A DNA stretch of 64,000 nucleotides. It comes from a virus. The notes under the pieces are model-generated. The model was not told the DNA's origin and searched no databases. It saw only the letters and a program-made list of their open reading frames with translations. The position numbers were made by a program, and so were the translations under genes. The stretch covers positions 1 to 64,000 of the IMG/VR virus record IMGVR_UViG_3300037493_002420. The stretch is one strand, 5' to 3'. Below are positions 1-64,000 of the stretch, in pieces. Each line of letters starts with the position of its first letter. Position 1 is the stretch's first letter.

Positions 1-1089
1 TAAAGCTATTAATAGGCCTGTCTTTTCTTTTAAGACTTGATTTTTAAAATCAAATACTTCTTTAAATTCTTTTTGTTGATTATCAAAAGCTTCTTTTACA
101 GTAATATTATCTAATTGAGCAATTCTCTCAGGTGACATTATTTGACTACCCTTACCATATACATTAGGTACAGTATATACACCTTGATTAAAAGTTATAT
201 TTCTAATTAACTGATATATTATTTTTCCTTTATCTTTAGTTGTCAATTCATTATTTTGATCAAAATAAAGTTCATTACCTTCATTATCAGAAAGTACTAA
301 AGCTATTATTTGATTAACCTTAGCTAACTCAGGATTATGAGTACCCTTTGCCATTATACCAGCTGCTTTACCTATTAACTTATCAGTATAGGTATCTCTT
401 TGTTCTCTTTCAATATTAATTAATTGAACAGCTTTTAAACCTAATTTTTTACCTTTATATTCTAAACCTGTTAATAAAGATTCATCTCCAGTAAATTCTT
501 TTTTAATATTATTAAGAATACTGTACATTCTTACTTTAGATTCATCAGCTTCTTCTATTGTAAGAAAATTTTTAAGTCTTGGATCTAATGTATAAAATTC
601 TTGATATGTACCTGAAAATATACTATAAGGTTTTAATCTTGCATCATCAGTAGCTTCTTCTTCACTAGATTCAGTTAATTTTATTTTTTGAGAATCTTTC
701 TTTTGTTGTTGTACTAGGTTCTGTACATCTTCTGGTGAAAGTTCAGGATTAAAATATTTTAGTGTATTTATTATACCGTTTTCTTCATCTGTAAAAGATG
801 TCAATAAATCATCAACCTTATTAAAATTAAATTTTAAACCTTTAATTTTAGGGTTAGCTTTAGCTAAAAATATAAGAGCTGGTACTTGTTGTAAGAACTT
901 TGCTGCTGTTTCAGGATCCTTTTTTTCAGAAAGAGCTTTAAATAAATCTCTTAAAAAAGATTCAATATTAAAATCTTCAACAGGTTCAGTTGATGTTTTT
1001 TTAACAAGATTAGCTTTATACAAAGTACCGTATACATATGTATATAAACCTTCAATTTGGCTATTGGATAGTGCGCAAGTAATTTTCAT
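1..1089 (-). CDS. Giant virion protein, N-terminal part (runs off window)
   Basis: Open frame starting MKITCALSNSQIEGLYTYVY and staying open to the left edge, so 363 residues are visible. The ATG lies 2 nt after the stop of the 1806-aa gene, so it is co-transcribed with it. The visible part is helical and charged, with no recognised catalytic motif. In crAss-like phages the genes after the muzzle and cargo proteins are multi-thousand-residue virion proteins, one of which is the virion RNA polymerase. The position suggests this is one of them, but the diagnostic DxDxD polymerase motif is not in the visible part. Reading frame is certain; function is inference from order only. Confidence 0.75.
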   Translation of the reverse strand, partial: MKITCALSNSQIEGLYTYVYGTLYKANLVKKTSTEPVEDFNIESFLRDLFKALSEKKDPETAAKFLQQVPALIFLAKANPKIKGLKFNFNKVDDLLTSFTDEENGIINTLKYFNPELSPEDVQNLVQQQKKDSQKIKLTESSEEEATDDARLKPYSIFSGTYQEFYTLDPRLKNFLTIEEADESKVRMYSILNNIKKEFTGDESLLTGLEYKGKKLGLKAVQLINIEREQRDTYTDKLIGKAAGIMAKGTHNPELAKVNQIIALVLSDNEGNELYFDQNNELTTKDKGKIIYQLIRNITFNQGVYTVPNVYGKGSQIMSPERIAQLDNITVKEAFDNQQKEFKEVFDFKNQVLKEKTGLLIAL

Positions 1090-1091
1090 TA

Positions 1092-4000
1092 TTAACAGTC
1101 TAAATCTAATTTTAATATAATATCTTCTAATTCTTCAACAGATAATTTTTCTGATTGATTTTCTATATTCTCTCTTCTAGAATTATTAGTTCTAATGTCA
1201 TCTACAGCTTCTTGAGACTGTTGAATAATATCTTTATCTTCATTTGTAAGAGGGTCTTCATTTATTGATGTAACTGTATTATCCATAATTTCTGATTCTG
1301 TATTAAATAAATCTGTTAACTCACTAATTTTAAATGTCTTACCTCGTTTATTACCTAAACGTGTAAGATGAACTGTACCTTTAGAAATATCTTCTTTACC
1401 CTTTATTACAGATTCATATGCTTTAGCAAAGATAACATTTACACCTTTGCTATTTTCAATTATAATATCTTTTTTAGCAATTAAAATATCATTTTTATTG
1501 AATGTATTATCTTCTAAATTAATTTCTTCTTGTTTTAAAACATTTAGTTCTGCTTTTAAATCATTAAGTTTTTTAAGTGCAATGACTGCTTCTTCTTTAT
1601 AATAAGCTCTAACTTTAGGAGAATTAGCACTTTCTTTAGAACCGTAAGTCATATCCTTATATTGCATAGTTGCACTATTAATACGACTTTCTAACTCTTC
1701 TATATTAGTTTTAGTATTTTTAGGAACAGAAGTTTCTATATCAGCTTTTTGATCAATAGGAGTTTGATTAAATTCTTCTTTAAGAATATCTTTAACTATC
1801 AATTCAGCATCTTTAACTTTATCTAATGCTTCTAATTTAATACCTTGAAGTAAATTTAATTTAGTAGTACTTGTGTCACCTGGATTATAACCTATTTCAA
1901 TAGGCATAATTGCAATAGTAAGTGCTTTTAAATTATGTGTATTATTTAATAAAATTCTATATATTGATAATTGTTTTGTGTGCTTTGTTTTATTAGAATC
2001 CTTTCCTGTTTCATAAGGTTCTGTATATTTATTTTTTCCTTTATTGTCTCCACTTTTATGAGATTGAGTAAATTGGTCACCTCTCATAGTCTTCATATCA
2101 TATATACGGATATTACCTTTACTATCGTAAGTAAGTAAATCTACAGTACCCGCAATACCTAACTCATCATTGTATAATACAATATCATTTGCTAAAACTT
2201 TTTCACCTCTAGCATCCATTATTTTTTTAACACTATCAAGTCTAGCTAAAAAAGTTGTTACATTATCTAAAGATGATACATCATATTCTGATAAATCTTT
2301 AAGTTCATTAGTAAAGAAATCTCTTACAAGAATATCTACTTTTGTACCTATAATTTGTGAAGAAGCTAATAGTAATTTTTGTTCAAGATCTCTACCTTCA
2401 TAATTTAAAGTACCTAATCTTTCTTTGTATTCTTCAATAGATTCACCTTTTTTAATACCATCTATAAATTCTGTATCAGAAATATAATTAGTAACTCTAG
2501 TATAAGTTTTACCTGTTTTAGTATTAACATAATTAACACCGTCATCAGATAATTTAATAAACTCTTTATTAGCTATTATTTCTTTTATACTTTCATTTAA
2601 AGAACCTTGTTCTTCTGGACTTAATCCTGGTTCTCCAAAAGACATGGTTAAACCATCTGAAGATACCTTTGGTTTATTATAATTATTAATAATTTCTAAT
2701 GCTTCCGGATCATTTTTAATAAAGTCTTCAAAAGCTAAATCAAAAGCAACATCATCTTCTTTTTCAGTAGCATATTTAGGATCATTTTCTACACGGTTAG
2801 AAAATACTTCAAATAATTGGCCTTGCAATTCTGCAGATAAGTCTTCATTATCCGTTTCATCTACTATATCTTTAGCTTTACTATTCTCAACGGCACTCTT
2901 TCTTAATGCTGCATATTCTTTTTTAATAGCTGCTATTTCATCTGGAGAAGCTTGTTCAGTTAATGAATAAATTGCTCCTGATACAAAAAGAAGTTTAGAT
3001 GTATCAGCTGTAAGCTCTGCTCCATTAATATCATCATATTTTAATATATCTCCATCTTTATAAATAGTAACGTCTTTAACTTCTTTATCTTCAAGATATT
3101 CAGCAATAATATAATCCTTATCATTTAATTGTTCACTAACTAATTTAAGATTAATATTTTTCTTTCTTTTTTTATCAAGAGCTCTTGCATTAGTTTTAAC
3201 AGGTACTGTAGGTAGATTTGCAATTTTTTCTGCTTCTTCCTTATTGAGTTTATCTAATACTGCAGTTAATTCTTTAGTATATATTTTATTAGCAACTGTA
3301 TCTTGATTATTTTTTTCGTCATTTAAATTAGAAGCTTGTTGAAAAAGAGCTACATACATAGCATATTCATTAGAGTTATAAGGAATAACTTTTTTAGCAG
3401 AATTATCAAAAAATTCAGTAGGCATTGTACCTTCCTCTTTCCATTTACGGAATTCTTCTTTAGATACATATATATTTTTAGATGCTAATACATTAAGTAA
3501 GGCATTAAATTCTACATCATCAAGCTCTTGATTAATCATAGCTTCATAGTATTCAGGTCTATTTGCATAAAGTTTACGCATCCATTCTTGATTTCTACGG
3601 GATACATCAGCAAAATTATTTGGATCATGTAAGGTATTAATATATTTTACCATTTGCCTAGCTTCTACACCTAGTTTATAATGGTCTAATAACATATTTA
3701 TACCCTTATCTAAATTATCATGAAAAGCTGTATCATCATTTACATCAGCTATATGTTTTATATATTCATAGAAAGCAATTTTTAAATCATTAGTAAGTTT
3801 AACTTGTTTAGTTTCATCTTCTATATTACCTAAATGTTCATTTATAGCTTTATTTACTTCTTCCTCAGTAGGTTCTACACCAGCTTTATTTTTTTTAATT
3901 TGAGCTTTTATTACTTGATAGTAATCACTTCTATTATAAAATTGATCATAAGCTGCATGTGCATTTTTAAATTCAGATAAAGTACTTAGTAATTTTTTCT

Positions 4001-6512
4001 TATCCTTAATATTCTTTTTATCGGCATCTGTTTTTTCAAGTACAGAACCTAAAAGATCTATATCTTTAGTTAATAAATCTACTTCATCATTTAATTTATC
4101 AGGTCTAAATAATAAATTCATTTCAGTTTGACCAGTCTTTTTTAATAAGGTAGTACTTAAAAATTCTTCTTGAATAGCAACCATTCGGGACATATTGTCT
4201 TCAAAAGATTCATTAAAGTATACAGCATTGTATATAGCTTTATTCCAACCATGATATAAACTTACCTTATCAGCATATTCTTCAGAAGATTTATCCATAT
4301 CTTCAAAATCAGATTGTTGAACAGGATTAGGCATCTTTTCATTATAAAAATCATAACGTTTTTTAATCCTTTCTATTTTAGCAATAGATGCATTAACTCG
4401 TTCTCTATATTTAGGTATATCTTCTTTATTAATATTACCCATAGCATCCATAAACTCTTCATCGCTAAAGTCATTATAAGATCTTAATTTTTCAATAAAT
4501 ACATCAGCTGTATTAGTTTCCATCATAGTCTCCATAGCTCCTACTAGAGAATCTATTTCTTGATCTAGAGCTTCTTTCTTAGTACCGCTTTGTTTAATCT
4601 CAGATAATATCTCTTGTGCTCCATAATTAAAAGCTCTTGATTTTAAAAAATCATTTATGTCTACTTTATTTAAAGAATTAACAATACCCTCTGTAATTTT
4701 TGCTTTATTTTCTTTATAAGTTTTATATCCTTCCTGATCAAATATTTTATTATAACTAGTAGATAAAAAAGGTATTGCATTATTTAAAGCTCCCGCAGGC
4801 ATACCCATAACAAATCCAGATGCAAATGTTTCAAGACCTTGTGCACTTACTTCATTACCTAATTCTTCTTTCCAATATTCTCCTTTATTAATAGCTAATA
4901 CACCTTTAGCATATTCATGAGATCTTCTAGCTTTACTGTTAAAAGTGTCAACATAATATCTTTCATTAACTCTAGCTATTACTTCTTGTAAATTTTCTTG
5001 AATACCTTCACTAAAGTTACCTTTCATATAACCAATAGTTTTAGCAGCTGTTTTATAACCAGGATTTTTCCACCAACTAGATGCTAAATTTTTTAAGTTA
5101 TTCTTTTTAAATTCAAAAGCCTTTTTACCTGAATCATATACTATCTTACCTAAATCTCCAAATTTACCTCCACCTACAGATTGTATATCAGGTAATTTAT
5201 TTTTCATAAAGTTTCTTAAACCTCCTTTAGGACCTGTAATATTATCAAAAGTTATCTTATTACTTAAATATATTAAACCTGTATTCCATAGTAATGTATT
5301 TGCACTAGCTTCTTTAGCTTGTTGAATCATATACTGTTGGTCTTGATCTGAAGGTGGTTCACCTTTATCAAGATAATATTCACTATATAATTTATCATAT
5401 ACACTATTTTGTACCATACCTGCTTCAAGTCTTCCTTCAGCTAAAGCCATATTAAGATTTCTTACATCTCTATAAAAACCACCAGCTGTTTTAGATACTT
5501 TAGCTAAACTTGTTAAATTATCAGCTTTTTTTATTCCTTGAATTGCATCATAAGTATTATCAAGAGGATTTAGTATATTACCTAATTTACCTTTAGAAGC
5601 ACTCCAAAAAGTTTTTGCAGAACTAAAATTCTTTAAAGAACTGATAGTTTCATTAACAGCTTTCATACCGTCAACAGCTTTATCAACACCACCTATTAAT
5701 CGCTTACCTTTTGCTAAATTATTAGCTGTTGCTGCAAATAAACTTGATCCTCCTGTTGGTGCTGCTAATGCTAAACCTACTAATTCCTCAGCTACTGCCT
5801 CTACTATGATACCAGCTGTATAACCAAAGTTTAATGCTGTATTATTTACAAAACCAAATACACCACCTTTACTAGATTGACCAATAGCCGCAGCTTCTTC
5901 ATAATCTTCAGCTTGACCTGTGTCACTTGAAAAATCCCATTGAGCAAGTTTACCCATACTTTCTGGAGCAGATCTAAAACCTTGTCCAAATAAAGGCCAA
6001 AAAGAATGATTCATCATTCTAGACCAGTCATCTAATTTAGTTGTTCTAGCATTAAAATTAGCTTCATTATCTCTTAAAGGATGAAATCCTATAGCATCAA
6101 ATTTTTCTTGACCATAAGCTGCATATCTTTTATAAAAAGCTGCTCCTGCTACACCTGCATCATAAGCATATATTTTAGCAAAATCATCTTTACTTTGACT
6201 TGCTTCAGCTTGAGCTACAGCTTTATTACCAAATGCTTTTAATACATCTTTTATGTCAGCTTTTTTCTTTGGAGTATTAGTTAAAGATTGAGCAACAGAA
6301 TTTCTAACTGATAAATTAGGTCTATCAAGATTACCTGCAGCCGGAGAAATTGGATAAAATCTTTCACCTGCAGCAAAATTTATTTCATGTGTATCTATTC
6401 TATCTCCTTCAAAAGGTTGAAAACTTTTAGTATCTAAACCTTCATCATTTATTTTTCCATAATCATTACCTAATGATTCTAGTGGATCAAATCCAATATT
6501 AGTATCTTCCAT
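1092..6512 (-). CDS. Giant virion cargo protein with RecB-type PD-(D/E)XK domain
   Basis: 1806 residues. The N-terminal two thirds are helical and charged, with glycine/alanine-rich hydrophobic stretches near residues 224-254 and 561-574, as in internal proteins ejected with phage DNA. Near residues 1370-1540 a RecB/Cas4-like nuclease core is visible: a YTRVTNYI strand, GTVDLL (catalytic Asp about 1452), IYDMKT (Asp and Lys about 1470) and the QLSIY helix (about 1515). These are the D, DxK and QxxxY motifs of the family. It overlaps the next upstream gene by one base. The nuclease call rests on these motifs; a virion location is inferred from neighbours. Confidence 0.8.
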   Translation of the reverse strand: MEDTNIGFDPLESLGNDYGKINDEGLDTKSFQPFEGDRIDTHEINFAAGERFYPISPAAGNLDRPNLSVRNSVAQSLTNTPKKKADIKDVLKAFGNKAVAQAEASQSKDDFAKIYAYDAGVAGAAFYKRYAAYGQEKFDAIGFHPLRDNEANFNARTTKLDDWSRMMNHSFWPLFGQGFRSAPESMGKLAQWDFSSDTGQAEDYEEAAAIGQSSKGGVFGFVNNTALNFGYTAGIIVEAVAEELVGLALAAPTGGSSLFAATANNLAKGKRLIGGVDKAVDGMKAVNETISSLKNFSSAKTFWSASKGKLGNILNPLDNTYDAIQGIKKADNLTSLAKVSKTAGGFYRDVRNLNMALAEGRLEAGMVQNSVYDKLYSEYYLDKGEPPSDQDQQYMIQQAKEASANTLLWNTGLIYLSNKITFDNITGPKGGLRNFMKNKLPDIQSVGGGKFGDLGKIVYDSGKKAFEFKKNNLKNLASSWWKNPGYKTAAKTIGYMKGNFSEGIQENLQEVIARVNERYYVDTFNSKARRSHEYAKGVLAINKGEYWKEELGNEVSAQGLETFASGFVMGMPAGALNNAIPFLSTSYNKIFDQEGYKTYKENKAKITEGIVNSLNKVDINDFLKSRAFNYGAQEILSEIKQSGTKKEALDQEIDSLVGAMETMMETNTADVFIEKLRSYNDFSDEEFMDAMGNINKEDIPKYRERVNASIAKIERIKKRYDFYNEKMPNPVQQSDFEDMDKSSEEYADKVSLYHGWNKAIYNAVYFNESFEDNMSRMVAIQEEFLSTTLLKKTGQTEMNLLFRPDKLNDEVDLLTKDIDLLGSVLEKTDADKKNIKDKKKLLSTLSEFKNAHAAYDQFYNRSDYYQVIKAQIKKNKAGVEPTEEEVNKAINEHLGNIEDETKQVKLTNDLKIAFYEYIKHIADVNDDTAFHDNLDKGINMLLDHYKLGVEARQMVKYINTLHDPNNFADVSRRNQEWMRKLYANRPEYYEAMINQELDDVEFNALLNVLASKNIYVSKEEFRKWKEEGTMPTEFFDNSAKKVIPYNSNEYAMYVALFQQASNLNDEKNNQDTVANKIYTKELTAVLDKLNKEEAEKIANLPTVPVKTNARALDKKRKKNINLKLVSEQLNDKDYIIAEYLEDKEVKDVTIYKDGDILKYDDINGAELTADTSKLLFVSGAIYSLTEQASPDEIAAIKKEYAALRKSAVENSKAKDIVDETDNEDLSAELQGQLFEVFSNRVENDPKYATEKEDDVAFDLAFEDFIKNDPEALEIINNYNKPKVSSDGLTMSFGEPGLSPEEQGSLNESIKEIIANKEFIKLSDDGVNYVNTKTGKTYTRVTNYISDTEFIDGIKKGESIEEYKERLGTLNYEGRDLEQKLLLASSQIIGTKVDILVRDFFTNELKDLSEYDVSSLDNVTTFLARLDSVKKIMDARGEKVLANDIVLYNDELGIAGTVDLLTYDSKGNIRIYDMKTMRGDQFTQSHKSGDNKGKNKYTEPYETGKDSNKTKHTKQLSIYRILLNNTHNLKALTIAIMPIEIGYNPGDTSTTKLNLLQGIKLEALDKVKDAELIVKDILKEEFNQTPIDQKADIETSVPKNTKTNIEELESRINSATMQYKDMTYGSKESANSPKVRAYYKEEAVIALKKLNDLKAELNVLKQEEINLEDNTFNKNDILIAKKDIIIENSKGVNVIFAKAYESVIKGKEDISKGTVHLTRLGNKRGKTFKISELTDLFNTESEIMDNTVTSINEDPLTNEDKDIIQQSQEAVDDIRTNNSRRENIENQSEKLSVEELEDIILKLDLDC

Positions 6513-9500
6513 TAATATGAATTATAATAATTATTTAAGTCTGAAAAATCTTTTTGTGTACCACTGATTATATCATCAGCATTACCGTTACTATATCCAA
6601 TAGTTTTATTAACTATCTTCTCACCTTTATCATCGTAACCTATATGAGTAAAGATAGTTTTATATTTACTAGAACCATAAAGAGCTTTTTCTATCACTAC
6701 AGTGCCATTACCGTACATGTCATCATATTGATAACTACCCCTATAATCAATAATTGATTCTAAAGGACTTAACTGTCCTTTTGTATATAATTGATTAGTC
6801 CAATTTGAACCATCTTGAACAATAGATATTCCATTTTGTAACATATTATTATAGTCAGTTTGTGTAATTATATTATCACCAGCCTTTCCTTCAGCATTAT
6901 TTTTATCCATATAACTTTTAAGCCAAGCAGCACTTGGATAAACAATCATAGCTCCTTTTTTTGAATTATTAGCAGCAATACGTTGAGCACCTATACTAAA
7001 ATTAGGCAAATCACTTTTCATATTTTCACTATCTGTCATTAATGCATTCAAGATAGTTTGTGATTTACTATTAGTACCTCTAACTATATTATCTCCTGAA
7101 CCTGAATCAGCTGATTTAGATAAACCTGTTTGATTAGCTCCTGTAAATGAAGTTTGTATTTTAGATGGATCTCCCCAATCTACTGCATACAAATCTCTTT
7201 TAGCTTGTCTCCAATAATCAGCACCTGCTGTACCAACAGCTTTATGATTTACACCAATTACATTAACACCTGATGTATATAAACCTGAACCTGCATTACG
7301 AGAGACATCAATAGTGCTTAAACTAACCGGTGTTTTAATTCTAGATGATGTCCATGCTTTATTAGCAGCATTAGATAACATATCATATTCTTCATCAAAA
7401 GTTTTTCTACCTGTACCTGCTACATTTTTTCCAAAAGTACCATGTATTTCTGCTTTACCTAAAGAGTTAATAATATCTTTTTTACTTGAAGCATTATATT
7501 CTTTAAACTTATATTTATTACCTTCTGTTTTCCATAAACCTGTATCAGCACTTACAAGAGTTCTTACATATGTTTTATTAGGTGATAAATGATATTGTTC
7601 TTGCATTTCTTTTGGATAACTAGATCCTTTTTGAAAATCCCAAGAAGGTGCATCTGGATTTGAAAGAACTCTTAATTTTTCAGCACCTACTTTCTCTACC
7701 ATAGAATCATAATTTTCATTAGTAACTCTCATTTGTTTACCATTTAAAGTAATATCTGTAGGTCGTTTAAGAATACTTTCATCAGCACCTTGTTTTTTTC
7801 TTAATTCACGGTACTCTACTTTTGATAATTTAGAACCATCTTCTTTATATAAATTTTTTGCTAAATATTTATATTCTGTTGGTAATATTGTAGATAATTC
7901 TTGTTCAACTACACGGACAGCTTCTTTTTCCCAATGTTTTACTGATTCTTGATATTTTCCAAATTCATTTAATTTTTCTCCATAACCTTCCCAAGATTCC
8001 ATATCTTTATTAACAGTTTCTATTCTAGCATTACTACTCATATGTTTATTAAATCTTGCAGTAATAGCTGCTAAACTTTTACCACCTACTTGATTATTTA
8101 AAAAGTAATTAGGGCTGTTTCTTAAATGTCCTTGAAATTCTTTTCTGGTCATACCTTTAAGATTTTTATTTGCACCAGATCCATATATATGATTAGCTTC
8201 AGCTTCAGTCATCCACCCTTCAGATACATATTTATCTACAAGCTCATTCATTTTGTTAATAGCTTCTACAGCATATTCATTTGTTTTAGCTTTAACAATT
8301 TGTTGATTTAAAACTTTTACTTGTGCTTTACCTGTTACATCACCTGAATGATCAGCTCTTACGTGAACCCCTTGTAGTTCATCAAGTAAAATAGGTCTAC
8401 CATATGTAGGACTATTTGGATCTTCATCTCTATGATAAGCTCCTGTAGCCATTTTTTCAGCATCAATAGCTTTTTCTCTTTCACCTATATTACGAATTTT
8501 AGCAGCATTTTCTATACCTCTATTTCTTAAAGAAGCAACTTGCATATCATATTGATGTTTTTGATCAAGTACAGCATAAGGATTAGCTTCTATATCTTCT
8601 TTAGCGTTTCTATAAGCAAATACGTGAGCAGCTTGATCTAAATCTTTTTCCATTAGAGATGATGCAATAGCATTATCTATTTTATATCTCATAGATTTAA
8701 GATCACCGTAAGGATTAGAATTTCCAGTAGTTGTTGTAGCAGTACTTGATTTACCATCATTCATGATATCAATATCCTTTTGTACTCTATTTAATACAGA
8801 TTCATTAATACCTTTATTTTCTTTTAAACTATTTAATGTTTGTACTAATCTTGGATCTTTATTCCCATTAGCTATTTGACTTTCAATATCTTTAATTTTA
8901 TTAGTATATACTTTAGATGATTCTTGTAATTGAGTATGTCTAGCTACTTGTTCAGTTTTTAATCTATTAAAATGAGTTTCTAAATAATTTTTTTCAGCAG
9001 CATTTTTATCTCCATTAAATTGCGCAGCATTACTGTAAGAAAAGTTTTTTCTATTTACATAAGCTTGAGTCTTATACATTTCCATAATAGCTGGATCTGA
9101 TCCCAAACTCATTTCAAATAATTTACTTAAAGGTTCTTCTAATTGTTGACCATTTTTAGTTTTAACAATCCATTTACCATCAGAACTAAAATCTACAGAC
9201 TCAATTGATAAATCTGAATCTTTAGCAAGTTTTAAAGCTTTTTCTTGTACATTAACATAATTAGTATAAGAAGGACTTGATATACCTAACGTATCTTGTA
9301 TAGCAGATTCTTTAAATTCTTCTCTTTGATAATCCAACGCTAAAACACCATCTTCCCAATATTGACCACGTATTTTATCATCTAAAGAATTTTTTAATCC
9401 TTGAGCTCTTCCTTTTTGATTATTAAAATTTTTAGTCCAAGCCATATCTTTCATAAGATATTGATCTTCATAAAAAGGTTTAAACACTTGAGTAGCTTGA

Positions 9501-9769
9501 GTTAAATTTTGTTCTAATGATAAATCTAATCCAGAAACTTTTTTAAGAGTAACATCAATATTTTTTAATAACTCTTCTTTTCTTTGAATATTTTCACCAT
9601 GAGTTAAATCAGCATAAAAGTATTGACCATAAACTTGATTTAATTGTTTATAGTTACTATCATATTGTGTTTGTTTTGTTTGCAGTACATTATTATAAAA
9701 GTTTAAATCCGGTTGAAACGGTTGAAACTGAGGGACATAGTCCGTAATATTTTGAATATAGGTCGCCAT
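6512..9769 (-). CDS. Large crAss-like structural/cargo protein (SGLDLS family)
   Basis: 1085 residues. The N-terminus has a pattern I associate with a conserved crAss-like virion family: DYVPQFQPFQPDLNFYNNVL, then QTKQTQYD, YGQYFYADLTHGEN and VSGLDLSLEQN, then VFKPFYEDQYLMKD within the first 110 residues. The middle is long helical and probably coiled coil; the C-terminus is Ser/Gly/Asn-rich. No enzyme motif seen. It lies between the 759-aa and 1806-aa proteins, with only the HNH gene intervening, so it probably belongs to the internal cargo or tail-proximal set. Family assignment is from memory of the motif; exact virion position is unknown. Confidence 0.75.
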   Translation of the reverse strand: MATYIQNITDYVPQFQPFQPDLNFYNNVLQTKQTQYDSNYKQLNQVYGQYFYADLTHGENIQRKEELLKNIDVTLKKVSGLDLSLEQNLTQATQVFKPFYEDQYLMKDMAWTKNFNNQKGRAQGLKNSLDDKIRGQYWEDGVLALDYQREEFKESAIQDTLGISSPSYTNYVNVQEKALKLAKDSDLSIESVDFSSDGKWIVKTKNGQQLEEPLSKLFEMSLGSDPAIMEMYKTQAYVNRKNFSYSNAAQFNGDKNAAEKNYLETHFNRLKTEQVARHTQLQESSKVYTNKIKDIESQIANGNKDPRLVQTLNSLKENKGINESVLNRVQKDIDIMNDGKSSTATTTTGNSNPYGDLKSMRYKIDNAIASSLMEKDLDQAAHVFAYRNAKEDIEANPYAVLDQKHQYDMQVASLRNRGIENAAKIRNIGEREKAIDAEKMATGAYHRDEDPNSPTYGRPILLDELQGVHVRADHSGDVTGKAQVKVLNQQIVKAKTNEYAVEAINKMNELVDKYVSEGWMTEAEANHIYGSGANKNLKGMTRKEFQGHLRNSPNYFLNNQVGGKSLAAITARFNKHMSSNARIETVNKDMESWEGYGEKLNEFGKYQESVKHWEKEAVRVVEQELSTILPTEYKYLAKNLYKEDGSKLSKVEYRELRKKQGADESILKRPTDITLNGKQMRVTNENYDSMVEKVGAEKLRVLSNPDAPSWDFQKGSSYPKEMQEQYHLSPNKTYVRTLVSADTGLWKTEGNKYKFKEYNASSKKDIINSLGKAEIHGTFGKNVAGTGRKTFDEEYDMLSNAANKAWTSSRIKTPVSLSTIDVSRNAGSGLYTSGVNVIGVNHKAVGTAGADYWRQAKRDLYAVDWGDPSKIQTSFTGANQTGLSKSADSGSGDNIVRGTNSKSQTILNALMTDSENMKSDLPNFSIGAQRIAANNSKKGAMIVYPSAAWLKSYMDKNNAEGKAGDNIITQTDYNNMLQNGISIVQDGSNWTNQLYTKGQLSPLESIIDYRGSYQYDDMYGNGTVVIEKALYGSSKYKTIFTHIGYDDKGEKIVNKTIGYSNGNADDIISGTQKDFSDLNNYYNSY

Positions 9770-9771
9770 AG

Positions 9772-10269
9772 TTATTTAAAATTTAAATTAGCATAAACAC
9801 CAAATTGTGTTTTAGCTGTTATATCATAAGCTTGAGCAGCTTCAATTTCTGTATTGTATCTTTTAAACAATATCCTTACTCCATTATTCATAAGACTAGC
9901 TGTCCATTTATTTCTGTTTTTATCATAAGACACACCTAAATATTGAGAAGAACTGTTTTTGTGTGAACTAGTGTGTTTATTATTTTCACTTTTAGTACAT
10001 AATCTTAAATTTTCTTTTTGATTATTTAAACCATTTTTATCTAAATGATCAATTACAAGAGTATTATCAAGTTCATTACATCTCATAACAATCCTATGTA
10101 AATAAATTTCATATTTTTCATTACTTCTTAATACACCTTTTTTTCTACTTCTTCTAGCATACCATGTATTTTTAATTTCTACAGCAAACCAATTCCATTG
10201 ACTTAACCAATAATAGTCATCGTCATCTACTAGAGCAAATTTATTTTTTGTAAGGGGTAATAATTTCAT
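9772..10269 (-). CDS. HNH homing endonuclease with AP2 DNA-binding domain
   Basis: 165 residues. An HNH nuclease core is visible as H58 (YLHRIV), the D74-H75 pair (VIDHLDKNG) and NNQKENLRLCTKSEN, giving the conserved Asn residues. It is followed by a C-terminal AP2/ERF-type DNA-binding domain (about 109-165: YLGVSYDKNRNKW, then AAQAYDITAK and ANLNF). This H-N-H plus AP2 layout is typical of free-standing phage homing endonucleases. It sits between two structural genes, 2 nt from the downstream ATG and 65 nt from the upstream stop, as expected for a selfish insertion that leaves neighbours intact. Confidence 0.92.
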   Translation of the reverse strand: MKLLPLTKNKFALVDDDDYYWLSQWNWFAVEIKNTWYARRSRKKGVLRSNEKYEIYLHRIVMRCNELDNTLVIDHLDKNGLNNQKENLRLCTKSENNKHTSSHKNSSSQYLGVSYDKNRNKWTASLMNNGVRILFKRYNTEIEAAQAYDITAKTQFGVYANLNFK

Positions 10270-10334
10270 ATAATTAATGTTTATCTATATTGTAAATATA
10301 TTAAAATCTTATAAGTTTATTAAACATATAAAGT

Positions 10335-12614
10335 TTAATAGAACATAAAAGGATATGCATTTGCTCCTGTAGCATAACCAGAATTATGTGCACCACCATG
10401 TTTTGATTCAGCATTTTGCATAATCCTATCCATATTAAGAGTAGACTGAGATCCTGAACCCATTGCTGCTTTAGCTGCGGCTGTTGCTTCTGCTGGACTA
10501 AATCCTTGTCGCATATAACTTTGTAATAAACTATCAAAAGTTGCTCCTGGAGCTTCTGGTATAGCTTCTTTACCGCCTTGAAACCATAAATTACCGGTTC
10601 TAGCATCTATATCGTATTGAGGATACATTGCATTAGTTAAAGCTAAGTTAGATGCATTCTTCCAACCAGTACCAAATGCTTGTCTAATATTTTGATCAGC
10701 ACCAATTTTAGAATTTAAAAATTGTTGTTCTGCCATTGTATTTTGATCATATAACTTTTGTGCAGCTTGTTGATTAACTCCTTGAGCTTGATTTCTAATA
10801 TTAGCTGCATTTTGAGCAAATTGATTTGCAATATTAACATTCTGATTATTATACTGAGATAATGTATTAGCTGCTTGTTCAGCACCAGTACCTTGAATAC
10901 CAGACATATTAGATGCAAAAGCTTGAGGTCCTGCAAACTGTCCTAATTGTTGTGCCATTAAATTAGCATACTCACTTTGTTGAGCTAAATCTCTTGTAGG
11001 ATCTAAATATGTTGGATCTGGAACTTCTGGTTCAAATCTTGGAGCCCAGGGCATAAACTTTTTAATTCTTGACTTATCTTTAAGTGCACCATAATAATTT
11101 AATTTATCAGGAGTCATCCAATCAGCTTGATGTAATTCAGGAGCTTCTTCAAAATCAGGAGTATATTCCTCACCTCTTTTAATAGCTTCTGCTTCTTTTT
11201 CTTCAGGTGTTAATTTAATATCATCTTCAGCAGTTGCTTCATCTAAAATATATTTATTATACATTTCAGGATTTGTTTCATCATGCCAATACTTATTACC
11301 ATTCTGATCAATTGCTCCTTCTTTTTTCATTTGGGCATCATAATCAGCTTTATTCAATTTTATAGTTTGTGTATCTAAAGCACGGTACCACCATTGATCA
11401 TCTTTATATCCTGCACTAATATCCGCAGCTGAAACTTTACCTGTTTTTAAAGCATTTACAATATCTTGATTTGTTTTTACTATAATACCTTTTTTCTTTA
11501 AAGCAGCTTTTACTTCATTACTAGGTTGGTGACTTACATTTTGTATATAGTGTGCTACTAATTCTGGATTAGATTCAAGAATTTTTTGTTGCATTTCTCC
11601 CGCAGCCTTCTTAATATCTTCTTTACTAACAGGTTTACCTTTTCCACCAATAGGAGGTAAGCCATATTTATCTCTATAGAAGTTTAATCTAACTACTGAT
11701 TCTTTACTAGTATAAGCTTCATCCATAGTCCATTTAGGATTATCACCTGTTTGTGCTCCGGTTTGTGCTATAGGTAAATGCTGATCAGGTGTATTATTAT
11801 TATATGCACCACCATCTTGAAACTCAAATCCCCCATACATACCCATTGGCATAGCAACAGGTTCACCATTAGGCATTTGTTGTGGAGCTTCCATCATCTC
11901 TTCTTGAGGATTTTGCTCTTCTTCTTGTTCAGCACCTTCTTCTTCAGGAGATTGTTGTTGCTGTTGTTGTTGTTGAGCTAACTCTGGAATTAAATCTTCA
12001 TCTTTAATACCATTAGCATCCATATATGGTCTAGCTACTTCAGGAATACCTTGAGGGAAACCTTTTTTAGATTCTTGTGCAACAGCAAGGGCCCCTAATT
12101 TCATAGTATAATTACGGATCATAATCTCTGCAGTCTTTCTTTCTAAAGTACTTGAGTTAGGATCTTGTAATAATTTTCTATATTTACTTAAATCATATTG
12201 TTTAGCTAATGTAGCTGGTGTATATGATTTAGTATCTTTTACACTTTTACCAAATTGAGCTAATATTTTTGGATCTTTAAGCATCATTGATTTAGTATCA
12301 CTAAAGATAAAGGTATCATCAGGAAGATTTAATGGTACACCACCTGAAGAATGTCTAGGTCCTTTAATAGTAAGATGTTCTGCCATTCCATCACCATTAA
12401 TATCACCATAAACAGTTTCCCCTCCTTCAGCCTCTAAATTAGCCTCATCTCTAGGTACTGCAGAAATAGTATTAGTTACTCTAACATCTTCAGGACCATT
12501 ACTTAGATCGGCTCCTCCCCAACTAAGAGATTGATTATCTGTAATTCTATTACCATTAATTTTACCTCCTGTAGCTTTACCAGGTAGTTTGGTTATTTTT
12601 ACTCTATGATACAT
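10335..12614 (-). CDS. crAss-like structural protein with poly-Gln/Glu linker
   Basis: 759 residues. The N-terminus (residues 1-110) has a basic strand (MYHRVKITKLPG), then EANLEAEGGETVYGD and IKGPRHSSGGVPLNLPDDTF with FIFSD, a pattern seen in large crAss-like virion proteins. Residues about 212-265 form a low-complexity Gln/Glu/Met/Pro linker including eight consecutive Gln. The rest is helical and Asn/Gln-rich (residues 570-650). It is 10 nt from the upstream 1104-aa gene. The role is probably internal or tail-associated structure; no enzyme motif seen. Antisense and out-of-frame readings over the CAA/GAA-rich linker are shadows. Confidence 0.75.
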   Translation of the reverse strand: MYHRVKITKLPGKATGGKINGNRITDNQSLSWGGADLSNGPEDVRVTNTISAVPRDEANLEAEGGETVYGDINGDGMAEHLTIKGPRHSSGGVPLNLPDDTFIFSDTKSMMLKDPKILAQFGKSVKDTKSYTPATLAKQYDLSKYRKLLQDPNSSTLERKTAEIMIRNYTMKLGALAVAQESKKGFPQGIPEVARPYMDANGIKDEDLIPELAQQQQQQQQSPEEEGAEQEEEQNPQEEMMEAPQQMPNGEPVAMPMGMYGGFEFQDGGAYNNNTPDQHLPIAQTGAQTGDNPKWTMDEAYTSKESVVRLNFYRDKYGLPPIGGKGKPVSKEDIKKAAGEMQQKILESNPELVAHYIQNVSHQPSNEVKAALKKKGIIVKTNQDIVNALKTGKVSAADISAGYKDDQWWYRALDTQTIKLNKADYDAQMKKEGAIDQNGNKYWHDETNPEMYNKYILDEATAEDDIKLTPEEKEAEAIKRGEEYTPDFEEAPELHQADWMTPDKLNYYGALKDKSRIKKFMPWAPRFEPEVPDPTYLDPTRDLAQQSEYANLMAQQLGQFAGPQAFASNMSGIQGTGAEQAANTLSQYNNQNVNIANQFAQNAANIRNQAQGVNQQAAQKLYDQNTMAEQQFLNSKIGADQNIRQAFGTGWKNASNLALTNAMYPQYDIDARTGNLWFQGGKEAIPEAPGATFDSLLQSYMRQGFSPAEATAAAKAAMGSGSQSTLNMDRIMQNAESKHGGAHNSGYATGANAYPFMFY

Positions 12615-12624
12615 AATACTTTTA

Positions 12625-15600
12625 TTAAATAAATTCTAATTCTCCACCTTCTGCTAAAAATTGACGGATCTGTTCTTCAGACATCCACGTTTCTTCATTT
12701 TGTGGACTACCACCTTCTCTACCTATTCTAAGACCATTGTCCCCTTCTTGATCTAATCTAAATCTACCTTCTTGATCCCAGTCACCTTTATCAGTTCCGT
12801 AAGTAGTAGCATATAACTGATCTGCATTATATCTATTACCTTGATTTCTATTTTGTTTAGTTGAGTTCCATGTATCAATTGCATTAGCTGCCCAATTACC
12901 AGCTGTGTTAAATGCATCAAGAGCTCCTTTAGCATCTATATTCCACTCTTGTTTATTTTTAAACTTTTGAGATACTTGTTGTGAAGCTCCTGCTTGTTTT
13001 TCTTCATCAGATAGTAAACCTTCATTTCTATAACCAGTACCGGATGCGTCAAAACCCATAGATTTGTCTGTAGTTAATCCATTACCTTCTTGAGTAAAGT
13101 CATTACCCATTAACTTATCTGCGTTACCTTGAAGATTAGTTTTAGGTGAATAAATTTCACCAGCTAAATTTTTATAAACTCCTGTTTTAGGGTCTTTAAA
13201 ATATCCAAACGGTACATCTGTTTGTGGATTTCCAAACTGAGCTTGAGGAAGAGTAACTCCACCATATGCTCTATTTTGTAATCTTAATCTTTCTAAATCC
13301 CAAGCTTGTCTATCAGCTTGATTTTCATCAGCTTGATCAATTCTATACTGTGAAGCTGAAACTGGTGATTTTCTTAAGTTATCAATTACTCCCGGAGCAT
13401 AATCATTTGTGGGCATTCCATTTTCATCAAAAATATTATCTTCTCCTGATTGATTATTATTTGTCCAAGTGTCTTTACCATGTTCACCAAACCATTTTGA
13501 AACTCTCTCTGTTCTTCTATCATTTCTATCATCTCTCCAAGATTGTTCAGGTGCTTGATTTACATTATTATTAGTATTATCATTATTCATCCAATGTGTT
13601 TGTCCATCAGATCCAATATAACTTTTTGGTGTACCTGATGCATGAATACCTGGTTGTCCTGGTATATTATAGTTTACTGTAAACTTTTTTGGAGTACCAT
13701 TTAATCTACTTTTGTTTACATTAATACTACTTACTTGTGCATTAGGTCCAATCATTCCACTAATAGGATTAATTGTACCATAAGGTCTACCTATTGCTTT
13801 GTTCCAATTAGCTCCACGTGATATACTACTAGGAGGCATAAAAGCAAATGGATTAAATTGCATACCTAGACTTTGTAGATACTGTTGTGCATAATCAAAA
13901 TTTTGTGGATTTGTATTTTGGTTTGTATTAGTAGTTGATGTATTTGTAGTAGGAGATCTATGATTTAATCCAGCTCGTTCAGCTTCAGCTAATGTACCTT
14001 TTCTAACTACATTACCAGATGCATCTAAAATATCAACTACAGTATTATCTGTTTGACCAGCTGTTTGAAAATATCCACCTTTTTGAAAATAAGGACTAGA
14101 TATATTTTTAGAATCAGAATAATCTAAATCATATTGAGTCATATCTTCTCCACCACCTATAAATCTATATAAACCACTTTCTTCATCTGTAAAACCACCT
14201 TGTTGAAAAGGTAAACTATATTGAAAACCTCTTTGAGGATTGAGTAACCCTTGTCCAGGATTCAACATACCTTGTCCCGGATTCAACATACTTTTTCCAG
14301 AATTTAACAAACCTTTTCCAGAATTTAATAAACCTTGACCTTTAGGTAAAAATCCTTTTGCAAAAGGTTTAAAAGCAAAATCACCTAATTGACTTAAAGT
14401 ACTTTTAGCTAATTTAGCTTTACCATACATACCTAATGTAATTAAATCAAGTACTGCTTGATCATCTTCCCCAGCACTCATAGGTCTATAGTTACCAGTT
14501 CTTGGATCAATAGCTGGATTATAACCTAAAGGATATTTTTTATTATTAGCACGTATTAAATCTATTATTTTTTGTTCTTCAGTAGTAGGTTTTTTTACTT
14601 TAATTGGAGGTTTAGTTTTTGTACCATCTGTAGTTTTATTTTTTTCATCTGATTTTTTAACATCAGGAACTTTATCTTTTTGAACAACAGGTGTTGTACC
14701 AGTTTTAATAACAGGTTTATCACCAGCAATTTCAATTTCATCAACTGTAGGTAAAGCTGTTTTAGTTACAGTTTCTTCAGCTACAACAGGTGCTGCCTCA
14801 TCTACAACTACTTCTTTTTCAGCAACGTCATCTTTTATTATTTCTTGTGTAGCAGGTTCTGATTTAGTATTATTATATACAGGTTGATTAAAGTTAATAG
14901 TATATTCTTTTGGTCTACCAAAGATACCTGTTCTACGTACATCAATATTAGCTAAACCTAAGTTACCTTGGTTAGGCATAAATTGAGCAAGAGGATTATT
15001 ACCCTGCATAAAAGGATTAGCCATCATAGGATTAAACCCTCTAGGTATCATTCTATTAAGTTTTCTTGCTGCACGTCTTTCTTTACCATGACCCCATCCA
15101 CCAAACTGTGCTTGAGTTAATTGATTAAAAGGCATTGAATGTTCAAAAGCTCCACTATAATGTTCTAAATTATGATATGGGTCAAAATTTAATACACCAG
15201 ATTCAGTGTCTCCACCATCTTGTGCATAATCTTGCATCATTGGAGGTTGTTGTAAATGTTGCATATATTGATTATACTGTTCTTCAGCTTGTTGCTTAAG
15301 AGCAGCAGTGTTAGCTTCATTTTTTATAGAACCCAAAAAGTTATTAACTCTTTCTTCTCTACCTCTTAATGGAATATCTGTAGAATCAATAGGTTTTTTA
15401 TTTGAATCACCGCCTTCTTGTTTTTTAGCAAGTTTCATGAAAGTATCCATATACTTTCTTTTACTTATAGGCCCACCTTTACGCATTACAATATCTGCTT
15501 CAGCTTGATCATACACATCTTCACCAGAAGTATCATCTGCATATATTTGACTCATCAAACTATCTTGTCTTTGTTGAGCTGCAGTATTTTCTAATTCTTC

Positions 15601-15939
15601 TTGTTCTAAAGCTGCTGTATTATCTTGAGGCATTTCTTCAGACATAGGTGCTTCTTCACTACCTTTTTGTTCTTGAATATAATTTAAAGCAATAGCCGAT
15701 AACTCACTAACTTTATTAGAAGGTATATTAGACTGTAATAATTGTTGTTGTGCCTGCTCTATACTACCATTTGGTTGTGATAAAGTTTGCATAATAAACA
15801 TAATCATTTGCTCATCAGTTGGAGCTGGAGCTTGTTGTTCTTGAGGTATACCACCTTCTTGAAAATACTGCTGAGTCTTATTTATATAAGATCCTTGTTC
15901 TCCACCAGCTTTGTATATTCTTACACGTCTTTTTTCCAT
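12625..15939 (-). CDS. Large low-complexity virion protein with heptapeptide repeats
   Basis: 1104 residues, Gln/Asn/Gly-rich. It has scattered Q/K-x-GG turns (YKAGG, FQEGG, QFGGWG, FQQGGF, FQKGGY). Five imperfect tandem heptads of the GLLNSGK/GMLNPGQ type lie around residues 530-570 (14232-14345). It ends in MSEEQIRQFLAEGGELEFI, a variant of the tail motif found twice in the neighbouring 514-aa protein. No catalytic motif. A basic N-terminus (MEKRRVRIYKAGG) resembles that of other phage proteins here. Probably a crAss-like cargo/structural protein; function unknown. A 60-bp AT-rich gap separates it from the upstream gene. Confidence 0.72.
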   Translation of the reverse strand: MEKRRVRIYKAGGEQGSYINKTQQYFQEGGIPQEQQAPAPTDEQMIMFIMQTLSQPNGSIEQAQQQLLQSNIPSNKVSELSAIALNYIQEQKGSEEAPMSEEMPQDNTAALEQEELENTAAQQRQDSLMSQIYADDTSGEDVYDQAEADIVMRKGGPISKRKYMDTFMKLAKKQEGGDSNKKPIDSTDIPLRGREERVNNFLGSIKNEANTAALKQQAEEQYNQYMQHLQQPPMMQDYAQDGGDTESGVLNFDPYHNLEHYSGAFEHSMPFNQLTQAQFGGWGHGKERRAARKLNRMIPRGFNPMMANPFMQGNNPLAQFMPNQGNLGLANIDVRRTGIFGRPKEYTINFNQPVYNNTKSEPATQEIIKDDVAEKEVVVDEAAPVVAEETVTKTALPTVDEIEIAGDKPVIKTGTTPVVQKDKVPDVKKSDEKNKTTDGTKTKPPIKVKKPTTEEQKIIDLIRANNKKYPLGYNPAIDPRTGNYRPMSAGEDDQAVLDLITLGMYGKAKLAKSTLSQLGDFAFKPFAKGFLPKGQGLLNSGKGLLNSGKSMLNPGQGMLNPGQGLLNPQRGFQYSLPFQQGGFTDEESGLYRFIGGGEDMTQYDLDYSDSKNISSPYFQKGGYFQTAGQTDNTVVDILDASGNVVRKGTLAEAERAGLNHRSPTTNTSTTNTNQNTNPQNFDYAQQYLQSLGMQFNPFAFMPPSSISRGANWNKAIGRPYGTINPISGMIGPNAQVSSINVNKSRLNGTPKKFTVNYNIPGQPGIHASGTPKSYIGSDGQTHWMNNDNTNNNVNQAPEQSWRDDRNDRRTERVSKWFGEHGKDTWTNNNQSGEDNIFDENGMPTNDYAPGVIDNLRKSPVSASQYRIDQADENQADRQAWDLERLRLQNRAYGGVTLPQAQFGNPQTDVPFGYFKDPKTGVYKNLAGEIYSPKTNLQGNADKLMGNDFTQEGNGLTTDKSMGFDASGTGYRNEGLLSDEEKQAGASQQVSQKFKNKQEWNIDAKGALDAFNTAGNWAANAIDTWNSTKQNRNQGNRYNADQLYATTYGTDKGDWDQEGRFRLDQEGDNGLRIGREGGSPQNEETWMSEEQIRQFLAEGGELEFI

Positions 15940-15999
15940 TGGTATTGTATATATAGTATAATATAATAATTTTAAACTTAACCTATAAACTTTTAATGT

Positions 16000-17544
16000 T
16001 TATATATCTTCTACAGTATAACCTGCATCAATATAACTTTGTATTTCATCTTGAGTTAGTTCAAGTTCTAATGAACCTCCTTCAGCAGCCATAGCCATTC
16101 TATCATTATCAGTATAACCTAATCTTTCATATGCTTTTCTACCTTCTCTTAATGGTAGATTAGGTATACCACCTACATCAAAATAATTAGACTTAGGATC
16201 AAATATTTTTTTCTTTTTAGACTTTACTTTTTTTAATAATGGTGAGTCATGAAACACTTTATTAGTTGCTTCTAAACTTCTAGAATACTTTTTAAGACTA
16301 CCTCCTTTTTTTTGTTGAATAAGTTCTGGTCTTTCTTCAGTCTCATTACCTTCAGCATCAACATATATTACTCTTGGTGCATTAGCAGGTTCCCAATTTG
16401 CTTCTCCAGGAAACTTTGCAGAATAAGGAACTTGTCTCATTTCTTTCATTCTATATTTATCTTCTCTATTTGGATCAGCTTCCATTACAGTTTGAGATCT
16501 ATTAGCAACTTGTATAGGTTCCTGCTTCTTAGGTGTATAGTTAAATGTTTGAGGAACTATTTCTGGTGATAATTTTTCAGATTGTATTCCTCTAATTTGT
16601 AATTTTCCTATTTCAGGAAGTGGTTTTCTTTCTGGTTTATTATTTTTATTAGATTTAAAAGGTATATTTAAAGCAGTTAATCTTGATGTTGGAATACCTA
16701 TAGTACCATATTTTTGTAATCTTGTTTTTATTTCAGCATCAGTAAGTAATTTACCTGGCTTAATAGCAATAGGATCATATCTATATGAATAAGAAGATGG
16801 TTTCGCTTTATTATTAATTGGTGCCATATCACCTTCTTTTTGCGGTGAAATTCCAGGATGTCGCCAGGTAAAAGGAAGTCCGATATCATCACCTGCTCCT
16901 TGTGCCCAATCCGTTGAACCTACAAAATCTCCCTTTTTTGTTACATATGAATTAAAAGGATGGGTTCTTTGTTTTAACTTTTTATCATTTGAGTATATTA
17001 AGTGTTGTGATTGGTAAATCTTATCTGGATTAAAACCAGACTTACTCTTATCATATTTTATTAAGTCTGTCCAATGATAATCATTCTTTGACATCCATTT
17101 ATTTAATTCTAAACTATTGTTATAAAGAAATAAACTATCTGCATAAGTAGGAGTACTATATCCTTTTTGAGCTTTAGTTAATTGAGGTATTGATATATCT
17201 TCCACTATGTATCCGCCTTTTCTATATTGTTCTATTTCTTCATCTGTAAGTTCAGCATCTATATAATCATCTGAGTTACCTTGAGGAAATTCATCAACAT
17301 AGTCTGCACCGGGAAATTGATACTCTTGACCAGGATACATCATTTGTGGTTGACCTACATTAGGTTGTGCTAATACAGGATAGTTTACCCCTTTCATCGT
17401 AATATTACTAGCAGGTATTCTAGTATTCTGTCCAGGGTATTTCCATTGACCTAACGGATCCCTAATAATATCTTTAGGCTTAGCTGGTGCTTTAGCTTTG
17501 TCTAAATTATCTACAGCTGTTTTAAGTACTTTTCTATTATGCAT
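16000..17544 (-). CDS. Structural protein with duplicated GGYxVEDI motif
   Basis: 514 residues. Two copies of one short motif are visible: LTDEEIEQYRKGGYIVEDI at residues 99-117 and LTQDEIQSYIDAGYTVEDI at 496-514, the exact C-terminus. The rest is rich in Pro, Lys and Tyr with no recognised domain. Its ATG overlaps the stop of the 1750-aa muzzle gene by one base (TAATG), indicating translational coupling. It is probably a virion protein because the motif is shared with the next gene. Specific function not recognised. Confidence 0.72.
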   Translation of the reverse strand: MHNRKVLKTAVDNLDKAKAPAKPKDIIRDPLGQWKYPGQNTRIPASNITMKGVNYPVLAQPNVGQPQMMYPGQEYQFPGADYVDEFPQGNSDDYIDAELTDEEIEQYRKGGYIVEDISIPQLTKAQKGYSTPTYADSLFLYNNSLELNKWMSKNDYHWTDLIKYDKSKSGFNPDKIYQSQHLIYSNDKKLKQRTHPFNSYVTKKGDFVGSTDWAQGAGDDIGLPFTWRHPGISPQKEGDMAPINNKAKPSSYSYRYDPIAIKPGKLLTDAEIKTRLQKYGTIGIPTSRLTALNIPFKSNKNNKPERKPLPEIGKLQIRGIQSEKLSPEIVPQTFNYTPKKQEPIQVANRSQTVMEADPNREDKYRMKEMRQVPYSAKFPGEANWEPANAPRVIYVDAEGNETEERPELIQQKKGGSLKKYSRSLEATNKVFHDSPLLKKVKSKKKKIFDPKSNYFDVGGIPNLPLREGRKAYERLGYTDNDRMAMAAEGGSLELELTQDEIQSYIDAGYTVEDI

Positions 17545-20500
17545 TACCTAAGTGATATTTGATTTTTACTATTAGTTATTTTAAGAATCATATTTATATC
17601 TCCTGAAATATCTTTTCTCAAATATAATAAATTTAAATAGTGTCTTAATTTTTTTCTTTGTAAAGGATCTTTATTATAATCTAAGTTAACTGGATTAAGT
17701 ACTTTAATATAACCATTAGATTGAGTAACCCAAAGATTTTCTTGTGCATGTGCACCCGGTAGAATTGTAGTACCTGGAATTACTGGTGTAGTATTAGGAT
17801 ATACTGAACCAATAGGAAACTCTCCTCTATCTTTTGTTATATCCCAAAACTGATTAAATCTATATTTGTTCTCTTCTTTAGAAAAAAGAATGTCATAAGA
17901 AGGATTAGTTAAATTTAATTTAGGGTATGCTAAACTTAAAGTAATATTATTTTTAGGAAATAAGTTTAAGTTAAGATATCCGGATACTTGTTCTGCATTA
18001 AACACTACAGCTCTATCAAAATTAAAGTCAAGTACTTGATACTGATCAACACAATTAAATTCAGATCTTTTATAACATTCTAACATATACTCCATAGACT
18101 TTACTGTAGTAATAGTTTGACCTGTTACCATTGGTAGTTCTACTTCAAAAGGATAATCTAAACCATAGTAATTACAATAATGATTACATGAATCATTATG
18201 TCTCCATACTCCATTTTCTTTAGTAGTCATAAAAGTATGCTTAGATGGCATAACTAAATCAGGATGCCAGTCATGAAATGAAATCCAGAATTTAGATTTA
18301 GGATCATAACTAGTTGTCCATGAAGCATCTTCAAATAAAATTGGATCACCTAAAGCAAATGGTATTTTACCTAACATAAATGCATCAGCTTCATCATCAT
18401 AAGTTACTCTATCTATATATTGTGGTCTTAATTTATAATCTTTTTTACAGAAGTATAATACACTATTTTGATTATCAAAAACTGATTGACAACCAATACC
18501 CGCTACAGGATTATCTTGATGTGGATAATCAGGAAAATCTTGGGTAAGTTGATATGGCATAAATAAAGTATACCACCACTTTAATCCTTCAGATGATATC
18601 TCAGTTATACCTTGAGTATATTGAAATATTTTACCTTGATTCTGTGACATGTAAAACATACCTGCAGGAGTAGAAATAACACTTCTTCTATTTTGAGAAG
18701 AACCATACTCATATGCATCATCTGAAATTACTACACTTTGAGGAGTTTGTGAAAATAATCCACCATCACCTATAGTAATTTTAGTACCAGCTTCAGTTTG
18801 TAATTGATCAATACCTTGAATTACTAAAGGGCTTGCATTTTTAAATGTAATAAAGATACCAGTCTTAGCAAAGTTTTTAACTCCACTAATCTGATTTTTA
18901 AATTCTTTATAGTTATTTGCTAAATATACATACCAACTATCTTTAAATGATTGTTGTTGTTGAGGTAATGAATAAATTATTCTATCAGGATAATAAGTAA
19001 AACATAACTTAGCTACATTAGGATCATAATATTTACTTTGTAGAGCACCTTGAGAAAAATATTGTGTATATATTTTAGATACACTTAGTGAATAATCATA
19101 AGCATAATAATTACCTCTTGTAATAGTTTCAGGATTATTTCCAAATATAACTGGTAAGTCAGTAAAACTATAAGGATTATAAACTTGTTCTGCTACTGTA
19201 GTACCGCTTTCTCTAAAATCTACTAATACATCACTCTCTACAAAAAAGTCTCTTACTGAAGAATTGTTTAAATAAAAATATGATTTTTTAACTCTAAATA
19301 ATCCTGGATAATCCCCGTGTGTATCATCAATATATCCATATCCTGGATGTGATATTCCTATACCAGATGTCCATGCTGTATAATCTAAATTATAATAACT
19401 TGTTGGAAAAGGACCTATACCTGTATCAATATCATTTAAAAGATTGGCAATACTACCAATATTAAATAATTCACCTAAACTATTTATATCATATCTTTGA
19501 CTATTAGCCCAAAATCTTGGGGCTCCAATCATATTTCTTTGATAATAATTATATTCAAACCCATCAGGTTGTCCATATAACCAGTCATAGAAAAAGAACA
19601 TACTATTCTTTTCAGTGTATCTATTTATATATGTATCCCCTCCAAAAAAAACTGGAGTAGCGGGAATTATTTGTTGAAGTAATTGACCTATACCTGGACA
19701 AAATGTACTAGTTGTAATAGTTTGTATTCCTGAATCAGATATATGTTGTTCACATGGAGTTACTATTAATTGTTTAATAGAGTTTAATTGTCCATATTGA
19801 TTATCTATTCTTACTTTAACTCCTGCATAATGACTAGCTATAGTTGTATTAAATTCATCATTAGGATTATCTATTGTATTAACACCCATACCTGCTATAG
19901 CTGCTGTACCTAATGTAACTAATGAATTATCTACAGAACCATTTACAATGTCAGACGGACTATTAATAAATCTAGGTCCAAAATCTTGATTAAATTTATT
20001 AGTTGTTCTTAATATAACTGTATGAGAACGTTTAAGATTATTAATTTTATAATTTAACCCACTAAATTCTGGAACTTGTTGTAATGTATCTTTTAAATAA
20101 AAACTATCTACAAGATTAAATCTTACAGTACTAGTTGCTAATGGTGCAAAATATGTATCATAAAAACCATGTGCAATAGACTGTAATGCATAATCATCAT
20201 AAGGTGCTAAAGCATACATTAATCTTAATGCCAATTCAGCTCCTTCAGAAAAATAATATACAGATTGTTGTATATTAGCTATTATACCTAATGGTGTACC
20301 AAGGTATTCAGTTTTACCCATAGTTCTTGAATAATCCAAAGTTTCATTTTGAACTACTCCAAGTCCTGCTGCTGTATTAGCTGCTGCTCTAAGTACTGCA
20401 TTATATCCATCTAAAAGAGGATATCCCGCAAATGCATCAGCAACATTAAGACCTGTACTAAAATATGTAGACATTAAACCATTATATATTCCTACAGCAG

Positions 20501-22796
20501 CACCCCATGCAGCATTTGCAGCCGCAGGCGCAAGATTTCCACCTGCTCCTGCAGTCATTGTCCATGTATTAATACCAACAGTACTTGGAGCTTGATTAAG
20601 AGTAAACTCACCACCCATAGATATAAGAGCTTCAATAACTCCAGCTACAAACATTGGAAATAAAACTAAATTTCCTAATAATTTAAATTGAGGATGTTGA
20701 TTAGGAATTATAAATTGTTGAGTACTAGTTCCTTTTAAGTTACCATATAACTTTAATTCACTATTAGATAAAAAGGGATGTCTGAATCCGGTATCCGGTG
20801 AATGAAAAGTTATTATATTAGAAGGAACTGACTGATCTACAATATCACCATTTTCATCAGTTAATTTTATATAAGGATCATTTTGTCCTGCTACATGTCC
20901 ACCTATTATACTACTGATAGGTGTAATAGTATTAAATGGATAATTAGGATATAATCCTGTTGGTAATCCAGCTGAACTATTTGTACCATTTTTAATATTA
21001 TATGTTCTAAGGTTATTTAACATACCCTTAGCAATAATAGTTTTATTACCTTCTCTTGATCCTCTTAATATTTCATAACCAACAATACCTTTTATATCAT
21101 TACCATCATTATCTTTAGGGTATATAATATTTTTAAAGTCAACACCCATTACTCTAATCTTTTGACCACTATTAGTAAAATGATTATCAACTCTATTATC
21201 AGGAAACTTATGATGTCTAATAGGTAGACCACATAAATCAAAATCAATATTTGTATTAGCTGTCCAACATTGAGATGAAGTATTCCATATATCAGGCCTG
21301 TTATTAGGATAAATTTCCTTAGACTGCCAGTAACCCATTTTCCCTCTAGCCACTACTAAACCACCATCAGGCAAAGTTGATTGAACTGTACTAGTTACAG
21401 TAGCTGTATTAATAGTCTGAAATAAAAGTGTATCTCCTGTTAATGTATTAAGATCATTATAAGTTACATTTTCTACTATACCATTATAAGGTACAGCAAC
21501 TCTACCGGGAATATGATATGAAGAAGATTTATCTCCTGTATTATATACCCATCTAATAAAAAAAGCATATACTTCATCTCTTAAATAACTTGTATTAGAT
21601 CCACCATCAATATAATATGAAGCCGGATATTCTACTGATACCCATTCTGTTTGAATCATATTAGCTAAAGGTTGATAGTTAAAATCAAACTTTGCTGTAG
21701 GGCCTACTCTGAGTAAATAGTTATTTACTTCAATCATTTGATCTGACTTTTCAAAGACTGGAGTTTGTATAGGTAGTTGTCTTATAGGAATATTTACTAA
21801 ATCTAATTTTATTTGATCTAATTGAATATTAGTTGTTTGTGTAGAATAAGTTCCTATTTCTTTAGCTACTGTACCTTGATTAATAGTTTGAACTACTACT
21901 AATATAAATTCATCAAAATTTTGTGTGTCTGCTTCTATGTCTATATTAATAGATCCTTCAGAATCATTAACAGAATATACAGGTTGTATATTACTTCCAT
22001 CAAAATAATCAGTAACTTTTTGACCATTAATAGAATAGGCAATAGTTGCTGAATAAGACCCGTTTAATAATGTACCTGCTCCTACAGCATTACTAACTTT
22101 GATACAAGGAGTTTTCATTAATCTTGCTACTCTTAATGCATTGCAATCTAAACTAGTAGTATCTGTACAAATTTCACATTCTCCATCTTGTACACAAGAT
22201 TGATTCCACGCAACTCCGGGCCATTGCATACTAAGTGCACCGTATACATAAGTATTATTATTATTCCAAGTATATGCATTAGATGGCCAAGTTTGTGGAT
22301 CTCCAACATTAATATGCCTATCTGGATTTTTACCATCAGCAAAAAATACTGACCAAGAACAATCTTGAGTCTCTCTTGATGCTCCTGATATCAAAGAGTA
22401 CTTACTAAATTTTAAACAAGTGTCTTGTACTATGGGTCTATAGTTACATGTATCTTCTTCATATAATCCTATTTCAGATCCTATAGCTGGTCCTAATCCG
22501 GTAGATGCATAAGCTACTGTAAATAATATCCACTTATCACTATATAAATATATAGTTCCAATGATATATCTTTTAGATCCTACAGGGCCTAAAGTCTGAC
22601 CCGCTATTGCACAATTTATATTTGCTGACTCATTTGATAAGGCACCTAAATCTCCTTCAAGAGTATTATTAGATGCATTACGTGCATGTGTCCACATACC
22701 TTCTGATATAAAAGACGGATCAGAATCTTTATTAAGACCTTTTACAAAAGTATTAGTATTAGTCTTTGAAGTATCTTGTATATTTTTCTTTGCCAT
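17544..22796 (-). CDS. Tail muzzle / P22 gp10-like stabilisation protein
   Basis: 1750 residues, almost entirely beta-rich. The N-terminus has the FVKGLNKDSDPSFISEG start followed by HARNASNNTLEGDLGALSNE, the hallmark I know from crAss-like 'Stab' proteins related to P22 gp10/T7-type nozzle proteins. In the crAss001 virion the corresponding very large protein forms the tail muzzle. Tyr/Asn/Pro-rich strands continue to the end. It overlaps genes on both sides by one base (TAATG). It would form the distal channel through which DNA and cargo leave. Family call is strong; equivalence with the crAss001 muzzle is inferred from size, order and N-terminus. Confidence 0.85.
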   Translation of the reverse strand: MAKKNIQDTSKTNTNTFVKGLNKDSDPSFISEGMWTHARNASNNTLEGDLGALSNESANINCAIAGQTLGPVGSKRYIIGTIYLYSDKWILFTVAYASTGLGPAIGSEIGLYEEDTCNYRPIVQDTCLKFSKYSLISGASRETQDCSWSVFFADGKNPDRHINVGDPQTWPSNAYTWNNNNTYVYGALSMQWPGVAWNQSCVQDGECEICTDTTSLDCNALRVARLMKTPCIKVSNAVGAGTLLNGSYSATIAYSINGQKVTDYFDGSNIQPVYSVNDSEGSINIDIEADTQNFDEFILVVVQTINQGTVAKEIGTYSTQTTNIQLDQIKLDLVNIPIRQLPIQTPVFEKSDQMIEVNNYLLRVGPTAKFDFNYQPLANMIQTEWVSVEYPASYYIDGGSNTSYLRDEVYAFFIRWVYNTGDKSSSYHIPGRVAVPYNGIVENVTYNDLNTLTGDTLLFQTINTATVTSTVQSTLPDGGLVVARGKMGYWQSKEIYPNNRPDIWNTSSQCWTANTNIDFDLCGLPIRHHKFPDNRVDNHFTNSGQKIRVMGVDFKNIIYPKDNDGNDIKGIVGYEILRGSREGNKTIIAKGMLNNLRTYNIKNGTNSSAGLPTGLYPNYPFNTITPISSIIGGHVAGQNDPYIKLTDENGDIVDQSVPSNIITFHSPDTGFRHPFLSNSELKLYGNLKGTSTQQFIIPNQHPQFKLLGNLVLFPMFVAGVIEALISMGGEFTLNQAPSTVGINTWTMTAGAGGNLAPAAANAAWGAAVGIYNGLMSTYFSTGLNVADAFAGYPLLDGYNAVLRAAANTAAGLGVVQNETLDYSRTMGKTEYLGTPLGIIANIQQSVYYFSEGAELALRLMYALAPYDDYALQSIAHGFYDTYFAPLATSTVRFNLVDSFYLKDTLQQVPEFSGLNYKINNLKRSHTVILRTTNKFNQDFGPRFINSPSDIVNGSVDNSLVTLGTAAIAGMGVNTIDNPNDEFNTTIASHYAGVKVRIDNQYGQLNSIKQLIVTPCEQHISDSGIQTITTSTFCPGIGQLLQQIIPATPVFFGGDTYINRYTEKNSMFFFYDWLYGQPDGFEYNYYQRNMIGAPRFWANSQRYDINSLGELFNIGSIANLLNDIDTGIGPFPTSYYNLDYTAWTSGIGISHPGYGYIDDTHGDYPGLFRVKKSYFYLNNSSVRDFFVESDVLVDFRESGTTVAEQVYNPYSFTDLPVIFGNNPETITRGNYYAYDYSLSVSKIYTQYFSQGALQSKYYDPNVAKLCFTYYPDRIIYSLPQQQQSFKDSWYVYLANNYKEFKNQISGVKNFAKTGIFITFKNASPLVIQGIDQLQTEAGTKITIGDGGLFSQTPQSVVISDDAYEYGSSQNRRSVISTPAGMFYMSQNQGKIFQYTQGITEISSEGLKWWYTLFMPYQLTQDFPDYPHQDNPVAGIGCQSVFDNQNSVLYFCKKDYKLRPQYIDRVTYDDEADAFMLGKIPFALGDPILFEDASWTTSYDPKSKFWISFHDWHPDLVMPSKHTFMTTKENGVWRHNDSCNHYCNYYGLDYPFEVELPMVTGQTITTVKSMEYMLECYKRSEFNCVDQYQVLDFNFDRAVVFNAEQVSGYLNLNLFPKNNITLSLAYPKLNLTNPSYDILFSKEENKYRFNQFWDITKDRGEFPIGSVYPNTTPVIPGTTILPGAHAQENLWVTQSNGYIKVLNPVNLDYNKDPLQRKKLRHYLNLLYLRKDISGDINMILKITNSKNQISLR

Positions 22797-23830
22797 TATA
22801 ACACAGTTGTAGGTCCAAAGTTTCTTGCATAAATACTATTTATTGGATATGACTTAAACATGTCATAATACTTACCGTACATAGCTTTTCTATTAGTTAA
22901 CCATAGTTTCTTCATCTCATTAAAGTTAGGTGTGTTAACCATGCTTAAAGCATTGTTTCTAGCAGCTTTAAGTCGTTGTTCTATTAACCCAAGTTTTTGT
23001 GTGACATCTTCACCATTCATATATAAATTTTCTAACAATCTTTGCTTGATAGCGTATTCATAATATTCATTTAGTAAATCATGATCAGGAATTAATAAAC
23101 TTCCATCTTCATCTTCTAAGTTACCTTGATAGTTTAAATATATACTACACGTTTCCATGTTAGTATATAAGAAACCATTTTTTATCCAACCTTCATTTGG
23201 TGTATTATAATATAAATTAGGACAATCACACTCAACATTTTGACTAGTCCTCATTCTTAAAGGGATTAATCTACTATAAGTTCTTGTTTGAGATGAATTA
23301 ATAATCTGTACTAATTCATAAGCTTGGCCTTTACAGTTCAGAAACACTCTTGGCCTAATACATGTATCTCCATAAGGATTATTAGGATCAAATTCTCCTG
23401 GTAAATAAGACGGAGGTCTTACAGATCCAGCACATCCTGCAGTATTATTACAAGGATTAGCATTACAAGTAGAACAGTTTACTGTAGGTGCAGCACAAAT
23501 ATCTACTGTAGAAGGTGTTTCTCTATATGGTACTTCTTGTATATTAGTTCCACCAATATCATATCCAGTATTTACAGAAAATTCTCCACAGATAAAAGCA
23601 AAATTAAATGTATAAAAATCATCCGGTAATTTTACTTTACCATGACAAACTTCTAATACAACTTCTTTTGTCATATTAATTCTAAGACCTAAATCATAAG
23701 TTACTCTTTTAGCAACTTTAATTAATTGTTGAGGCTCAATCATATTCTCTAAAGCATATCCTGAAAAGTCAACAGTAACATCTTCAATTAATTGCTCAAA
23801 GGTACGATACTTGAGTGTGTAGTTATACAT
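22796..23830 (-). CDS. Head-to-tail ring/connector protein with Cys-rich insert
   Basis: 344 residues. An N-terminal helical part (FEQLIEDVTVDF, LIKVAKRVTYDLGL) is followed by KLPDDFYTFNF, a strand pattern common in crAss-like ring proteins. A Cys-rich insert at about 111-136 (CAAPTVNCSTCNANPCNN) may bind metal or form disulfides. The C-terminal half is helical (LLNEYYEYAIKQRLLENLYM). It lies directly before the muzzle gene, and before the GIY-YIG insertion it would have followed the 223-aa connector. Assigned as a portal-to-tail ring component by position and pattern; which ring is not decidable here. Confidence 0.68.
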   Translation of the reverse strand: MYNYTLKYRTFEQLIEDVTVDFSGYALENMIEPQQLIKVAKRVTYDLGLRINMTKEVVLEVCHGKVKLPDDFYTFNFAFICGEFSVNTGYDIGGTNIQEVPYRETPSTVDICAAPTVNCSTCNANPCNNTAGCAGSVRPPSYLPGEFDPNNPYGDTCIRPRVFLNCKGQAYELVQIINSSQTRTYSRLIPLRMRTSQNVECDCPNLYYNTPNEGWIKNGFLYTNMETCSIYLNYQGNLEDEDGSLLIPDHDLLNEYYEYAIKQRLLENLYMNGEDVTQKLGLIEQRLKAARNNALSMVNTPNFNEMKKLWLTNRKAMYGKYYDMFKSYPINSIYARNFGPTTVL

Positions 23831-24526
23831 TTATCTTTGTATTAAATAGTTATTAAATATGATTTCTTTTAATATTTGTCTTGGTCTACCATAATAAAAT
23901 TTATGACAAAGACTGTCTCTTTTAATATTAAAAAAATCCTCCACAGCTCTTTTACTATCAAAATTTAAAACTTGATTTGTTTCTAAATTAGTTACTTTAA
24001 CAAGTTTACCTTTTTGTCTACTACCTTTAGCTTTAGCTCTTACCTTTTTAATTGCTTCTATATGTTCAATAGTATAATTTCTTTTTTGACCTCTATTCTT
24101 TATTGCTCTAGCTTCAATATGTTCAGAAGATTGACAACGTCCTTTTAAACTTCCTGGTTTACCACGTCTTGAATTTGCTTTTTTTATTAAGGCTTCTTCA
24201 GTCATATGAGATAAATCTTCACCTCCTAAAGTTAAATTATATCCATTTGATCTTATATGTGATTGATGATATTTTATCCAAAATATTTCTCTTTCTTTTA
24301 ATAAATTTAATTCACATTTTTCAACTGGAAATATTGTTAACTTTTGTACCTTATTATATGAATTTTGCAAATAGGAATTATTATGCTTATTTCTTTTTAA
24401 ATCATTTACATGATCTCGCACTCTAATTTTATAATGCTTAGTAAGACCAAAATACATTTTACCTGTATCAGTATTAAGAATACAATATATACAAGGTTCA
24501 TTATATGTGTTTTCAAGTATTTCCAT
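23831..24526 (-). CDS. GIY-YIG homing endonuclease with NUMOD3-like repeats
   Basis: 231 residues. A GIY-YIG nuclease domain covers about 1-105: CIYCILN and KMYFGLTKH (variant IYC...YFG), Arg35, the ERE motif at 78-80 with FWIKYHQ, and the closing GYNLTLGGED. Residues 115-175 carry basic NUMOD3-type DNA-binding motifs (SRRGKPGSLKGR, SSEHIEARAIKN, TIEHIEAIKKVR), followed by a NUMOD1-like module (KVTNLETNQVLNFDSKRAV). Its start overlaps the previous stop (TAATG) and its stop abuts the next ATG, so it is free-standing and co-transcribed. A mobile selfish gene in the connector block. Confidence 0.92.
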   Translation of the reverse strand: MEILENTYNEPCIYCILNTDTGKMYFGLTKHYKIRVRDHVNDLKRNKHNNSYLQNSYNKVQKLTIFPVEKCELNLLKEREIFWIKYHQSHIRSNGYNLTLGGEDLSHMTEEALIKKANSRRGKPGSLKGRCQSSEHIEARAIKNRGQKRNYTIEHIEAIKKVRAKAKGSRQKGKLVKVTNLETNQVLNFDSKRAVEDFFNIKRDSLCHKFYYGRPRQILKEIIFNNYLIQR

Positions 24527-25197
24527 TATCTTATAGCATTTTGATTATCATCAGGACCATTTGTTGGAATATTAATAGTTAAACTAAGTTCCTTAATTAC
24601 AAATTGTTCAATTTCAGAAAATAAATATTCAGGTAAAGCAAATTGTTGTTCTTGTCTTAATACACATTCATCATTTGGCTCACACATAAATTCACCAGTA
24701 GCTCCTTCAAAAATAGCTTCTACTTTAATAGCATCCCAATCTACATTAGGTATATATAAATAACCATCAAGATACCAAAAATATATTTTTTTATTATATT
24801 TATAAGTAGTAGTTTTAGTCATTGATACATATATTGATGACTCTGTTCTAAATAATTTTATTGAACTATCTATAGATGATACAGTACGTAATATAGGTCC
24901 AAACATACCATCAAAAATTGTAGGTAGTTTATTCTTAGTTCTTTTAATAGTACAACCGGAAGCAATACCAACACAGTCAGCTTCAATTTTATCAATATCA
25001 ATTAACTCTACATATGGTAATACATGAAATAAAGAACTCATTTTCATAAGTCTATTTTGATTATCTTCTCTTTTTAAAAGAGTTTTTCCATATTTAAGTA
25101 AAGAAAAGTAAATAGTTCTATCTGTTAAAAAAGCATCTTCTTTAACAGCTTTTAATGTATTCCTTACTCTAGATATTGCTTCGGCTATTGTTGTCAT
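24526..25197 (-). CDS. Head-to-tail ring/adaptor protein
   Basis: 223 residues. N-terminal helices (AEAISRVRNTLKAVKED, IYFSLLKYGKTLLKRE), then beta-rich (KIYFWYLDGYLYIPNVDWD), ending with a helix (FALPEYLFSEIEQFVIKELS) and IPTNGPDDNQNAIR. The LPEYLxxEIE...IKELS...PxDxxxDxN ending matches crAss-like connector ring proteins in my recollection. It overlaps the preceding 194-aa gene by 4 nt (ATGA). Position between that gene and the muzzle supports a ring function below the portal. Confidence 0.65.
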   Translation of the reverse strand: MTTIAEAISRVRNTLKAVKEDAFLTDRTIYFSLLKYGKTLLKREDNQNRLMKMSSLFHVLPYVELIDIDKIEADCVGIASGCTIKRTKNKLPTIFDGMFGPILRTVSSIDSSIKLFRTESSIYVSMTKTTTYKYNKKIYFWYLDGYLYIPNVDWDAIKVEAIFEGATGEFMCEPNDECVLRQEQQFALPEYLFSEIEQFVIKELSLTINIPTNGPDDNQNAIR

Positions 25198-25778
25198 AAG
25201 TCAAATTCATTATATGTTTTAAGTTCATAAGTTTCCTTATTTTTGCGCATTTCTTTAAGAACAGTTCCTTGAAAAATTTTACGTATTTTTTTCATAGGGT
25301 CTACTCTAATATAATTCATCCAGTTTTCTGGATAAGTTTTAGCTAGTGTTCTTTTAAAATTTCTACATCCTACAAAAGCCCAACACTCTCTATTTATAAA
25401 TTTATATTTAGTAGCATCATTAGTATAAAATATTTTAGCTAATTTACCATCTGTATCCCAATTAGTATTACTAACTAAAAAACCATATTTATTTGATTTA
25501 CCAAAATCAATATTATTTTTTTTACTAGTTTGACAAGTACCTACAAATAAGTTACCTAGCTCTTCTGGAAATTTTACACCATCTCTACTATTTATAACTG
25601 TTTCATAAAAAAGTTCATTAAATGTTTTAATTATATTTCTTAATTCTTTATTATCTATATCTTTAAATCTTGGATGCTTTTCTTTAAATCTTTTAAAAAA
25701 ATCATCATTAATAATATGGTGTACTTTTTCTGTATACCTTGGTGCATTTAAATCTGGTTTATTAAATACTTTACTCAT
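25194..25778 (-). CDS. Conserved crAss-like connector-region protein
   Basis: 194 residues, basic. Visible pattern: TFNELFYETVINSRDGVKFP with EELGNLFVGTCQTSKK, then SNTNWDTDGKLAKIFYTND with KYKF, then WAFVGCRNFKRTLA and a long basic C-terminus. The RDGV-LPExxG-IFVGTC / NWxTDGxxxKIFYTN pattern is a conserved Crassvirales family of the head-tail block, to my knowledge of unknown biochemical role. First gene of its unit: a terminator (25810-25828) and a TATATTAA motif lie just upstream. Probably virion assembly; not enzymatic by any motif I can see. Confidence 0.65.
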   Translation of the reverse strand: MSKVFNKPDLNAPRYTEKVHHIINDDFFKRFKEKHPRFKDIDNKELRNIIKTFNELFYETVINSRDGVKFPEELGNLFVGTCQTSKKNNIDFGKSNKYGFLVSNTNWDTDGKLAKIFYTNDATKYKFINRECWAFVGCRNFKRTLAKTYPENWMNYIRVDPMKKIRKIFQGTVLKEMRKNKETYELKTYNEFDL

Positions 25779-25787
25779 ACTATATAG

Positions 25788-25795
25788 TTAATATA
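25788..25795 (-). promoter_or_regulatory. Candidate phage promoter motif TATATTAA
   Basis: TATATTAACTATATAG on the minus strand, preceded by a T-run that follows the 25810-25828 hairpin, about 10 nt before the ATG of the 194-aa gene. Same motif as at four other unit starts. The AT-rich context keeps confidence low. Confidence 0.35.
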
Positions 25796-25809
25796 CTAAA
25801 AAAAATCAA

Positions 25810-25828
25810 GACTAGGAAATTCCTAGTC
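25810..25828 (-). terminator. Intrinsic terminator after exonuclease gene
   Basis: Perfect 7-bp inverted repeat GACTAGG/CCTAGTC with a 5-nt loop, followed on the minus strand by a run of eight T. It lies 12 nt after the exonuclease stop and separates that gene from the connector genes. Confidence 0.85.
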
Positions 25829-25839
25829 TAGCAAATATA

Positions 25840-26625
25840 CTATTTATAATTTTTACTAAGTACTTTGTGTTTTAATAAGTCTATGTAAGATTTATTACTA
25901 ATAGTAAATGGTGTACCACAAGTTCTTACATTACATCTCATATGATGTTTTGTAACCCCCATTCCAGTTGTGTAAGTTTTATTTACATGAGCTTCTGTAG
26001 AACCACATTCTGGACATTCAAACTTATCACCTCCTCTAAGTGTTGCATAGTTAAGTTTAGGCATTGTGTATGACTTTAACTTATTATATACATTTTCTAA
26101 TATAACTACATCATTCTCACAATATTCAATCATTGTCTTTAATGCTTCCGGATCTTTGTTAAAAATAATTTTTTTCCACATATCCATTCCTTCATGTTTA
26201 GTCTTTGCACCAACCCCTAGAAACTTAGCAATATAGTCAAGTTTGTTAGAGTTAAAGTTGAACTGAGCTTTGGCAAACTTCAGAGTATCAATACTTTGAT
26301 ACTTTGGAAACATTGGTAATCCATGAAATAAACATCTTGTTCTTAACCATTTAATATCAAACCTATCTCCATTGTGTGCAACTATCTCATCTGCTTGATC
26401 TAATACTTTAATAAACTTTTCTAGTAATTTTTTATCTGACTGATTCTTGTCCCATGATAAAGTATGTGTATCTTTTTCACCTTCCCATTTCCATGACACG
26501 CAAATTATTGCTCTTTCATGTATTATGTCTTCAGGTTGTATGGATAAGTTATAACCACTTCTCCAAAATATTCCAACATTAAAACTTGTTTCAATGTCAA
26601 AAAATAATCTTTTTTTTGTTAACAT
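25840..26625 (-). CDS. DEDDy 3'-5' exonuclease with C-terminal zinc ribbon
   Basis: 261 residues. RNase H-fold DnaQ-like exonuclease: Exo I D10-I-E12 (LFFDIETSF), Exo II around HNGDRFDIKWL (D90), Exo III Y168-C-E-N-D172 (EYCENDVVILENVY), so of the DEDDy type found in DNA polymerase proofreading domains. The C-terminus carries a four-Cys zinc ribbon (C204, C207, C231, C236: CPECGS, then RCNVRTCGT). It has its own terminators on both sides and lies inside the structural block, unlike its neighbours in function. Could trim DNA ends during replication, recombination or host DNA breakdown; substrate not readable from sequence. Confidence 0.88.
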   Translation of the reverse strand: MLTKKRLFFDIETSFNVGIFWRSGYNLSIQPEDIIHERAIICVSWKWEGEKDTHTLSWDKNQSDKKLLEKFIKVLDQADEIVAHNGDRFDIKWLRTRCLFHGLPMFPKYQSIDTLKFAKAQFNFNSNKLDYIAKFLGVGAKTKHEGMDMWKKIIFNKDPEALKTMIEYCENDVVILENVYNKLKSYTMPKLNYATLRGGDKFECPECGSTEAHVNKTYTTGMGVTKHHMRCNVRTCGTPFTISNKSYIDLLKHKVLSKNYK

Positions 26626-26654
26626 ACTTACTATTTAAATTAGTAATATAGAAA

Positions 26655-26680
26655 ATCCCCAAGATTTACGCCTTGGGGAT
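26655..26680 (-). terminator. Intrinsic terminator before exonuclease gene
   Basis: Inverted repeat ATCCCCAAG/CTTGGGGAT (9 bp) with an 8-nt loop, followed on the minus strand by ATTTTCTATATT. It ends the fibre/adaptor transcription unit; the exonuclease ATG is 30 nt further on. Confidence 0.85.
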
Positions 26681-26722
26681 ATCCTTGTGTTTGTCACAGA
26701 AACCAACAAACTGTAACTTCTT

Positions 26723-27385
26723 TTATCCAATGATTGTTATACGTACTGTAAATGGTTCTGCAGTAGCCGTATCTATATAAAAAGTAATATTTCCTGTTAT
26801 GACATCTGATGAAATTAATAAAGTTGGTTCATTCATAAGACTTATCCATTTATTTAAACCAGAATTAAAAAACATAATATTATACACAAAATCTGCTGAT
26901 TCAATTATAGATGTGACATTACTACAACCTAGAGTTATTAAACCACATGCTGCAAGATCAAGACCCAAAACAGTTAATGTTACATTTTCAAATACAACAT
27001 TATCAAAACTTTGAACATACTTCCTTACACCTGTAGTTGAAACAGTATAAGTTGTAGTAGTGCCAACTACAGTTGGTACAACTTCAATACCCTCTCCAGC
27101 TTCTACAATTACTACTGGGATATTTGCTATCTCAGTGCAAAAATAATCTACTATACTATTTAAAGATTGTTCTATATTAGTATCTGTATTTACTACAACA
27201 GTAGTATCACATATAATATTATCTCCTGTATATATAATACATTGTGAATCAAATGTTTCTGAACATGGTTGTGCAGTAGGACAGTCTACAGGAGTAGGAC
27301 AAGGTAATGGTGATGTTAAGTAACTATCAGTACATCCGCACTTAGTACTATTATTACAATTATTATTACAAGTTGGACAAGACAT
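26723..27385 (-). CDS. Fibre/adaptor protein sharing module with next gene
   Basis: 220 residues from MSCPTCNNNCNNS. An upstream in-frame ATG at 27433 would overlap the previous gene and add an unlikely 16-residue leader, so 27385 is preferred. The Cys-rich N-terminus is followed by QCIIYTGDNIICDT and a helix ending in VDYFC, the same 'C-I-Y-x-G-x-N-I' module that starts the 545-aa protein upstream. The C-terminal half is beta-rich. Last gene before the terminator at 26655. Probably a small tail-fibre or adaptor protein; function inferred from the shared module. Confidence 0.68.
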   Translation of the reverse strand: MSCPTCNNNCNNSTKCGCTDSYLTSPLPCPTPVDCPTAQPCSETFDSQCIIYTGDNIICDTTVVVNTDTNIEQSLNSIVDYFCTEIANIPVVIVEAGEGIEVVPTVVGTTTTYTVSTTGVRKYVQSFDNVVFENVTLTVLGLDLAACGLITLGCSNVTSIIESADFVYNIMFFNSGLNKWISLMNEPTLLISSDVITGNITFYIDTATAEPFTVRITIIG

Positions 27386-27396
27386 ATTTTTATATT

Positions 27397-29034
27397 TTAA
27401 CAGATTACACCAGTAATAGTAGATACAGTACATGGATTAATAAATGAAGTTAATCCATCTATTCTTACACCTAAACCTCCTAGTTGTTCTGCAAGAGTTG
27501 AATTAACACTAAAAGGATATATTGAGGCATCATAAAATAATTCTGTAGGTTGTACACCTGCAATTGCTGCATCATATACACTTAAACCATTAGAAAATTT
27601 TGGAACATGATCTCCAGTTGTTACAATGGATTGAATATAATTTACTGGTGATGTATTCCATGAACCTGTTCCTCCGGATACTACACTTTCTTCAGTATTA
27701 GTTGTAACCCCCCATTCTAAATCTCCATTTGAATTAATACCAACACTTGCAAGACTTGTTAACATAGTACTTGTAGCTCCTACATCAATAGGTCTAACAG
27801 CAATTTTCCAACCTAAACCATATGTTTTATCAAGCGTTTCTCCTACAGATAATATTCCTGCAGGTATTACACTATTTCCTTGATTAAATGTAATAAAACC
27901 ACCGGTTCCAATAACACAACTACCAACTCCTGTAGCTGCTGTGTATGCATAAGGTGCTGCAAAATAACTATCATAACCAGGTGATGATTGATAACCATAT
28001 GTTAGTGCAGCTCCTCCTAATGTTGAAGCTAAAGGAACGGTTAGTAATCCTCTAAAATGTACAACATTACCAATACGTCTACATTGTGGTCTAAAAGCAG
28101 CTGTACCTGTTTTTGCCATATCATAGAATGTAAAGCCTTCTAAATTTATCCAACCTGTATCAATTATTTTTGCTGTTAATAAACCACCTGTATAAGTTAA
28201 ATCAATTGTACTTGTATCTGCAACTGTAATAGATGCATTATATAAATCACATAAAGCAATCCATATATGATTAAGAGTACTAGCTAAAGTACTAGATGTT
28301 GGATTCCATGATGGGTATGCAACTTGCATTTGTACACCAGGATTTGCTCTTGAAAAATCCGTTCCTGAAATACATTCAGCAGCAATTGATGTAATTAATT
28401 CTGCAGTTGTTCCTGTAGCATCATAAAAATCACACCACACATCATTTATAAAAGCTTCAAGGATTGTATCTATTTGTGAACTCCCTGGAGCTAATGTTCC
28501 AATTTGACACTCTGTAATAAATGAAGGTAATGTAAATGTAGGATCAGGAGCATTTTCTAAAATAGTTACTCTAATATCTAAACTAGTTAATGCAGCATTT
28601 ATAAGTACAAGTTCATCAACAATACTACAAATCTTAGCAGCAATCATATTTACATAATCAGTAAGGTTCATTGTAGTTTGATTACCTACAACAAAACAAT
28701 CTGCTACAGTTACTAAACAATCTGGACAGCCGGTAGTATTTTTAATTTCACTTGGTGTAATTCCTTGAAGTGCACATATTTGTTCAATCAAAAATTGTAT
28801 TAAGGCTTGAAAATCATTTGGTCCACATGCTGTAATACCAAAACATGAAAGATCATAATTAGCTACATTTAATGTATCTAATACTCCACATAGTTCTGTT
28901 GCTAATGCAAACACTACATCAGTTACTGTATCTCCATTACATAGATTAATACATGGAATGTTAGGTCCTGGCCAAATAACACAATTACTTGACATTGGAC
29001 TACAGGGTGCTGTATTTAAATTTGTAGGTTTCAT
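27397..29034 (-). CDS. Tail fibre-like protein with C-terminal binding domain
   Basis: 545 residues. The N-terminal module NCVIWPGPNIPCINLCNGDT with VFALATELCGVL recurs in the downstream gene. A second Cys-containing helical repeat (FQALIQFLIEQICAL, YVNMIAAKICSIVDEL) follows, then a coiled-coil-like stretch (INAALTSLDIRVTILENA). The C-terminal part (about 330-480) is beta-rich and contains GFTFYDMAKTGTAAFRPQ then CRRIGNVVHFRG, resembling knob/head domains of phage fibres. Likely a trimeric fibre component binding the cell surface. A TATATTAA motif lies upstream. Confidence 0.7.
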   Translation of the reverse strand: MKPTNLNTAPCSPMSSNCVIWPGPNIPCINLCNGDTVTDVVFALATELCGVLDTLNVANYDLSCFGITACGPNDFQALIQFLIEQICALQGITPSEIKNTTGCPDCLVTVADCFVVGNQTTMNLTDYVNMIAAKICSIVDELVLINAALTSLDIRVTILENAPDPTFTLPSFITECQIGTLAPGSSQIDTILEAFINDVWCDFYDATGTTAELITSIAAECISGTDFSRANPGVQMQVAYPSWNPTSSTLASTLNHIWIALCDLYNASITVADTSTIDLTYTGGLLTAKIIDTGWINLEGFTFYDMAKTGTAAFRPQCRRIGNVVHFRGLLTVPLASTLGGAALTYGYQSSPGYDSYFAAPYAYTAATGVGSCVIGTGGFITFNQGNSVIPAGILSVGETLDKTYGLGWKIAVRPIDVGATSTMLTSLASVGINSNGDLEWGVTTNTEESVVSGGTGSWNTSPVNYIQSIVTTGDHVPKFSNGLSVYDAAIAGVQPTELFYDASIYPFSVNSTLAEQLGGLGVRIDGLTSFINPCTVSTITGVIC

Positions 29035-29041
29035 ATTTATG

Positions 29042-29056
29042 TATATTATTAATATA
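29042..29056 (-). promoter_or_regulatory. Candidate phage promoter motif TATATTAATAATATA
   Basis: Minus-strand TATATTAATAATATA, 8 nt before the ATG of the 545-aa fibre gene. The identical 15-mer occurs at 56782-56796 before another fibre gene. Low complexity limits confidence. Confidence 0.4.
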
Positions 29057-29063
29057 GTAAAAA

Positions 29064-31211
29064 TTATTGATTATTACAAGTTCCTGATGAACTTGATACT
29101 GGTGTATCACAACATGTACCTGAAGAAACACAAGTGTAATCTGGATTAACTAATGCTGCTAAGTTTATTAATTCATATTTTAATTCCCATTTTTCTCTAT
29201 CTTCTGGACAACATGACGTTATTCCATATCTTTTTTCTAATGCATTACTATACATTGCATCAGCAAAAGAACATACTATTTCTTCATAATGATCAATAGT
29301 ACATGTAGGTGTATTATATCCTGGTCTTACTGTTCTAACTATTTCTGGTACTACTGGACAATTAAAAATATTATCAACAAGTGTACAATCCCCATATATA
29401 GTATATTCATATAGGCCTTCTGGCATTAACCATTTTTTTACACAAGTTTTTGGTGATATTTCATTTAATAACATATTAGTTCTTGAATGTACAGTAATAC
29501 CATTACAGTCTATCCAACTTAAAAAATTACAATCTATATTATTTTCAATTGTAAATGGTAATTCAAATTGTTGTCCATTGGGACCACAAAAATTTATATA
29601 TAATTGATTTTTATGAATTGGAATATTAACATCATGTATTACACCAACACAATCAGTGTAAGTTATAACACCCACAAATAACATTGGTACTATAATATTA
29701 TAATAAACACATGGATTAACTAAAGTAGCAGTTTGACATACACATGGTAAAACATCTATAAAACATTCTTCACAAGTTCTATATTGATCTTTAATAAATA
29801 CAAGTGTTGAAGGATTATGTTCTCTTGTTATTTCAATATGCCAACATGTTTCTGGACACCAATCTAATGTAATTATATTATTAAGTAGTGTAGATAAATC
29901 TGTAGTAGTTATAATATTAGGTTCTACTCCTGCACAATCAGTAAGAAGATAATAGGTTTGTTCACAAGTAGTACAATTAACAAATGTGTTAGTAACTACA
30001 ATTGCAGTATTACTTGGAGGTTGTAAAAAGAATTCTTCTACATACCAACATCCCGGACAATCTTGTTCTATTACTTGATTAACATATAATGATAAATCAG
30101 TAGATGTATACATTACATTTGCTGAGTTAGCACAATCTGTTAGTTTATAACTTGTGTATCCCGCACATGTTTCACAATCTACATAAGTAGTTGTAATAAC
30201 AATATTAATTGCACATGCACAATCTTCTATTGAAGTGGCTACTGTCCAACAATTAGTGTATCCGTTAATATGAAATGCAGCTCCTGTACCTAAAAATGGT
30301 AATACTGATACTGATGTAGTATAAATTGGATCTGCTAAACCATCACAGTCAGTTAGTATATAACATGATTCTAGACATAGATCATCTATACATGAACCAA
30401 ACTCTGTAACTATAGAACCATTTAAGGCATCTACAACTGGATATATATCTGAACAAAATTTTAATGGACCTATTGCATTTACTATTAAACCTGCACTTAC
30501 ATATGTAATACTTCCTGTGTTTACATAATAACAAGTTGATACACAACAGTCTACACCTAGTGCATTAAATGTAACAACTTGAGGATCAAGACAGTCTGAA
30601 GATGTATTATTATATACTAAAAAACATACACCCGGATATTCTACAAGTGTAATTGATATACCAGTATTAGAATATACACTTAAGTCAGTTGTGGTATTAA
30701 ATGGAACTTTACTACCATCACATGAGTATAATGTATAACAAGGAGGCGTAGGACATGTATTATCTATGCAATCTCCAAAAATTTCTATATTACTCCCTGT
30801 TATCCATTCTCTTACACAATATTTTTCAGATGTTTCAGAAGGAGCTAATACAGGAGTTTCTTGCAGTAATCCAAAACAATCAATATATCTAAGTGTTACT
30901 GGTTGAGTTAATAAATTTGTAGCTCTACTACATTGACATGGTAATGCAATACATCCACAATTTACAGTATCTCCACAACCACCAGATATAAGAGTAAATG
31001 TAGCAAGTAATGGAGCATTAATTAAACCTAAAGGTGGTTGAGCAGGTAAACTAGCTGTGTAACATTGATTAGGAATTAGATCATTACCAAAACTATCTTG
31101 TACTAAAACACCTGTATAATTATATACACCAGGTACTATACCATTAGTAATAAACTTTAAAGGAACTAGATTAACACAACAGGGTGTAAGTAAAAGATAG
31201 TTAGCTGCCAT
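29064..31211 (-). CDS. Cys-rich repeat virion protein with conserved C-terminal domain
   Basis: 715 residues from MAANYLLLTPCCVNLV. Four to five diverged repeats of about 70 residues share the pattern Y-x-L-x-x-C...T-x-x-x-L-S/T...CW-x-V/I...D/N/T-C-x-x-C (for example YKLTDCANSANVMYTSTDLS and YYLLTDCAGVEPNIITTTDL). The last 100 residues carry SFADAMYSNALEKRYGITSC then CPEDREKWELKYELINLAAL, a C-terminal domain conserved in many Bacteroidetes phages. I put the start at 31211 because a 59-aa Cys-rich gene occupies the upstream sequence in another frame. Likely an extended beta-domain virion protein; role unknown. Confidence 0.75.
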   Translation of the reverse strand: MAANYLLLTPCCVNLVPLKFITNGIVPGVYNYTGVLVQDSFGNDLIPNQCYTASLPAQPPLGLINAPLLATFTLISGGCGDTVNCGCIALPCQCSRATNLLTQPVTLRYIDCFGLLQETPVLAPSETSEKYCVREWITGSNIEIFGDCIDNTCPTPPCYTLYSCDGSKVPFNTTTDLSVYSNTGISITLVEYPGVCFLVYNNTSSDCLDPQVVTFNALGVDCCVSTCYYVNTGSITYVSAGLIVNAIGPLKFCSDIYPVVDALNGSIVTEFGSCIDDLCLESCYILTDCDGLADPIYTTSVSVLPFLGTGAAFHINGYTNCWTVATSIEDCACAINIVITTTYVDCETCAGYTSYKLTDCANSANVMYTSTDLSLYVNQVIEQDCPGCWYVEEFFLQPPSNTAIVVTNTFVNCTTCEQTYYLLTDCAGVEPNIITTTDLSTLLNNIITLDWCPETCWHIEITREHNPSTLVFIKDQYRTCEECFIDVLPCVCQTATLVNPCVYYNIIVPMLFVGVITYTDCVGVIHDVNIPIHKNQLYINFCGPNGQQFELPFTIENNIDCNFLSWIDCNGITVHSRTNMLLNEISPKTCVKKWLMPEGLYEYTIYGDCTLVDNIFNCPVVPEIVRTVRPGYNTPTCTIDHYEEIVCSFADAMYSNALEKRYGITSCCPEDREKWELKYELINLAALVNPDYTCVSSGTCCDTPVSSSSGTCNNQ

Positions 31212-31212
31212 T

Positions 31213-31392
31213 TTATTTAATTTGATTAGATGGTATTGGTATAGTTTGTTTTTGTATAGGTTTGATAATATTTTGATTTTTAGTAATCTCATATTTACCT
31301 ATACAAGAAGAGCATGCTGATTTGCCATCTGATGCTACTCTTTTTTGACACCCGCAAGAAAGATTTTTTTTACAATTTGAACACTGAGCCAT
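31213..31392 (-). CDS. Small Cys-rich zinc-binding-like protein (59 aa)
   Basis: Begins MAQCSNCKKNLSCGCQKRVA and continues with a CSSCIGKYE motif. Six cysteines in CxxC/CxC/CxxC pairs suggest one zinc site. ATG at 31392-31390, stop TAA at 31215-31213, one base before the ATG of the 715-aa gene. It lies in a different frame from the long reading frame over this stretch. Small proteins of this appearance (a Cys-x-x-Cys start with a GCQKRVASDGK-like run) recur beside this fibre block in Bacteroidetes phages, from memory. Function unknown. Confidence 0.78.
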   Translation of the reverse strand: MAQCSNCKKNLSCGCQKRVASDGKSACSSCIGKYEITKNQNIIKPIQKQTIPIPSNQIK

Positions 31393-31411
31393 ATTTATTG
31401 GTTTTTAATAG

Positions 31412-31954
31412 TTAACAGTTTTTACAATCTAATTTATTTAATAATTTTAAAGCATAGTTATATAGTGTCATTCCTTTATCAGGTTCTAAACAAAATTCTA
31501 CTTTAGCTTTAGCTGCATCTAAATACATTCTTATTAATCTTAATTGTTCTAATTTCTTTTTAATTATAGCCGGTGGATCACACGCAGCAATATCTACTCT
31601 ACATAATATATTATTATATTTAATAAGAGCTTGAGTAATTCTTAAATGATTATATTCTACAAATACTAAATTATTTGGTGACACACTATACTTAATTATA
31701 TATACACCATCCGGTATATTTACATACTGTGTACCACAATTAACTGTTTGTAATTGTAAATCACATGCAGTTAGTATTTTGTTAAATCCTGGAATAACAT
31801 CAATTTGATTTGAATAATTAAAACCGGGTACAGTAATATTTAATGTAGCACAAGTTAAAGGTACAATATCTGAATATACACTAGTATCTATTATACTTAA
31901 AATGCATGCATTCATTACTGTAGGTACTTCTAAACTTAATACATGATTTGCCAT
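31412..31954 (-). CDS. Conserved Bacteroidetes-phage structural-block protein
   Basis: 180 residues. The N-terminal half is beta-rich (VPGFNYSNQIDVIPGF); the centre has IPDGVYIIKYSVSPN and VFVEYNHLRITQAL; the C-terminal half is helical (IKKKLEQLRLIRMYLDAAKA) and ends GMTLYNYALKLLNKLDC. The PDGVYxIKYSVxPN/VEYNHLR/MYLDAAKAKVE/LYNYA sequence is a widespread conserved family in this phage group. It follows the 31971-32000 terminator, so it starts its own unit. Probably a virion protein; function unknown. Confidence 0.72.
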   Translation of the reverse strand: MANHVLSLEVPTVMNACILSIIDTSVYSDIVPLTCATLNITVPGFNYSNQIDVIPGFNKILTACDLQLQTVNCGTQYVNIPDGVYIIKYSVSPNNLVFVEYNHLRITQALIKYNNILCRVDIAACDPPAIIKKKLEQLRLIRMYLDAAKAKVEFCLEPDKGMTLYNYALKLLNKLDCKNC

Positions 31955-31970
31955 AGTATAAAATATAAAA

Positions 31971-32000
31971 AAGGGAAAGGAGTTTGAAACCCTCTCCCTT
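31971..32000 (-). terminator. Intrinsic terminator after 532-aa structural gene
   Basis: Inverted repeat AAGGGAGAGG/CCTTTCCCTT with one unpaired purine and a 10-nt loop, followed on the minus strand by TTTTTTATATTTTATAC. It lies 29 nt after the stop of the 532-aa gene. Confidence 0.88.
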
Positions 32001-32028
32001 TTTGATTATTAATTATTTAAATATGTTA

Positions 32029-33627
32029 TTACCTTGCTGATGGGAATGGAGTAACTGGAATACAATCAGTTCCACAAGTAAACTCTTGGAATGCACATTC
32101 AGTTCCACAACTTTCTAACCAAGTATTAACAGCAGTCTCAAGACTTGCAATAGTACTGTTTGTAATAACTTCTAATAAATATCTGTCATTATCAAAAGTA
32201 CCTGAAGGATTATTAAATCTCGGAACTACATGTAGTAAGTAGTAACGTGTATATAATGCAGTACGGTCAATTGCAGTAACTAATTGATTACCTTGTGTAA
32301 TCTCACGAATTCTGAAGTCAGATGCAAGGAAGTTTTGACGGTAAGACTCAGATAAAATCAAGTCACGTAAAACTGATTCACCAAGACCCATTGCTTGATT
32401 ACCTTCACATTCTGTTACTACACAAAGTCCTTCAAATTCACATGGATCACCATTAAAATCAACTTCAGATGCATAAAGTTTAACTGGTTGCTTTTCATAA
32501 AAATCAGATATTTGGAAAGTACAATCTCCAAATTTAGTATCTACATAAGCACCATTTATAATCATTCCTGCACAAGCATCAACAACATGTCCTGGAGATA
32601 CATAATTATCCCAAGTATCAGCTCCTACAGCTGTTAAGAAAACTGCTGAAGTTCCTGGTGCATACCATAATACACCTGCTTCATCTTGTACTATAATTTC
32701 TAAGAAAGATTTAGTAATTGGAGAATTAAGTAAAGCATTAGCCCAAAGAATAAATACTTCAGTTGAATCAACAGCTGTAGGTGAAATTGCACCTGTTGGG
32801 CAACATCCTGTATAAGCATCTGCAATTAAATAAGCATTATGATTTAACAAACGTAATGCTGGAGAACCTTTAATATCTACACGTAATGAGTAAGTTTCAC
32901 CACAGAAAAAGTCTTTACAACAATTTGCAGTACCTGCTCCAGTGCTTACTGTATCAACAGTTACAGTTGCATCACTATTACCACCTACTAAAGTAACTAC
33001 ATCTAAAGCAGTGTATCCTTTTCCTGGATTCACTACACCTATAATTGTAGGTAGTCCTGCAGCTACAGTTGCATAATATGTTAAACCTGTTCCTGTACCA
33101 CCTGTAGTAGTAAATAAAACTGGAGTAACAGAGTTAGCATATCCTGTTCCATCAACATTATCTGTAAAAGTTAATATTGATCCACCTGCAGTATAAGATG
33201 TTGAACCAACATTAATAACATTAGTACTTGGTAAACATGGGTCAACTCTATAAAAATCAGAAACATATTTAGGGTTAATCATTTTAGACTTGTTAGTCTC
33301 TTGATAACCTCCTGCAAAAGGACCAATTTTATCATTAGTATAGATTGCAGAACCTGCAAGATATGCTGAACAACAATTAGCTAAATCAGATAATAAATTT
33401 GTTTTTGGGTCAAAGAATCCAAAATATCCATTATTGTATGCAGTACCTAAAGCAGGTAACTGATTAAGTGCATAACTAGGAATATTATCACCTGTTGGTA
33501 ACACAAAACCAAAGTCAGTATCTACATTAGATAAAACTGTACCGTTAAGTAAAGTTACACTTTCATTTGTTAAAGTACTTCCTGTACCTAAAAACGTTTT
33601 TTGAAACGCATGATTAAAATAAGCCAT
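32029..33627 (-). CDS. Abundant-type virion structural protein
   Basis: 532 residues beginning MAYFNHAFQKTFLGTG, a start shared by a structural family of Bacteroidetes phages. Residues about 140-235 are a Gly/Thr/Val-rich beta domain (VNPGKGYTALDVVTLVGG) that looks inserted; the remainder mixes strands and helices and has several paired cysteines (CCSAYLAG, NCCKDFFCGETY, CGTECAFQEFTCGTDC). Own strong terminator and a 62-bp AT-rich leader region suggest separate high expression. Could be a major head-auxiliary or tail component; mass spectrometry would be needed to choose. Confidence 0.72.
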   Translation of the reverse strand: MAYFNHAFQKTFLGTGSTLTNESVTLLNGTVLSNVDTDFGFVLPTGDNIPSYALNQLPALGTAYNNGYFGFFDPKTNLLSDLANCCSAYLAGSAIYTNDKIGPFAGGYQETNKSKMINPKYVSDFYRVDPCLPSTNVINVGSTSYTAGGSILTFTDNVDGTGYANSVTPVLFTTTGGTGTGLTYYATVAAGLPTIIGVVNPGKGYTALDVVTLVGGNSDATVTVDTVSTGAGTANCCKDFFCGETYSLRVDIKGSPALRLLNHNAYLIADAYTGCCPTGAISPTAVDSTEVFILWANALLNSPITKSFLEIIVQDEAGVLWYAPGTSAVFLTAVGADTWDNYVSPGHVVDACAGMIINGAYVDTKFGDCTFQISDFYEKQPVKLYASEVDFNGDPCEFEGLCVVTECEGNQAMGLGESVLRDLILSESYRQNFLASDFRIREITQGNQLVTAIDRTALYTRYYLLHVVPRFNNPSGTFDNDRYLLEVITNSTIASLETAVNTWLESCGTECAFQEFTCGTDCIPVTPFPSAR

Positions 33628-33689
33628 TTTTTTTAATTTTAATTTATAAACATATAATATAATATAATTAAAATATTTGAATAATCAAA

Positions 33690-34142
33690 TTATTTTAAGA
33701 ATAAAAGTTTGTACTTAGCTGAATTAATACTATCCTTTAAAGTATCTAAAGAATTTACAATTTCAGAATAAGGCATCTTAGATTGAAGATTATTAACCAT
33801 TTGATACATTTCTCTTAAATATCCAATTCCTTCTTCAACTGTATTTAATACTTTTGGAGATACTTCAGAGTAATCTAAAATCTTTTCAGCAGCTCCTTGA
33901 TAACCTTCAATAAGAGTATCAGCATGATCTGGTAAAGCATCATAAAGATCATTAAGAGCTTTATGTGCTGCATATGAGCCAGCTCCTTTTACTTTTAAAT
34001 GTAATTTATGAAAACTTGATGCAGCATTCATTAATTCTGTTGCACATGCTGCTGTCATTGTATCACAATTTGCTCCTGTAGGTGCACTTGAATATGATGC
34101 ACTTGGGGTCGCTGTTCTTTTTAGCATTCTTGGAGTTTCCAT
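33690..34142 (-). CDS. Ferritin/Dps-like helical protein (DUF5856-type)
   Basis: 150 residues. After a Ser/Pro-rich leader, four helices are visible: ELMNAASSFHKLHLKVKGAG, SYAAHKALNDLYDALPDHAD, TLIEGYQGAAEKIL, then two C-terminal amphipathic helices. The HKLHL...SYAAHKAL...D...EGYQG spacing matches the four-helix-bundle family annotated DUF5856 in crAss-like phages, related in shape to Dps/ferritin. His and Asp/Glu positions could bind metal. 6 nt from the upstream gene. Role in the phage (DNA protection or packaging aid) is not established. Confidence 0.65.
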   Translation of the reverse strand: METPRMLKRTATPSASYSSAPTGANCDTMTAACATELMNAASSFHKLHLKVKGAGSYAAHKALNDLYDALPDHADTLIEGYQGAAEKILDYSEVSPKVLNTVEEGIGYLREMYQMVNNLQSKMPYSEIVNSLDTLKDSINSAKYKLLFLK

Positions 34143-34147
34143 TATTT

Positions 34148-34852
34148 TTAATTATTACGTTCTGCTCCTTCTGTACCTCTAGAGAACTGATTTCCTGATT
34201 CAATATCACCTGCTAGTATACTTGCTGCTTCATCTATTATTATCTCAATGATATCATCTTTAAACTCACATTGGACATTAACAGGTGATGCAACTCCAGT
34301 ATATGGATCTACACAGTTTTGAATTTGAATTTTAACCGGTTGTCTATAATAAATTAGGTTAGCATTATTTATAGTAAATGTATTATCTGTATATACATTA
34401 AGTTTATTATTTATTAGAGTAGCAAAAGTTTCACCCCATTCAAAACTAGGTTTTTTTGCTATATCTCTAAGTAAGTTATTTACATTAGCTTCTTCTGCTA
34501 AGTATACAACCATTCTTCTATTAATATCACAACAATCAGAGTTAGCAAATGCATCTACTCTTTTCCATTGTAAGTAATCTATTGGTAAATTAGCAGCAGT
34601 AAACATATGATCATGTTTATCTAAACCCAACGCAGCATTAGTTAACAATACTTGTAAGTCATCTATTCTTCTAGTAGATTGCTCATCACCTTCTTTAACA
34701 ATGTTAATACCATGAAGTTGTCTTCTAGTCCACTCAACTTGAGCTTTATTAAACGCCTCTACAACCTGCCAGCATTCAATGTTGTCATAGTCTTGGCTAT
34801 CTAATTTATTCAGACGTTGTTTAATCTTTATGGTTAATACACTGTTTTGCAT
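34148..34852 (-). CDS. Conserved head-tail block structural protein
   Basis: 234 residues. It starts with helices (KQRLNKLDSQDYDNIECWQV, VEAFNKAQVEWTRRQLHG), then DEQSTRRIDDLQVLL, a beta-rich middle, and ends GNQFSRGTEGAERNN. The LxSxDYxNIxxWQxVExFNKxQxxWxRRQLHG pattern and the 'ErNN' end are characteristic of a family next to capsid genes in Bacteroidetes phages. 4 nt from the 159-aa basic gene. Likely a connector/adaptor; no enzymatic motif. Confidence 0.7.
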   Translation of the reverse strand: MQNSVLTIKIKQRLNKLDSQDYDNIECWQVVEAFNKAQVEWTRRQLHGINIVKEGDEQSTRRIDDLQVLLTNAALGLDKHDHMFTAANLPIDYLQWKRVDAFANSDCCDINRRMVVYLAEEANVNNLLRDIAKKPSFEWGETFATLINNKLNVYTDNTFTINNANLIYYRQPVKIQIQNCVDPYTGVASPVNVQCEFKDDIIEIIIDEAASILAGDIESGNQFSRGTEGAERNN

Positions 34853-34855
34853 AAT

Positions 34856-35335
34856 TTATTTCTTTTTAAAAGATTGCATTTTCTTAATAGTAGATGGTAT
34901 AGCTGCTCTTTTAACAGTTGTTTTAGTAACAGTACCTTTTTTTCCTGCAGCTCCAGAAAGTGTTGTTTTTTCAAAAGTTTTTTTACCTTTTGCAAATCCA
35001 GTTGTATCTAAAAAAGATTGAGAAGAATTATTACTTTTCTTATCTGCATCATATCTTGTTACAGTACCTGAATGAGATTCATACACTTTTGGATTTGAGC
35101 CATTAACATTATATTTTTCTACAACTCTTCCTTTTGAATCATATGCACTTCCTTGGTTAAGTTTTTTATTACTTCCCGGTTTACCTTGATTATTTAAAGT
35201 ACTTATAGCTTTATTTCCTGCAGATATATCAGCTTTTTTAATACCCGTACTGATAACAGATTTTGCACCTTTTGTCCCACCAGTTTGCATTTTTTTAACA
35301 GGACCACCTTTTTGATATTTAACTGTCTTTTTCAT
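34856..35335 (-). CDS. Basic Gly/Lys-rich small virion-type protein
   Basis: 159 residues, strongly basic. The N-terminus VKYQKGGPVKKMQTGGTKG has the K/Q-x-GG turns also seen in the large virion proteins; the middle is Ser/Asn/Gly-rich; the C-terminus is Lys-rich. No domain recognised. Probably intrinsically disordered and possibly nucleic-acid binding. It is one of a run of four small basic genes between the capsid and connector genes. Confidence 0.65.
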   Translation of the reverse strand: MKKTVKYQKGGPVKKMQTGGTKGAKSVISTGIKKADISAGNKAISTLNNQGKPGSNKKLNQGSAYDSKGRVVEKYNVNGSNPKVYESHSGTVTRYDADKKSNNSSQSFLDTTGFAKGKKTFEKTTLSGAAGKKGTVTKTTVKRAAIPSTIKKMQSFKKK

Positions 35336-35338
35336 AAT

Positions 35339-35485
35339 TTATTTCTTTTTAGCCATTGCTTTAAATGTTTTAGCAAGAGCTTTACGTTTTGGTGTACATG
35401 TAGCTTTTGACATAGGTGTACAGTAACCCTTATGTGCAGGATTAACTGCTTTTTGTATCCATTTTTTGTCTTTTTTTTCAGCCAT
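35339..35485 (-). CDS. Small basic protein, WIQKA family (48 aa)
   Basis: Begins MAEKKDKKWIQKAV and continues NPAHKGYCTPMSKATCTPKR with a C-terminal KALAKTFK helix. It matches the small WIQKA / CTPxxxxxCTPKRKALAKTF protein that recurs beside capsid genes of Bacteroidetes phages. ATG at 35485-35483 overlaps the stop of the upstream 102-aa gene (TAATG); stop TAA at 35341-35339, four nt before the 159-aa gene. Two Cys in CTP motifs; function unknown. Confidence 0.82.
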   Translation of the reverse strand: MAEKKDKKWIQKAVNPAHKGYCTPMSKATCTPKRKALAKTFKAMAKKK

Positions 35486-35793
35486 TATTTCTTAAATGAA
35501 CTTGGTCTTACTTTAACACATTTACCATCAGCACCTCTTACATATCCATTTTTACATGAAGGTTGTACAGCTCTTGATACAGTTCCACCTTTTTTCATTT
35601 TACCAGTCTTACCATCCATCTCTCCTTGACCTGCTTGAGCAGTACCAAAGATACCCATACTTTGATTAGTACTTCCTATAGATGCATTAGCATAACCTGC
35701 ACCTTTAGTATTAATAGCACGGGAGGATGTTGATCCTCCTTTAGCCATTTTCTTTGTACCTCCACAAGACGCACATACTAGTTTCTTTGCCAT
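35485..35793 (-). CDS. Small zinc-ribbon/basic protein (102 aa)
   Basis: Starts MAKKLVCASCGGTKKMAKGG, a CxxC half-ribbon, has a Ser/Gly/Ala-rich middle, and ends KKGGTVSRAVQPSCKNGYVR then KCVKVRPSSFKK, with a second Cys pair. The KKGG-RAVQxxCxxGxVR ending is a recurring small-protein type in this phage group. Probably binds one zinc through the two Cys pairs. Function unknown; placed in the run of small basic genes after the capsid gene. Confidence 0.75.
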   Translation of the reverse strand: MAKKLVCASCGGTKKMAKGGSTSSRAINTKGAGYANASIGSTNQSMGIFGTAQAGQGEMDGKTGKMKKGGTVSRAVQPSCKNGYVRGADGKCVKVRPSSFKK

Positions 35794-35797
35794 GATA

Positions 35798-35962
35798 TTA
35801 TTTCTTATTTATTGAAGACTTTGATGGTGCTACAGATATACCACCAACTTTTCCTTTAGGTGCAGTAGATTTAACAGCCTGTTTAGAAATTGCTTTACTG
35901 ATGCCACCTACTTTACCAGTTGCTTTTTTACTAACTGTAACTTTAGAATTTGAATTTTTCAT
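35798..35962 (-). CDS. Very small basic protein with GKVGGIS repeat (54 aa)
   Basis: 54 residues from MKNSNSKVTVSKK. The ATG at 35962 is preceded by ATAGGAGAC, an unusually good Shine-Dalgarno for this genome, which decides the start over an upstream ATG at 36016 that would overlap the previous gene. It contains two GKVGGIS copies separated by a Ser/Ala/Lys segment. Basic, low complexity; function unknown. Confidence 0.6.
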   Translation of the reverse strand: MKNSNSKVTVSKKATGKVGGISKAISKQAVKSTAPKGKVGGISVAPSKSSINKK

Positions 35963-35984
35963 GTCTCCTATTTTATAATTATAT

Positions 35985-36998
35985 TTACATATTCCATAAT
36001 TTCTCAATCTTCTCATTCATATCCTTTAGGATATCTTCATTCATTGGATTCTTGAGAAACTCTATTACATCTGAAACATTTCTACCTAACAACGTATTTG
36101 TTGATGCATGATAAATATGTCCATCTGCCTTATTAATAATATACTTAAAAAATATGGAATCTTTAACAATTGCTTTAATTTTTAATGTTTCCATGTCTAA
36201 AGCTGCAGCTTCTAAGAAACCATTTGCAGCTCTTTCTTTATTTCCTTCAGTACCTTCACCACTAATATGTCTATCCATACTCTCGTATAGTACATCATTA
36301 GGAGTTGTTTTCTTATATTGAACACTTGTAGTATCCACAGCTTTTGCAACGTAAAATAACTTTGCACTATTTTTATCATAAAGTTTTTGCAATTCTGCAC
36401 CAGCTTTATTTCTTAATTTCTTATATTCAGTTTTAACAACAATAGTCTCTTCCATTTTATCTAAATAAAACTTAGGTGGTACTGCTCTTGATCTTGCATC
36501 TTCATAACTTCTAGCTACTATAGAGAAGCCTCCATTTTCAATTGCATATAATTTAATTCTATCAAAAGGATCTGTAGGATCTAAAAACACAGGATTGTTT
36601 CCGCATGATAATGTAATCTTATTAAAAAACTCAGAGTTATCTGGTTTAATCAAAATTACTTTAGTCCAAAATTGTGGATCCTCAATATCTAATACATTAG
36701 CTGCTAACTCTGCTTCAAGTTCTGCAACTGCTGTTCTTATTTCTCTAATTTTTGCAGACTTTTCTTCAGGGTTTTTCATCAGTTTTATATCTGCAGCAAA
36801 TTCATTTAAACCAGTTAGGTAATGTACTACTCCGTTTTTCTCTGTACATCCTAATTGTTCATTGTGTGTAACTCCATCAAATAAAGATAACCCGTAAGAT
36901 TCTAGGCCCATATTTGATGCTGATTGATCAAAGTAAGGCTTAATACTTATAGCACTTGACTTAGATACATTTGTTGTTTCAATGTGTGTGTAACTCAT
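35985..36998 (-). CDS. Capsid-block conserved protein
   Basis: 337 residues. The N-terminus is strand-rich (SYTHIETTNVSKSSAISI). The middle has a charged coiled-coil-like helix (IREIRTAVAELEAELA) and DPQFWTKVILIKPDNSEFF. The C-terminus is helical. It follows the capsid-gene terminator (37040-37063) and starts the next unit, with leader AATTAATAACCAACAA shared with the scaffold-candidate gene. The position directly after the MCP is that of conserved head proteins in crAss-like phages; the biochemical role is unknown. Confidence 0.68.
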   Translation of the reverse strand: MSYTHIETTNVSKSSAISIKPYFDQSASNMGLESYGLSLFDGVTHNEQLGCTEKNGVVHYLTGLNEFAADIKLMKNPEEKSAKIREIRTAVAELEAELAANVLDIEDPQFWTKVILIKPDNSEFFNKITLSCGNNPVFLDPTDPFDRIKLYAIENGGFSIVARSYEDARSRAVPPKFYLDKMEETIVVKTEYKKLRNKAGAELQKLYDKNSAKLFYVAKAVDTTSVQYKKTTPNDVLYESMDRHISGEGTEGNKERAANGFLEAAALDMETLKIKAIVKDSIFFKYIINKADGHIYHASTNTLLGRNVSDVIEFLKNPMNEDILKDMNEKIEKLWNM

Positions 36999-37039
36999 TT
37001 TGTTGGTTATTAATTATTGGTTTTTAAAAATAAAAAAAT

Positions 37040-37063
37040 GAGAAGGACACTGGTGTCCCTCTC
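37040..37063 (-). terminator. Intrinsic terminator after major capsid gene
   Basis: Imperfect inverted repeat GAGAGGGACAC/GTGTCCTTCTC (10 of 11 pairs) with a 2-nt apex, followed on the minus strand by a T7 run. It lies 15 nt after the capsid stop codon. Confidence 0.85.
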
Positions 37064-37078
37064 ACTTAGTTTAAGCTA

Positions 37079-38695
37079 TTAGAATGATCCACCAGTAATT
37101 GGATTTCTCATAACAATCTTAAGAACCTTAGTAGGATCTTTAACCCAGATAGCAGGCATTGTTTGAGACATCATTACACGGTAACCGTTAAATTGTCCAG
37201 ATGATTGGAATCCTTGAGTACGTCCCATGTAGTCCATAGTACCATTTTGATACCACCACTTCAATTGGTTATCCCAAGATAATTTCAACATAAAGATATT
37301 ATCATTTGTATTATCAGTAATATCAAAGATAATGAAAGAATAAGATGACAATGGGAAACCATCAATGATTGGGTTTTCAATATCATTAGTATGGATATTA
37401 TCAAATGCTGGATTCAATACAAATTTAACATTAGCCAAGAATGGAATAACGTAAGAAGTATATGCAAATCCAAAATTCAAGTCCATTCCTTTACCAGTGA
37501 TAGCACCAATATCAGCAGCTTGAATCAATAAACCTGAAGATACAGCTTCACGTTTAATAGCCTCATTGACCATACGCATACCACCCATACCTGTTTGTAC
37601 TACTAGAGAACGCTTAGGATCTGGACCTTGGAATTCAACTTTACCATTAAAGAAGTTGTAGATTTCTCCACGGAACAAATCTAATGTAAAGTTATTTTTA
37701 TTGTAAATTCTTTTGTAAGAATTATCCAATTGCTTCCAAAGACCTACAGATAATCTAACATCATCTGGTCCATCTTGACGTACACGTCCACCATGACCCC
37801 ACATAAGGTAAGTCTCAATATCCGTAGCAATCTTAGTTAAGTGAGCTGCTTCCATGTTAGTTAAGAAAGTACGTGACAAATCACCATTGTCAAATGCTTT
37901 TTTAACTGAATCTTTACCCATAGTTTTAACCATGTCCTCTAAAGAGTTCACAGATGGATCAATATTCTTATCAAAGTTTCTCCAGATTTCAGTTACAGGA
38001 ACTGTTCCATCTGCATTCATTCCTCCTTTAATCATCAAGTCTGCACGTGATGAAATAGAATAATGTACGTGAGCTTCAGCACCTCCTACAAAGTTGTAGA
38101 ATTCACGGAAACCTGTGTTAGTTTGGATGTCAGAGAATCTTTCACCATATTCACCTCTTGCAGAAGACTTACGGAAAACCTTAGTTCCATTAGCAAGATA
38201 TTTGTTATCAAGATATTTGTAGTTATCATTGTTAACTAACTGTACTGTGTAGATAAAACCATCTCCAATTGGAAGAATATCATCTGCAGTAATGTACATC
38301 TCAACACCATTATATTTATCATAAGTGATGATATCACCATGACCAAATTCACGTTTGTTAAGTTTGATTTTAAATGTAGTACCATCTACACCTTTAAAAT
38401 CATTACCTGATTCAATGTCTTCAATAATGTACGGTAAGTCTTGAGAAACCGGAGTTTGCCATTTGTACTCACCACGTGCATTATCAACATTGATAACATT
38501 TTTCCCTCCAAAGCTTGATAGCTGATAGAGAGGCATTTCTACTTTCTGTGCCATTGCCCATAAATCTACTGGGCCAAGGTCCATCGGCTCAGCATCTTTC
38601 AGCATGTTCACAAGGTGGTATGAATCTACATGTGATGATGCCGCATAGGACGTATCACGTAGGAATATACCGTTGTTTAAAACTGGAGTTGCCAT
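37079..38695 (-). CDS. Major capsid protein (HK97-fold, crAss-like)
   Basis: 538 residues beginning MATPVLNNGIFLRDTSYAAS. It lies in the canonical place after portal and a probable scaffold gene and has its own strong terminator. Pattern: an N-terminal arm, then QTPVSQDLPYIIEDI, a long mixed region, a helix around VNEAIKREAVSSGLLIQ, and a C-terminal beta-rich part with GRTQGFQSSGQFNGYRVMM. Codons are visibly richer in G/C and in preferred forms than in neighbours, which fits very high expression. HK97 fold is inferred from position, length and conserved context; I see no alternative gene in the block that fits better. Confidence 0.82.
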   Translation of the reverse strand: MATPVLNNGIFLRDTSYAASSHVDSYHLVNMLKDAEPMDLGPVDLWAMAQKVEMPLYQLSSFGGKNVINVDNARGEYKWQTPVSQDLPYIIEDIESGNDFKGVDGTTFKIKLNKREFGHGDIITYDKYNGVEMYITADDILPIGDGFIYTVQLVNNDNYKYLDNKYLANGTKVFRKSSARGEYGERFSDIQTNTGFREFYNFVGGAEAHVHYSISSRADLMIKGGMNADGTVPVTEIWRNFDKNIDPSVNSLEDMVKTMGKDSVKKAFDNGDLSRTFLTNMEAAHLTKIATDIETYLMWGHGGRVRQDGPDDVRLSVGLWKQLDNSYKRIYNKNNFTLDLFRGEIYNFFNGKVEFQGPDPKRSLVVQTGMGGMRMVNEAIKREAVSSGLLIQAADIGAITGKGMDLNFGFAYTSYVIPFLANVKFVLNPAFDNIHTNDIENPIIDGFPLSSYSFIIFDITDNTNDNIFMLKLSWDNQLKWWYQNGTMDYMGRTQGFQSSGQFNGYRVMMSQTMPAIWVKDPTKVLKIVMRNPITGGSF

Positions 38696-38717
38696 TTGTA
38701 CTATTTATTTATTTATA

Positions 38718-39956
38718 TTAAAAGCGTCTGAACATGCTACCACCTGAATTTCTAGGTATGGTTCTCTGTCCTGTTTTTCTTGTTTTTTCTTCTTTATCAT
38801 CTGCATCATTAGTAGTAGATGATATCTTTCTTGCTTCTTCTGTTTTAAGCATTCTTACAGTTTTTTCTGTAACTGCTTTTCCACCTTGTTCTTGTAATTT
38901 TGCTTTATATCCTACAGGATCAGCAAGTAACCATAAAGCTTCAGCAATTAAATCATGTCTTGGTTCAACAAACTGATACTTTTCTAAAAGGTGTCCTAAC
39001 ATATTAGTAGGTTTACCTGATATAGAAGGATAGTTAGGTTGAACTAATCCTGAGTATAACATACTCTGAACTTTTTTATCTAACTTGACACCACTCAACT
39101 CTCCTACTGACAATACATCATATACATTATCCATGTATTGTTTAGCTTGGTGAGCTTGTTGTTCTTTTTTATTTTCTTGATCCGCTAACTTTCTTGCAAT
39201 AATTTCTTCTTGCATTCTATCTAACTTAGGTTTGAATTGTTTAGCTTTTTGTTCTAGCTTATTCATATCTCCCCAATCTTCAATCTCTGCTTCAATTTCT
39301 TCTGCATCACCAAAATTTGTAGCATATAAATATTGTCTTGCTATTTCAGCTTGGTGATCTGTATTATCTGCATCTAATTCAAAGATCTCTTCAACGTGTG
39401 CTAATGATCTAAATAAACCTTTTAAATCTTGACCACCATCTGCAACATATTTAGCTGCTACTTGTAATTCTTGTGGTAAAGAATTAAAAAATTCTTTTGG
39501 TGTATTTTCTCTAACTTTATTTTCTCTCTCTTGAAAGTTAGCTTCAAACAATTCTCTGAAATCTTTAGTAGTGTATTCTTCTAAAGATTTATCATCATCA
39601 AATCCTACTAAACTACCTTCTTCAATCATTTTTTGTGCTAGTTCATATAAACCTGACTTATCTACTTTAGGTCTACCTTTATTACCAGCATCTTCTTCTT
39701 GAGAGATTAAACCATTAAGTTCATCTATAGTCTCATTAATTTCTATCTTTTCCTCAGCAGTAGTTTTAGTTTCTGCATTTGGAGTGTCAAGGAACGTAGT
39801 ATCCACCATCTCCTTGGTGAACATTGTTTTTGGTTTTTCAGTTTGTTTACCATTTTCTGGTAATAACACACTTTCTGCACCTGGCATTCCAAACATCTCA
39901 TCTAGATCTACCTCTACTTCACTTACCGTTGTAAGATTTTGTGCTTCTTCACTCAT
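38718..39956 (-). CDS. Probable capsid scaffolding protein
   Basis: 412 residues from MSEEAQNLTTVSEVEVDLDE. An upstream in-frame ATG (40001) is rejected because the sequence before 39956 is a typical AT-rich leader. Strongly acidic, helical and coiled-coil-like (ADNTDHQAEIARQYLYATNF, EEIEAEIEDWGDMNKLEQKA), with Gln/Lys-rich helices (KLADQENKKEQQAHQAKQYM). An acidic coiled-coil protein exactly between portal and capsid genes is the usual profile of a phage scaffold. No protease motif seen. Inference from composition and position. Confidence 0.65.
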   Translation of the reverse strand: MSEEAQNLTTVSEVEVDLDEMFGMPGAESVLLPENGKQTEKPKTMFTKEMVDTTFLDTPNAETKTTAEEKIEINETIDELNGLISQEEDAGNKGRPKVDKSGLYELAQKMIEEGSLVGFDDDKSLEEYTTKDFRELFEANFQERENKVRENTPKEFFNSLPQELQVAAKYVADGGQDLKGLFRSLAHVEEIFELDADNTDHQAEIARQYLYATNFGDAEEIEAEIEDWGDMNKLEQKAKQFKPKLDRMQEEIIARKLADQENKKEQQAHQAKQYMDNVYDVLSVGELSGVKLDKKVQSMLYSGLVQPNYPSISGKPTNMLGHLLEKYQFVEPRHDLIAEALWLLADPVGYKAKLQEQGGKAVTEKTVRMLKTEEARKISSTTNDADDKEEKTRKTGQRTIPRNSGGSMFRRF

Positions 39957-39978
39957 TTTATTATTGTTGGTTATTAAT

Positions 39979-39986
39979 TTAATATA
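39979..39986 (-). promoter_or_regulatory. Candidate phage promoter motif TATATTAA
   Basis: Minus-strand ACGTATATTAAATTAATAAC about 22 nt before the ATG of the scaffold-candidate gene, overlapping the shared AATTAATAACCAACAA leader (39964-39979). AT-rich context keeps confidence low. Confidence 0.3.
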
Positions 39987-40065
39987 CGTATTTTTAAACA
40001 AATAAACTTCTAATATTTAAAATAATCTAACTTTATAATATTATTTTCAGCATTATATAGCTAAC

Positions 40066-42810
40066 TTATTTTTTCTTAGGCTGAGGTTTATCAAATTTAT
40101 TTTTATTTGTTTGTGCAATTCTTAATGCATTAGCTGCTATTTCTTTTTGAGCTGCTATTTTTTCTCTTTCTATTTCATTTTTTGAATTTTGATTAACCAT
40201 CTTATTACTTTCTTTTTGTCTTTCTAATTGACTTTGATCTTGGTATTGTTCAGATTGACGGATATCTTTCATAGCATCTTGATAATCAGAAACCTTATTT
40301 TCATTAACATCAACTGCTGCACCAAAACCTGCAGATCTAATTTCAGCTACAACTACATTATTTTCAAGTTGGTTAGCTTGTTCTTCTGCTCTAGCTTGAA
40401 TATCCATTTGCTTTTGTTTCTCTTGAGAAGCAATCATGTCATCTTGCATTTGCTTAGCATTCTGTTGCTCTTGTTGTTTTTGTTGTTGTATCTTAGCTTC
40501 AGAATCTTTAAGTACATGATTAAGTTCTGCAATAGATTCTGACTGAACTACTTTACCTAGATCATATATAGAAGCTCCTGTAGTATTATTTTGTAATGAC
40601 ATTTGTTTTAACTGTTCTAGGATAGCTCTATGATTAGCTGTAGTAGTACAGAATATATTTAAATCTCTAAGCATTAAATCAGTACCAAATACTTCAAAGT
40701 TAACTTTCTCATCTGCACTAGTCATATAAGTAAGTCTTTTAGAAGGATTAGTACTATGATAATATTGTGCTAGATCTGTACGCATTTGATGTACTCTAGG
40801 CATTAAATAATCACAGTGTTGTATAAAGTAAGTTTCTGTTTGTGCATAAGATGCAGCAACGGCTTGCTCTACTCCAGTAGCTGTAGTTCTAGATAACTCT
40901 TGACCCATACGTTGAGGATTTACACCAATTACTTCATAAGCTTGTTGCTTAAAATAATTAGCTAACTGTATCCTTGACATTAATCTATTAGTTTGTTCTA
41001 AATCTAATTTCTGGAAATGTTGAAAGTTTAATGCATTTTCTGTATTAGTAATAGAAGTATCTAATGGAAGCATCTGAAAATTCTTCATTGCTACATAAGC
41101 TTTAGCTAAATTGTTTTTACCCCAATCTTCTCCCATAGAATGTCTTGGTAAAGCATTTTGATCTAATAGTATTACTGTACCTAGTTCATCTATTAATATA
41201 TCAGCAATTTGATTATTTACAATGTTATAACCTATTTGATAAGGTTTCATAAGATCTAGTAATGCAGTTGACTTAGTATTTCTATCAGAAAATACTGCAC
41301 CTTCTACAGGTAACTTACAACCATATATAGTAGCATCACCTTTAAATTGAAACTTAAGGGGTCCTATTTCAGGTCTATCTATACCTACATACAAAGGAGT
41401 AAATCCTCCAGGATTATTCATACCCCAGAAGGATGGAATATTAGGTCCGATTTTTACACCACCCCATACATTATTAATCCATACCCAATCTATATGTTCA
41501 CCATATATAACATTATCTTTAGTCTTATTCTTAAAAAGTCTTGTATCATAAATAGGTTTATCAGTGACTTTATAATCTTCAGTTACAATTTCTACTATAA
41601 CTTGACCATTATCTGCTACTTTAGTTAAGTGTCCTACTTTTATTTGTGATTTCCAATATCCTGTAGATACTCTTAATAAATATGCAGTACCTTGTTCATA
41701 GTAGTCTTCACCTTCTGATAGAATATAATTAATTATATCTCCACCATTATGTGCTGAATTAGCCATTGCAGTAGTAAGTTGTCTCATGCCTAATGAAGGC
41801 ATATTTGTATTCCACTCATGACTCTTAGTACCATCATAGAAAGTACCATCATTTTGATAACCACCAATATTATATCCTGCAGATCTTATAGGATAAATAG
41901 CTTCAAGTGATTCCATTTGTTCTGTAGTCATAAGATAACCATACTTATCTATAACATCAGCTACTGTCATCATATCTGTCTTACCTACATAGTTTGATTG
42001 AGATATATATCTTGCATCCGGAGACTTATGATAAAAGCATAATACAGGATTCCACAATTCTACCTCATAATCATCTTCCATCATACGCATATGCCAGAAC
42101 TCTCTATCTGTAATAAGCATATCTCTAAAAGCTCTTTCTTCTAATTCTTCCATTCTAAATCGGCCTACATCTACTTTATGTTGATGTGTGGCCCATTCTT
42201 CTGCCATAGATCTATAGTCTTTTTTAAAGAAAGATTCTATTTCTGGAAGTGATTTTAATTTTTCTGGACTTAATTCTTGTTGAGCCTCTTCAGATTCAGG
42301 ATCCAAACCTTGTTCCATGAGGGCACTTTTAATTTTTACTTGAGCTTCAGACATTAAAGTTTCTTCAACCATAGCTCTTTTTTCTTCCATCATCTCATTA
42401 TACGTAAACTCATCTACAGCTCTGTAAGTTAGTTTAGTAGATCTTTTAGCAAACTCTGCTACAAGTACATTAATTACATTAGGAATAATAGGATAAAATT
42501 TTAACTCTAATGCTGAAGCATCTTCTGCAGTTAAAACATCTATAATTTCTTTATATTCATTATCTTCTTCTACTATATAATCAGTTTTATCTATAATACC
42601 TTTTGCAAGTTTATAGTTTTTCATGAGTCTTCTGGCATTTCTTCGGATCTGTTTAAGGCCCTGCCATTCTAACCAGTCTAGATTCCATGCAGCCCAATGC
42701 TCATCTTTTTCTATCTTAGGTATAAATTGTAAAGGTTGTGTAACACTACCTAATCTATTTTGTTTTACCTTAGCTCCGGCTTTAGCTTGGAGTGCGTTGA
42801 TTACTTGCAT
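40066..42810 (-). CDS. Portal protein (crAss-like)
   Basis: 914 residues. The N-terminus (ERRNARRLMKNYKLAKGIID-like: RRNARRLMKNYKLAKGIIDK at 57-76) and the following FYPIIPNVINVLVAEFAKRS form the clip/stem start I associate with crAss-like portals. A long alpha/beta body follows, then the helical crown with NPQRMGQELSRTTATGVEQA and a Gln/Lys-rich coiled coil at 760-900 (barrel). Length is a little above the usual ~800 for the family because of this tail. 5 nt after the TerL stop. It forms the dodecameric DNA entry channel. Confidence 0.85.
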   Translation of the reverse strand: MQVINALQAKAGAKVKQNRLGSVTQPLQFIPKIEKDEHWAAWNLDWLEWQGLKQIRRNARRLMKNYKLAKGIIDKTDYIVEEDNEYKEIIDVLTAEDASALELKFYPIIPNVINVLVAEFAKRSTKLTYRAVDEFTYNEMMEEKRAMVEETLMSEAQVKIKSALMEQGLDPESEEAQQELSPEKLKSLPEIESFFKKDYRSMAEEWATHQHKVDVGRFRMEELEERAFRDMLITDREFWHMRMMEDDYEVELWNPVLCFYHKSPDARYISQSNYVGKTDMMTVADVIDKYGYLMTTEQMESLEAIYPIRSAGYNIGGYQNDGTFYDGTKSHEWNTNMPSLGMRQLTTAMANSAHNGGDIINYILSEGEDYYEQGTAYLLRVSTGYWKSQIKVGHLTKVADNGQVIVEIVTEDYKVTDKPIYDTRLFKNKTKDNVIYGEHIDWVWINNVWGGVKIGPNIPSFWGMNNPGGFTPLYVGIDRPEIGPLKFQFKGDATIYGCKLPVEGAVFSDRNTKSTALLDLMKPYQIGYNIVNNQIADILIDELGTVILLDQNALPRHSMGEDWGKNNLAKAYVAMKNFQMLPLDTSITNTENALNFQHFQKLDLEQTNRLMSRIQLANYFKQQAYEVIGVNPQRMGQELSRTTATGVEQAVAASYAQTETYFIQHCDYLMPRVHQMRTDLAQYYHSTNPSKRLTYMTSADEKVNFEVFGTDLMLRDLNIFCTTTANHRAILEQLKQMSLQNNTTGASIYDLGKVVQSESIAELNHVLKDSEAKIQQQKQQEQQNAKQMQDDMIASQEKQKQMDIQARAEEQANQLENNVVVAEIRSAGFGAAVDVNENKVSDYQDAMKDIRQSEQYQDQSQLERQKESNKMVNQNSKNEIEREKIAAQKEIAANALRIAQTNKNKFDKPQPKKK

Positions 42811-42815
42811 ATTAT

Positions 42816-45023
42816 TTATTTAAGATTTTTGAATGCAGATCTATTCATACTTTTACCGTTAACCATCTTAGATGACTTACCTAAATTACGAAAAGGACTA
42901 CTGTTTAATTTATACAAATTTTTTGACTTATCCAAATTTTTACCTGCTTCATCCATGATTACTTTCTTTGTGTAACCTCTATTAGCTTGTTGAATTCTCA
43001 TAAATGCTACTAATGCAGAAAAAGCCACTAGCCTATCCACGTTGAGTCCATCTACATATGCATGCATTTCTTTAAGTAACATAATATCTGGAATCCTTTC
43101 AATACCATAAGTTGTTTTAACTATAGTACCATCTTCTTTAGTTACTGTATCTAGTTCTTCTTTAGTATATTCTATAACATAACTTAGTAAGTGATGTTTA
43201 AACAATACCCCAGTATTTCTCCAACCATAATCTTGGAATACACTTTTATTAGCACCTAAGTCTTTAAGGAACATTATCTGATCTTTTTGTACTAGATACC
43301 TTTGTTTCTTTCTTGATATCATATAATTAATAAAGTGAGAAATGTTATTCTCTACTACGGTCCATGCATTGTACCATTCTATTATTAATTCTAGTCTCTC
43401 ATGAGTTTGTTTAATATCATCAAATCTTCCACACCATGCGGCTACTATTTTATCTTGTTCTATATATGTTTCAGTTTCAGTACCAGTAACCTTAGTTACT
43501 TCAACAGGAGCTTTCATTATATATATGGAACATAGTGAATCTGAGGTAGTTGTTTTACCTTCAGCAACCGGGTCAATAGATGCATAATACTCTCCAAATC
43601 CGGGAGTACCTTGAGGTCTTTCCCATACTACTAAAACTCCTGTTTTATCTTCAGTTTTTTTAGTCATTGGAAATTCTCTGATAGGTATTTTATTACTATC
43701 TCTAACTTTTACTTTACCTGTTTCATCTCTAGATATATCTAGATATTCATATCCATATTCTTTATCTTCTATTCTTCTTATTTGAGCAGTTACTAGATGA
43801 GATGGGAACTTAGATACTTTTCTATGTTTAAATGCTTCCGCAATATTTCTTGGGTGCTGAGATATCTCTAATTGATAATCTTCAGGATCCATTGTTTTTT
43901 TAATTTCTTCAAAATACTCATCTAAAGCTTTTAAAGATTCTTCTACTAAAGAGTTACCATAAGGATCTATGTAGGGAGGCATAGACCATTGCTCAGGTAT
44001 AAATAATCCTGACATACCTATAGTACCTTCTTCATCTATAAGATTACTTTCTACAGCATAAATCTCATTAGCTCCTGGATCCAGGATCATTTTCTTAAGT
44101 GGTTCACACTGATCTAAATCACCTACAGAACCTGCTGCAATAAATAATCCTGTAGTAATCATACCTGATTTTAGTGCAGGTTTAATATAACCATATGTAA
44201 CATTCATCTTTGGAGCAATACCGGCCTCTTCATGGAAGAAAAATTTAACTGGTCCCCCTACTCCATTTGTAGGACTCTTTTCAAAAGACATACCTTGTAT
44301 AGTACCTTTAAGACCTACTTCAGCTTTTCTATCTCCTTTTCTTACTTCAATTTTTTGTTGCCACATCATTACTTTATCCGGAGACATTGGTCTATACCAA
44401 GCAGTATGTTCATTAAGAAAAGCTGCATACTCAGATAAAAACTTCCAAGTACCTTTCTCATTTATATAATCTTTTAGATTGGCTCCCATTTTAAGTGTGA
44501 CACCGGCCTCAAACCATAACTGATTTATAAGTTTACCAGCATGAAAATATGAGGAAGCTATCTGTCTTTTCTTTAAAATAGCAACATGCTTATAGAATAA
44601 CTCAGCTAGTAATTCATATAAAGCCATATGATACTGTGCATCTCTTATCTGAGCAAAGTCAAACTTTTGTTGTTCCTTATCAAAGATAGGTAAGAAGTTT
44701 AACCACATATAGTAGTCTCTTGATAGATACCATACTTTACCTTTAGACTTAATTAATACACCTAACCTACATTTAGTCTTTTGATCTTCCCAGTATGTTA
44801 CAAAATCCTTAGATTTAAAAGGAGCTAAACAATATACTTTATCTTTTCTAAATTTATTTGATTCAATAATAAATACCTCATTACTTACTTCATCAAATTC
44901 ATATTGGCCAGGTTCCTTAAATAGAGTTAATACATAATCTCTCCAAGCATCTCTTGATTCAAATGATGTCGTAGTCCAAGTACCATTATCCCATGTGGGT
45001 ATATCTGTATATATATTTTCCAT
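42816..45023 (-). CDS. terL: Terminase large subunit
   Basis: 735 residues. ATPase: a degenerate Walker A at 151-159 (KKRQIASSY, lacking the usual Gly-Lys), Walker B at 261-266 (FFFHEE), and coupling motif AAGSVGD at 296-302. RNase H-type nuclease: EYYASIDPVAEG with D484, VVENN with E558, and NVDRLVAF with D663 supply the three acidic residues. Neighbours (nuclease upstream, portal 5 nt downstream) are those of crAss-like phages. It cuts and translocates DNA at the portal. The non-canonical Walker A is unusual but of the 'K-x-R...S' kind seen in divergent terminases. Confidence 0.92.
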   Translation of the reverse strand: MENIYTDIPTWDNGTWTTTSFESRDAWRDYVLTLFKEPGQYEFDEVSNEVFIIESNKFRKDKVYCLAPFKSKDFVTYWEDQKTKCRLGVLIKSKGKVWYLSRDYYMWLNFLPIFDKEQQKFDFAQIRDAQYHMALYELLAELFYKHVAILKKRQIASSYFHAGKLINQLWFEAGVTLKMGANLKDYINEKGTWKFLSEYAAFLNEHTAWYRPMSPDKVMMWQQKIEVRKGDRKAEVGLKGTIQGMSFEKSPTNGVGGPVKFFFHEEAGIAPKMNVTYGYIKPALKSGMITTGLFIAAGSVGDLDQCEPLKKMILDPGANEIYAVESNLIDEEGTIGMSGLFIPEQWSMPPYIDPYGNSLVEESLKALDEYFEEIKKTMDPEDYQLEISQHPRNIAEAFKHRKVSKFPSHLVTAQIRRIEDKEYGYEYLDISRDETGKVKVRDSNKIPIREFPMTKKTEDKTGVLVVWERPQGTPGFGEYYASIDPVAEGKTTTSDSLCSIYIMKAPVEVTKVTGTETETYIEQDKIVAAWCGRFDDIKQTHERLELIIEWYNAWTVVENNISHFINYMISRKKQRYLVQKDQIMFLKDLGANKSVFQDYGWRNTGVLFKHHLLSYVIEYTKEELDTVTKEDGTIVKTTYGIERIPDIMLLKEMHAYVDGLNVDRLVAFSALVAFMRIQQANRGYTKKVIMDEAGKNLDKSKNLYKLNSSPFRNLGKSSKMVNGKSMNRSAFKNLK

Positions 45024-45025
45024 AA

Positions 45026-45541
45026 TTAACTGTCATACGCCAAACCTTGGCCTCCGCGTACTGTGCTTTTTTGTTCTTCTTGAAGATCTTTATAAGCTCC
45101 TTTAAAGGACCCTCTGATAGCTTCATATTTAGCAGCGGCATTTACTAATGCTGTGATATTACCATCCCGGCCATCTGTAATAGATGTAGTTTCCATATAT
45201 CTACCTAATCTATCTAACATAGATGCAATACCATTATATGCTCTAGATGTAGGAGTCTCATACATTCTTTCACAAAATTTTAAAGCAATAAATATTGTAT
45301 CATCTTCAGTAGAAAAATCTCCTTCAATTTGTTTTAATATAAGTTCTTCTTTATCTAATATTGGTGTATAAAAGAAAGGATTCAAGTCAGGATTAGGGCA
45401 TGTCATGTAGAATAAGTACTGATAAATTTTTAAATAATTATCAGGATACTCTTCCATAATATCTTTTAAAGCCTTTAATGAATAACAATGCTCTGTAGGT
45501 ATTAATACATTATTCTGTATATCAAATAGTTTTATCAGCAT
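45026..45541 (-). CDS. Conserved protein before terL (possible small terminase)
   Basis: 171 residues, mostly helical: YSLKALKDIMEEYPDNYLKI, LILKQIEGDFSTEDDTIFIA, then LKFCERMYETPTSRAYNGIA with MLDRLGRYM, and a basic C-terminus. The CExxYETPTxRxYxGxxxxLDxL pattern is a conserved family adjacent to terL in Bacteroidetes phages. Size, helical content and position suit a TerS, but no DNA-binding motif is clear. It overlaps the 85-aa gene by 20 nt. Function is inference. Confidence 0.65.
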   Translation of the reverse strand: MLIKLFDIQNNVLIPTEHCYSLKALKDIMEEYPDNYLKIYQYLFYMTCPNPDLNPFFYTPILDKEELILKQIEGDFSTEDDTIFIALKFCERMYETPTSRAYNGIASMLDRLGRYMETTSITDGRDGNITALVNAAAKYEAIRGSFKGAYKDLQEEQKSTVRGGQGLAYDS

Positions 45542-45779
45542 TTATAAAAGTTTTATATGTATTATTAAATTTACTGTATGGTATATCAATACAATAATTA
45601 TCCCCATATTCTGTAAATACAACGGTATATGTTTCTAGTGTGCCTTCGTCATCTATAGATTGTCTATATGCTACAATTATATTTATGTCAAAGCTAAAAG
45701 GAACTAGTAAAATAGAATCTTGGCCAGTTAATTCTTTTATTTTGGTATTTGTCATTATAATTTTACAATCTACTATCAT
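45522..45779 (-). CDS. Small hypothetical protein (85 aa)
   Basis: 85 residues, beta-rich (ILLVPFSFDINIIVAYRQ, YTVVFTEYGDNYCIDIPYSK). ATG at 45779 overlaps the nuclease stop as ATGA; an alternative start at the second Met (MTNTKIKEL) is possible. The 3' end overlaps the next gene by 20 nt. No domain recognised; translational coupling in the packaging operon is the only clue. Confidence 0.6.
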   Translation of the reverse strand: MIVDCKIIMTNTKIKELTGQDSILLVPFSFDINIIVAYRQSIDDEGTLETYTVVFTEYGDNYCIDIPYSKFNNTYKTFINADKTI

Positions 45780-46609
45780 TTCTTTTTAAGTTTATGTTTA
45801 TTATCATGTAACCAGTTAACAATACTAATTACTTCATCTTTTAAATAAGGTACTTCTATAGGTATAACTTCTTTTACAATAGGATTATTATCTTGATCAT
45901 ACTTAGTAATAGGGTAACCCCATTTATCTATATCATCATTCTCAAATATTATATGATGTAAATACATCTTACCTACCTGTAATTTAGGATTATGTTTTAA
46001 TATAATATACATATATATACTTAACTGTAATGCATAATGTGTAAAACTACAGTCATCTAAGTGATTTACTGGAAATAACATTTTTTTAGAAATACCTTCC
46101 CAATTTTTATAAGATTCAGTTTTAATTTCTTTATTAGTTTTATAATCAATTATATCTACATGACCATTTACTATTTCAACTAAATCAGATTGCCCACATA
46201 TACTAGCTGATTTTAAATATACCATATGCTCAGGATATATACCATCTGTAATTTTTTGATCAGGTGCATATTTAATACCATCTGTTTCAAGAGGTATATA
46301 CACAGGAAGAGGTATACCTTCTCTTTCTATAGATGCTAAACTACATAAATCATTTTCCCGTTGATTATGGTAAAATGTACCTAAACCACTTGCTCTATCA
46401 GATTCAGATTTCCATATTGCTTGTATAGAGTCAGGAGTTAATCCAAACCATTTAGAACTTTTCTGTTTAGAACATTTAATTGCAATAGTTTTTGCATCAA
46501 AAGGTTCTTTAAATTGAGATATTAATGTAGTGACACTTGTCCAATTTATAGGATTATCGTAATCAAGACTAGTATAACTGTGATCTTCTGCTTTAAAATA
46601 TATACTCAT
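45776..46609 (-). CDS. RecB/Cas4-like PD-(D/E)XK nuclease
   Basis: 277 residues. All RecB-family nuclease motifs are visible: GLGTFYHNQREN (His81, Glu85), GQSDLVEI (D142), IDYKTNK (D155, K157) and YALQLSIYMY (Q192-x3-Y). The N-terminal INWTSVTTLISQFKEPFD strand is similar in form to YTRVTNYI before the nuclease domain of the 1806-aa virion protein. A standalone PD-(D/E)XK nuclease beside terL is a recurring crAss-like feature. Likely acts in DNA end processing during replication or packaging; substrate not readable. Confidence 0.88.
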   Translation of the reverse strand: MSIYFKAEDHSYTSLDYDNPINWTSVTTLISQFKEPFDAKTIAIKCSKQKSSKWFGLTPDSIQAIWKSESDRASGLGTFYHNQRENDLCSLASIEREGIPLPVYIPLETDGIKYAPDQKITDGIYPEHMVYLKSASICGQSDLVEIVNGHVDIIDYKTNKEIKTESYKNWEGISKKMLFPVNHLDDCSFTHYALQLSIYMYIILKHNPKLQVGKMYLHHIIFENDDIDKWGYPITKYDQDNNPIVKEVIPIEVPYLKDEVISIVNWLHDNKHKLKKK

Positions 46610-46639
46610 TTTTTTTTAAATTAGTTATTATTTTAATAG

Positions 46640-46951
46640 TTATAAATTATTTAATTTGTCTTCATCTTTTTCTGTTATTACCGCTTTCCATTTATATGCC
46701 GGGCAGTCTGAAGATAAGGCTCTTACTTTAAACTTAAGTGAGCATCCACATAATGAACAACAGGGTTGAGTACCAGACATTAAACATTTATCACCTTCTA
46801 TATCTTTTTTAGGACAGGCATGACAAATTATTAATCTTTGTTCTGCAATTTTTTCTACAAACTCATCACGAATAATACTATTTGTAATTCCTTCAAGAAT
46901 TTGTTTTCTATTCTTCCAAATTGTTGTTAGTTTTCCTTGCATTTTTTTCAA
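46640..46951 (-). CDS. Conserved Zn-ribbon protein
   Basis: 103 residues. The C-terminal half has a dense Cys pattern: CHACPKKDIEGDKCL, then QPCCSLCGCSLKFKVRALSS and CPAYKW, a well-conserved phage Zn-ribbon family often encoded near terL/IHF-like genes in Bacteroidetes phages. The N-terminus is a helix. Start at 46951 or at the fourth codon (46942); either overlaps the IHF-like gene by about 40 nt. Likely DNA- or protein-binding; possibly transcriptional, but this is inference. Confidence 0.8.
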   Translation of the reverse strand: MKKMQGKLTTIWKNRKQILEGITNSIIRDEFVEKIAEQRLIICHACPKKDIEGDKCLMSGTQPCCSLCGCSLKFKVRALSSDCPAYKWKAVITEKDEDKLNNL

Positions 46952-47297
46952 TTAAAAAGGTTTCTTTTTTTAGTTTATTTTCATCTAATATGATTTTAAT
47001 CTTATAAAGATCTTTTAATCTAGATGTTAACCTAACTTTATTATGATAATTTTTATATGAGTATGTATTAAGTTTTGCTATTATTCTTTCATACTTTAAT
47101 ATCAAATTATCTACAGTTCTTGTTTTAACTACAAACTGACCTAAACCATCAATATTTATTTTAGTATGATTCATTGATGTCAGTTCTTGTCTAACTTCTT
47201 TATAAAAGAAAGTTATAATACTATCTACTAATAACTCATTTAAATCATTATCCTCAACTAATTGCTTTATAATTTGTTTAGGTTTTTTTGGAATCAT
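46908..47297 (-). CDS. IHF/HU-like DNA-binding protein
   Basis: 129 residues. The first 70 residues follow the IHF/HU plan: a helix (LLVDSIITFFYKEVRQELTS), then KINIDGLGQFVVKTRTV (compare the I-x-GLG-x-F-x-V turn of HU/IHF), then a helix and a Lys-rich C-terminus replacing the long arm. crAss-like phages conserve one or two IHF-like genes in this block. It would bend DNA for packaging, transcription or nucleoid takeover. 4-nt overlap with the upstream gene. Confidence 0.72.
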   Translation of the reverse strand: MIPKKPKQIIKQLVEDNDLNELLVDSIITFFYKEVRQELTSMNHTKINIDGLGQFVVKTRTVDNLILKYERIIAKLNTYSYKNYHNKVRLTSRLKDLYKIKIILDENKLKKETFLIEKNARKTNNNLEE

Positions 47298-47656
47298 TTA
47301 CCTAAAAATTTATAATCTAATAATATATCTCCTGTTGTCTGTATTTTTAATTCCGGATTAATCATAATAAGTTTTTTATTATCCTTATCCTTTACAACTA
47401 AGTTATGTTTCTCAGATTTATTAATAGCATTTCTTACTGTTTGAGCAGATTTAAAAATTGGATCTTCTTCTGAAGATGCATCATAACAAAAATGTGTTAA
47501 TTCAATAGAACCTGTTATACTCAACAAGGTTAAACATTTAAGATCAGATTCACTCATTGTTATATGATTTAAATAACAATGAGTGAGTATCTGAAATTTA
47601 ATTATTTCTTGCTTAGTCATAACAGCACGTTTTTGTACTTGGTTAACTAATGCCAT
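47294..47656 (-). CDS. Conserved helical protein, probable winged-helix
   Basis: 120 residues. Helices at MTKQEIIKFQILTHCYLNHI, SESDLKCLTLLSITGSIEL and FKSAQTVRNAINKSEKHNLV are followed by short strands (KLIMINPELKIQ, GDILLDYKFL). The S-x-QTVRN-x-I helix plus a strand wing looks like a winged helix-turn-helix. The NPxLxIQTxGxILLDYKFL end is conserved in crAss-like phages. Candidate small terminase or transcription factor beside the IHF-like gene; not decidable by eye. Confidence 0.68.
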   Translation of the reverse strand: MALVNQVQKRAVMTKQEIIKFQILTHCYLNHITMSESDLKCLTLLSITGSIELTHFCYDASSEEDPIFKSAQTVRNAINKSEKHNLVVKDKDNKKLIMINPELKIQTTGDILLDYKFLGK

Positions 47657-47662
47657 TGTCTA

Positions 47663-47947
47663 TTATGATTTTTTTAATTTTCTTTCTAGAGGAAGTTCTT
47701 CTTCTTTTTCTTCCATCTTATATCTTTCTCCAGTTTCTTGATGCTCTTGATCTTGTTGAGCCATTCTTGCATATTGCATTTGAATTTGAGTTCTTTTAAA
47801 TCTAGCTTCATCAATACTAGCAAGTAAGGTTTCATACCTAGATTGTGCTTCTAAGTAAGGTAAAGATTCAGTATAAAACTGTAACATCTCTTCTTTTTTT
47901 TGCATTAACTCTTCTACAGTTAATTCAGTTTCTTGTTGGTTTTCCAT
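47663..47947 (-). CDS. Small coiled-coil protein, first gene of packaging operon
   Basis: 94 residues, Glu/Gln/Lys-rich helix throughout: VEELMQKKEEMLQFYTESLP, LEAQSRYETLLASIDEARFK, QMQYARMAQQDQ. No catalytic motif. It begins the operon through terL, portal and capsid, just downstream of the Bacteroidetes-type promoter at 47971-48001. The FYxxxLPxLxxQxxYExLLAxIxEAR pattern recurs in crAss-like phages. Probably a structural or assembly factor. Confidence 0.7.
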   Translation of the reverse strand: MENQQETELTVEELMQKKEEMLQFYTESLPYLEAQSRYETLLASIDEARFKRTQIQMQYARMAQQDQEHQETGERYKMEEKEEELPLERKLKKS

Positions 47948-47970
47948 TGTTATACTTTTAAAGTTTAAAA

Positions 47971-48001
47971 CAAATGTAACTAAATAAGTTTAAACTTCAA
48001 A
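47971..48001 (-). promoter_or_regulatory. Bacteroidetes sigma-ABfr promoter
   Basis: On the minus strand, TTTG at 48001-47998, a spacer of exactly 19 nt, and TACATTTG at 47978-47971. This matches the Bacteroidetes housekeeping consensus (-33 TTTG, -7 TAnnTTTG). It lies directly after the 48017-48043 terminator and 24 nt before the ATG of the 94-aa gene. It implies that host RNA polymerase transcribes the packaging/head operon. Confidence 0.8.
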
Positions 48002-48016
48002 CATTTAAATGCAAAA

Positions 48017-48043
48017 AACCCAGATACTTAAGATACCTGGGTT
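48017..48043 (-). terminator. Intrinsic terminator before packaging operon
   Basis: Inverted repeat AACCCAG/CTGGGTT, extended inside by GTATC/..GTAT pairing, followed on the minus strand by a T6 run. It ends the lysis/tail unit, 20 nt after the stop of the 71-aa gene. Confidence 0.85.
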
Positions 48044-48062
48044 AATGTAATACTTTATAATA

Positions 48063-48278
48063 TTAATGATTTGGCTTATGGCAATTAAATTGATTTTTTT
48101 TACATTTATTATTTTTGTTAGCTTTTTTCTTTATATTATCACCAAAACCTAACATTGCCTCAGGTACATTAGATGCATTACTTGTTATCATATTTGTAGT
48201 TGCTTTGTTACCCGGTGCAAAATCAAATGTATTCATACCTCCTACAGCATACGTGTGAAGACCCTTAAAATTTTTCAT
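48063..48278 (-). CDS. Small basic hypothetical protein (71 aa)
   Basis: 71 residues: MKNFKGLHTYAVGGMNTFDF start, Asn/Thr-rich middle, and Lys/Asn/Cys/His-rich end (KKKANKNNKCKKNQFNC). The C-terminal Cys/His could bind metal. Last gene before the 48017 terminator and 2 nt after the 52-aa gene. Function unknown. Confidence 0.6.
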   Translation of the reverse strand: MKNFKGLHTYAVGGMNTFDFAPGNKATTNMITSNASNVPEAMLGFGDNIKKKANKNNKCKKNQFNCHKPNH

Positions 48279-48280
48279 AA

Positions 48281-48439
48281 TTATCTATTTTTAATTGTAA
48301 AGTTTAATATTGTTAGCATGTAAAATTCTCTAGATATGTCTATTTCTAAAGTAAATACATCTATAGCACCTAATCTACATCTAATAGCAATCTTATCCCA
48401 TTGTTTGTTTTTAGTTCTCCAACTATTTCTGATTTTCAT
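48281..48439 (-). CDS. Small hypothetical protein (52 aa)
   Basis: Translates as MKIRNSWRTKNKQWDKIAIR followed by CRLGAIDVFTLEIDISREFY and a basic end. ATG at 48439-48437 overlaps the stop of the 199-aa gene as ATGA; stop TAA at 48283-48281. Coding character is good (mixed strand/helix, normal composition), and the gene fills what would otherwise be a 155-bp gap. Function unknown. Confidence 0.72.
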   Translation of the reverse strand: MKIRNSWRTKNKQWDKIAIRCRLGAIDVFTLEIDISREFYMLTILNFTIKNR

Positions 48440-49035
48440 ACTAAATCTGTTGTTGTAATTAATGTATATGTAAATGAGTTACCATGAATAACTTTTGCTT
48501 TATTCATAATAACCATAAATTCATTAAAGTCTTTTAATCTTTTAAATACTTGACATCCTTCTGACCAGTTCTCAACATATTCAGATTGAGTCTTAGGATT
48601 AGATCTATGTCCATTAATTCCAAATACTCCCTCAACAACTAAGTTCTCATCAAAAACCATATCCTTGTTTTTATCTCTCCATCCCTTACATGGCTTTACT
48701 TGACGCATAGCTTCATATTTTCCTTGGTGAAGACCAATAGCCCACATACCTCTGTATTGACCAGGTATTAATCTAAATACACCAGCTGAATTATGAAACT
48801 CTTTCATTGCTTTAGTTCCGGGATCTGTTGTAATATCCCATTCATGGAATCTCCAATCTCCATTTCCATCTTTGTAAGAAAGAGTAAGCTTGTCATCAAA
48901 AACATTTGTTACTTTTCTCCCCGGTAATAGATTTCTTACACCAATAATGTTTACATCATAACTTTTACAAACATCATCATTAAACCAAACATACCCCTTA
49001 TCTTTTATGGTATTTTTTATTTGTTCTCCTGTCAT
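48436..49035 (-). CDS. Predicted peptidoglycan-active lysis enzyme
   Basis: 199 residues. Visible core: VWFNDDVCKSYDVNIIGVRN, WDITTDPGTKAM, FRLIPGQYRGMWAIGLHQGK, then GINGHRSNP and WSEGCQVFKRLKDFNEFM. The His...S/A-x-GCQV pair is characteristic of a phage endolysin-like family of Bacteroidetes phages, reminiscent of L,D-transpeptidase/YkuD-type active sites (His plus Ser-x-Gly-Cys), so C165-region Cys and the GHR His are the likely catalytic residues. It lies with holin- and spanin-like genes. Family call good; exact bond cleaved unknown. Confidence 0.75.
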   Translation of the reverse strand: MTGEQIKNTIKDKGYVWFNDDVCKSYDVNIIGVRNLLPGRKVTNVFDDKLTLSYKDGNGDWRFHEWDITTDPGTKAMKEFHNSAGVFRLIPGQYRGMWAIGLHQGKYEAMRQVKPCKGWRDKNKDMVFDENLVVEGVFGINGHRSNPKTQSEYVENWSEGCQVFKRLKDFNEFMVIMNKAKVIHGNSFTYTLITTTDLV

Positions 49036-49050
49036 ATTAATATTTATTTA

Positions 49051-49674
49051 TTAACACTTCTTTTTAACCATTCCACCTTTTTTAGCTTTAGGTGTAGATT
49101 TTCTATCTTCTTTTCTATCTTTTCTAGCTTCTTTTCTAGCTTCTTTCTTAGAAAGAGGTACAGCAGCTGCAGATTTAACAACTAAGTCAGGAGTAGAGGT
49201 ACTAGACACACTACCTGCAGCTTTAGTTTTTAACTGTGGTCTATTAGCAATCATATTCAAATTTTTCATATTAAAATCTGATTCTGCTTTTACTGCTGCT
49301 GAAGTTTTATCATTTTGTACACTACTTGAAGCTGTTCTACTTTTATTTGCAACAGCATTTAATTTTGCTAAGTTAGCAGCTTCTTTATCTCTTTGAGCTT
49401 TTGATGTAGCATCATTCTGTACATTGCTTTTAGGAACTGCTTTTTTAACTACAGGTTTTGTAACTGTTACTTTTTTAACTCCTATACTAGTAGATGGAAA
49501 AGGTTTTCCTGTCATAGGATTATTCTGTGACGTTACTTTTGGATTGTATACTTTTTTTGCTGGAGTAGCAGTTGCTTTGGACACCATTTTACTTATAGTT
49601 TTTCCTGCACCTGTTGCTTTAGTTGTTTTAGTTGTTTTTTTGGGAGCATATATCCCAGTAGGTTTAATAGGCAT
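49051..49674 (-). CDS. Lys/Ala-rich disordered basic protein
   Basis: 207 residues, highly basic (AKKVYNPKVTSQNN, KKVTVTKPVVKKAVPK) with two VQND-x-TS repeats and a C-terminus RKEARKDRKEDRKSTPKAKK followed by GGMVKKKC. Looks intrinsically disordered and histone-like in composition, possibly DNA-associated in the capsid. No family recognised. The antisense frame here is a composition shadow. Confidence 0.65.
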   Translation of the reverse strand: MPIKPTGIYAPKKTTKTTKATGAGKTISKMVSKATATPAKKVYNPKVTSQNNPMTGKPFPSTSIGVKKVTVTKPVVKKAVPKSNVQNDATSKAQRDKEAANLAKLNAVANKSRTASSSVQNDKTSAAVKAESDFNMKNLNMIANRPQLKTKAAGSVSSTSTPDLVVKSAAAVPLSKKEARKEARKDRKEDRKSTPKAKKGGMVKKKC

Positions 49675-49690
49675 AATATTTAGTTTTAAG

Positions 49691-50194
49691 TTATTTAATA
49701 ATTAATAGTCCGGTTAATACACCATTTCCAATTAAAGACCAGTTACGTTGTCTTTTAATCTTCTTTAAGTCAATCTTCTGAACAGTAATAATAGTGTCCT
49801 TAGAATTGATAATATAACGTTGTGCATTGATTACACTATCTTGGAGAGTAACCGTGTTTGTTAAGTGATCTACTTTCTTATATAATACATGGATTAAAGT
49901 ATCCTGATATTGTACAATTTGAAAAGTATCTCTAGCATTTTTTACTTCTAATAATTTAGCTTCAAAGTCTTTTTGAAGTAAAGTAATTCTATTGATAATG
50001 TTCTTTTCATTACCAATTACTTTTGTCCAAGTTTGGATTTGAGTTTCTTTACCTTGAATTCTATGTTCAATAGTTTTTTGTTTTGACACAGGGAAGTATT
50101 GCTTCTCAGGTTTCAATAATAAAAACACTAACATTACACCTACAGCTAGTGTAAGATAGAATTGAATACTTTGTTTAGTCCTTGCTGGTAGCAT
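49691..50194 (-). CDS. Spanin-like membrane-anchored coiled-coil protein
   Basis: 167 residues. N-terminal transmembrane helix at about 12-27 (YLTLAVGVMLVFLLL), a long periplasmic-type coiled coil (residues 40-140) and a C-terminal hydrophobic segment (WSLIGNGVLTGLLIIK). The anchor-coil-anchor layout suits a spanin bridging inner and outer membranes. It overlaps the small membrane gene upstream by 20 nt and lies in the lysis cluster. Spanins diverge strongly, so the call rests on topology and context. Confidence 0.65.
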   Translation of the reverse strand: MLPARTKQSIQFYLTLAVGVMLVFLLLKPEKQYFPVSKQKTIEHRIQGKETQIQTWTKVIGNEKNIINRITLLQKDFEAKLLEVKNARDTFQIVQYQDTLIHVLYKKVDHLTNTVTLQDSVINAQRYIINSKDTIITVQKIDLKKIKRQRNWSLIGNGVLTGLLIIK

Positions 50195-50414
50195 CTGTTT
50201 TATTTTTATTTACTCCTTTTACTGATTCATAAGCAGCTATTCCTAAGAGAGTTGTCACAAAGGTAAGTAATTCTGCTAATATAAACTCTACATTACTTGC
50301 ATTTGTATATCTACACACAATATAAGTAACTAATAACATTGTAATTAATGCTATAAAACGCTTAGAAGATTCTTGATTTCCTCCTAATGTTAGTTTTCTA
50401 AGGTATTCAATCAT
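50175..50414 (-). CDS. Small two-helix membrane protein (holin/antiholin-like)
   Basis: 79 residues from MIEYLRKLTLGGNQESSKRF. Two hydrophobic helices: FIALITMLLVTYIVCRY and FILAELLTFVTTLLGIAAYE, then a charged tail. The start at 50414 overlaps the end of the holin gene by 8 nt and is preferred to an ATG 33 nt upstream. Size, topology and position between holin and spanin suggest a second holin or antiholin. Confidence 0.65.
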   Translation of the reverse strand: MIEYLRKLTLGGNQESSKRFIALITMLLVTYIVCRYTNASNVEFILAELLTFVTTLLGIAAYESVKGVNKNKTDATSKD

Positions 50415-50934
50415 TTTCTTTATCTTTAATATTATAAATCTTAGCAAGTAGCCTAATTAACATAGACTTCTTATCCCATCCTAACCGTATAAAGTTTTCA
50501 ATATTAGAGCCTAGCAATTGTAAGATTACAAAATTAAGCCAAGCAAAATTAACAAATGCATATATATTAAGTTCATATCCTAGTATCTCAGGTGACTTTG
50601 CATAATTAGCTAAAATATTTGTGCATCCCAACATAATCCAATATACAGCAAGTTTTAACCAACCTTTTCCAAATAGTTCAGAACTCCATCTCATACCTTC
50701 TTTTTTAGAAGCTTTGATGCCTGTACGCATTTCAAGAAAAAATAATATAATAATTACCATGCCAACTGGTAATTCAAATCCAAACATTACTTTAAAGTAA
50801 TAAGCTATAATAGCTAATGTCATACTTATTGATGCAGCTTGTGTTGCAAAATCAGGATGAAAGGCACTATTAACGAAATGCGTAGTGTCTCTATATCCAC
50901 TTGATTGTACAATAAGAGTGAGTAATTTTATCAT
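50407..50934 (-). CDS. Phage holin (toxin-secretion/holin-4-like)
   Basis: 175 residues with three or four hydrophobic helices: AASISMTLAIIAYYFKVMFG, LPVGMVIIILFFLEMRTG and WLKLAVYWIMLGCTNILANY plus NFAWLNFVILQLLG. The basic loop GIKASKKEGMRWSSELFGK between helices resembles the D/E-x-x-T-G-I-x-A-x-K-x-G signature of holin family 4. It would form lesions in the inner membrane at lysis. ATGA overlap with the next upstream gene. Confidence 0.78.
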   Translation of the reverse strand: MIKLLTLIVQSSGYRDTTHFVNSAFHPDFATQAASISMTLAIIAYYFKVMFGFELPVGMVIIILFFLEMRTGIKASKKEGMRWSSELFGKGWLKLAVYWIMLGCTNILANYAKSPEILGYELNIYAFVNFAWLNFVILQLLGSNIENFIRLGWDKKSMLIRLLAKIYNIKDKEND

Positions 50935-51212
50935 AACATTCCTATAAATAAATCAAACATACTAGACAAGCTAGTAGGAGTTGAGCCATTAACTTCACTT
51001 ATAGGATAACTTTGTTGAGAACCATCGAGATTTAAATTAAACTGCTTACCCAAAGCACCTGTACCAATAATCCTATCATTATACAATGAACTATTATTAA
51101 TGCCTGGATAATTTTTTGGTATAAACATTTTAAGAGCAAATGTTTCTCCTGAACCAGCAATAACTGAAGAATCAAAGACTATTCCATTAGTTAATTGTAT
51201 TATTTTTACCAT
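50931..51212 (-). CDS. Small hypothetical tail-region protein (93 aa)
   Basis: 93 residues, strand-rich (VKIIQLTNGIVFDSSVIAGS, ETFALKMFIPKNYPG), Asn/Ser/Gly-rich loops. No family recognised. 2 nt after the 439-aa gene and overlapping the holin start by 4 nt. Could be a tail-fibre accessory; function unknown. Confidence 0.6.
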   Translation of the reverse strand: MVKIIQLTNGIVFDSSVIAGSGETFALKMFIPKNYPGINNSSLYNDRIIGTGALGKQFNLNLDGSQQSYPISEVNGSTPTSLSSMFDLFIGML

Positions 51213-51214
51213 GA

Positions 51215-52534
51215 TTAGAATTCTTTACAATTGATTACCCCGTTTACTGTTTGGTTATTTGTTGTAGGCATATAAGCCAAAACATATTCATCCATTGTAT
51301 TATTCAATGATGAAGATAAGAAAGATAAAAAGTTTTCTTTCATTACGTCTGTAGATCCTGTCGTTCCAGTACCAATAGGCAATGCTGCTAATACCTTTCC
51401 TGTTCCTACTGTAATTGTAGGAGGAGTTGCAGGAGCAGTAGGACTTCCATCTTGAAGCTTACCATTATTAACATAGGTAAGACCTGCAGATAAAGTTGGG
51501 TTTTTATATAATAGGATTATCCCTGCATCTGTAGTAGCTGTAATAGCCACAGCTATAGCTAGAATTTGAACAGGAATATCTCTAAATGCTACTTGCTTTT
51601 TAAGCCCTTTTAAAGCATACACTGTACCAATAGAGTTAGTAGTTACAGAAGTATAATTTAAAATAGCTACAGTTTTTCCTGCTTCGTCAATAGAACCTTC
51701 TGTTGCAATTTGAGAACAGATATAATGTAAAGAACCTGCTCCTCCTGTACTACGTACTTCATACCTTAAAGGTTGATTTGGAGATAACATGAAAGTATCA
51801 GTGTCTGTTCCTGAGTAATTAAATGTATGAAGTAATACAAATCCTAATTCAGTCTTTAACCAAAGTCTAAGTACTGCTCCTCCTAACCAAAGAAAGTCAA
51901 CAGCAAATACAGTGAAATTAGCATAATCATATGTAGATACTGAAGCATAATTGTCCATAGCTGTAAGAGCTTTAGACATTTTCACAGTACCATTGTTGTA
52001 GATATAGAAAGTCTTTACTCCTGCAACATCTTCCATAAAGAACCCATCAAAGTTTGAAGCAAATGGAGCAACAGCATTGGATGAGAAATATCCCATTCTT
52101 TTTGTGACTCCTGCTTCTCCTTGAAAAGTATCACAAGTCATTTCAACTAGTTGTACTTTACCTGAAAAGTAGGGATAAAATCTCATACTTTGACGTATGA
52201 TGTATTGACCTGCTGTTACAACTAAGTTAACTTTGCTTGCTCCATAAGTGGCCGAACCTGTTCCATTATTCTCAAATAAATCTGTGTCATCCTGACCTAA
52301 TATTTTACCATCAAGCAGAGTAGTTATTTGCGCAATTCTGGTTCTTCCGCCAGCATCTATACCAAAGTTACCTATACTTGTATTAAAGGTTACAGGAATA
52401 GCTGATTGATCAGAAGCAATAGTAACTGGAATAGAGTTAGCCATTGTGTCTTGACCCGGTTGAAGATTATCAGTATTAGTTTTTACTAATGCCTGTGTAG
52501 CTTCTTTATTGGTATCTTGAGGTATCTTTAACAT
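51215..52534 (-). CDS. Fibre/receptor-binding type protein with IASDQ module
   Basis: 439 residues. The N-terminal helix (TNKEATQALVKTNTDNLQPG) is followed by MANSIPVTIASDQSAIPVTF, a beta module repeated in the next upstream gene; the rest is beta-rich with jelly-roll-like alternation (VQLVEMTCDTFQGEAGVTKR, GFFMEDVAGVKTFYIYNNGT). Typical of phage tail or head fibre proteins. Order with beta-helix genes suggests host binding. Confidence 0.68.
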   Translation of the reverse strand: MLKIPQDTNKEATQALVKTNTDNLQPGQDTMANSIPVTIASDQSAIPVTFNTSIGNFGIDAGGRTRIAQITTLLDGKILGQDDTDLFENNGTGSATYGASKVNLVVTAGQYIIRQSMRFYPYFSGKVQLVEMTCDTFQGEAGVTKRMGYFSSNAVAPFASNFDGFFMEDVAGVKTFYIYNNGTVKMSKALTAMDNYASVSTYDYANFTVFAVDFLWLGGAVLRLWLKTELGFVLLHTFNYSGTDTDTFMLSPNQPLRYEVRSTGGAGSLHYICSQIATEGSIDEAGKTVAILNYTSVTTNSIGTVYALKGLKKQVAFRDIPVQILAIAVAITATTDAGIILLYKNPTLSAGLTYVNNGKLQDGSPTAPATPPTITVGTGKVLAALPIGTGTTGSTDVMKENFLSFLSSSLNNTMDEYVLAYMPTTNNQTVNGVINCKEF

Positions 52535-52536
52535 AA

Positions 52537-53283
52537 TTATACTAATTTATCAAGTTCAATACTTCCTGCAGTAATTGTATAAGGAATTGCAGGTAAAGTT
52601 TTAGATGGTGATGCTTCAAATACATATTGAGTAGAAGCAGTTCTTGCAATACCGTTAATTGTTCCTGTGAATCCAACAGATGTTACAAAAGATACTACGG
52701 CAGCTCCTGCTGTTACTGATCCACCTGCTACTTCTATAGAAGATGTTAAAACTTGAGCACCTCCCCCAGAAAGAGTTACCGGTACTGCTGTTTGATCAGA
52801 AGCAATCACTACAGGCACTGAATTTACCATAGTTGTTTGTCCTAAAGCAGCTGCAGTTCCTGCGTCAATAGAATTAAGTATAAGAGTCTGTGCTTGAATA
52901 GCTGCTAAGATCATTCCTAATACTCCAGTAGGATCTGCAAATTGCAAACATCCAGGAGTACCAAAACCAACTGGCACTACAGCAACAGAACTACCCGGTA
53001 CATAATAAGTTATTGGTCCCCATGTTCCTGAATCTGTATCCCATACTCTTACTTCCAGATAAATCTTATCTGAATCACAAGTATCTGTTACAAATTTGGC
53101 TTCATACTCCGTACCATCTTGTAGGGAAGTCAGGATAGCAGTTAATAAAAACTCTACATTATCTGTGTTACCTGCAATAGCTGTGAGTTCATCACACGCA
53201 CATTGCTGACCCATCAGCATTCTTATTTGCCAAGGAAAGTTTGTCCCTTTACCACCTTGTGTTTTTAAATCTCCTATTGACAT
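52537..53283 (-). CDS. Fibre-type protein sharing IASDQ module
   Basis: 248 residues. The N-terminal part (QIRMLMGQQCACDELTAIAG, FLLTAILTSLQDGTEYEAKF) is followed near 155-185 by MVNSVPVVIASDQTAVPVTL and a Gly/Ala/Val-rich beta tail. The module is nearly the same as that in the 439-aa protein, suggesting assembly of the two on one fibre or duplication. Function in host attachment inferred. Confidence 0.65.
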   Translation of the reverse strand: MSIGDLKTQGGKGTNFPWQIRMLMGQQCACDELTAIAGNTDNVEFLLTAILTSLQDGTEYEAKFVTDTCDSDKIYLEVRVWDTDSGTWGPITYYVPGSSVAVVPVGFGTPGCLQFADPTGVLGMILAAIQAQTLILNSIDAGTAAALGQTTMVNSVPVVIASDQTAVPVTLSGGGAQVLTSSIEVAGGSVTAGAAVVSFVTSVGFTGTINGIARTASTQYVFEASPSKTLPAIPYTITAGSIELDKLV

Positions 53284-53288
53284 AGCTT

Positions 53289-53600
53289 CTAGTTATTAAA
53301 TATTTTTACAAGATCATCTATCTTTTTTTTATCATCTAAAGATAATATTTCATAATCTATAATCATTGTGTCTAATTCAACATCTAAAGGAGTAACCCTG
53401 TTTGCTTCTAATGAATAAGGAGTATTTAATATTGTAAGAGACATATAGTTTCCTGTGAAATTAAAAAAAGTATTATAATCAACTTTTAATGATGTGCTTA
53501 ATGTATTTGCATCAATATTTTGATCTGTATTATTGTACAAGCCCATTAGTACATTTGTGTCTTGTGGAGCATTTGATCCACTAATTATATTTATTTCCAT
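53289..53600 (-). CDS. Small hypothetical tail-region protein (103 aa)
   Basis: 103 residues beginning MEINIISGSNAPQDTNVLMG, beta-rich, with an acidic C-terminus (LSLDDKKKIDDLVKIFNN). No family recognised. Tightly spaced (3-5 nt) between the beta-helix spike gene and the 248-aa fibre gene, so probably a fibre or adaptor accessory. Confidence 0.6.
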   Translation of the reverse strand: MEINIISGSNAPQDTNVLMGLYNNTDQNIDANTLSTSLKVDYNTFFNFTGNYMSLTILNTPYSLEANRVTPLDVELDTMIIDYEILSLDDKKKIDDLVKIFNN

Positions 53601-53603
53601 AAT

Positions 53604-55052
53604 TTAAAATTTAGGTGTTTTCAATAAAGGATCATAAATGAATCCTTGAGCAAGTTCATTTGCTACATTAGAATTTAATTTAAGATTTGAAACACAGTTA
53701 GTAAATTGATCCAATGTACCAGCAACAGTTGCATTAATAAAGTTAAGCACACCTCCTGCTGTAATTCCTTCTGATTGCACGTTCAACATGTATATTTTAC
53801 TTGTATTGCTTAACTGTGATATTACATCAGAGTTAAACTGATTGTTAAGGGAATAGTTTTGAATCCAAAGATTTCCTGTGCTTGTGATATAAATAACATT
53901 TAAAGCACCAATAACATCTTTTAGACAAGCTATTCCATTTCTTAAATATATTGAAGCTGTAGAAGCTAATACTACCGGTATATAATTAGAAAAAATAGAA
54001 CCGTTTACAATTATTTTTGCCTTTACTGAACTACTAGCTTGAAAAATTCCTCTAATATCATTTGAGTAAATATTACCGTTTATATTTATCGTAGCACCAC
54101 AACCTAAAAATTGTAAAACAAGAGCTGTAGAACTTCCTAAGTTAGGAGTCTCACTTATTAAATCACCATTAATAGTAAAATTGCTGTTATCTGTTCCAGC
54201 GTTAGTATACACTAAACATTTAAATCCTCCACCGTAAAGGTTGTATGCAGTAAGTATATTTTTTGGACAATTAATTAAAACATTTCCCACATGAGCAGCA
54301 CGTATATCATGAGATACTTGGTTTGATTTAATGTAATTTTTTACATTAACAGTACCATTACAATTATTTCTCCAACTAAATGCATAACCATTTCCTAGAG
54401 TTTGAGATGACTCCATTGAATTGAAATTGTAAGTAACATTTGATGTTCCAACTACAACATTATAGCATATAGAAATTGCTCCCATATTTATAAATGAATC
54501 TCCTTCAACTAAAATAGTACTTGCATTAACCCAAATAAAAGCATTTGAACTCATGCCTAAATTCCATTTAGCATAACCATACCAATTGAAATTTGTAGCA
54601 CCAACAACTTGATCTGTTAAGGTAAAGTAGTTATTAAAAACAACTCCTGGCTCACAGTAAACATCAACGTTGTTATAAGCATTAGCTTGTACTGAAAGAT
54701 AAACTCCTTTACGAATCCAAACCATTGCTCTTCTAAGAGATGTTGGAGCAAGTGCATTAGCTGCACTTAAAGCATTTGTTATTGTTTTATATGGTTTTGT
54801 AAAATCTCCAGGCATTGCTGTAGCATTATCACCTTGTACAGGATCTACAAAACAAACATTTGAATAATTTACTGTACTTGATCCACCACCTATAGCTGCA
54901 ATAAAATCTTCTACACTAATAGCAGTAGGTTTATAACTACCACCATATCTTGGATCTCTAGTACCTAATGGAATTAAGTCACTATTTTCTGGTACTTTCT
55001 TTATCATCTTTCCTGTGATGATATTAAAGAAATTTGTAAGGTTATTTAACAT
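53604..55052 (-). CDS. Tail spike with parallel beta-helix
   Basis: 482 residues. The N-terminal attachment part (NLTNFFNIITGKMIKKVPEN, LGTRDPRYGGSYKPTAIS) is followed by the start motif VCFVDPVQGDNATAMPGDFT with KPYKTITNAL, which commonly opens right-handed parallel beta-helix spikes, then regular short strands with Asn turns (NVDVYCEPGVVFNN, STILVEGDSFINMGAISICY, FTINGDLISE, ATININGNIYSNDIRG). Likely binds or degrades surface polysaccharide. No catalytic residues could be assigned. Confidence 0.78.
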   Translation of the reverse strand: MLNNLTNFFNIITGKMIKKVPENSDLIPLGTRDPRYGGSYKPTAISVEDFIAAIGGGSSTVNYSNVCFVDPVQGDNATAMPGDFTKPYKTITNALSAANALAPTSLRRAMVWIRKGVYLSVQANAYNNVDVYCEPGVVFNNYFTLTDQVVGATNFNWYGYAKWNLGMSSNAFIWVNASTILVEGDSFINMGAISICYNVVVGTSNVTYNFNSMESSQTLGNGYAFSWRNNCNGTVNVKNYIKSNQVSHDIRAAHVGNVLINCPKNILTAYNLYGGGFKCLVYTNAGTDNSNFTINGDLISETPNLGSSTALVLQFLGCGATININGNIYSNDIRGIFQASSSVKAKIIVNGSIFSNYIPVVLASTASIYLRNGIACLKDVIGALNVIYITSTGNLWIQNYSLNNQFNSDVISQLSNTSKIYMLNVQSEGITAGGVLNFINATVAGTLDQFTNCVSNLKLNSNVANELAQGFIYDPLLKTPKF

Positions 55053-55055
55053 GAT

Positions 55056-55592
55056 TTAAAAATTATAAAGCTCATAATATAAATACATTTTTCCTTTAAA
55101 TTGACTAAGTCCTGCTACTGCTGGATTAGCATTAAAAATATTAAAGTTAGAACCAACTATAGCTCCTGTAGATAATACATATGGTATAAACGTATCATCT
55201 GCATGAGGATTATAGTATACTGAAAACTGCATATAAATTTTATCTAGATCAGTAAAATCCATATCTGCGTTTGTAATAGTTAATCCTACTGAACCAACAA
55301 ATGCTGGTTTTGGTGAAGTTATTGTTTTATCCATAGCAATTTGAATTACTCCTTTTTGAGTAGTAACATCTACTACACTAGTAACAGCTAAATCTACAGT
55401 ATAATAACCAGTATTTGCAACATCTCCAGCAACTGACAAATCTTGAATTGTCATTGCATAAGTTTGATACTTATCTCCCCTTTTTATAAAAGTTGCATCA
55501 GCACCTACTGCTACTAAATCTGTTGAAGCATTATTTGCTTTTGTTCTAATTAACTTAGTTTTCTGTAAGTAGAACCAATTTAAAATATCCAT
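55056..55592 (-). CDS. Short tail protein with spike anchor module
   Basis: 178 residues. The first 60 (MDILNWFYLQKTKLIRTKAN, DATFIKRGDKYQTYAMTIQD) are the same anchor module as in the 395-aa-frame spike upstream; the C-terminal half is a compact beta domain. It probably docks on the same virion site and may be a short fibre, cap or a decayed spike. 4 nt from the downstream spike gene. Confidence 0.68.
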   Translation of the reverse strand: MDILNWFYLQKTKLIRTKANNASTDLVAVGADATFIKRGDKYQTYAMTIQDLSVAGDVANTGYYTVDLAVTSVVDVTTQKGVIQIAMDKTITSPKPAFVGSVGLTITNADMDFTDLDKIYMQFSVYYNPHADDTFIPYVLSTGAIVGSNFNIFNANPAVAGLSQFKGKMYLYYELYNF

Positions 55593-55611
55593 TATCTAAG
55601 TATTTAAAAAT

Positions 55612-56763
55612 TTATACTGCTGTAAATGCTGTATCAATTGGAACAATTCCTGCTCCCATTACTGCATCAATTGTATCTGTTGTACCTGGGAAGAATGCAT
55701 TATAAGCATAATACAATGCTGAACCTAATACACCATGCACTGCACGTGAATTAGCATTAGTTGCACTAACTTGAAACAAACATTGTCCTACTGAAGCAAC
55801 CCCACCAGCATCATGTAGCCATACTCCGTAACATTCAGTTGCACCAAAGTTATTAGAGATAGTTGACTGAGTTACAGCAAGTGTTCCATTACCATATACT
55901 TCTAGACAAGTTTCTCCATTTGCATCTAACTCAGACTGTGAGAAAGCTAATGTAGCTCCTGCCTGTACAGCAGCAACTTGAGTAGCTCCTGAAGTTTCAA
56001 CTAAAGTAAAGTCCGCAGTTCCCTTAACAATATTAAAACAGTATACATCACCTGTACCATTATGACTTACTTTAATTTGAGAACCGTGACAACGAGACTT
56101 AGCACCATCAGATAATCTTACTCCTGTGTTATTACATAAGATACCTGTACCTGTTCCACCAACTTGAACCCACATGTTTTCCAAAGATAAACGTTGAGCA
56201 TTAGCACCGGTAAATACGATACCATTGTTACTTCCTCCAGGTGCAATTGTAAGACCTTGAATAGAGAAATGATTATTATCTAAAGCACTAGTTGTAGTAT
56301 CAGCACCATTTACAGTAATTGTTCCAAATACATAAATAGGAGCATGAATAGATCCATTCTCACCCACTAAGAAAATATGTCCTTTTGTAAGACTAATGTT
56401 TTCTGTTAAAGATCCTTGAATACGAATAAAAATAGGATTGTCTTCTGCTGGTAAGATTGTTCCTGCAGTTATCAAGGCATCAATTGCAGCTTGTGCTTCA
56501 GCAACTGTTTTAAATGGAGTAACAATACTACCATTAGCTACATAAGTATCCTCTCTATTTGGATCAACAAAGAATTGATTTGTTGGGTTGTATAATAAGT
56601 CAGCTTTGAAATCTTGTACTGTCATACCATATGTCAAGTACTTGTCTCCTCTTTTTGCAAAAGTTGCGTCTCCACCTAATGCTATAAGATTAGTATCTTT
56701 ATTTGCAACGGTAGTTCTTACTAACCCGTTTTTGTTTAGGTATAGCCAGTTTAAAATATCCAT
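55612..56763 (-). CDS. Tail spike with anchor module and beta-helix
   Basis: 383 residues from MDILNWLYLNKNGLVRTTVA; the upstream ATG at 56799 is rejected because this start matches the paralogous anchor in the 178-aa protein. After the anchor (about 60 residues), FFVDPNREDTYVANGSIVTP with FKTVAEAQAAIDAL opens a parallel beta-helix with repeated strands (IFIRIQGSLTENISLTKGHI, FLVGENGSIHAPIYVFGTIT). Likely receptor-binding spike. First gene of its unit: terminator 56821-56845 and a TATATTAA motif lie upstream. Confidence 0.78.
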   Translation of the reverse strand: MDILNWLYLNKNGLVRTTVANKDTNLIALGGDATFAKRGDKYLTYGMTVQDFKADLLYNPTNQFFVDPNREDTYVANGSIVTPFKTVAEAQAAIDALITAGTILPAEDNPIFIRIQGSLTENISLTKGHIFLVGENGSIHAPIYVFGTITVNGADTTTSALDNNHFSIQGLTIAPGGSNNGIVFTGANAQRLSLENMWVQVGGTGTGILCNNTGVRLSDGAKSRCHGSQIKVSHNGTGDVYCFNIVKGTADFTLVETSGATQVAAVQAGATLAFSQSELDANGETCLEVYGNGTLAVTQSTISNNFGATECYGVWLHDAGGVASVGQCLFQVSATNANSRAVHGVLGSALYYAYNAFFPGTTDTIDAVMGAGIVPIDTAFTAV

Positions 56764-56781
56764 GATTATTACATAATTAGT

Positions 56782-56796
56782 TATATTATTAATATA
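56782..56796 (-). promoter_or_regulatory. Candidate phage promoter motif TATATTAATAATATA
   Basis: Minus-strand TATATTAATAATATA preceded by TTTTTTG, between the 56821 terminator and the spike ATG 19 nt away. Identical 15-mer at 29042-29056. Sequence is low complexity, so confidence stays moderate. Confidence 0.4.
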
Positions 56797-56820
56797 CAAA
56801 AAATTTACATAAAAACAAAA

Positions 56821-56845
56821 TCCCTAGAAACATATTTTCCAGGGA
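56821..56845 (-). terminator. Intrinsic terminator after accessory operon
   Basis: Inverted repeat TCCCT/AGGGA extended by inner GAAA/TTTC pairing, followed on the minus strand by TTTTGTTTTT. It separates the GroES-like gene from the spike genes. Confidence 0.8.
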
Positions 56846-56897
56846 TCTTCTTACCTAAGCGATAACAAAAATTTTAACGTATACAAATATAATAATA

Positions 56898-57194
56898 TTA
56901 CCAGATAATTGCAACATCACCTTCATTTACCATTAATCTGACTTTACCATCAATATCAATTTTTTCTGATCTTTCTAAAGATGCATAAGGAATATATACT
57001 ACATCTCCTGCTACTACATCTGTACATTTATCACCTACAGCATATACAGTTACTTTATTCCAAACTTTCATAGCTTCATACATAATAGCATCTTCATCTT
57101 TTTCTGATAACTTAATGCTTGACTTTGGTTTCTCCGGAACTTCTATAATAATTCTCCAACCTCTTAATACTTTAAACTTGCTCATCTTCTCCAT
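56898..57194 (-). CDS. GroES-like co-chaperonin
   Basis: 98 residues (95 if the fourth codon, 57185, is used). KFKVLRGWRIIIEVPEKPKS at the start and YAVGDKCTDVVAGDVVYIPY with GKVRLMVNEGDVAIIW at the end follow the Cpn10 plan: first strand, mobile-loop region with SIKLSEKDED, V-G...V-x-x-GD-x-V core, closing strand. Phage co-chaperonins (T4 gp31 type) help host GroEL fold the capsid protein. Overlaps the upstream gene by 23 nt. Last gene of the accessory operon. Call is from pattern; divergence is high. Confidence 0.62.
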   Translation of the reverse strand: MEKMSKFKVLRGWRIIIEVPEKPKSSIKLSEKDEDAIMYEAMKVWNKVTVYAVGDKCTDVVAGDVVYIPYASLERSEKIDIDGKVRLMVNEGDVAIIW

Positions 57195-57447
57195 ATTGTT
57201 TTAACGTTAATACTTTTACTACTGACATTTGCGCATTGAGTATCTCTCCTATAGCATGATCAAATAATAAACTCTTCATTGGAAATCTACTTTCCGTATA
57301 ATCCTTTTTTAATATCTCTGCCAACTCAGCACATAGAGTCTTTACTCTAGTAATAGTTGGATCTCCTGACGAGTTAAAATCTAACCCCACTAATTGTTCC
57401 CCAAAGTTAGGGATTCTTTTTTCATTAACTGTTATTTCTTTTTCCAT
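57172..57447 (-). CDS. Candidate Acb2/Tad1-like cyclic-nucleotide sponge
   Basis: 91 residues. GLDFNSSGDPTITRVKTLCA with ELAEILKK, a polar loop, then a second helix LLFDHAIGEILNAQMSVVKV and LTLKQ. The FNxSGDPxVxxVK...A...I / A...I...AQM...VKxLT pattern is that of the helical-hairpin family named Acb2/Tad1 (Pfam hairpin domain, formerly DUF7681). Known members bind cyclic nucleotide signals of CBASS/Thoeris defence. It sits in the accessory operon beside a GroES-like gene. Many family members are untested, so the anti-defence role is inference. Confidence 0.58.
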   Translation of the reverse strand: MEKEITVNEKRIPNFGEQLVGLDFNSSGDPTITRVKTLCAELAEILKKDYTESRFPMKSLLFDHAIGEILNAQMSVVKVLTLKQYGEDEQV

Positions 57448-57461
57448 TATATGTTGGTTTA

Positions 57462-57716
57462 TTAATTTACTTCTTCATATGTTTCATAAAATACTTCTGG
57501 AGACTGTGGATAAAATTGACCATTATATCCTTTAATAATAAAATCTCCTATACGTGCAGTATGTGGTCCATGTTCCCCACCCGTAACTGCTAATACGGGT
57601 TCATTATTTCTTACATAACTAAAACAAGGTTCACAAAATTCTAACATCTCATTTAAGTTATTACCTAACCACTGTACTGCTTCAACCTCAATTGGTTTCT
57701 TTCTCCACTTCTTCAT
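57462..57716 (-). CDS. Conserved phage protein, GDFIIKG family
   Basis: 84 residues. Starts KKWRKKPIEVEAVQWLGNN and ends ARIGDFIIKGYNGQFYPQSP then EVFYETYE. This matches the very common small phage protein with 'M-x-W-R-KKPVxVEAxQ' and 'PGDWIIKGxxGEFYPCKPDIFxxTYE'. No function is established for the family. 28-nt overlap with the upstream 61-aa gene. Confidence 0.82.
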   Translation of the reverse strand: MKKWRKKPIEVEAVQWLGNNLNEMLEFCEPCFSYVRNNEPVLAVTGGEHGPHTARIGDFIIKGYNGQFYPQSPEVFYETYEEVN

Positions 57717-57873
57717 CTGGTTGTGAGTTTAATGTTTGATTAATATATTCTTGAGAGTATCCTTCTAATAATAATGCTTGTTCAAAAGCTTTTCTAATAC
57801 TATAGAAACTATGAGCTTCTTCTGTATCTATATTATATTTAATACCTTGTTTAGTTGTGATACTAATAATCAT
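57688..57873 (-). CDS. Small hypothetical protein (61 aa)
   Basis: 61 residues: strand-rich start (MIISITTKQGIKYNIDTEEA), helix (FYSIRKAFEQALLLEGYSQE), acidic end. ATG overlaps the previous stop as ATGA; the 3' end overlaps the next gene by 29 nt. No family recognised. Confidence 0.62.
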   Translation of the reverse strand: MIISITTKQGIKYNIDTEEAHSFYSIRKAFEQALLLEGYSQEYINQTLNSQPDEEVEKETN

Positions 57874-58070
57874 GCATCATACTTTTTAGGTGGGATATCT
57901 TTCTTAGGACCTTCATCCGTAACTACTATATCACTAAGAAGAGTAAACTTAATTTGTTCTAAGATTCCTATAAGCATCATTGAGTTTACAGTATCTTCAC
58001 CTTGGGCTAAGTGTATTTCAAGTTTCCCTGAATCATCTACTGATACATTTAAGATAGTTTTATTTGACAT
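57870..58070 (-). CDS. Small hypothetical protein, first gene of leftward block
   Basis: 66 residues from MSNKTILNVSVDDSGKLEIH. An upstream in-frame ATG at 58145 is rejected because the intervening sequence holds a terminator hairpin (58110-58137) and promoter-like elements. Strand-rich start, helix (MMLIGILEQIKFTLLS), Lys/Pro/Asp-rich end. No family recognised. It opens the leftward gene block; leader contains TATATTAAC and a TAACTTTG that partly matches a host -7 box. Confidence 0.62.
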   Translation of the reverse strand: MSNKTILNVSVDDSGKLEIHLAQGEDTVNSMMLIGILEQIKFTLLSDIVVTDEGPKKDIPPKKYDA

Positions 58071-58095
58071 ATTACAATTTGTTGGTATAACAAAG

Positions 58096-58103
58096 TTAAT
58101 ATA
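58096..58103 (-). promoter_or_regulatory. Candidate promoter elements before first leftward gene
   Basis: Minus strand TTTTTTATATTAACTTTG lies between the 58110 hairpin and the ATG at 58070. It contains both the TATATTAA motif and TAACTTTG (fits TAnnTTTG), but a matching TTTG about 19 nt upstream is missing. Either could be the promoter. Confidence 0.35.
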
Positions 58104-58109
58104 AAAAAC

Positions 58110-58137
58110 AAAACCTCCAAGTTTCCCAAGAGGTTTT
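58110..58137 (-). terminator. Terminator/attenuator upstream of first leftward gene
   Basis: Inverted repeat AAAACCTC/GAGGTTTT with inner CTTGG..CCAAG-like pairing, followed on the minus strand by GTTTTTTATATT. No gene is seen upstream on this strand within the control region, so it either ends a short leader RNA from the control region or acts as an attenuator. Confidence 0.65.
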
Positions 58138-58145
58138 ATTAACAA

Positions 58146-58520
58146 TTAAATCAAAAAACAAATTATGAAAGTAAAGCATTACAAATATAATAAAATTATA
58201 TTCTTATACATATAAAAAATATAATTATCTATACATGAAGTAAAGATAATACTTTACAAAATATGTAAAGAAGTAAAGATAACTCTTGACAAAATGTAAA
58301 TTATATTATGCAGGACACTAGAATATAACCTAATATGTATGTTATAATATGCATTGTAAGAACTCAAAAAGGTACTTAAGAATAAATATCTTTTTGGGTA
58401 TATTGGAAAAATTTTTAAAAAAATTTTGGGATTTTTAATATGTAGTAGGGGGTGATTGGGCATACTAAATCAACCCCCACCCTCTCACTGGATTTGGGTG
58501 TACCCCCTATGTAATCTCTA
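58146..58520. promoter_or_regulatory. Divergent control region with repeats and GC hairpin
   Basis: 375 bp without a credible gene, between leftward and rightward blocks. It contains two direct copies of GAAGTAAAGATAA (58235-58247 and 58269-58281) and a related GAAAGTAAAG at 58168, AT-rich sequence, an A/T palindromic stretch near 58405-58430, and a strong hairpin GGGGGTGATT/AATCAACCCCC at about 58448-58476. It could bind a regulator or serve as a replication start; nothing here decides this. A 69-residue minus-strand frame in it has no protein-like character. Confidence 0.5.
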
Positions 58521-58545
58521 TCATCTTTCAACTAGTATTAGTATT
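58521..58545 (+). promoter_or_regulatory. CATCTT promoter copy 1
   Basis: TCATCTTTCAACTAGTATTA, first of eleven copies of the conserved block. Expected start at the purine at about 58540. Drives the 60-aa membrane protein at 58565. Confidence 0.75.
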
Positions 58546-58564
58546 AATGTTAAAATATTCTGTT

Positions 58565-58747
58565 ATGAAAAGATATAGTAATTATGTTATAGGTATGTTC
58601 ATAGCTTCTCTATTCTTCCTTGGGTTGAGTATTGAAGCTGGATTGGAGAACATGCCTTCAGGTTGTGCAGTGCTTATAATAATAAGCTTCTGTCTATGGT
58701 ATGTAGGAGTAATGGCTCCTGATCATGAGAAATATAAAGAGAGTTAA
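58565..58747 (+). CDS. Small two-helix membrane protein (60 aa)
   Basis: 60 residues from MKRYSNYVIGMFIASLFFLG; start chosen at 58565 because it lies after the expected promoter start with an A/T-rich leader, whereas the ATG at 58547 does not fit. Two transmembrane helices (about 8-25 and 37-53: CAVLIIISFCLWYVGVM) and a short charged tail. Stop codon lies in the loop of the terminator hairpin. First gene of the rightward array; function unknown, perhaps a host-membrane modifier. Confidence 0.68.
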   Translation: MKRYSNYVIGMFIASLFFLGLSIEAGLENMPSGCAVLIIISFCLWYVGVMAPDHEKYKES

Positions 58748-58757
58748 TTCTCTCTTT
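58736..58757 (+). terminator. Terminator with stop codon in loop (60-aa gene)
   Basis: Eight-bp inverted repeat AAAGAGAG/CTCTCTTT around the loop TTAATT. The stop TAA (58745-58747) is in the loop, so the last codons form the 5' arm. Confidence 0.8.
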
Positions 58758-58762
58758 ATTCT

Positions 58763-58788
58763 CTTCATCTTTATACTATTCTTGATAT
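58763..58788 (+). promoter_or_regulatory. CATCTT promoter copy 2
   Basis: TTCATCTTTATACTATTCTT. Column 22 of the alignment is G58784, which is also the first base of the closing helix of the ncRNA that follows. Confidence 0.8.
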
Positions 58789-59036
58789 AACAAGGAATGT
58801 TTTCAGGGGGGAGTAGGGCTAGCCGTAGCTACTACTTAATATACCTACGAGAGGAATCCTATGGAAAACACTTGTTATATCTTATTATTATAATGCAATG
58901 GTTGAACAAATGATACTATCATTGTAATAATAATTATGGAAAAGTCAGAGGCCTTTCCCTTATTGCTTTGGGAATGTAAGTACCGTAAAAGGTCTTAGCA
59001 AGACACAATTAGAGAGAACTATATGTTCTCTCTTTT
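58784..59036 (+). ncRNA. Structured ncRNA A with long closing helix
   Basis: No reading frame in this stretch. Promoter copy 2 ends exactly where an 11-bp perfect helix begins: GATATAACAAG (58784-58794) with CTTGTTATATC (58871-58881), continued inside by TGTTTTC/GAAAACA (58798-58804/58864-58870). A second 14-bp helix with one wobble follows (58882-58895/58920-58933), then hairpins GGAAA..TTTCC and GTCTT..AAGAC, and a terminator AGAGAGAAC/GTTCTCTCT ending about 59033 with T-run. About 250 nt. No known RNA family recognised. Confidence 0.75.
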
Positions 59037-59041
59037 TCCTA

Positions 59042-59068
59042 TTCATCTTATAACTATTGTTAAATATA
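59042..59068 (+). promoter_or_regulatory. CATCTT promoter copy 3
   Basis: TTCATCTTATAACTATTGTT, directly after the T-run of the ncRNA A terminator; drives the 61-aa gene at 59081. Confidence 0.78.
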
Positions 59069-59080
59069 AAATCAAATATT

Positions 59081-59266
59081 ATGGATGTAAAAACTATAAA
59101 TAAGATTATTAAAATGCTTGATGAAAAAACTAATACCATTAAACTTAATCAACCTGTACCAATCATTAAAGATTGGCATAATGGATTAGTACATGGCTTA
59201 GAAGAATTCAGAGAGCATTTACGTAAACTTACAGTAATTCATACTGATTTACAAAAAGAGGAGTAA
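59081..59266 (+). CDS. Small hypothetical protein (61 aa)
   Basis: 61 residues from MDVKTINKIIKMLDEKTNTI. The ATG at 59057 is rejected since it lies inside the promoter block. Helical (WHNGLVHGLEEFREHLRKLT) with an acidic end. Its stop TAA (59264-59266) is within a GTAA loop of its terminator. No family recognised; probably an early host-takeover protein by promoter class. Confidence 0.65.
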   Translation: MDVKTINKIIKMLDEKTNTIKLNQPVPIIKDWHNGLVHGLEEFREHLRKLTVIHTDLQKEE

Positions 59267-59275
59267 TCCTCTTTT
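59254..59275 (+). terminator. Terminator with stop codon in tetraloop (61-aa gene)
   Basis: Nine-bp inverted repeat AAAAGAGGA/TCCTCTTTT with loop GTAA, which holds the stop codon; T-rich tract follows and runs into promoter copy 4. Confidence 0.82.
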
Positions 59276-59280
59276 CTTTT

Positions 59281-59306
59281 TTTCATCTTTATACTAATAT
59301 AAATAT
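59281..59306 (+). promoter_or_regulatory. CATCTT promoter copy 4
   Basis: TTTCATCTTTATACTAATAT; best match to the consensus. Drives the 123-aa gene at 59326. Confidence 0.82.
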
Positions 59307-59325
59307 AAATTTAAAACTTAAAATT

Positions 59326-59697
59326 ATGAAAGTTATAACTTACAAAAAGAAAATTGAAGTAGAAGCTACTGTACCTTTTCCTGTTATCACATTTGTTCCT
59401 GGAAAAGTAAGAAAGTTTGAAGATGGTTACTCATGGGATGCTATGGGTTATGTAGCTAGATTTGATGGACTTACTAATGATGGATATCATAAAGTAACAG
59501 GTATGTATTATACAAGCATAGATAAAATGCTTGAAGCATATGTCATGGAAAACTTTAATAAACGTACAGGTTATGGTTCAGTAGATTGGCATGTGTATTC
59601 AGGTAAAGATGTTAACCTACCTGAATTATCTGAATTAGAAGATACAAATGGTAATGATGACCACGCTGATTTAGTTAATATGTTCAAAAACTTATAA
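59326..59697 (+). CDS. Hypothetical protein (123 aa), array gene
   Basis: 123 residues: MKVITYKKKIEVEATVPFPV, then a compact alpha/beta part (DGYSWDAMGYVARFDGLTND, YYTSIDKMLEAYVMENFNKR) and an acidic C-terminus (ELSELEDTNGNDDHADLVNM). No family recognised. Own promoter and terminator. The acidic tail is a feature of many small phage takeover proteins, but this is only suggestive. Confidence 0.72.
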   Translation: MKVITYKKKIEVEATVPFPVITFVPGKVRKFEDGYSWDAMGYVARFDGLTNDGYHKVTGMYYTSIDKMLEAYVMENFNKRTGYGSVDWHVYSGKDVNLPELSELEDTNGNDDHADLVNMFKNL

Positions 59698-59715
59698 GGG
59701 AGAGCAATCTCCCTT
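59696..59715 (+). terminator. Terminator of the 123-aa gene
   Basis: Eight-bp inverted repeat AAGGGAGA/TCTCCCTT with loop GCAA; the first two A are part of the stop codon. Followed by TTGGGTTTC. Confidence 0.72.
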
Positions 59716-59730
59716 TTGGGTTTCTTTTCT

Positions 59731-59754
59731 TTTCATCTTTATACTAGTATTGAG
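59731..59754 (+). promoter_or_regulatory. CATCTT promoter copy 5
   Basis: TTTCATCTTTATACTAGTAT, with the expected start purine at 59752, two bases before the closing helix of ncRNA B. Confidence 0.82.
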
Positions 59755-59897
59755 AATAGTTTCAGCAGGGGTAATCTCTGAACGGGTAAGTTTTTTAAAA
59801 GTTTCCTTGATAATATAAAAGGAAAGTATTTAATTACACACAGGCTGAAAGTGTATGTCAAGTTGCCTTAATTCCGGTACTGAAACTATTCTTTTTT
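59752..59897 (+). ncRNA. Structured ncRNA B, closing helix doubles as terminator
   Basis: No reading frame. A perfect 12-bp helix, GAATAGTTTCAG (59754-59765) with CTGAAACTATTC (59880-59891), closes a 138-nt RNA and is followed at once by a T6 run. Inside are hairpins TTTCCTT/AAGGAAA and TACAC/GTGTA. Like ncRNA A, the helix starts at the promoter's predicted start site. The G-rich CAGGGG after the 5' arm is shared with A. No known family recognised. Confidence 0.75.
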
Positions 59898-59901
59898 CTT
59901 T

Positions 59902-59928
59902 TTTCATCTTTTCACCATTATTAGTATT
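59902..59928 (+). promoter_or_regulatory. CATCTT promoter copy 6
   Basis: TTTCATCTTTTCACCATTAT, drives the 128-aa gene at 59947; abuts the T-run ending ncRNA B. Confidence 0.76.
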
Positions 59929-59946
59929 TACTCTAAAATTAAACAT

Positions 59947-60333
59947 ATGAAAAAGTTAACAGCGTACAAGACAGCAAAAAAAGAATTTGATGTAGTTTCA
60001 GAAGAAGTAATTTCTTTAGAAAATCAACTTGATGATACTAAAAGGATTGAAGTATCTTCCTCATTAAGTATTGATAGAAACTCAAGTGAATCACAATTCA
60101 TTTATGCTATTGGTATTATCAATCAACAAATTGCTACTTGCAAAGAACTTGATATTGATACTACACCAAGAGAAGAAATGAAGAAAGCTTGTATTCAGAT
60201 TAGAAATCTTGTGAAAGAACACAGAGCTTGGGATGATTATGAAAATGAACTATGTACTTATGTTAATCAAGTATATAAACTACTCACAGAAGAAGAGAAG
60301 TTTAGTTTGTTAGATTATCCAAAGAAGAAGTAA
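59947..60333 (+). CDS. Hypothetical helical protein (128 aa), array gene
   Basis: 128 residues, almost all helical: KKLTAYKTAKKEFDVVSEEV, FIYAIGIINQQIATCKELDI, MKKACIQIRNLVKEHRAWDD, YVNQVYKLLTEEEKFSLLDY. Probably a small helical bundle. No family recognised. Own promoter (copy 6) and terminator at 60342. Confidence 0.7.
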   Translation: MKKLTAYKTAKKEFDVVSEEVISLENQLDDTKRIEVSSSLSIDRNSSESQFIYAIGIINQQIATCKELDIDTTPREEMKKACIQIRNLVKEHRAWDDYENELCTYVNQVYKLLTEEEKFSLLDYPKKK

Positions 60334-60341
60334 TTAATAAG

Positions 60342-60359
60342 GAGAGTGTAAAAACTCTC
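60342..60359 (+). terminator. Terminator of the 128-aa gene
   Basis: GAGAGT/ACTCTC with loop GTAAAA, followed by TTTGTTTTCTTTTTTTTT, which runs into promoter copy 7. Confidence 0.72.
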
Positions 60360-60376
60360 TTTGTTTTCTTTTTTTT

Positions 60377-60402
60377 TTCATCTTTTGACTATTCTTGATA
60401 TT
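60377..60402 (+). promoter_or_regulatory. CATCTT promoter copy 7
   Basis: TTTCATCTTTTGACTATTCT, drives the 72-aa gene at 60421. It shows why an ATG at 60361 is not a start. Confidence 0.78.
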
Positions 60403-60420
60403 AACTCTAAATTTAAAAAG

Positions 60421-60639
60421 ATGAACAAAATTAAAATCAACACCGCAAGATTGAGAAGAGAAGTTAAAGCTGAAATTAATTCAGCAAGAATTATCTCTGA
60501 AGAGAAGTCACCTATGTCATCATTTGACAGAAAGACTTTAACAATGCTTAAAGCAGAAGTATCTGATATAGATAGAGTAGCTTTAAGTAAGTTAATCTCA
60601 AACCGTTCAGGTTATAGAGTCTTGAGCACAAGGGATTAA
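60421..60639 (+). CDS. Small basic hypothetical protein (72 aa)
   Basis: 72 residues from MNKIKINTARLRREVKAEIN. The frame extends upstream through the promoter, so 60421 is the start. Basic helices (FDRKTLTMLKAEVSDIDRVA, LSKLISNRSGYRVLS). Basic character would allow nucleic-acid binding, but no motif is recognised. Confidence 0.68.
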   Translation: MNKIKINTARLRREVKAEINSARIISEEKSPMSSFDRKTLTMLKAEVSDIDRVALSKLISNRSGYRVLSTRD

Positions 60640-60647
60640 CACAATAC

Positions 60648-60670
60648 AGAGAGGGCTTTAAGCTCTCTCT
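60648..60670 (+). terminator. Terminator of the 72-aa gene
   Basis: AGAGAG/CTCTCT with inner GCT/AGC pairs, followed by TTATTTTTTTC into promoter copy 8. Confidence 0.75.
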
Positions 60671-60681
60671 TTATTTTTTTC

Positions 60682-60706
60682 TTTCATCTTTATACTGTTA
60701 TAAATA
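60682..60706 (+). promoter_or_regulatory. CATCTT promoter copy 8
   Basis: TTTCATCTTTATACTGTTAT, drives the 71-aa gene at 60728. Confidence 0.8.
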
Positions 60707-60727
60707 TTCACTCTTAAATTAAATATT

Positions 60728-60943
60728 ATGTATACACAACAAAATATCAATAATCAAAGATTTAGCATACGGTTCTGTAATGTTGCTAAATATTTAGGAT
60801 TTAAAAAGGTAGGACCATTTGAAAAACTATTAAGACAAATGCACCCTAATAATAAAATTAGTTTTGGACCATCACATATGCGTGTTGGTAGATTGCTAAA
60901 GGAAATTACTGATTATTATAAATATGAAACTAGGGATAAATAA
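60728..60943 (+). CDS. Small basic hypothetical protein (71 aa)
   Basis: 71 residues, basic: RFSIRFCNVAKYLGFKKVGP, FEKLLRQMHPNNKISFGPSH, MRVGRLLKEITDYYKYETRD. The helix-turn spacing is compatible with a small DNA- or RNA-binding protein, but no family is recognised. Stop codon in the loop of its terminator. Confidence 0.66.
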   Translation: MYTQQNINNQRFSIRFCNVAKYLGFKKVGPFEKLLRQMHPNNKISFGPSHMRVGRLLKEITDYYKYETRDK

Positions 60944-60948
60944 TCCCT
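60932..60948 (+). terminator. Terminator with stop codon in loop (71-aa gene)
   Basis: AGGGA/TCCCT around loop TAAATAA, which holds the stop (60941-60943), followed by TTTTTTATTTC into promoter copy 9. Confidence 0.72.
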
Positions 60949-60955
60949 TTTTTTA

Positions 60956-60982
60956 TTTCATCTTATAACTAATACTAAATAT
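60956..60982 (+). promoter_or_regulatory. CATCTT promoter copy 9
   Basis: TTTCATCTTATAACTAATAC, only 7 nt before the ATG of the 61-aa gene at 60989. Confidence 0.78.
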
Positions 60983-60988
60983 AAAACT

Positions 60989-61174
60989 ATGGTAGTAGAA
61001 ACAGTAACACTAGAATTAGAGTGGACAGAGTATAAGTTATTAATGTCCTTGTTGAAAGAAACTAAAGATTGGGCTAATATACTTGACAGTGAAAGATTAT
61101 CAACAAAAATGTACAATGAGATATATGATAAACTATATACTCAACGTACTATAAAGAAATGCATTAGCACATAA
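60989..61174 (+). CDS. Small acidic hypothetical protein (61 aa)
   Basis: 61 residues: MVVETVTLELEWTEYKLLMS, then helices (LLKETKDWANILDSERLSTK, MYNEIYDKLYTQRTIKKC). No family recognised. The promoter's predicted start leaves a leader of about 12 nt. Stop TAA (61172-61174) lies in the loop of the terminator. Confidence 0.65.
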   Translation: MVVETVTLELEWTEYKLLMSLLKETKDWANILDSERLSTKMYNEIYDKLYTQRTIKKCIST

Positions 61175-61181
61175 GCTAATG
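61162..61181 (+). terminator. Terminator with stop codon in loop (61-aa acidic gene)
   Basis: Seven-bp inverted repeat CATTAGC/GCTAATG around ACATAA, followed by TATTTTTTTTT. The stop codon is in the loop. Confidence 0.85.
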
Positions 61182-61219
61182 TATTTTTTTTTGACGTGCA
61201 CTCCCTGACGTACACATCC

Positions 61220-61233
61220 TTGGCCTTCGGCAA
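61220..61233 (+). terminator. Small hairpin with U-tract before promoter 10
   Basis: TTGGCCTTCGGCAA followed by CTTTTTTTTT, which runs into promoter copy 10. A near-copy, TTGGCTTTCAGCAA, precedes promoter copy 11 at 61677 with a C-G to T-A change that keeps the stem paired. Likely a second terminator. Confidence 0.55.
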
Positions 61234-61240
61234 CTTTTTT

Positions 61241-61266
61241 TTTCATCTTTTTACTACTATTGATTT
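61241..61266 (+). promoter_or_regulatory. CATCTT promoter copy 10
   Basis: TTTCATCTTTTTACTACTAT, drives the 107-aa gene at 61293. Confidence 0.8.
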
Positions 61267-61292
61267 TATTTATTAATTAAAACTATATGATT

Positions 61293-61616
61293 ATGGCAAA
61301 TGTATTCAGTGAAACAAAAACACTACAGTCTTTCGGAACTTCACGTCAATTGACAGGTGTGAAATTAATTCAAAACCCAAAAGAGGGAGGGAAGTTATTT
61401 GGAGAATTCAGTAACGGGGAAACTGCACGTCTTGCAAAAGACGTAACAGACCTTAAAGGGGATTTATCAGTATCGTGGTTCACACCTGAATCAGGGGACG
61501 CTAGTTGGATGATACACCGTACAGGTGCAAGTGCAAATGTTGTAGCCGAGATGTCTTTCGGTGCACCAAGTGCAGTTGCTACACCTGTAGCGTCAGCTGA
61601 CTTAAAAGTCGGATAA
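61293..61616 (+). CDS. Small GC-richer array protein (107 aa)
   Basis: 107 residues from MANVFSETKTLQSFGTSRQL; the ATG at 61287 adds only two residues and is less likely. Beta-rich core (GVKLIQNPKEGGKLFGEFSN, LSVSWFTPESGDASWMIHRT) and an Ala/Val-rich tail. It is visibly richer in G/C and in preferred codons than its neighbours and has the strongest terminator of the array, which suggests high expression. Not recognised; a small abundant nucleic-acid or membrane-independent binding protein is possible. Confidence 0.72.
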   Translation: MANVFSETKTLQSFGTSRQLTGVKLIQNPKEGGKLFGEFSNGETARLAKDVTDLKGDLSVSWFTPESGDASWMIHRTGASANVVAEMSFGAPSAVATPVASADLKVG

Positions 61617-61620
61617 TATT

Positions 61621-61650
61621 ATACACCTACATAGAGATATGTAGGTGTAT
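61621..61650 (+). terminator. Strong terminator of the 107-aa gene
   Basis: Twelve-bp perfect inverted repeat ATACACCTACAT/ATGTAGGTGTAT with a 6-nt loop, followed by TTTATTTTTTTC. Confidence 0.88.
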
Positions 61651-61676
61651 TTTATTTTTTTCATATGTGCTTTATG

Positions 61677-61690
61677 TTGGCTTTCAGCAA
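61677..61690 (+). terminator. Small hairpin with U-tract before promoter 11
   Basis: TTGGCTTTCAGCAA followed by CTTGTTTTTTT into promoter copy 11; paired counterpart of the hairpin at 61220 with one compensatory base-pair change. Confidence 0.5.
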
Positions 61691-61698
61691 CTTGTTTT

Positions 61699-61725
61699 TT
61701 TCATCTTTATACTTATATAGATATT
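61699..61725 (+). promoter_or_regulatory. CATCTT promoter copy 11
   Basis: TTTCATCTTTATACTTATAT, last clear copy. No gene follows within 460 bp, so it should drive the RNA at 61720. Confidence 0.78.
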
Positions 61726-61940
61726 ATTATTGAGCTTCATAGTTTATAATGGTACTTAACAGATATATACTACAGAGCAGGTCAGCTATTGACTACGGAA
61801 CGGTGTAGATATAATATAGATGAGTAAGCTACATTAGATGAAGAGTAATAGTTTGAGTGTAGATAAAGTTGTCTCCACCCTGTGTAGCTTTGTGCCTTTT
61901 AAAAGTTAAGTGCTTGATTATTAAGTAATTAATTTTTGAT
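61720..61940 (+). ncRNA. Structured ncRNA C
   Basis: The stretch after promoter copy 11 has no credible reading frame. Nested helices are visible: GTACTTAAC (61752-61760) with GTTAAGTGC (61905-61913), nine pairs with one wobble, and inside it AAGCTACA (61826-61833) with TGTAGCTT (61883-61890). GTGTAGATA occurs twice inside. The 3' end is uncertain; pairing continues weakly to about 62045 (TACCT/AGGTA near 62023-62037). Between here and the 62189 gene nothing else is recognised. Confidence 0.55.
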
Positions 61941-62188
61941 GGATTAAGTGATGAGAGGGTCTGATTGAGGGACTGAAATACTTTATCCTCTTCAATACCC
62001 TTCAACATACTTGGTAAATACCTCTCAAAGTAGGTACAGTACATAGTATATAGCTATTAGCCCTTGTACATTAGACCCTTTTACTTATAGTAATTGTTTA
62101 AGTACTCTTATATCTATTACTATTACTATATACTAGAGTATCACAGTAAACACATCCGGAATTCATTTAACCCACTAAAATATTATAT

Positions 62189-62341
62189 ATGAAAGAACTT
62201 AAAAAAGAAGACATACTAAGTATTGCAAAGAAAGAATATGAGATAGGTTTTAAACAGGGTATCTCTATAGGAATGTGGATAGGTGCATTTTTAGTTGGAA
62301 TACTATTTACACTATTTACATATTTCTTTCCTCTTCCTTGA
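62189..62341 (+). CDS. Small single-pass membrane protein (50 aa)
   Basis: Translates as MKELKKEDILSIAKKEYEIG then FKQGISIGMWIGAFLVGILF and TLFTYFFPLP. A basic/acidic amphipathic N-terminal helix is followed by one transmembrane helix at about 25-47. ATG preceded by the A/T-rich leader usual here. It is the only coding sequence in the 2.3 kb at the right end. ATCCGGAATT direct repeats flank it (62154-62163 and 62352-62361). Function unknown. Confidence 0.72.
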   Translation: MKELKKEDILSIAKKEYEIGFKQGISIGMWIGAFLVGILFTLFTYFFPLP

Positions 62342-62897
62342 GTGTAATTGTATCCGGAATTAAATAAAATTGGGAGTATGTGACCATGAAAGAGGCATAC
62401 ATTTTAACTAACAACTGGATATAATCAAGCGAATCACCAGTCTAAAAAAGAGTCAGTGCAATGGGTAGAGAAGCACATTAATCGTAACTGCCATAACTAA
62501 ATTATTAATGAAATTAAAGGCTACGTGTCAAGGTGGGAGGTCCATGTGACTATACTTGAGATGGGACAACTCATTGGGCTTTTTAATTTCATTTTTACTC
62601 TCATCCAAGCAGGATAGTTATGTACAGATTTACTCTGTAAAAAGTAATAGACTTAACCGTCTGTCTATTACATAATGATCAGGAGGGGAAACCCCGCTCA
62701 AGACCACATAATCAAGGGTTGCAACCTTGTGAGAGTACCAATTAAAATACGTGTTGCCCAAGCTTCTACAAGATTAGTTATCTTGTCAGTTCTCTTGTCT
62801 CATTGAGACATGCTACTGTAATGAGGACAGTACAACTTTGCTTTTAAGGCTACCTTGAAATAGGTAAGTGAGTGAGACTTAACTAGTCTAAAGCCTT
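62342..62897 (+). ncRNA. Non-coding stretch full of hairpins
   Basis: 556 bp with no protein-like frame. Many short perfect helices are visible in order: GTATG/CATAC (near 62376), ACTGG/CCAGT (62425), GTGC/GCAC (62457), the 12-bp element at 62507-62593, TTATGTA/TACATAA enclosing ACAG/CTGT and TAATAGAC/GTCTATTA (62620-62675), GGGGAAACCCC (62685), CAAGG/CCTTG (62714), ACAAGAT/ATCTTGT (62770) and TACTGT/ACAGTA (62813). This density suggests structured RNA continuous with the repeat units that follow. A weak CATCTT-like TTTCATTTTTACTCTCATC lies at 62587. Confidence 0.5.
62507..62593 (+). ncRNA. RNA element closed by 12-bp helix
   Basis: AATGAAATTAAA (62507-62518) pairs perfectly with TTTAATTTCATT (62582-62593), closing an 87-nt element that contains TCAAG/CTTGA. 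The 3' arm is followed by TTTT. Same architecture as ncRNA A and B. Not a tRNA: no T-loop or acceptor pattern is seen. Confidence 0.55.
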
Positions 62898-62967
62898 TGT
62901 AATGCACCATTCCTGATTCCCAAGGTCAGGCTATAAAGATTAGCTGTCTTATAGAGTGCAGAGGGGG
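62898..62967 (+). repeat. RNA repeat unit 1 (short form)
   Basis: Starts TGTAATGCACCA and ends GAGTGCAGAGGGGG, as do units 2 and 3, but only 70 nt long. TGCAC (62903-62907) pairs with GTGCA (62956-62960); inside are CCTGA/TCAGG and CTATA-AGA/TCTTATAG hairpins. It keeps the two ends of the longer units and lacks their middle. Confidence 0.6.
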
Positions 62968-63061
62968 ATCATTGTACAGAAAGCGGAGCAGTAGGCTGTT
63001 ACAATCAAAACAATAAAAGTTTTTATCATTTGTGCACAGGTGATAATTAAAACGAAGCTCC

Positions 63062-63339
63062 TGTAATGCACCACAACTCACGTGGATATAAAGACTTCTT
63101 GTGATCAGCATAGCTGGAAAGACAGTGAGTGAAAACTCCTACAAGATGTGAAACCACAATGATTAACCAATACCTGCAATAATATTCCTTTGAATGCAGG
63201 GTAAGGACATATAAGAGGTAACTGTCTTCTTTTAGTTAATCATTCTCCCAAGGGTGAGCAGTTGTAACATTAGTGATTGGCTCTAGGGGACACCTAACCA
63301 TAGTTTTTATTACAACTGAGTGCAGAGGGGTTATTAATT
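63062..63339 (+). repeat. RNA repeat unit 2 (about 280 nt)
   Basis: Conserved blocks shared with unit 3, in order: AATGCACC, CTCACGTGGATATAAAGACT (63077-63096), AAGATGTGAAACCACAATGA (63143-63162), ATCATTCTCCCAAGGGTGAG (63239-63258) and GAGTGCAGAGGGG. Helices: TGCAC/GTGCA (63067-63071/63320-63324), AATGATTAA/TTAATCATT (63158-63166/63236-63244), CAGTTGTAA/TTACAACTG (63259-63267/63310-63318). No protein frame. Variable loops separate the blocks. Confidence 0.72.
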
Positions 63340-63351
63340 ATTTAAAGTCTT

Positions 63352-63478
63352 TAATATCAAGTATAAAATGAGGCAAAATCCGCTAACCTCTTAGAGTATA
63401 GTCAGACTGCAGATAACTGCTATATGCTCACGTTCGATAAAATCTGCTGAAGTGAAGGTGTCAGCATACTTGATATTA
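63352..63478 (+). ncRNA. RNA element closed by perfect 13-bp helix
   Basis: TAATATCAAGTAT (63352-63364) pairs with ATACTTGATATTA (63466-63478), closing 127 nt that contain GAGGC..ACCTC and CTGCAGATAACTGC-type short pairings. It lies between repeat units 2 and 3. No reading frame and no known RNA family recognised. Confidence 0.62.
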
Positions 63479-63692
63479 ATAACATTAATCAATACACTAC
63501 TAGCTAGGGTGCTTACAGGGGGTTCCCTGATAGAATGTAGAATATAACAGAAGATGTAGGTTCTACTATTGATTTAATAAGTGTGGGTTGTTACACTATA
63601 ATAAAACAACTATCCAGTAAGCTGCTGGCGTGGGACTGTCCAGTATAGATACAAGACAGTAGGCTTTGGTCAATATGCCTTAATGACCATAA
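63479..63692 (+). ncRNA. Structured linker between repeat units
   Basis: No gene seen. TTAATCAATA (63486) can pair with TATTGATTTAA (63570) with one bulged T, and AGTGT/ACACT (63580), ACTGT/ACAGT (63633) and GGTC/GACC (63668) form hairpins. A CAGTAGGCT segment (63655) also occurs before unit 2 (63000 region), suggesting the repeat extends upstream of the marked units. Confidence 0.45.
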
Positions 63693-63999
63693 ATAATGCA
63701 CCATTCTCACGTGGATATAAAGACTTCTTGTTAACAATAGGGTAGGATAAAACCGTAAAGTCCCTGTTTTGGTCAAGATGTGAAACCACAATGATTAATA
63801 ATATCCTCTTATCTAAGAAGGACAGAGAACTATGTTATGTGAGCATGGAACTACTACAATTAAGTAGTAAGTTGAAATACATCTATTAATCATTCTCCCA
63901 AGGGTGAGCAGTTGTAATAGATATTAGCAGGTAAAGGGTTCAGCTGACTACTCCTGAATATATTTATTACAGCTGAGTGCAGAGGGGTTACTAATTAAC
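63693..63999 (+). repeat. RNA repeat unit 3 (about 305 nt)
   Basis: Same block order as unit 2: AATGCACC, CTCACGTGGATATAAAGACT (63706-63725), AAGATGTGAAACCACAATGA (63775-63794), ATCATTCTCCCAAGGGTGAG (63889-63908), GAGTGCAGAGGGG. Helices: TGCAC/GTGCA (63697-63701/63977-63981), AATGATTAA/TTAATCATT (63790-63798/63886-63894), CAGTTGTAAT/ATTACAGCTG (63909-63918/63966-63975); the last has a wobble where unit 2 has A-U/U-A, so pairing is kept although sequence changed. It reaches the window edge. Confidence 0.7.
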
Positions 64000-64000
64000 A

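What the first reader, a model, noticed from the sequence alone, without database searches (positions are those of the whole stretch)
62898..64000. Repeated ornate structured RNA region, possibly a new large phage ncRNA
More than 1.6 kb without genes holds two ~300-nt homologous units and one short form, with the same block order, conserved loops (for example CTCCCAAGGGTGAG) and helices that stay paired where the sequence differs (TTACAACTG to TTACAGCTG opposite CAGTTGTAA). Conserved loops with variable linkers are what a functional RNA looks like, not a decayed gene. Large ornate RNAs (GOLLD, ROOL) are known from phages, but I recognise neither signature.
Basis: partly seen in the sequence, partly recalled or inferred. 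Interest (0 to 1): 0.88.

Follow-up and report, generated by a model that had tools for sequence, protein, structure and literature searches.

The report
Twister-like ribozyme array in phage RNA
A gene-free stretch of a crAss-like phage genome carries four copies of an enlarged, uncatalogued relative of the twister self-cutting RNA, set among other exchangeable RNA building blocks, and the same element recurs in well over a hundred related uncultured phages.

Summary
The window (a 68.5-kb crAss-like phage record) has a 2.75-kb gene-poor stretch. It contains one short and two ~300-nt homologous units, plus a fourth just past the window end. Rfam 15 finds nothing there. Each unit reduces to UAA-P2-CA-P4(UNNNAAG loop)-P5-A-P2'-GANNN, with weak P1 flanks. 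Across 199 copies in viral contigs, P1, P2, P4 and P5 covary. The loop triplet covaries with the 3' triplet: CCC/GGG, CCA/UGG, CAC/GUG, UCC/GGA. This is pseudoknot T1 of the twister ribozyme. The twister cleavage-site adenosines and catalytic guanosine are almost invariant. Two features differ from canonical twister: T2 is reduced to one pair because P2 and P4 each gain one, and P5 (rare in known twisters) is always present with a 30-170-nt insert. About one copy in six also carries a two-helix domain inside L4. Rfam's twister model does not detect them. 37 of 41 long carrier contigs have a related TerL, and the RNA is always on the opposite strand. Best reading: derived twister-like self-cleaving ribozymes that cut a long modular noncoding RNA and trim downstream mRNAs. 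Cleavage is inferred, not shown. It is neither GOLLD nor ROOL.

The parts
62894..62971 (+). u1: short twister-like unit with P1 flanks (core 62901-62965); predicted cleavage between U62900 and A62901; short P5 CTATAAAGA...TCTTATAG
   Evidence: CM R1 51 bits; scanner
63064..63329 (+). u2: long unit. Predicted cleavage U63064|A63065; P2 63067-63071/63320-63324; P4 63077-63081/63254-63258; L4 UCCCAAG 63246-63252; P5 63259-63267/63310-63318; L1 GAGGG 63325-63329
   Evidence: pair statistics
63082..63244 (+). domain inserted in L4 of u2: P6 GTGG 63082-63085/CCAC 63154-63157 with ATATAAAGAC/AAGATGTGAAA internal loop, and P7 AATGATTAA 63158-63166/TTAATCATT 63236-63244
   Evidence: 24 distinct long forms: P6 GTGG/CCAC 16, GTAG/CTAC 8; P7 paired through many sequence changes
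63694..63986 (+). u3: long unit. Predicted cleavage U63694|A63695; P2 63697-63701/63977-63981; P4 63706-63710/63904-63908; L4 63896-63902; P5 63909-63917/63967-63975; L1 GAGGG 63982-63986
63711..63894 (+). L4 domain of u3 (P6 63711-63714/63786-63789; P7 63790-63798/63886-63894); its P7 loop carries a module found as a P5 insert in another phage (L126)
   Evidence: E 1e-9, 74% over 88 nt
61693..61713 (+). promoter-like repeat TTTTTTTCATCTTTATACT upstream of the RNA region; same motif precedes small plus-strand genes
   Evidence: 9 matches in window against 0.99 expected
62597..62740 (+). second recurring module: ACTCTCATCCAAGCAGGATA ... CAAGGGTTGCAACCTTGTGAGAGTACC, ends complementary (TACTCTCA/TGAGAGTA)
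   Evidence: 33 of 38 copies of the 3' part have the 5' arm within 350 nt against 139 of 8160 random places; same strand as the ribozyme in 29/29; no Rfam match
63588..63692 (+). third recurring module (CTATCCAGTAAGCTGCTGGCG...), directly upstream of u3
   Evidence: 24 distinct copies, same strand as the ribozyme in 23/23, median 87 nt away; no Rfam match
62368..62402 (+). fourth recurring module, hairpin GGGAG[CATG/TATG]TGACCATGAAAGAGG[CATG/CATA]CA
   Evidence: 8 distinct copies, helix end changes on both sides in the window copy

Best explanation
The repeated unit is a derived, enlarged twister-like self-cleaving ribozyme. Four tandem copies lie in one plus-strand transcript of a crAss-like phage, and each is predicted to cut its own strand between U and A at the 5' edge of the unit (62900|62901, 63064|63065, 63694|63695, and 64167|64168 outside the window). 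That would release RNAs of about 164, 630 and 473 nt, each starting with its ribozyme, and leave the downstream mRNA (PcfJ-like ORF at 64473) with a ribozyme-capped 5' end. Shown here: the fold, T1 pseudoknot, covariation, conservation of the twister active-site letters, distribution and orientation. Inferred: a single transcript, cleavage, and its role in processing a long modular noncoding RNA and trimming the downstream messenger.
For: (1) Alignment A1 of 45 short units: 15 of 32 pairs change on both sides, 91.6% of cells paired, 0/500 shuffles reach the covariation score. P1 pairing at the four inner positions is 0.81/0.69/0.62/0.66 against 0.69/0.45/0.41/0.48 for swapped flanks. (2) T1 with no T1 pairing demanded: CCC/GGG 108, CCA/UGG 16, CAC/GUG 10, UCC/GGA 1; within the family only 3 combinations mismatch (GAGGA or GAAGG with CCC, GAGGG with CCA). 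(3) Catalytic letters in hits anchored only on L4 and P5: AA at the cleavage site 89/94, U before it in 88 of the 92 alignable hits, GAGGG 78/84. (4) Bacterial RNAs that Rfam's twister-P1 model recognises (E 4e-8 to 2e-12) show the same layout: UAA-UGCA-GCC-P3-P4 with UCGCAAGC / UCACAAGC / UUACAAG loops matching GAGCG / GAGUG / GAGUA. Rfam's consensus reads UAA...CGGUCCCAAGCCCG...GAGGG. (5) Published twister features (PMC5408937: P1/P2/P4, three T1 pairs between L4 and L1, conserved A at the cleavage site, catalytic G in L1) fit position by position. (6) Locus: 1-3 CM hits in 40/41 carrier contigs, TerL homologous in 37/41, ribozyme opposite TerL in every contig where both were found. Many units sit 30-50 nt 5' of an ATG.
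Against: No cleavage data. Canonical T2 (GC with GC) is not met: nucleotide 13 pairs in P2 as a fifth pair and nucleotide 31 extends P4, leaving one T2 pair; the review warns that adding P2 pairs may disturb the active site. Rfam twister-P1 gives no match in 20 carrier records even at E<=10. R1 scores genuine twisters only weakly (best 13.6 bits). P1 is weak or absent in the window's own u1 and u2, although PMC5408937 states P1 is dispensable for cleavage. A few members have AAGGG or GAAGG instead of GAGGG. RNAfold alone is not impressive for u2 (z -0.55), though it is for u3 (z -3.05).
Confidence: 0.78

Rival explanations
1. The twister-like fold is kept as a structural scaffold in a large ornate RNA (binding or assembly platform, as suggested for GOLLD/ROOL), and cleavage is slow, regulated or lost.
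For: Big inserts in P5 and L4, the shared module in the two insertion sites, other recurring modules always on the same strand, reduced T2, weak P1 in u1/u2, occasional loss of the catalytic G.
Against: The cleavage-site AA (89/94) and GAGGG (78/84) are conserved well beyond what a scaffold alone would be expected to require. T1, which builds the active site, is held by covariation.
Confidence: 0.14
2. The units act as cis-regulatory leaders (riboswitch-like or 5'-UTR stabilisers) of downstream phage genes rather than as processors of a noncoding RNA. This could also be true alongside cleavage.
For: Many copies lie 30-130 nt upstream of an ATG on the same strand; u4 lies 40 nt before the PcfJ-like ORF.
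Against: Downstream genes are mostly unrelated between phages: 67 singletons, largest cluster 9. Tandem copies and copies far from any gene exist.
Confidence: 0.2
3. Tandem ribozymes excise RNAs that are ligated into circles (retrozyme- or satellite-like).
For: Tandem self-cleaving units on one strand are the layout used by circular ribozyme RNAs (general knowledge).
Against: RtcB in 0/41 carriers, PF09414 RNA ligase in 1/41; most loci carry a single copy. The PF09511 search had no positive control, so it says nothing. Host ligase not excluded.
Confidence: 0.05
4. Decayed gene or chance repeats with no RNA function.
For: Region is AT-rich and repeats are tandem.
Against: Compensatory changes in several helices and one pseudoknot over ~200 copies; 3 or fewer background hits.
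Confidence: 0.01

Closest known systems
Twister self-cleaving ribozyme (Rfam RF03160 twister-P1, CL00120)
   Same: P1-P2-P4 order; UAA at the cleavage site; L4 U-NNN-A-A-G with NNN covarying with L1 GA-NNN (T1); open at P1 (type P1)
   Different: T2 reduced from two pairs to one; P2 5 bp; P4 closed by a U-G/C-G/U-A pair instead of G-C; no P3; P5 always present with long inserts (P5 in 1% of annotated twisters, PMC6154101); two-helix domain inside L4 in about one copy in six; below any useful Rfam score
Theta ribozymes of gut phages (HDV-like; PMC10879173)
   Same: Self-cleaving ribozyme class widespread in uncultured Caudoviricetes whose predicted hosts are mainly Bacteroidota
   Different: HDV-like fold, adjacent to tRNA 3' ends; here twister-like fold and tRNAs not adjacent
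GOLLD and ROOL large ornate phage RNAs (PMC12286853)
   Same: Large multi-domain noncoding RNA encoded by phages, function unknown
   Different: No Rfam match; modular with exchangeable inserts and ribozyme-like repeats; not next to tRNAs in the window
Hatchet, pistol, twister-sister, hammerhead ribozymes
   Same: Small self-cleaving ribozymes found by comparative genomics
   Different: No Rfam match; different core letters and topology

Membership tests
Twister ribozyme | Essential stems P1, P2, P4 in order | tested here: met
   All three covary in A1; P1 above swapped-flank control
Twister ribozyme | T1 pseudoknot: three Watson-Crick pairs between L4 and the 3' strand of L1 | tested here: met
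   CCC/GGG, CCA/UGG, CAC/GUG, UCC/GGA without demanding pairing
Twister ribozyme | Conserved A at the U-A cleavage step and catalytic G (first G of GAGGG) | tested here: met
   AA 89/94, GAGGG 78/84 in hits anchored elsewhere
Twister ribozyme | T2 pseudoknot: conserved GC of L2 with two bulged L4 nucleotides | tested here: not met
   Only C14-G30 remains (col 15-32 of A1, invariant). Nucleotide 13 pairs in P2 (C-G, U-A, U-G); nucleotide 31 fits a pair with the base before L4 in 197 of 199 copies
Twister ribozyme | P2 of four Watson-Crick pairs | tested here: not met
   Five pairs in A1, three of them with changes on both sides
Twister ribozyme | Score above Rfam gathering threshold | tested here: not met
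   No match in the window or in 20 carrier records at E<=10. The threshold of 67.2 bits also excludes clear bacterial twisters at 44-59 bits
Twister ribozyme | Mg2+-dependent self-cleavage at U|A | not testable with these tools
   Needs in vitro transcription assay
GOLLD / ROOL | Match to the Rfam covariance model | tested here: not met
Theta (HDV-like) ribozyme | HDV-like fold next to a tRNA 3' end | tested here: not met
   No Rfam match; no tRNA in L009; in carriers tRNAs are usually absent or kilobases away

The most novel reading that the evidence does not exclude
The whole ~2.7-kb locus is a new class of large modular phage RNA. It would be assembled from exchangeable structured domains (enlarged twister-like ribozymes plus at least three other recurring modules), conserved in position and strand across a deep clade of environmental crAss-like phages, and cut into parts by its own ribozymes.
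Probability: 0.45. Interest if true: 0.87.

Novelty: new variant of a known kind. Interest (0 to 1): 0.72.

Why it matters
If it cleaves, twister catalysis tolerates a one-pair T2, a longer P2 and a whole folded domain inserted in the catalytic loop L4, which changes what is thought essential for this ribozyme. It would also give twister a plausible, testable biological setting (processing a dedicated noncoding locus of crAss-like phages), whereas PMC10085705 notes that the reason for the phage association of these ribozymes is unknown. The accompanying modules and the sharing of inserts between phages suggest RNA domains that recombine like protein domains. The current Rfam model misses all of it.

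Tried and rejected
GOLLD/ROOL or any Rfam family: no match at gathering or at permissive E-values. Rfam twister-P1 as a direct detector: silent on these RNAs even at E<=10, so identity was argued from covariation and from genuine bacterial twisters. Cultured relatives: no match to the core in INPHARED. R1 hits in crAss001 and Kehishuvirus 'tikkala' (17.6 bits) lack the twister core and look like coding sequence, so they were rejected. Bacterial genomes: 18 pattern hits, none with the full motif, rejected as chance. Circular-RNA idea: RtcB 0/41, RNA ligase 1/41; T4 Rnl1 search uninformative. tRNA-processing idea: tRNA genes not adjacent. Literature search for the O. sativa twister letters, which I recalled from memory, found no paper, so that recalled sequence is not used as evidence.

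Full report
Observation. The window is bases 1-64000 of a 68,460-base viral record. Its major capsid protein, portal and terminase match PHROGs of those functions, and the terminase's named relatives are mostly Crassvirales and Flavobacterium phages at 21-26% identity, so it is a deep crAss-like lineage. Structural genes run on the minus strand up to ~58 kb; a plus-strand block of small genes starts at ~58.5 kb. From ~61.7 kb to 64.47 kb there is almost no coding sequence. Rfam 15 has no match at gathering score.

Anatomy. The short form reads [P1] U-AA-UGCAC-CA[U/C][A/U]A-CUCAC-U-UCCCAAG-G-GUGAG-[P5 CAGUUGUAA ... 30-170 nt ... UUACAACUG]-A-GUGCA-GAGGG-[P1']. The long form has an extra domain between the 5' strand of P4 and UCCCAAG: P6 (GUGG/CCAC, with AUAUAAAGAC/AAGAUGUGAAA internal loop) and P7 (e.g. 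CUGAUUA/UAAUCAG). 

Covariation. In alignment A1 (45 sequences) 15 of 32 pairs have changes on both sides, the covariation score is 0.274 against 0.117 in shuffles (0/500), and sliding the partner destroys it. P2 switches among GCAC/GUGC, GCGU/ACGC, GCAU/AUGC, GUAC/GUAC and CACAC/GUGUG. P4 switches among CUCAC/GUGAG, CCUGA/UCAGG, CUAUC/GAUAG, CCGGU/ACCGG and others. P1 pairs beyond a swapped-flank control. Without demanding T1 pairing, L4/L1 triplets are CCC/GGG 108, CCA/UGG 16, CAC/GUG 10, UCC/GGA 1, with three mismatched family members and a few background entries. P6 is GUGG/CCAC in 16 and GUAG/CUAC in 8 distinct long forms; P7 stays paired through many changes. Caution: several of these counts come from my own scanner or from an alignment selected by sequence anchors; the T1 count and the active-site count were made with the tested positions left free.

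Identity. The topology (L4 UNNNAAG pairing with L1 GANNN, AA opposite GA, nested P2 and P4, P1 outside) is that of the twister ribozyme as reviewed in PMC5408937. To check this against real examples, Rfam's twister-P1 model was run over 391 bacterial genomes and returned six clear twisters (44-59 bits, E 4e-8 to 2e-12, all below the 67.2-bit threshold). They read UAA-UGCA-GCC ... CGG-UCGCAAGC-CCG ... UGCA-GAGCG and the like, with T1 covarying in the same way, and the Rfam consensus shown has UAA, GGUCCCAAGC and GAGGG in the same places. In the phage RNAs the cleavage-site AA is kept in 89/94 and GAGGG in 78/84 of hits anchored elsewhere. Differences: the canonical two-pair T2 (GC/GC) is not met. 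Nucleotide 13 forms a fifth P2 pair and nucleotide 31 can extend P4 (compatible in 197 of 199 copies), leaving only C14-G30. I therefore call it a twister-like variant rather than filing it as a canonical twister. P5, present in 1% of annotated twisters (PMC6154101), is present in every copy my scanner accepts (it requires P5 pairing) and holds the insert.

Distribution. CM R1 gives 180 hits in the first 162 loci; 199 full copies were found by the structure scan, with 3 in reversed or complemented controls. It hits 40 of 41 contigs of at least 58 kb chosen from the carriers, with 1-3 matches each; 37 of 41 carry a terminase related to the window's (14 at 51% identity or more, the window included), and wherever both were found the RNA is on the strand opposite TerL. 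It was not found in INPHARED phages by core similarity, in eight named crAss-like and Flavobacterium phages, or in GTDB contigs as a full motif. The true number of carriers is unknown because both scans were capped.

Neighbourhood. Copies often lie 30-50 nt upstream of an ATG, but the downstream genes differ. The gene-free span around them has a median of 772 nt and reaches 2.86 kb; in the window the stretch is ~2.75 kb. A promoter-like repeat TTTTTTCATCTTTATACT (nine in the window, one expected) lies at 61696, just before the RNA region. Other modules recur in the same regions and always on the same strand: one with complementary ends (TACTCTCA ... TGAGAGTA; 33 of 38 against 1.7% background), one directly upstream of many ribozyme units (24 copies), and a hairpin GGGAGCATGTGACCATGAAAGAGGCATGCA. 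The P7-loop module of u3 is found as a P5 insert in another phage (L126), so inserts appear to be exchanged between insertion sites. Matches of flanking sequence can include neighbouring tandem units, so only this kind of specific case is used.

Mechanism. Most likely each unit cuts its own transcript at U|A, so the array is cut into fragments that each begin with a ribozyme, and the last unit defines the 5' end of the PcfJ-like mRNA. Shown: fold, T1, active-site letters, array layout, strand and position. Inferred: one transcript, cleavage and its purpose. The L4 domain and P5 inserts may tune or regulate cleavage or carry separate functions; nothing here decides that. Rivals are a scaffold that no longer cuts, cis-regulatory leaders, and circular RNA production (disfavoured by the lack of RNA ligases).

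Verdict. New variant of a known kind; the larger modular-RNA reading is more novel and not excluded.

Noticed in passing
window 62597-62740: Second recurring RNA module with complementary ends (TACTCTCA ... TGAGAGTA), conserved TCCAAGCAGG and CAAGGGTTGCAACCTTG; 33 of 38 copies have both ends, no Rfam match.
   Followed up: partly
window 63588-63692: Third recurring module (TATCCAGTAAGYTRCTGGC flanked by hairpins whose arms differ between phages, such as GACTGTC/GACAGT and GTTCA/TGAAC), often directly upstream of the ribozyme.
   Followed up: partly
window 62368-62402: Hairpin module GGGAGCATGTGACCATGAAAGAGGCATGCA shared by 8 phages, with a both-sided change in the window copy.
   Followed up: partly
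window 62100-62189 and 62352-62368: TCCGGAAT motif flanks a 50-aa ORF; similar (T)TCCGG(A/G)A sequence lies 30-60 nt before start codons in other carriers.
   Followed up: no
window 58760-61713, plus strand: Promoter-like repeat TTTTTTCATCTTTATACT between the small plus-strand genes; 9 in the window against 1 expected.
   Followed up: partly
L052, L114, L194 (downstream of the ribozyme): A DUF2828-like protein is the next gene in three carriers (L052 tested: 28.8 bits against a 29-bit cut-off).
   Followed up: no
Rfam RF03160 twister-P1: The gathering score of 67.2 bits excludes clear bacterial twisters that score 44-59 bits, so Rfam annotation under-reports twister.
   Followed up: partly
L009 13998-14070 (G000 63997-64069): Stem AACATCACAG/CTGTGATGTT followed by a T-rich run between u3 and u4, terminator-like.
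   Followed up: no
L022 8424-8818 and L149 887-1274: ARAGORN reports tmRNA genes in two carrier contigs.
   Followed up: no
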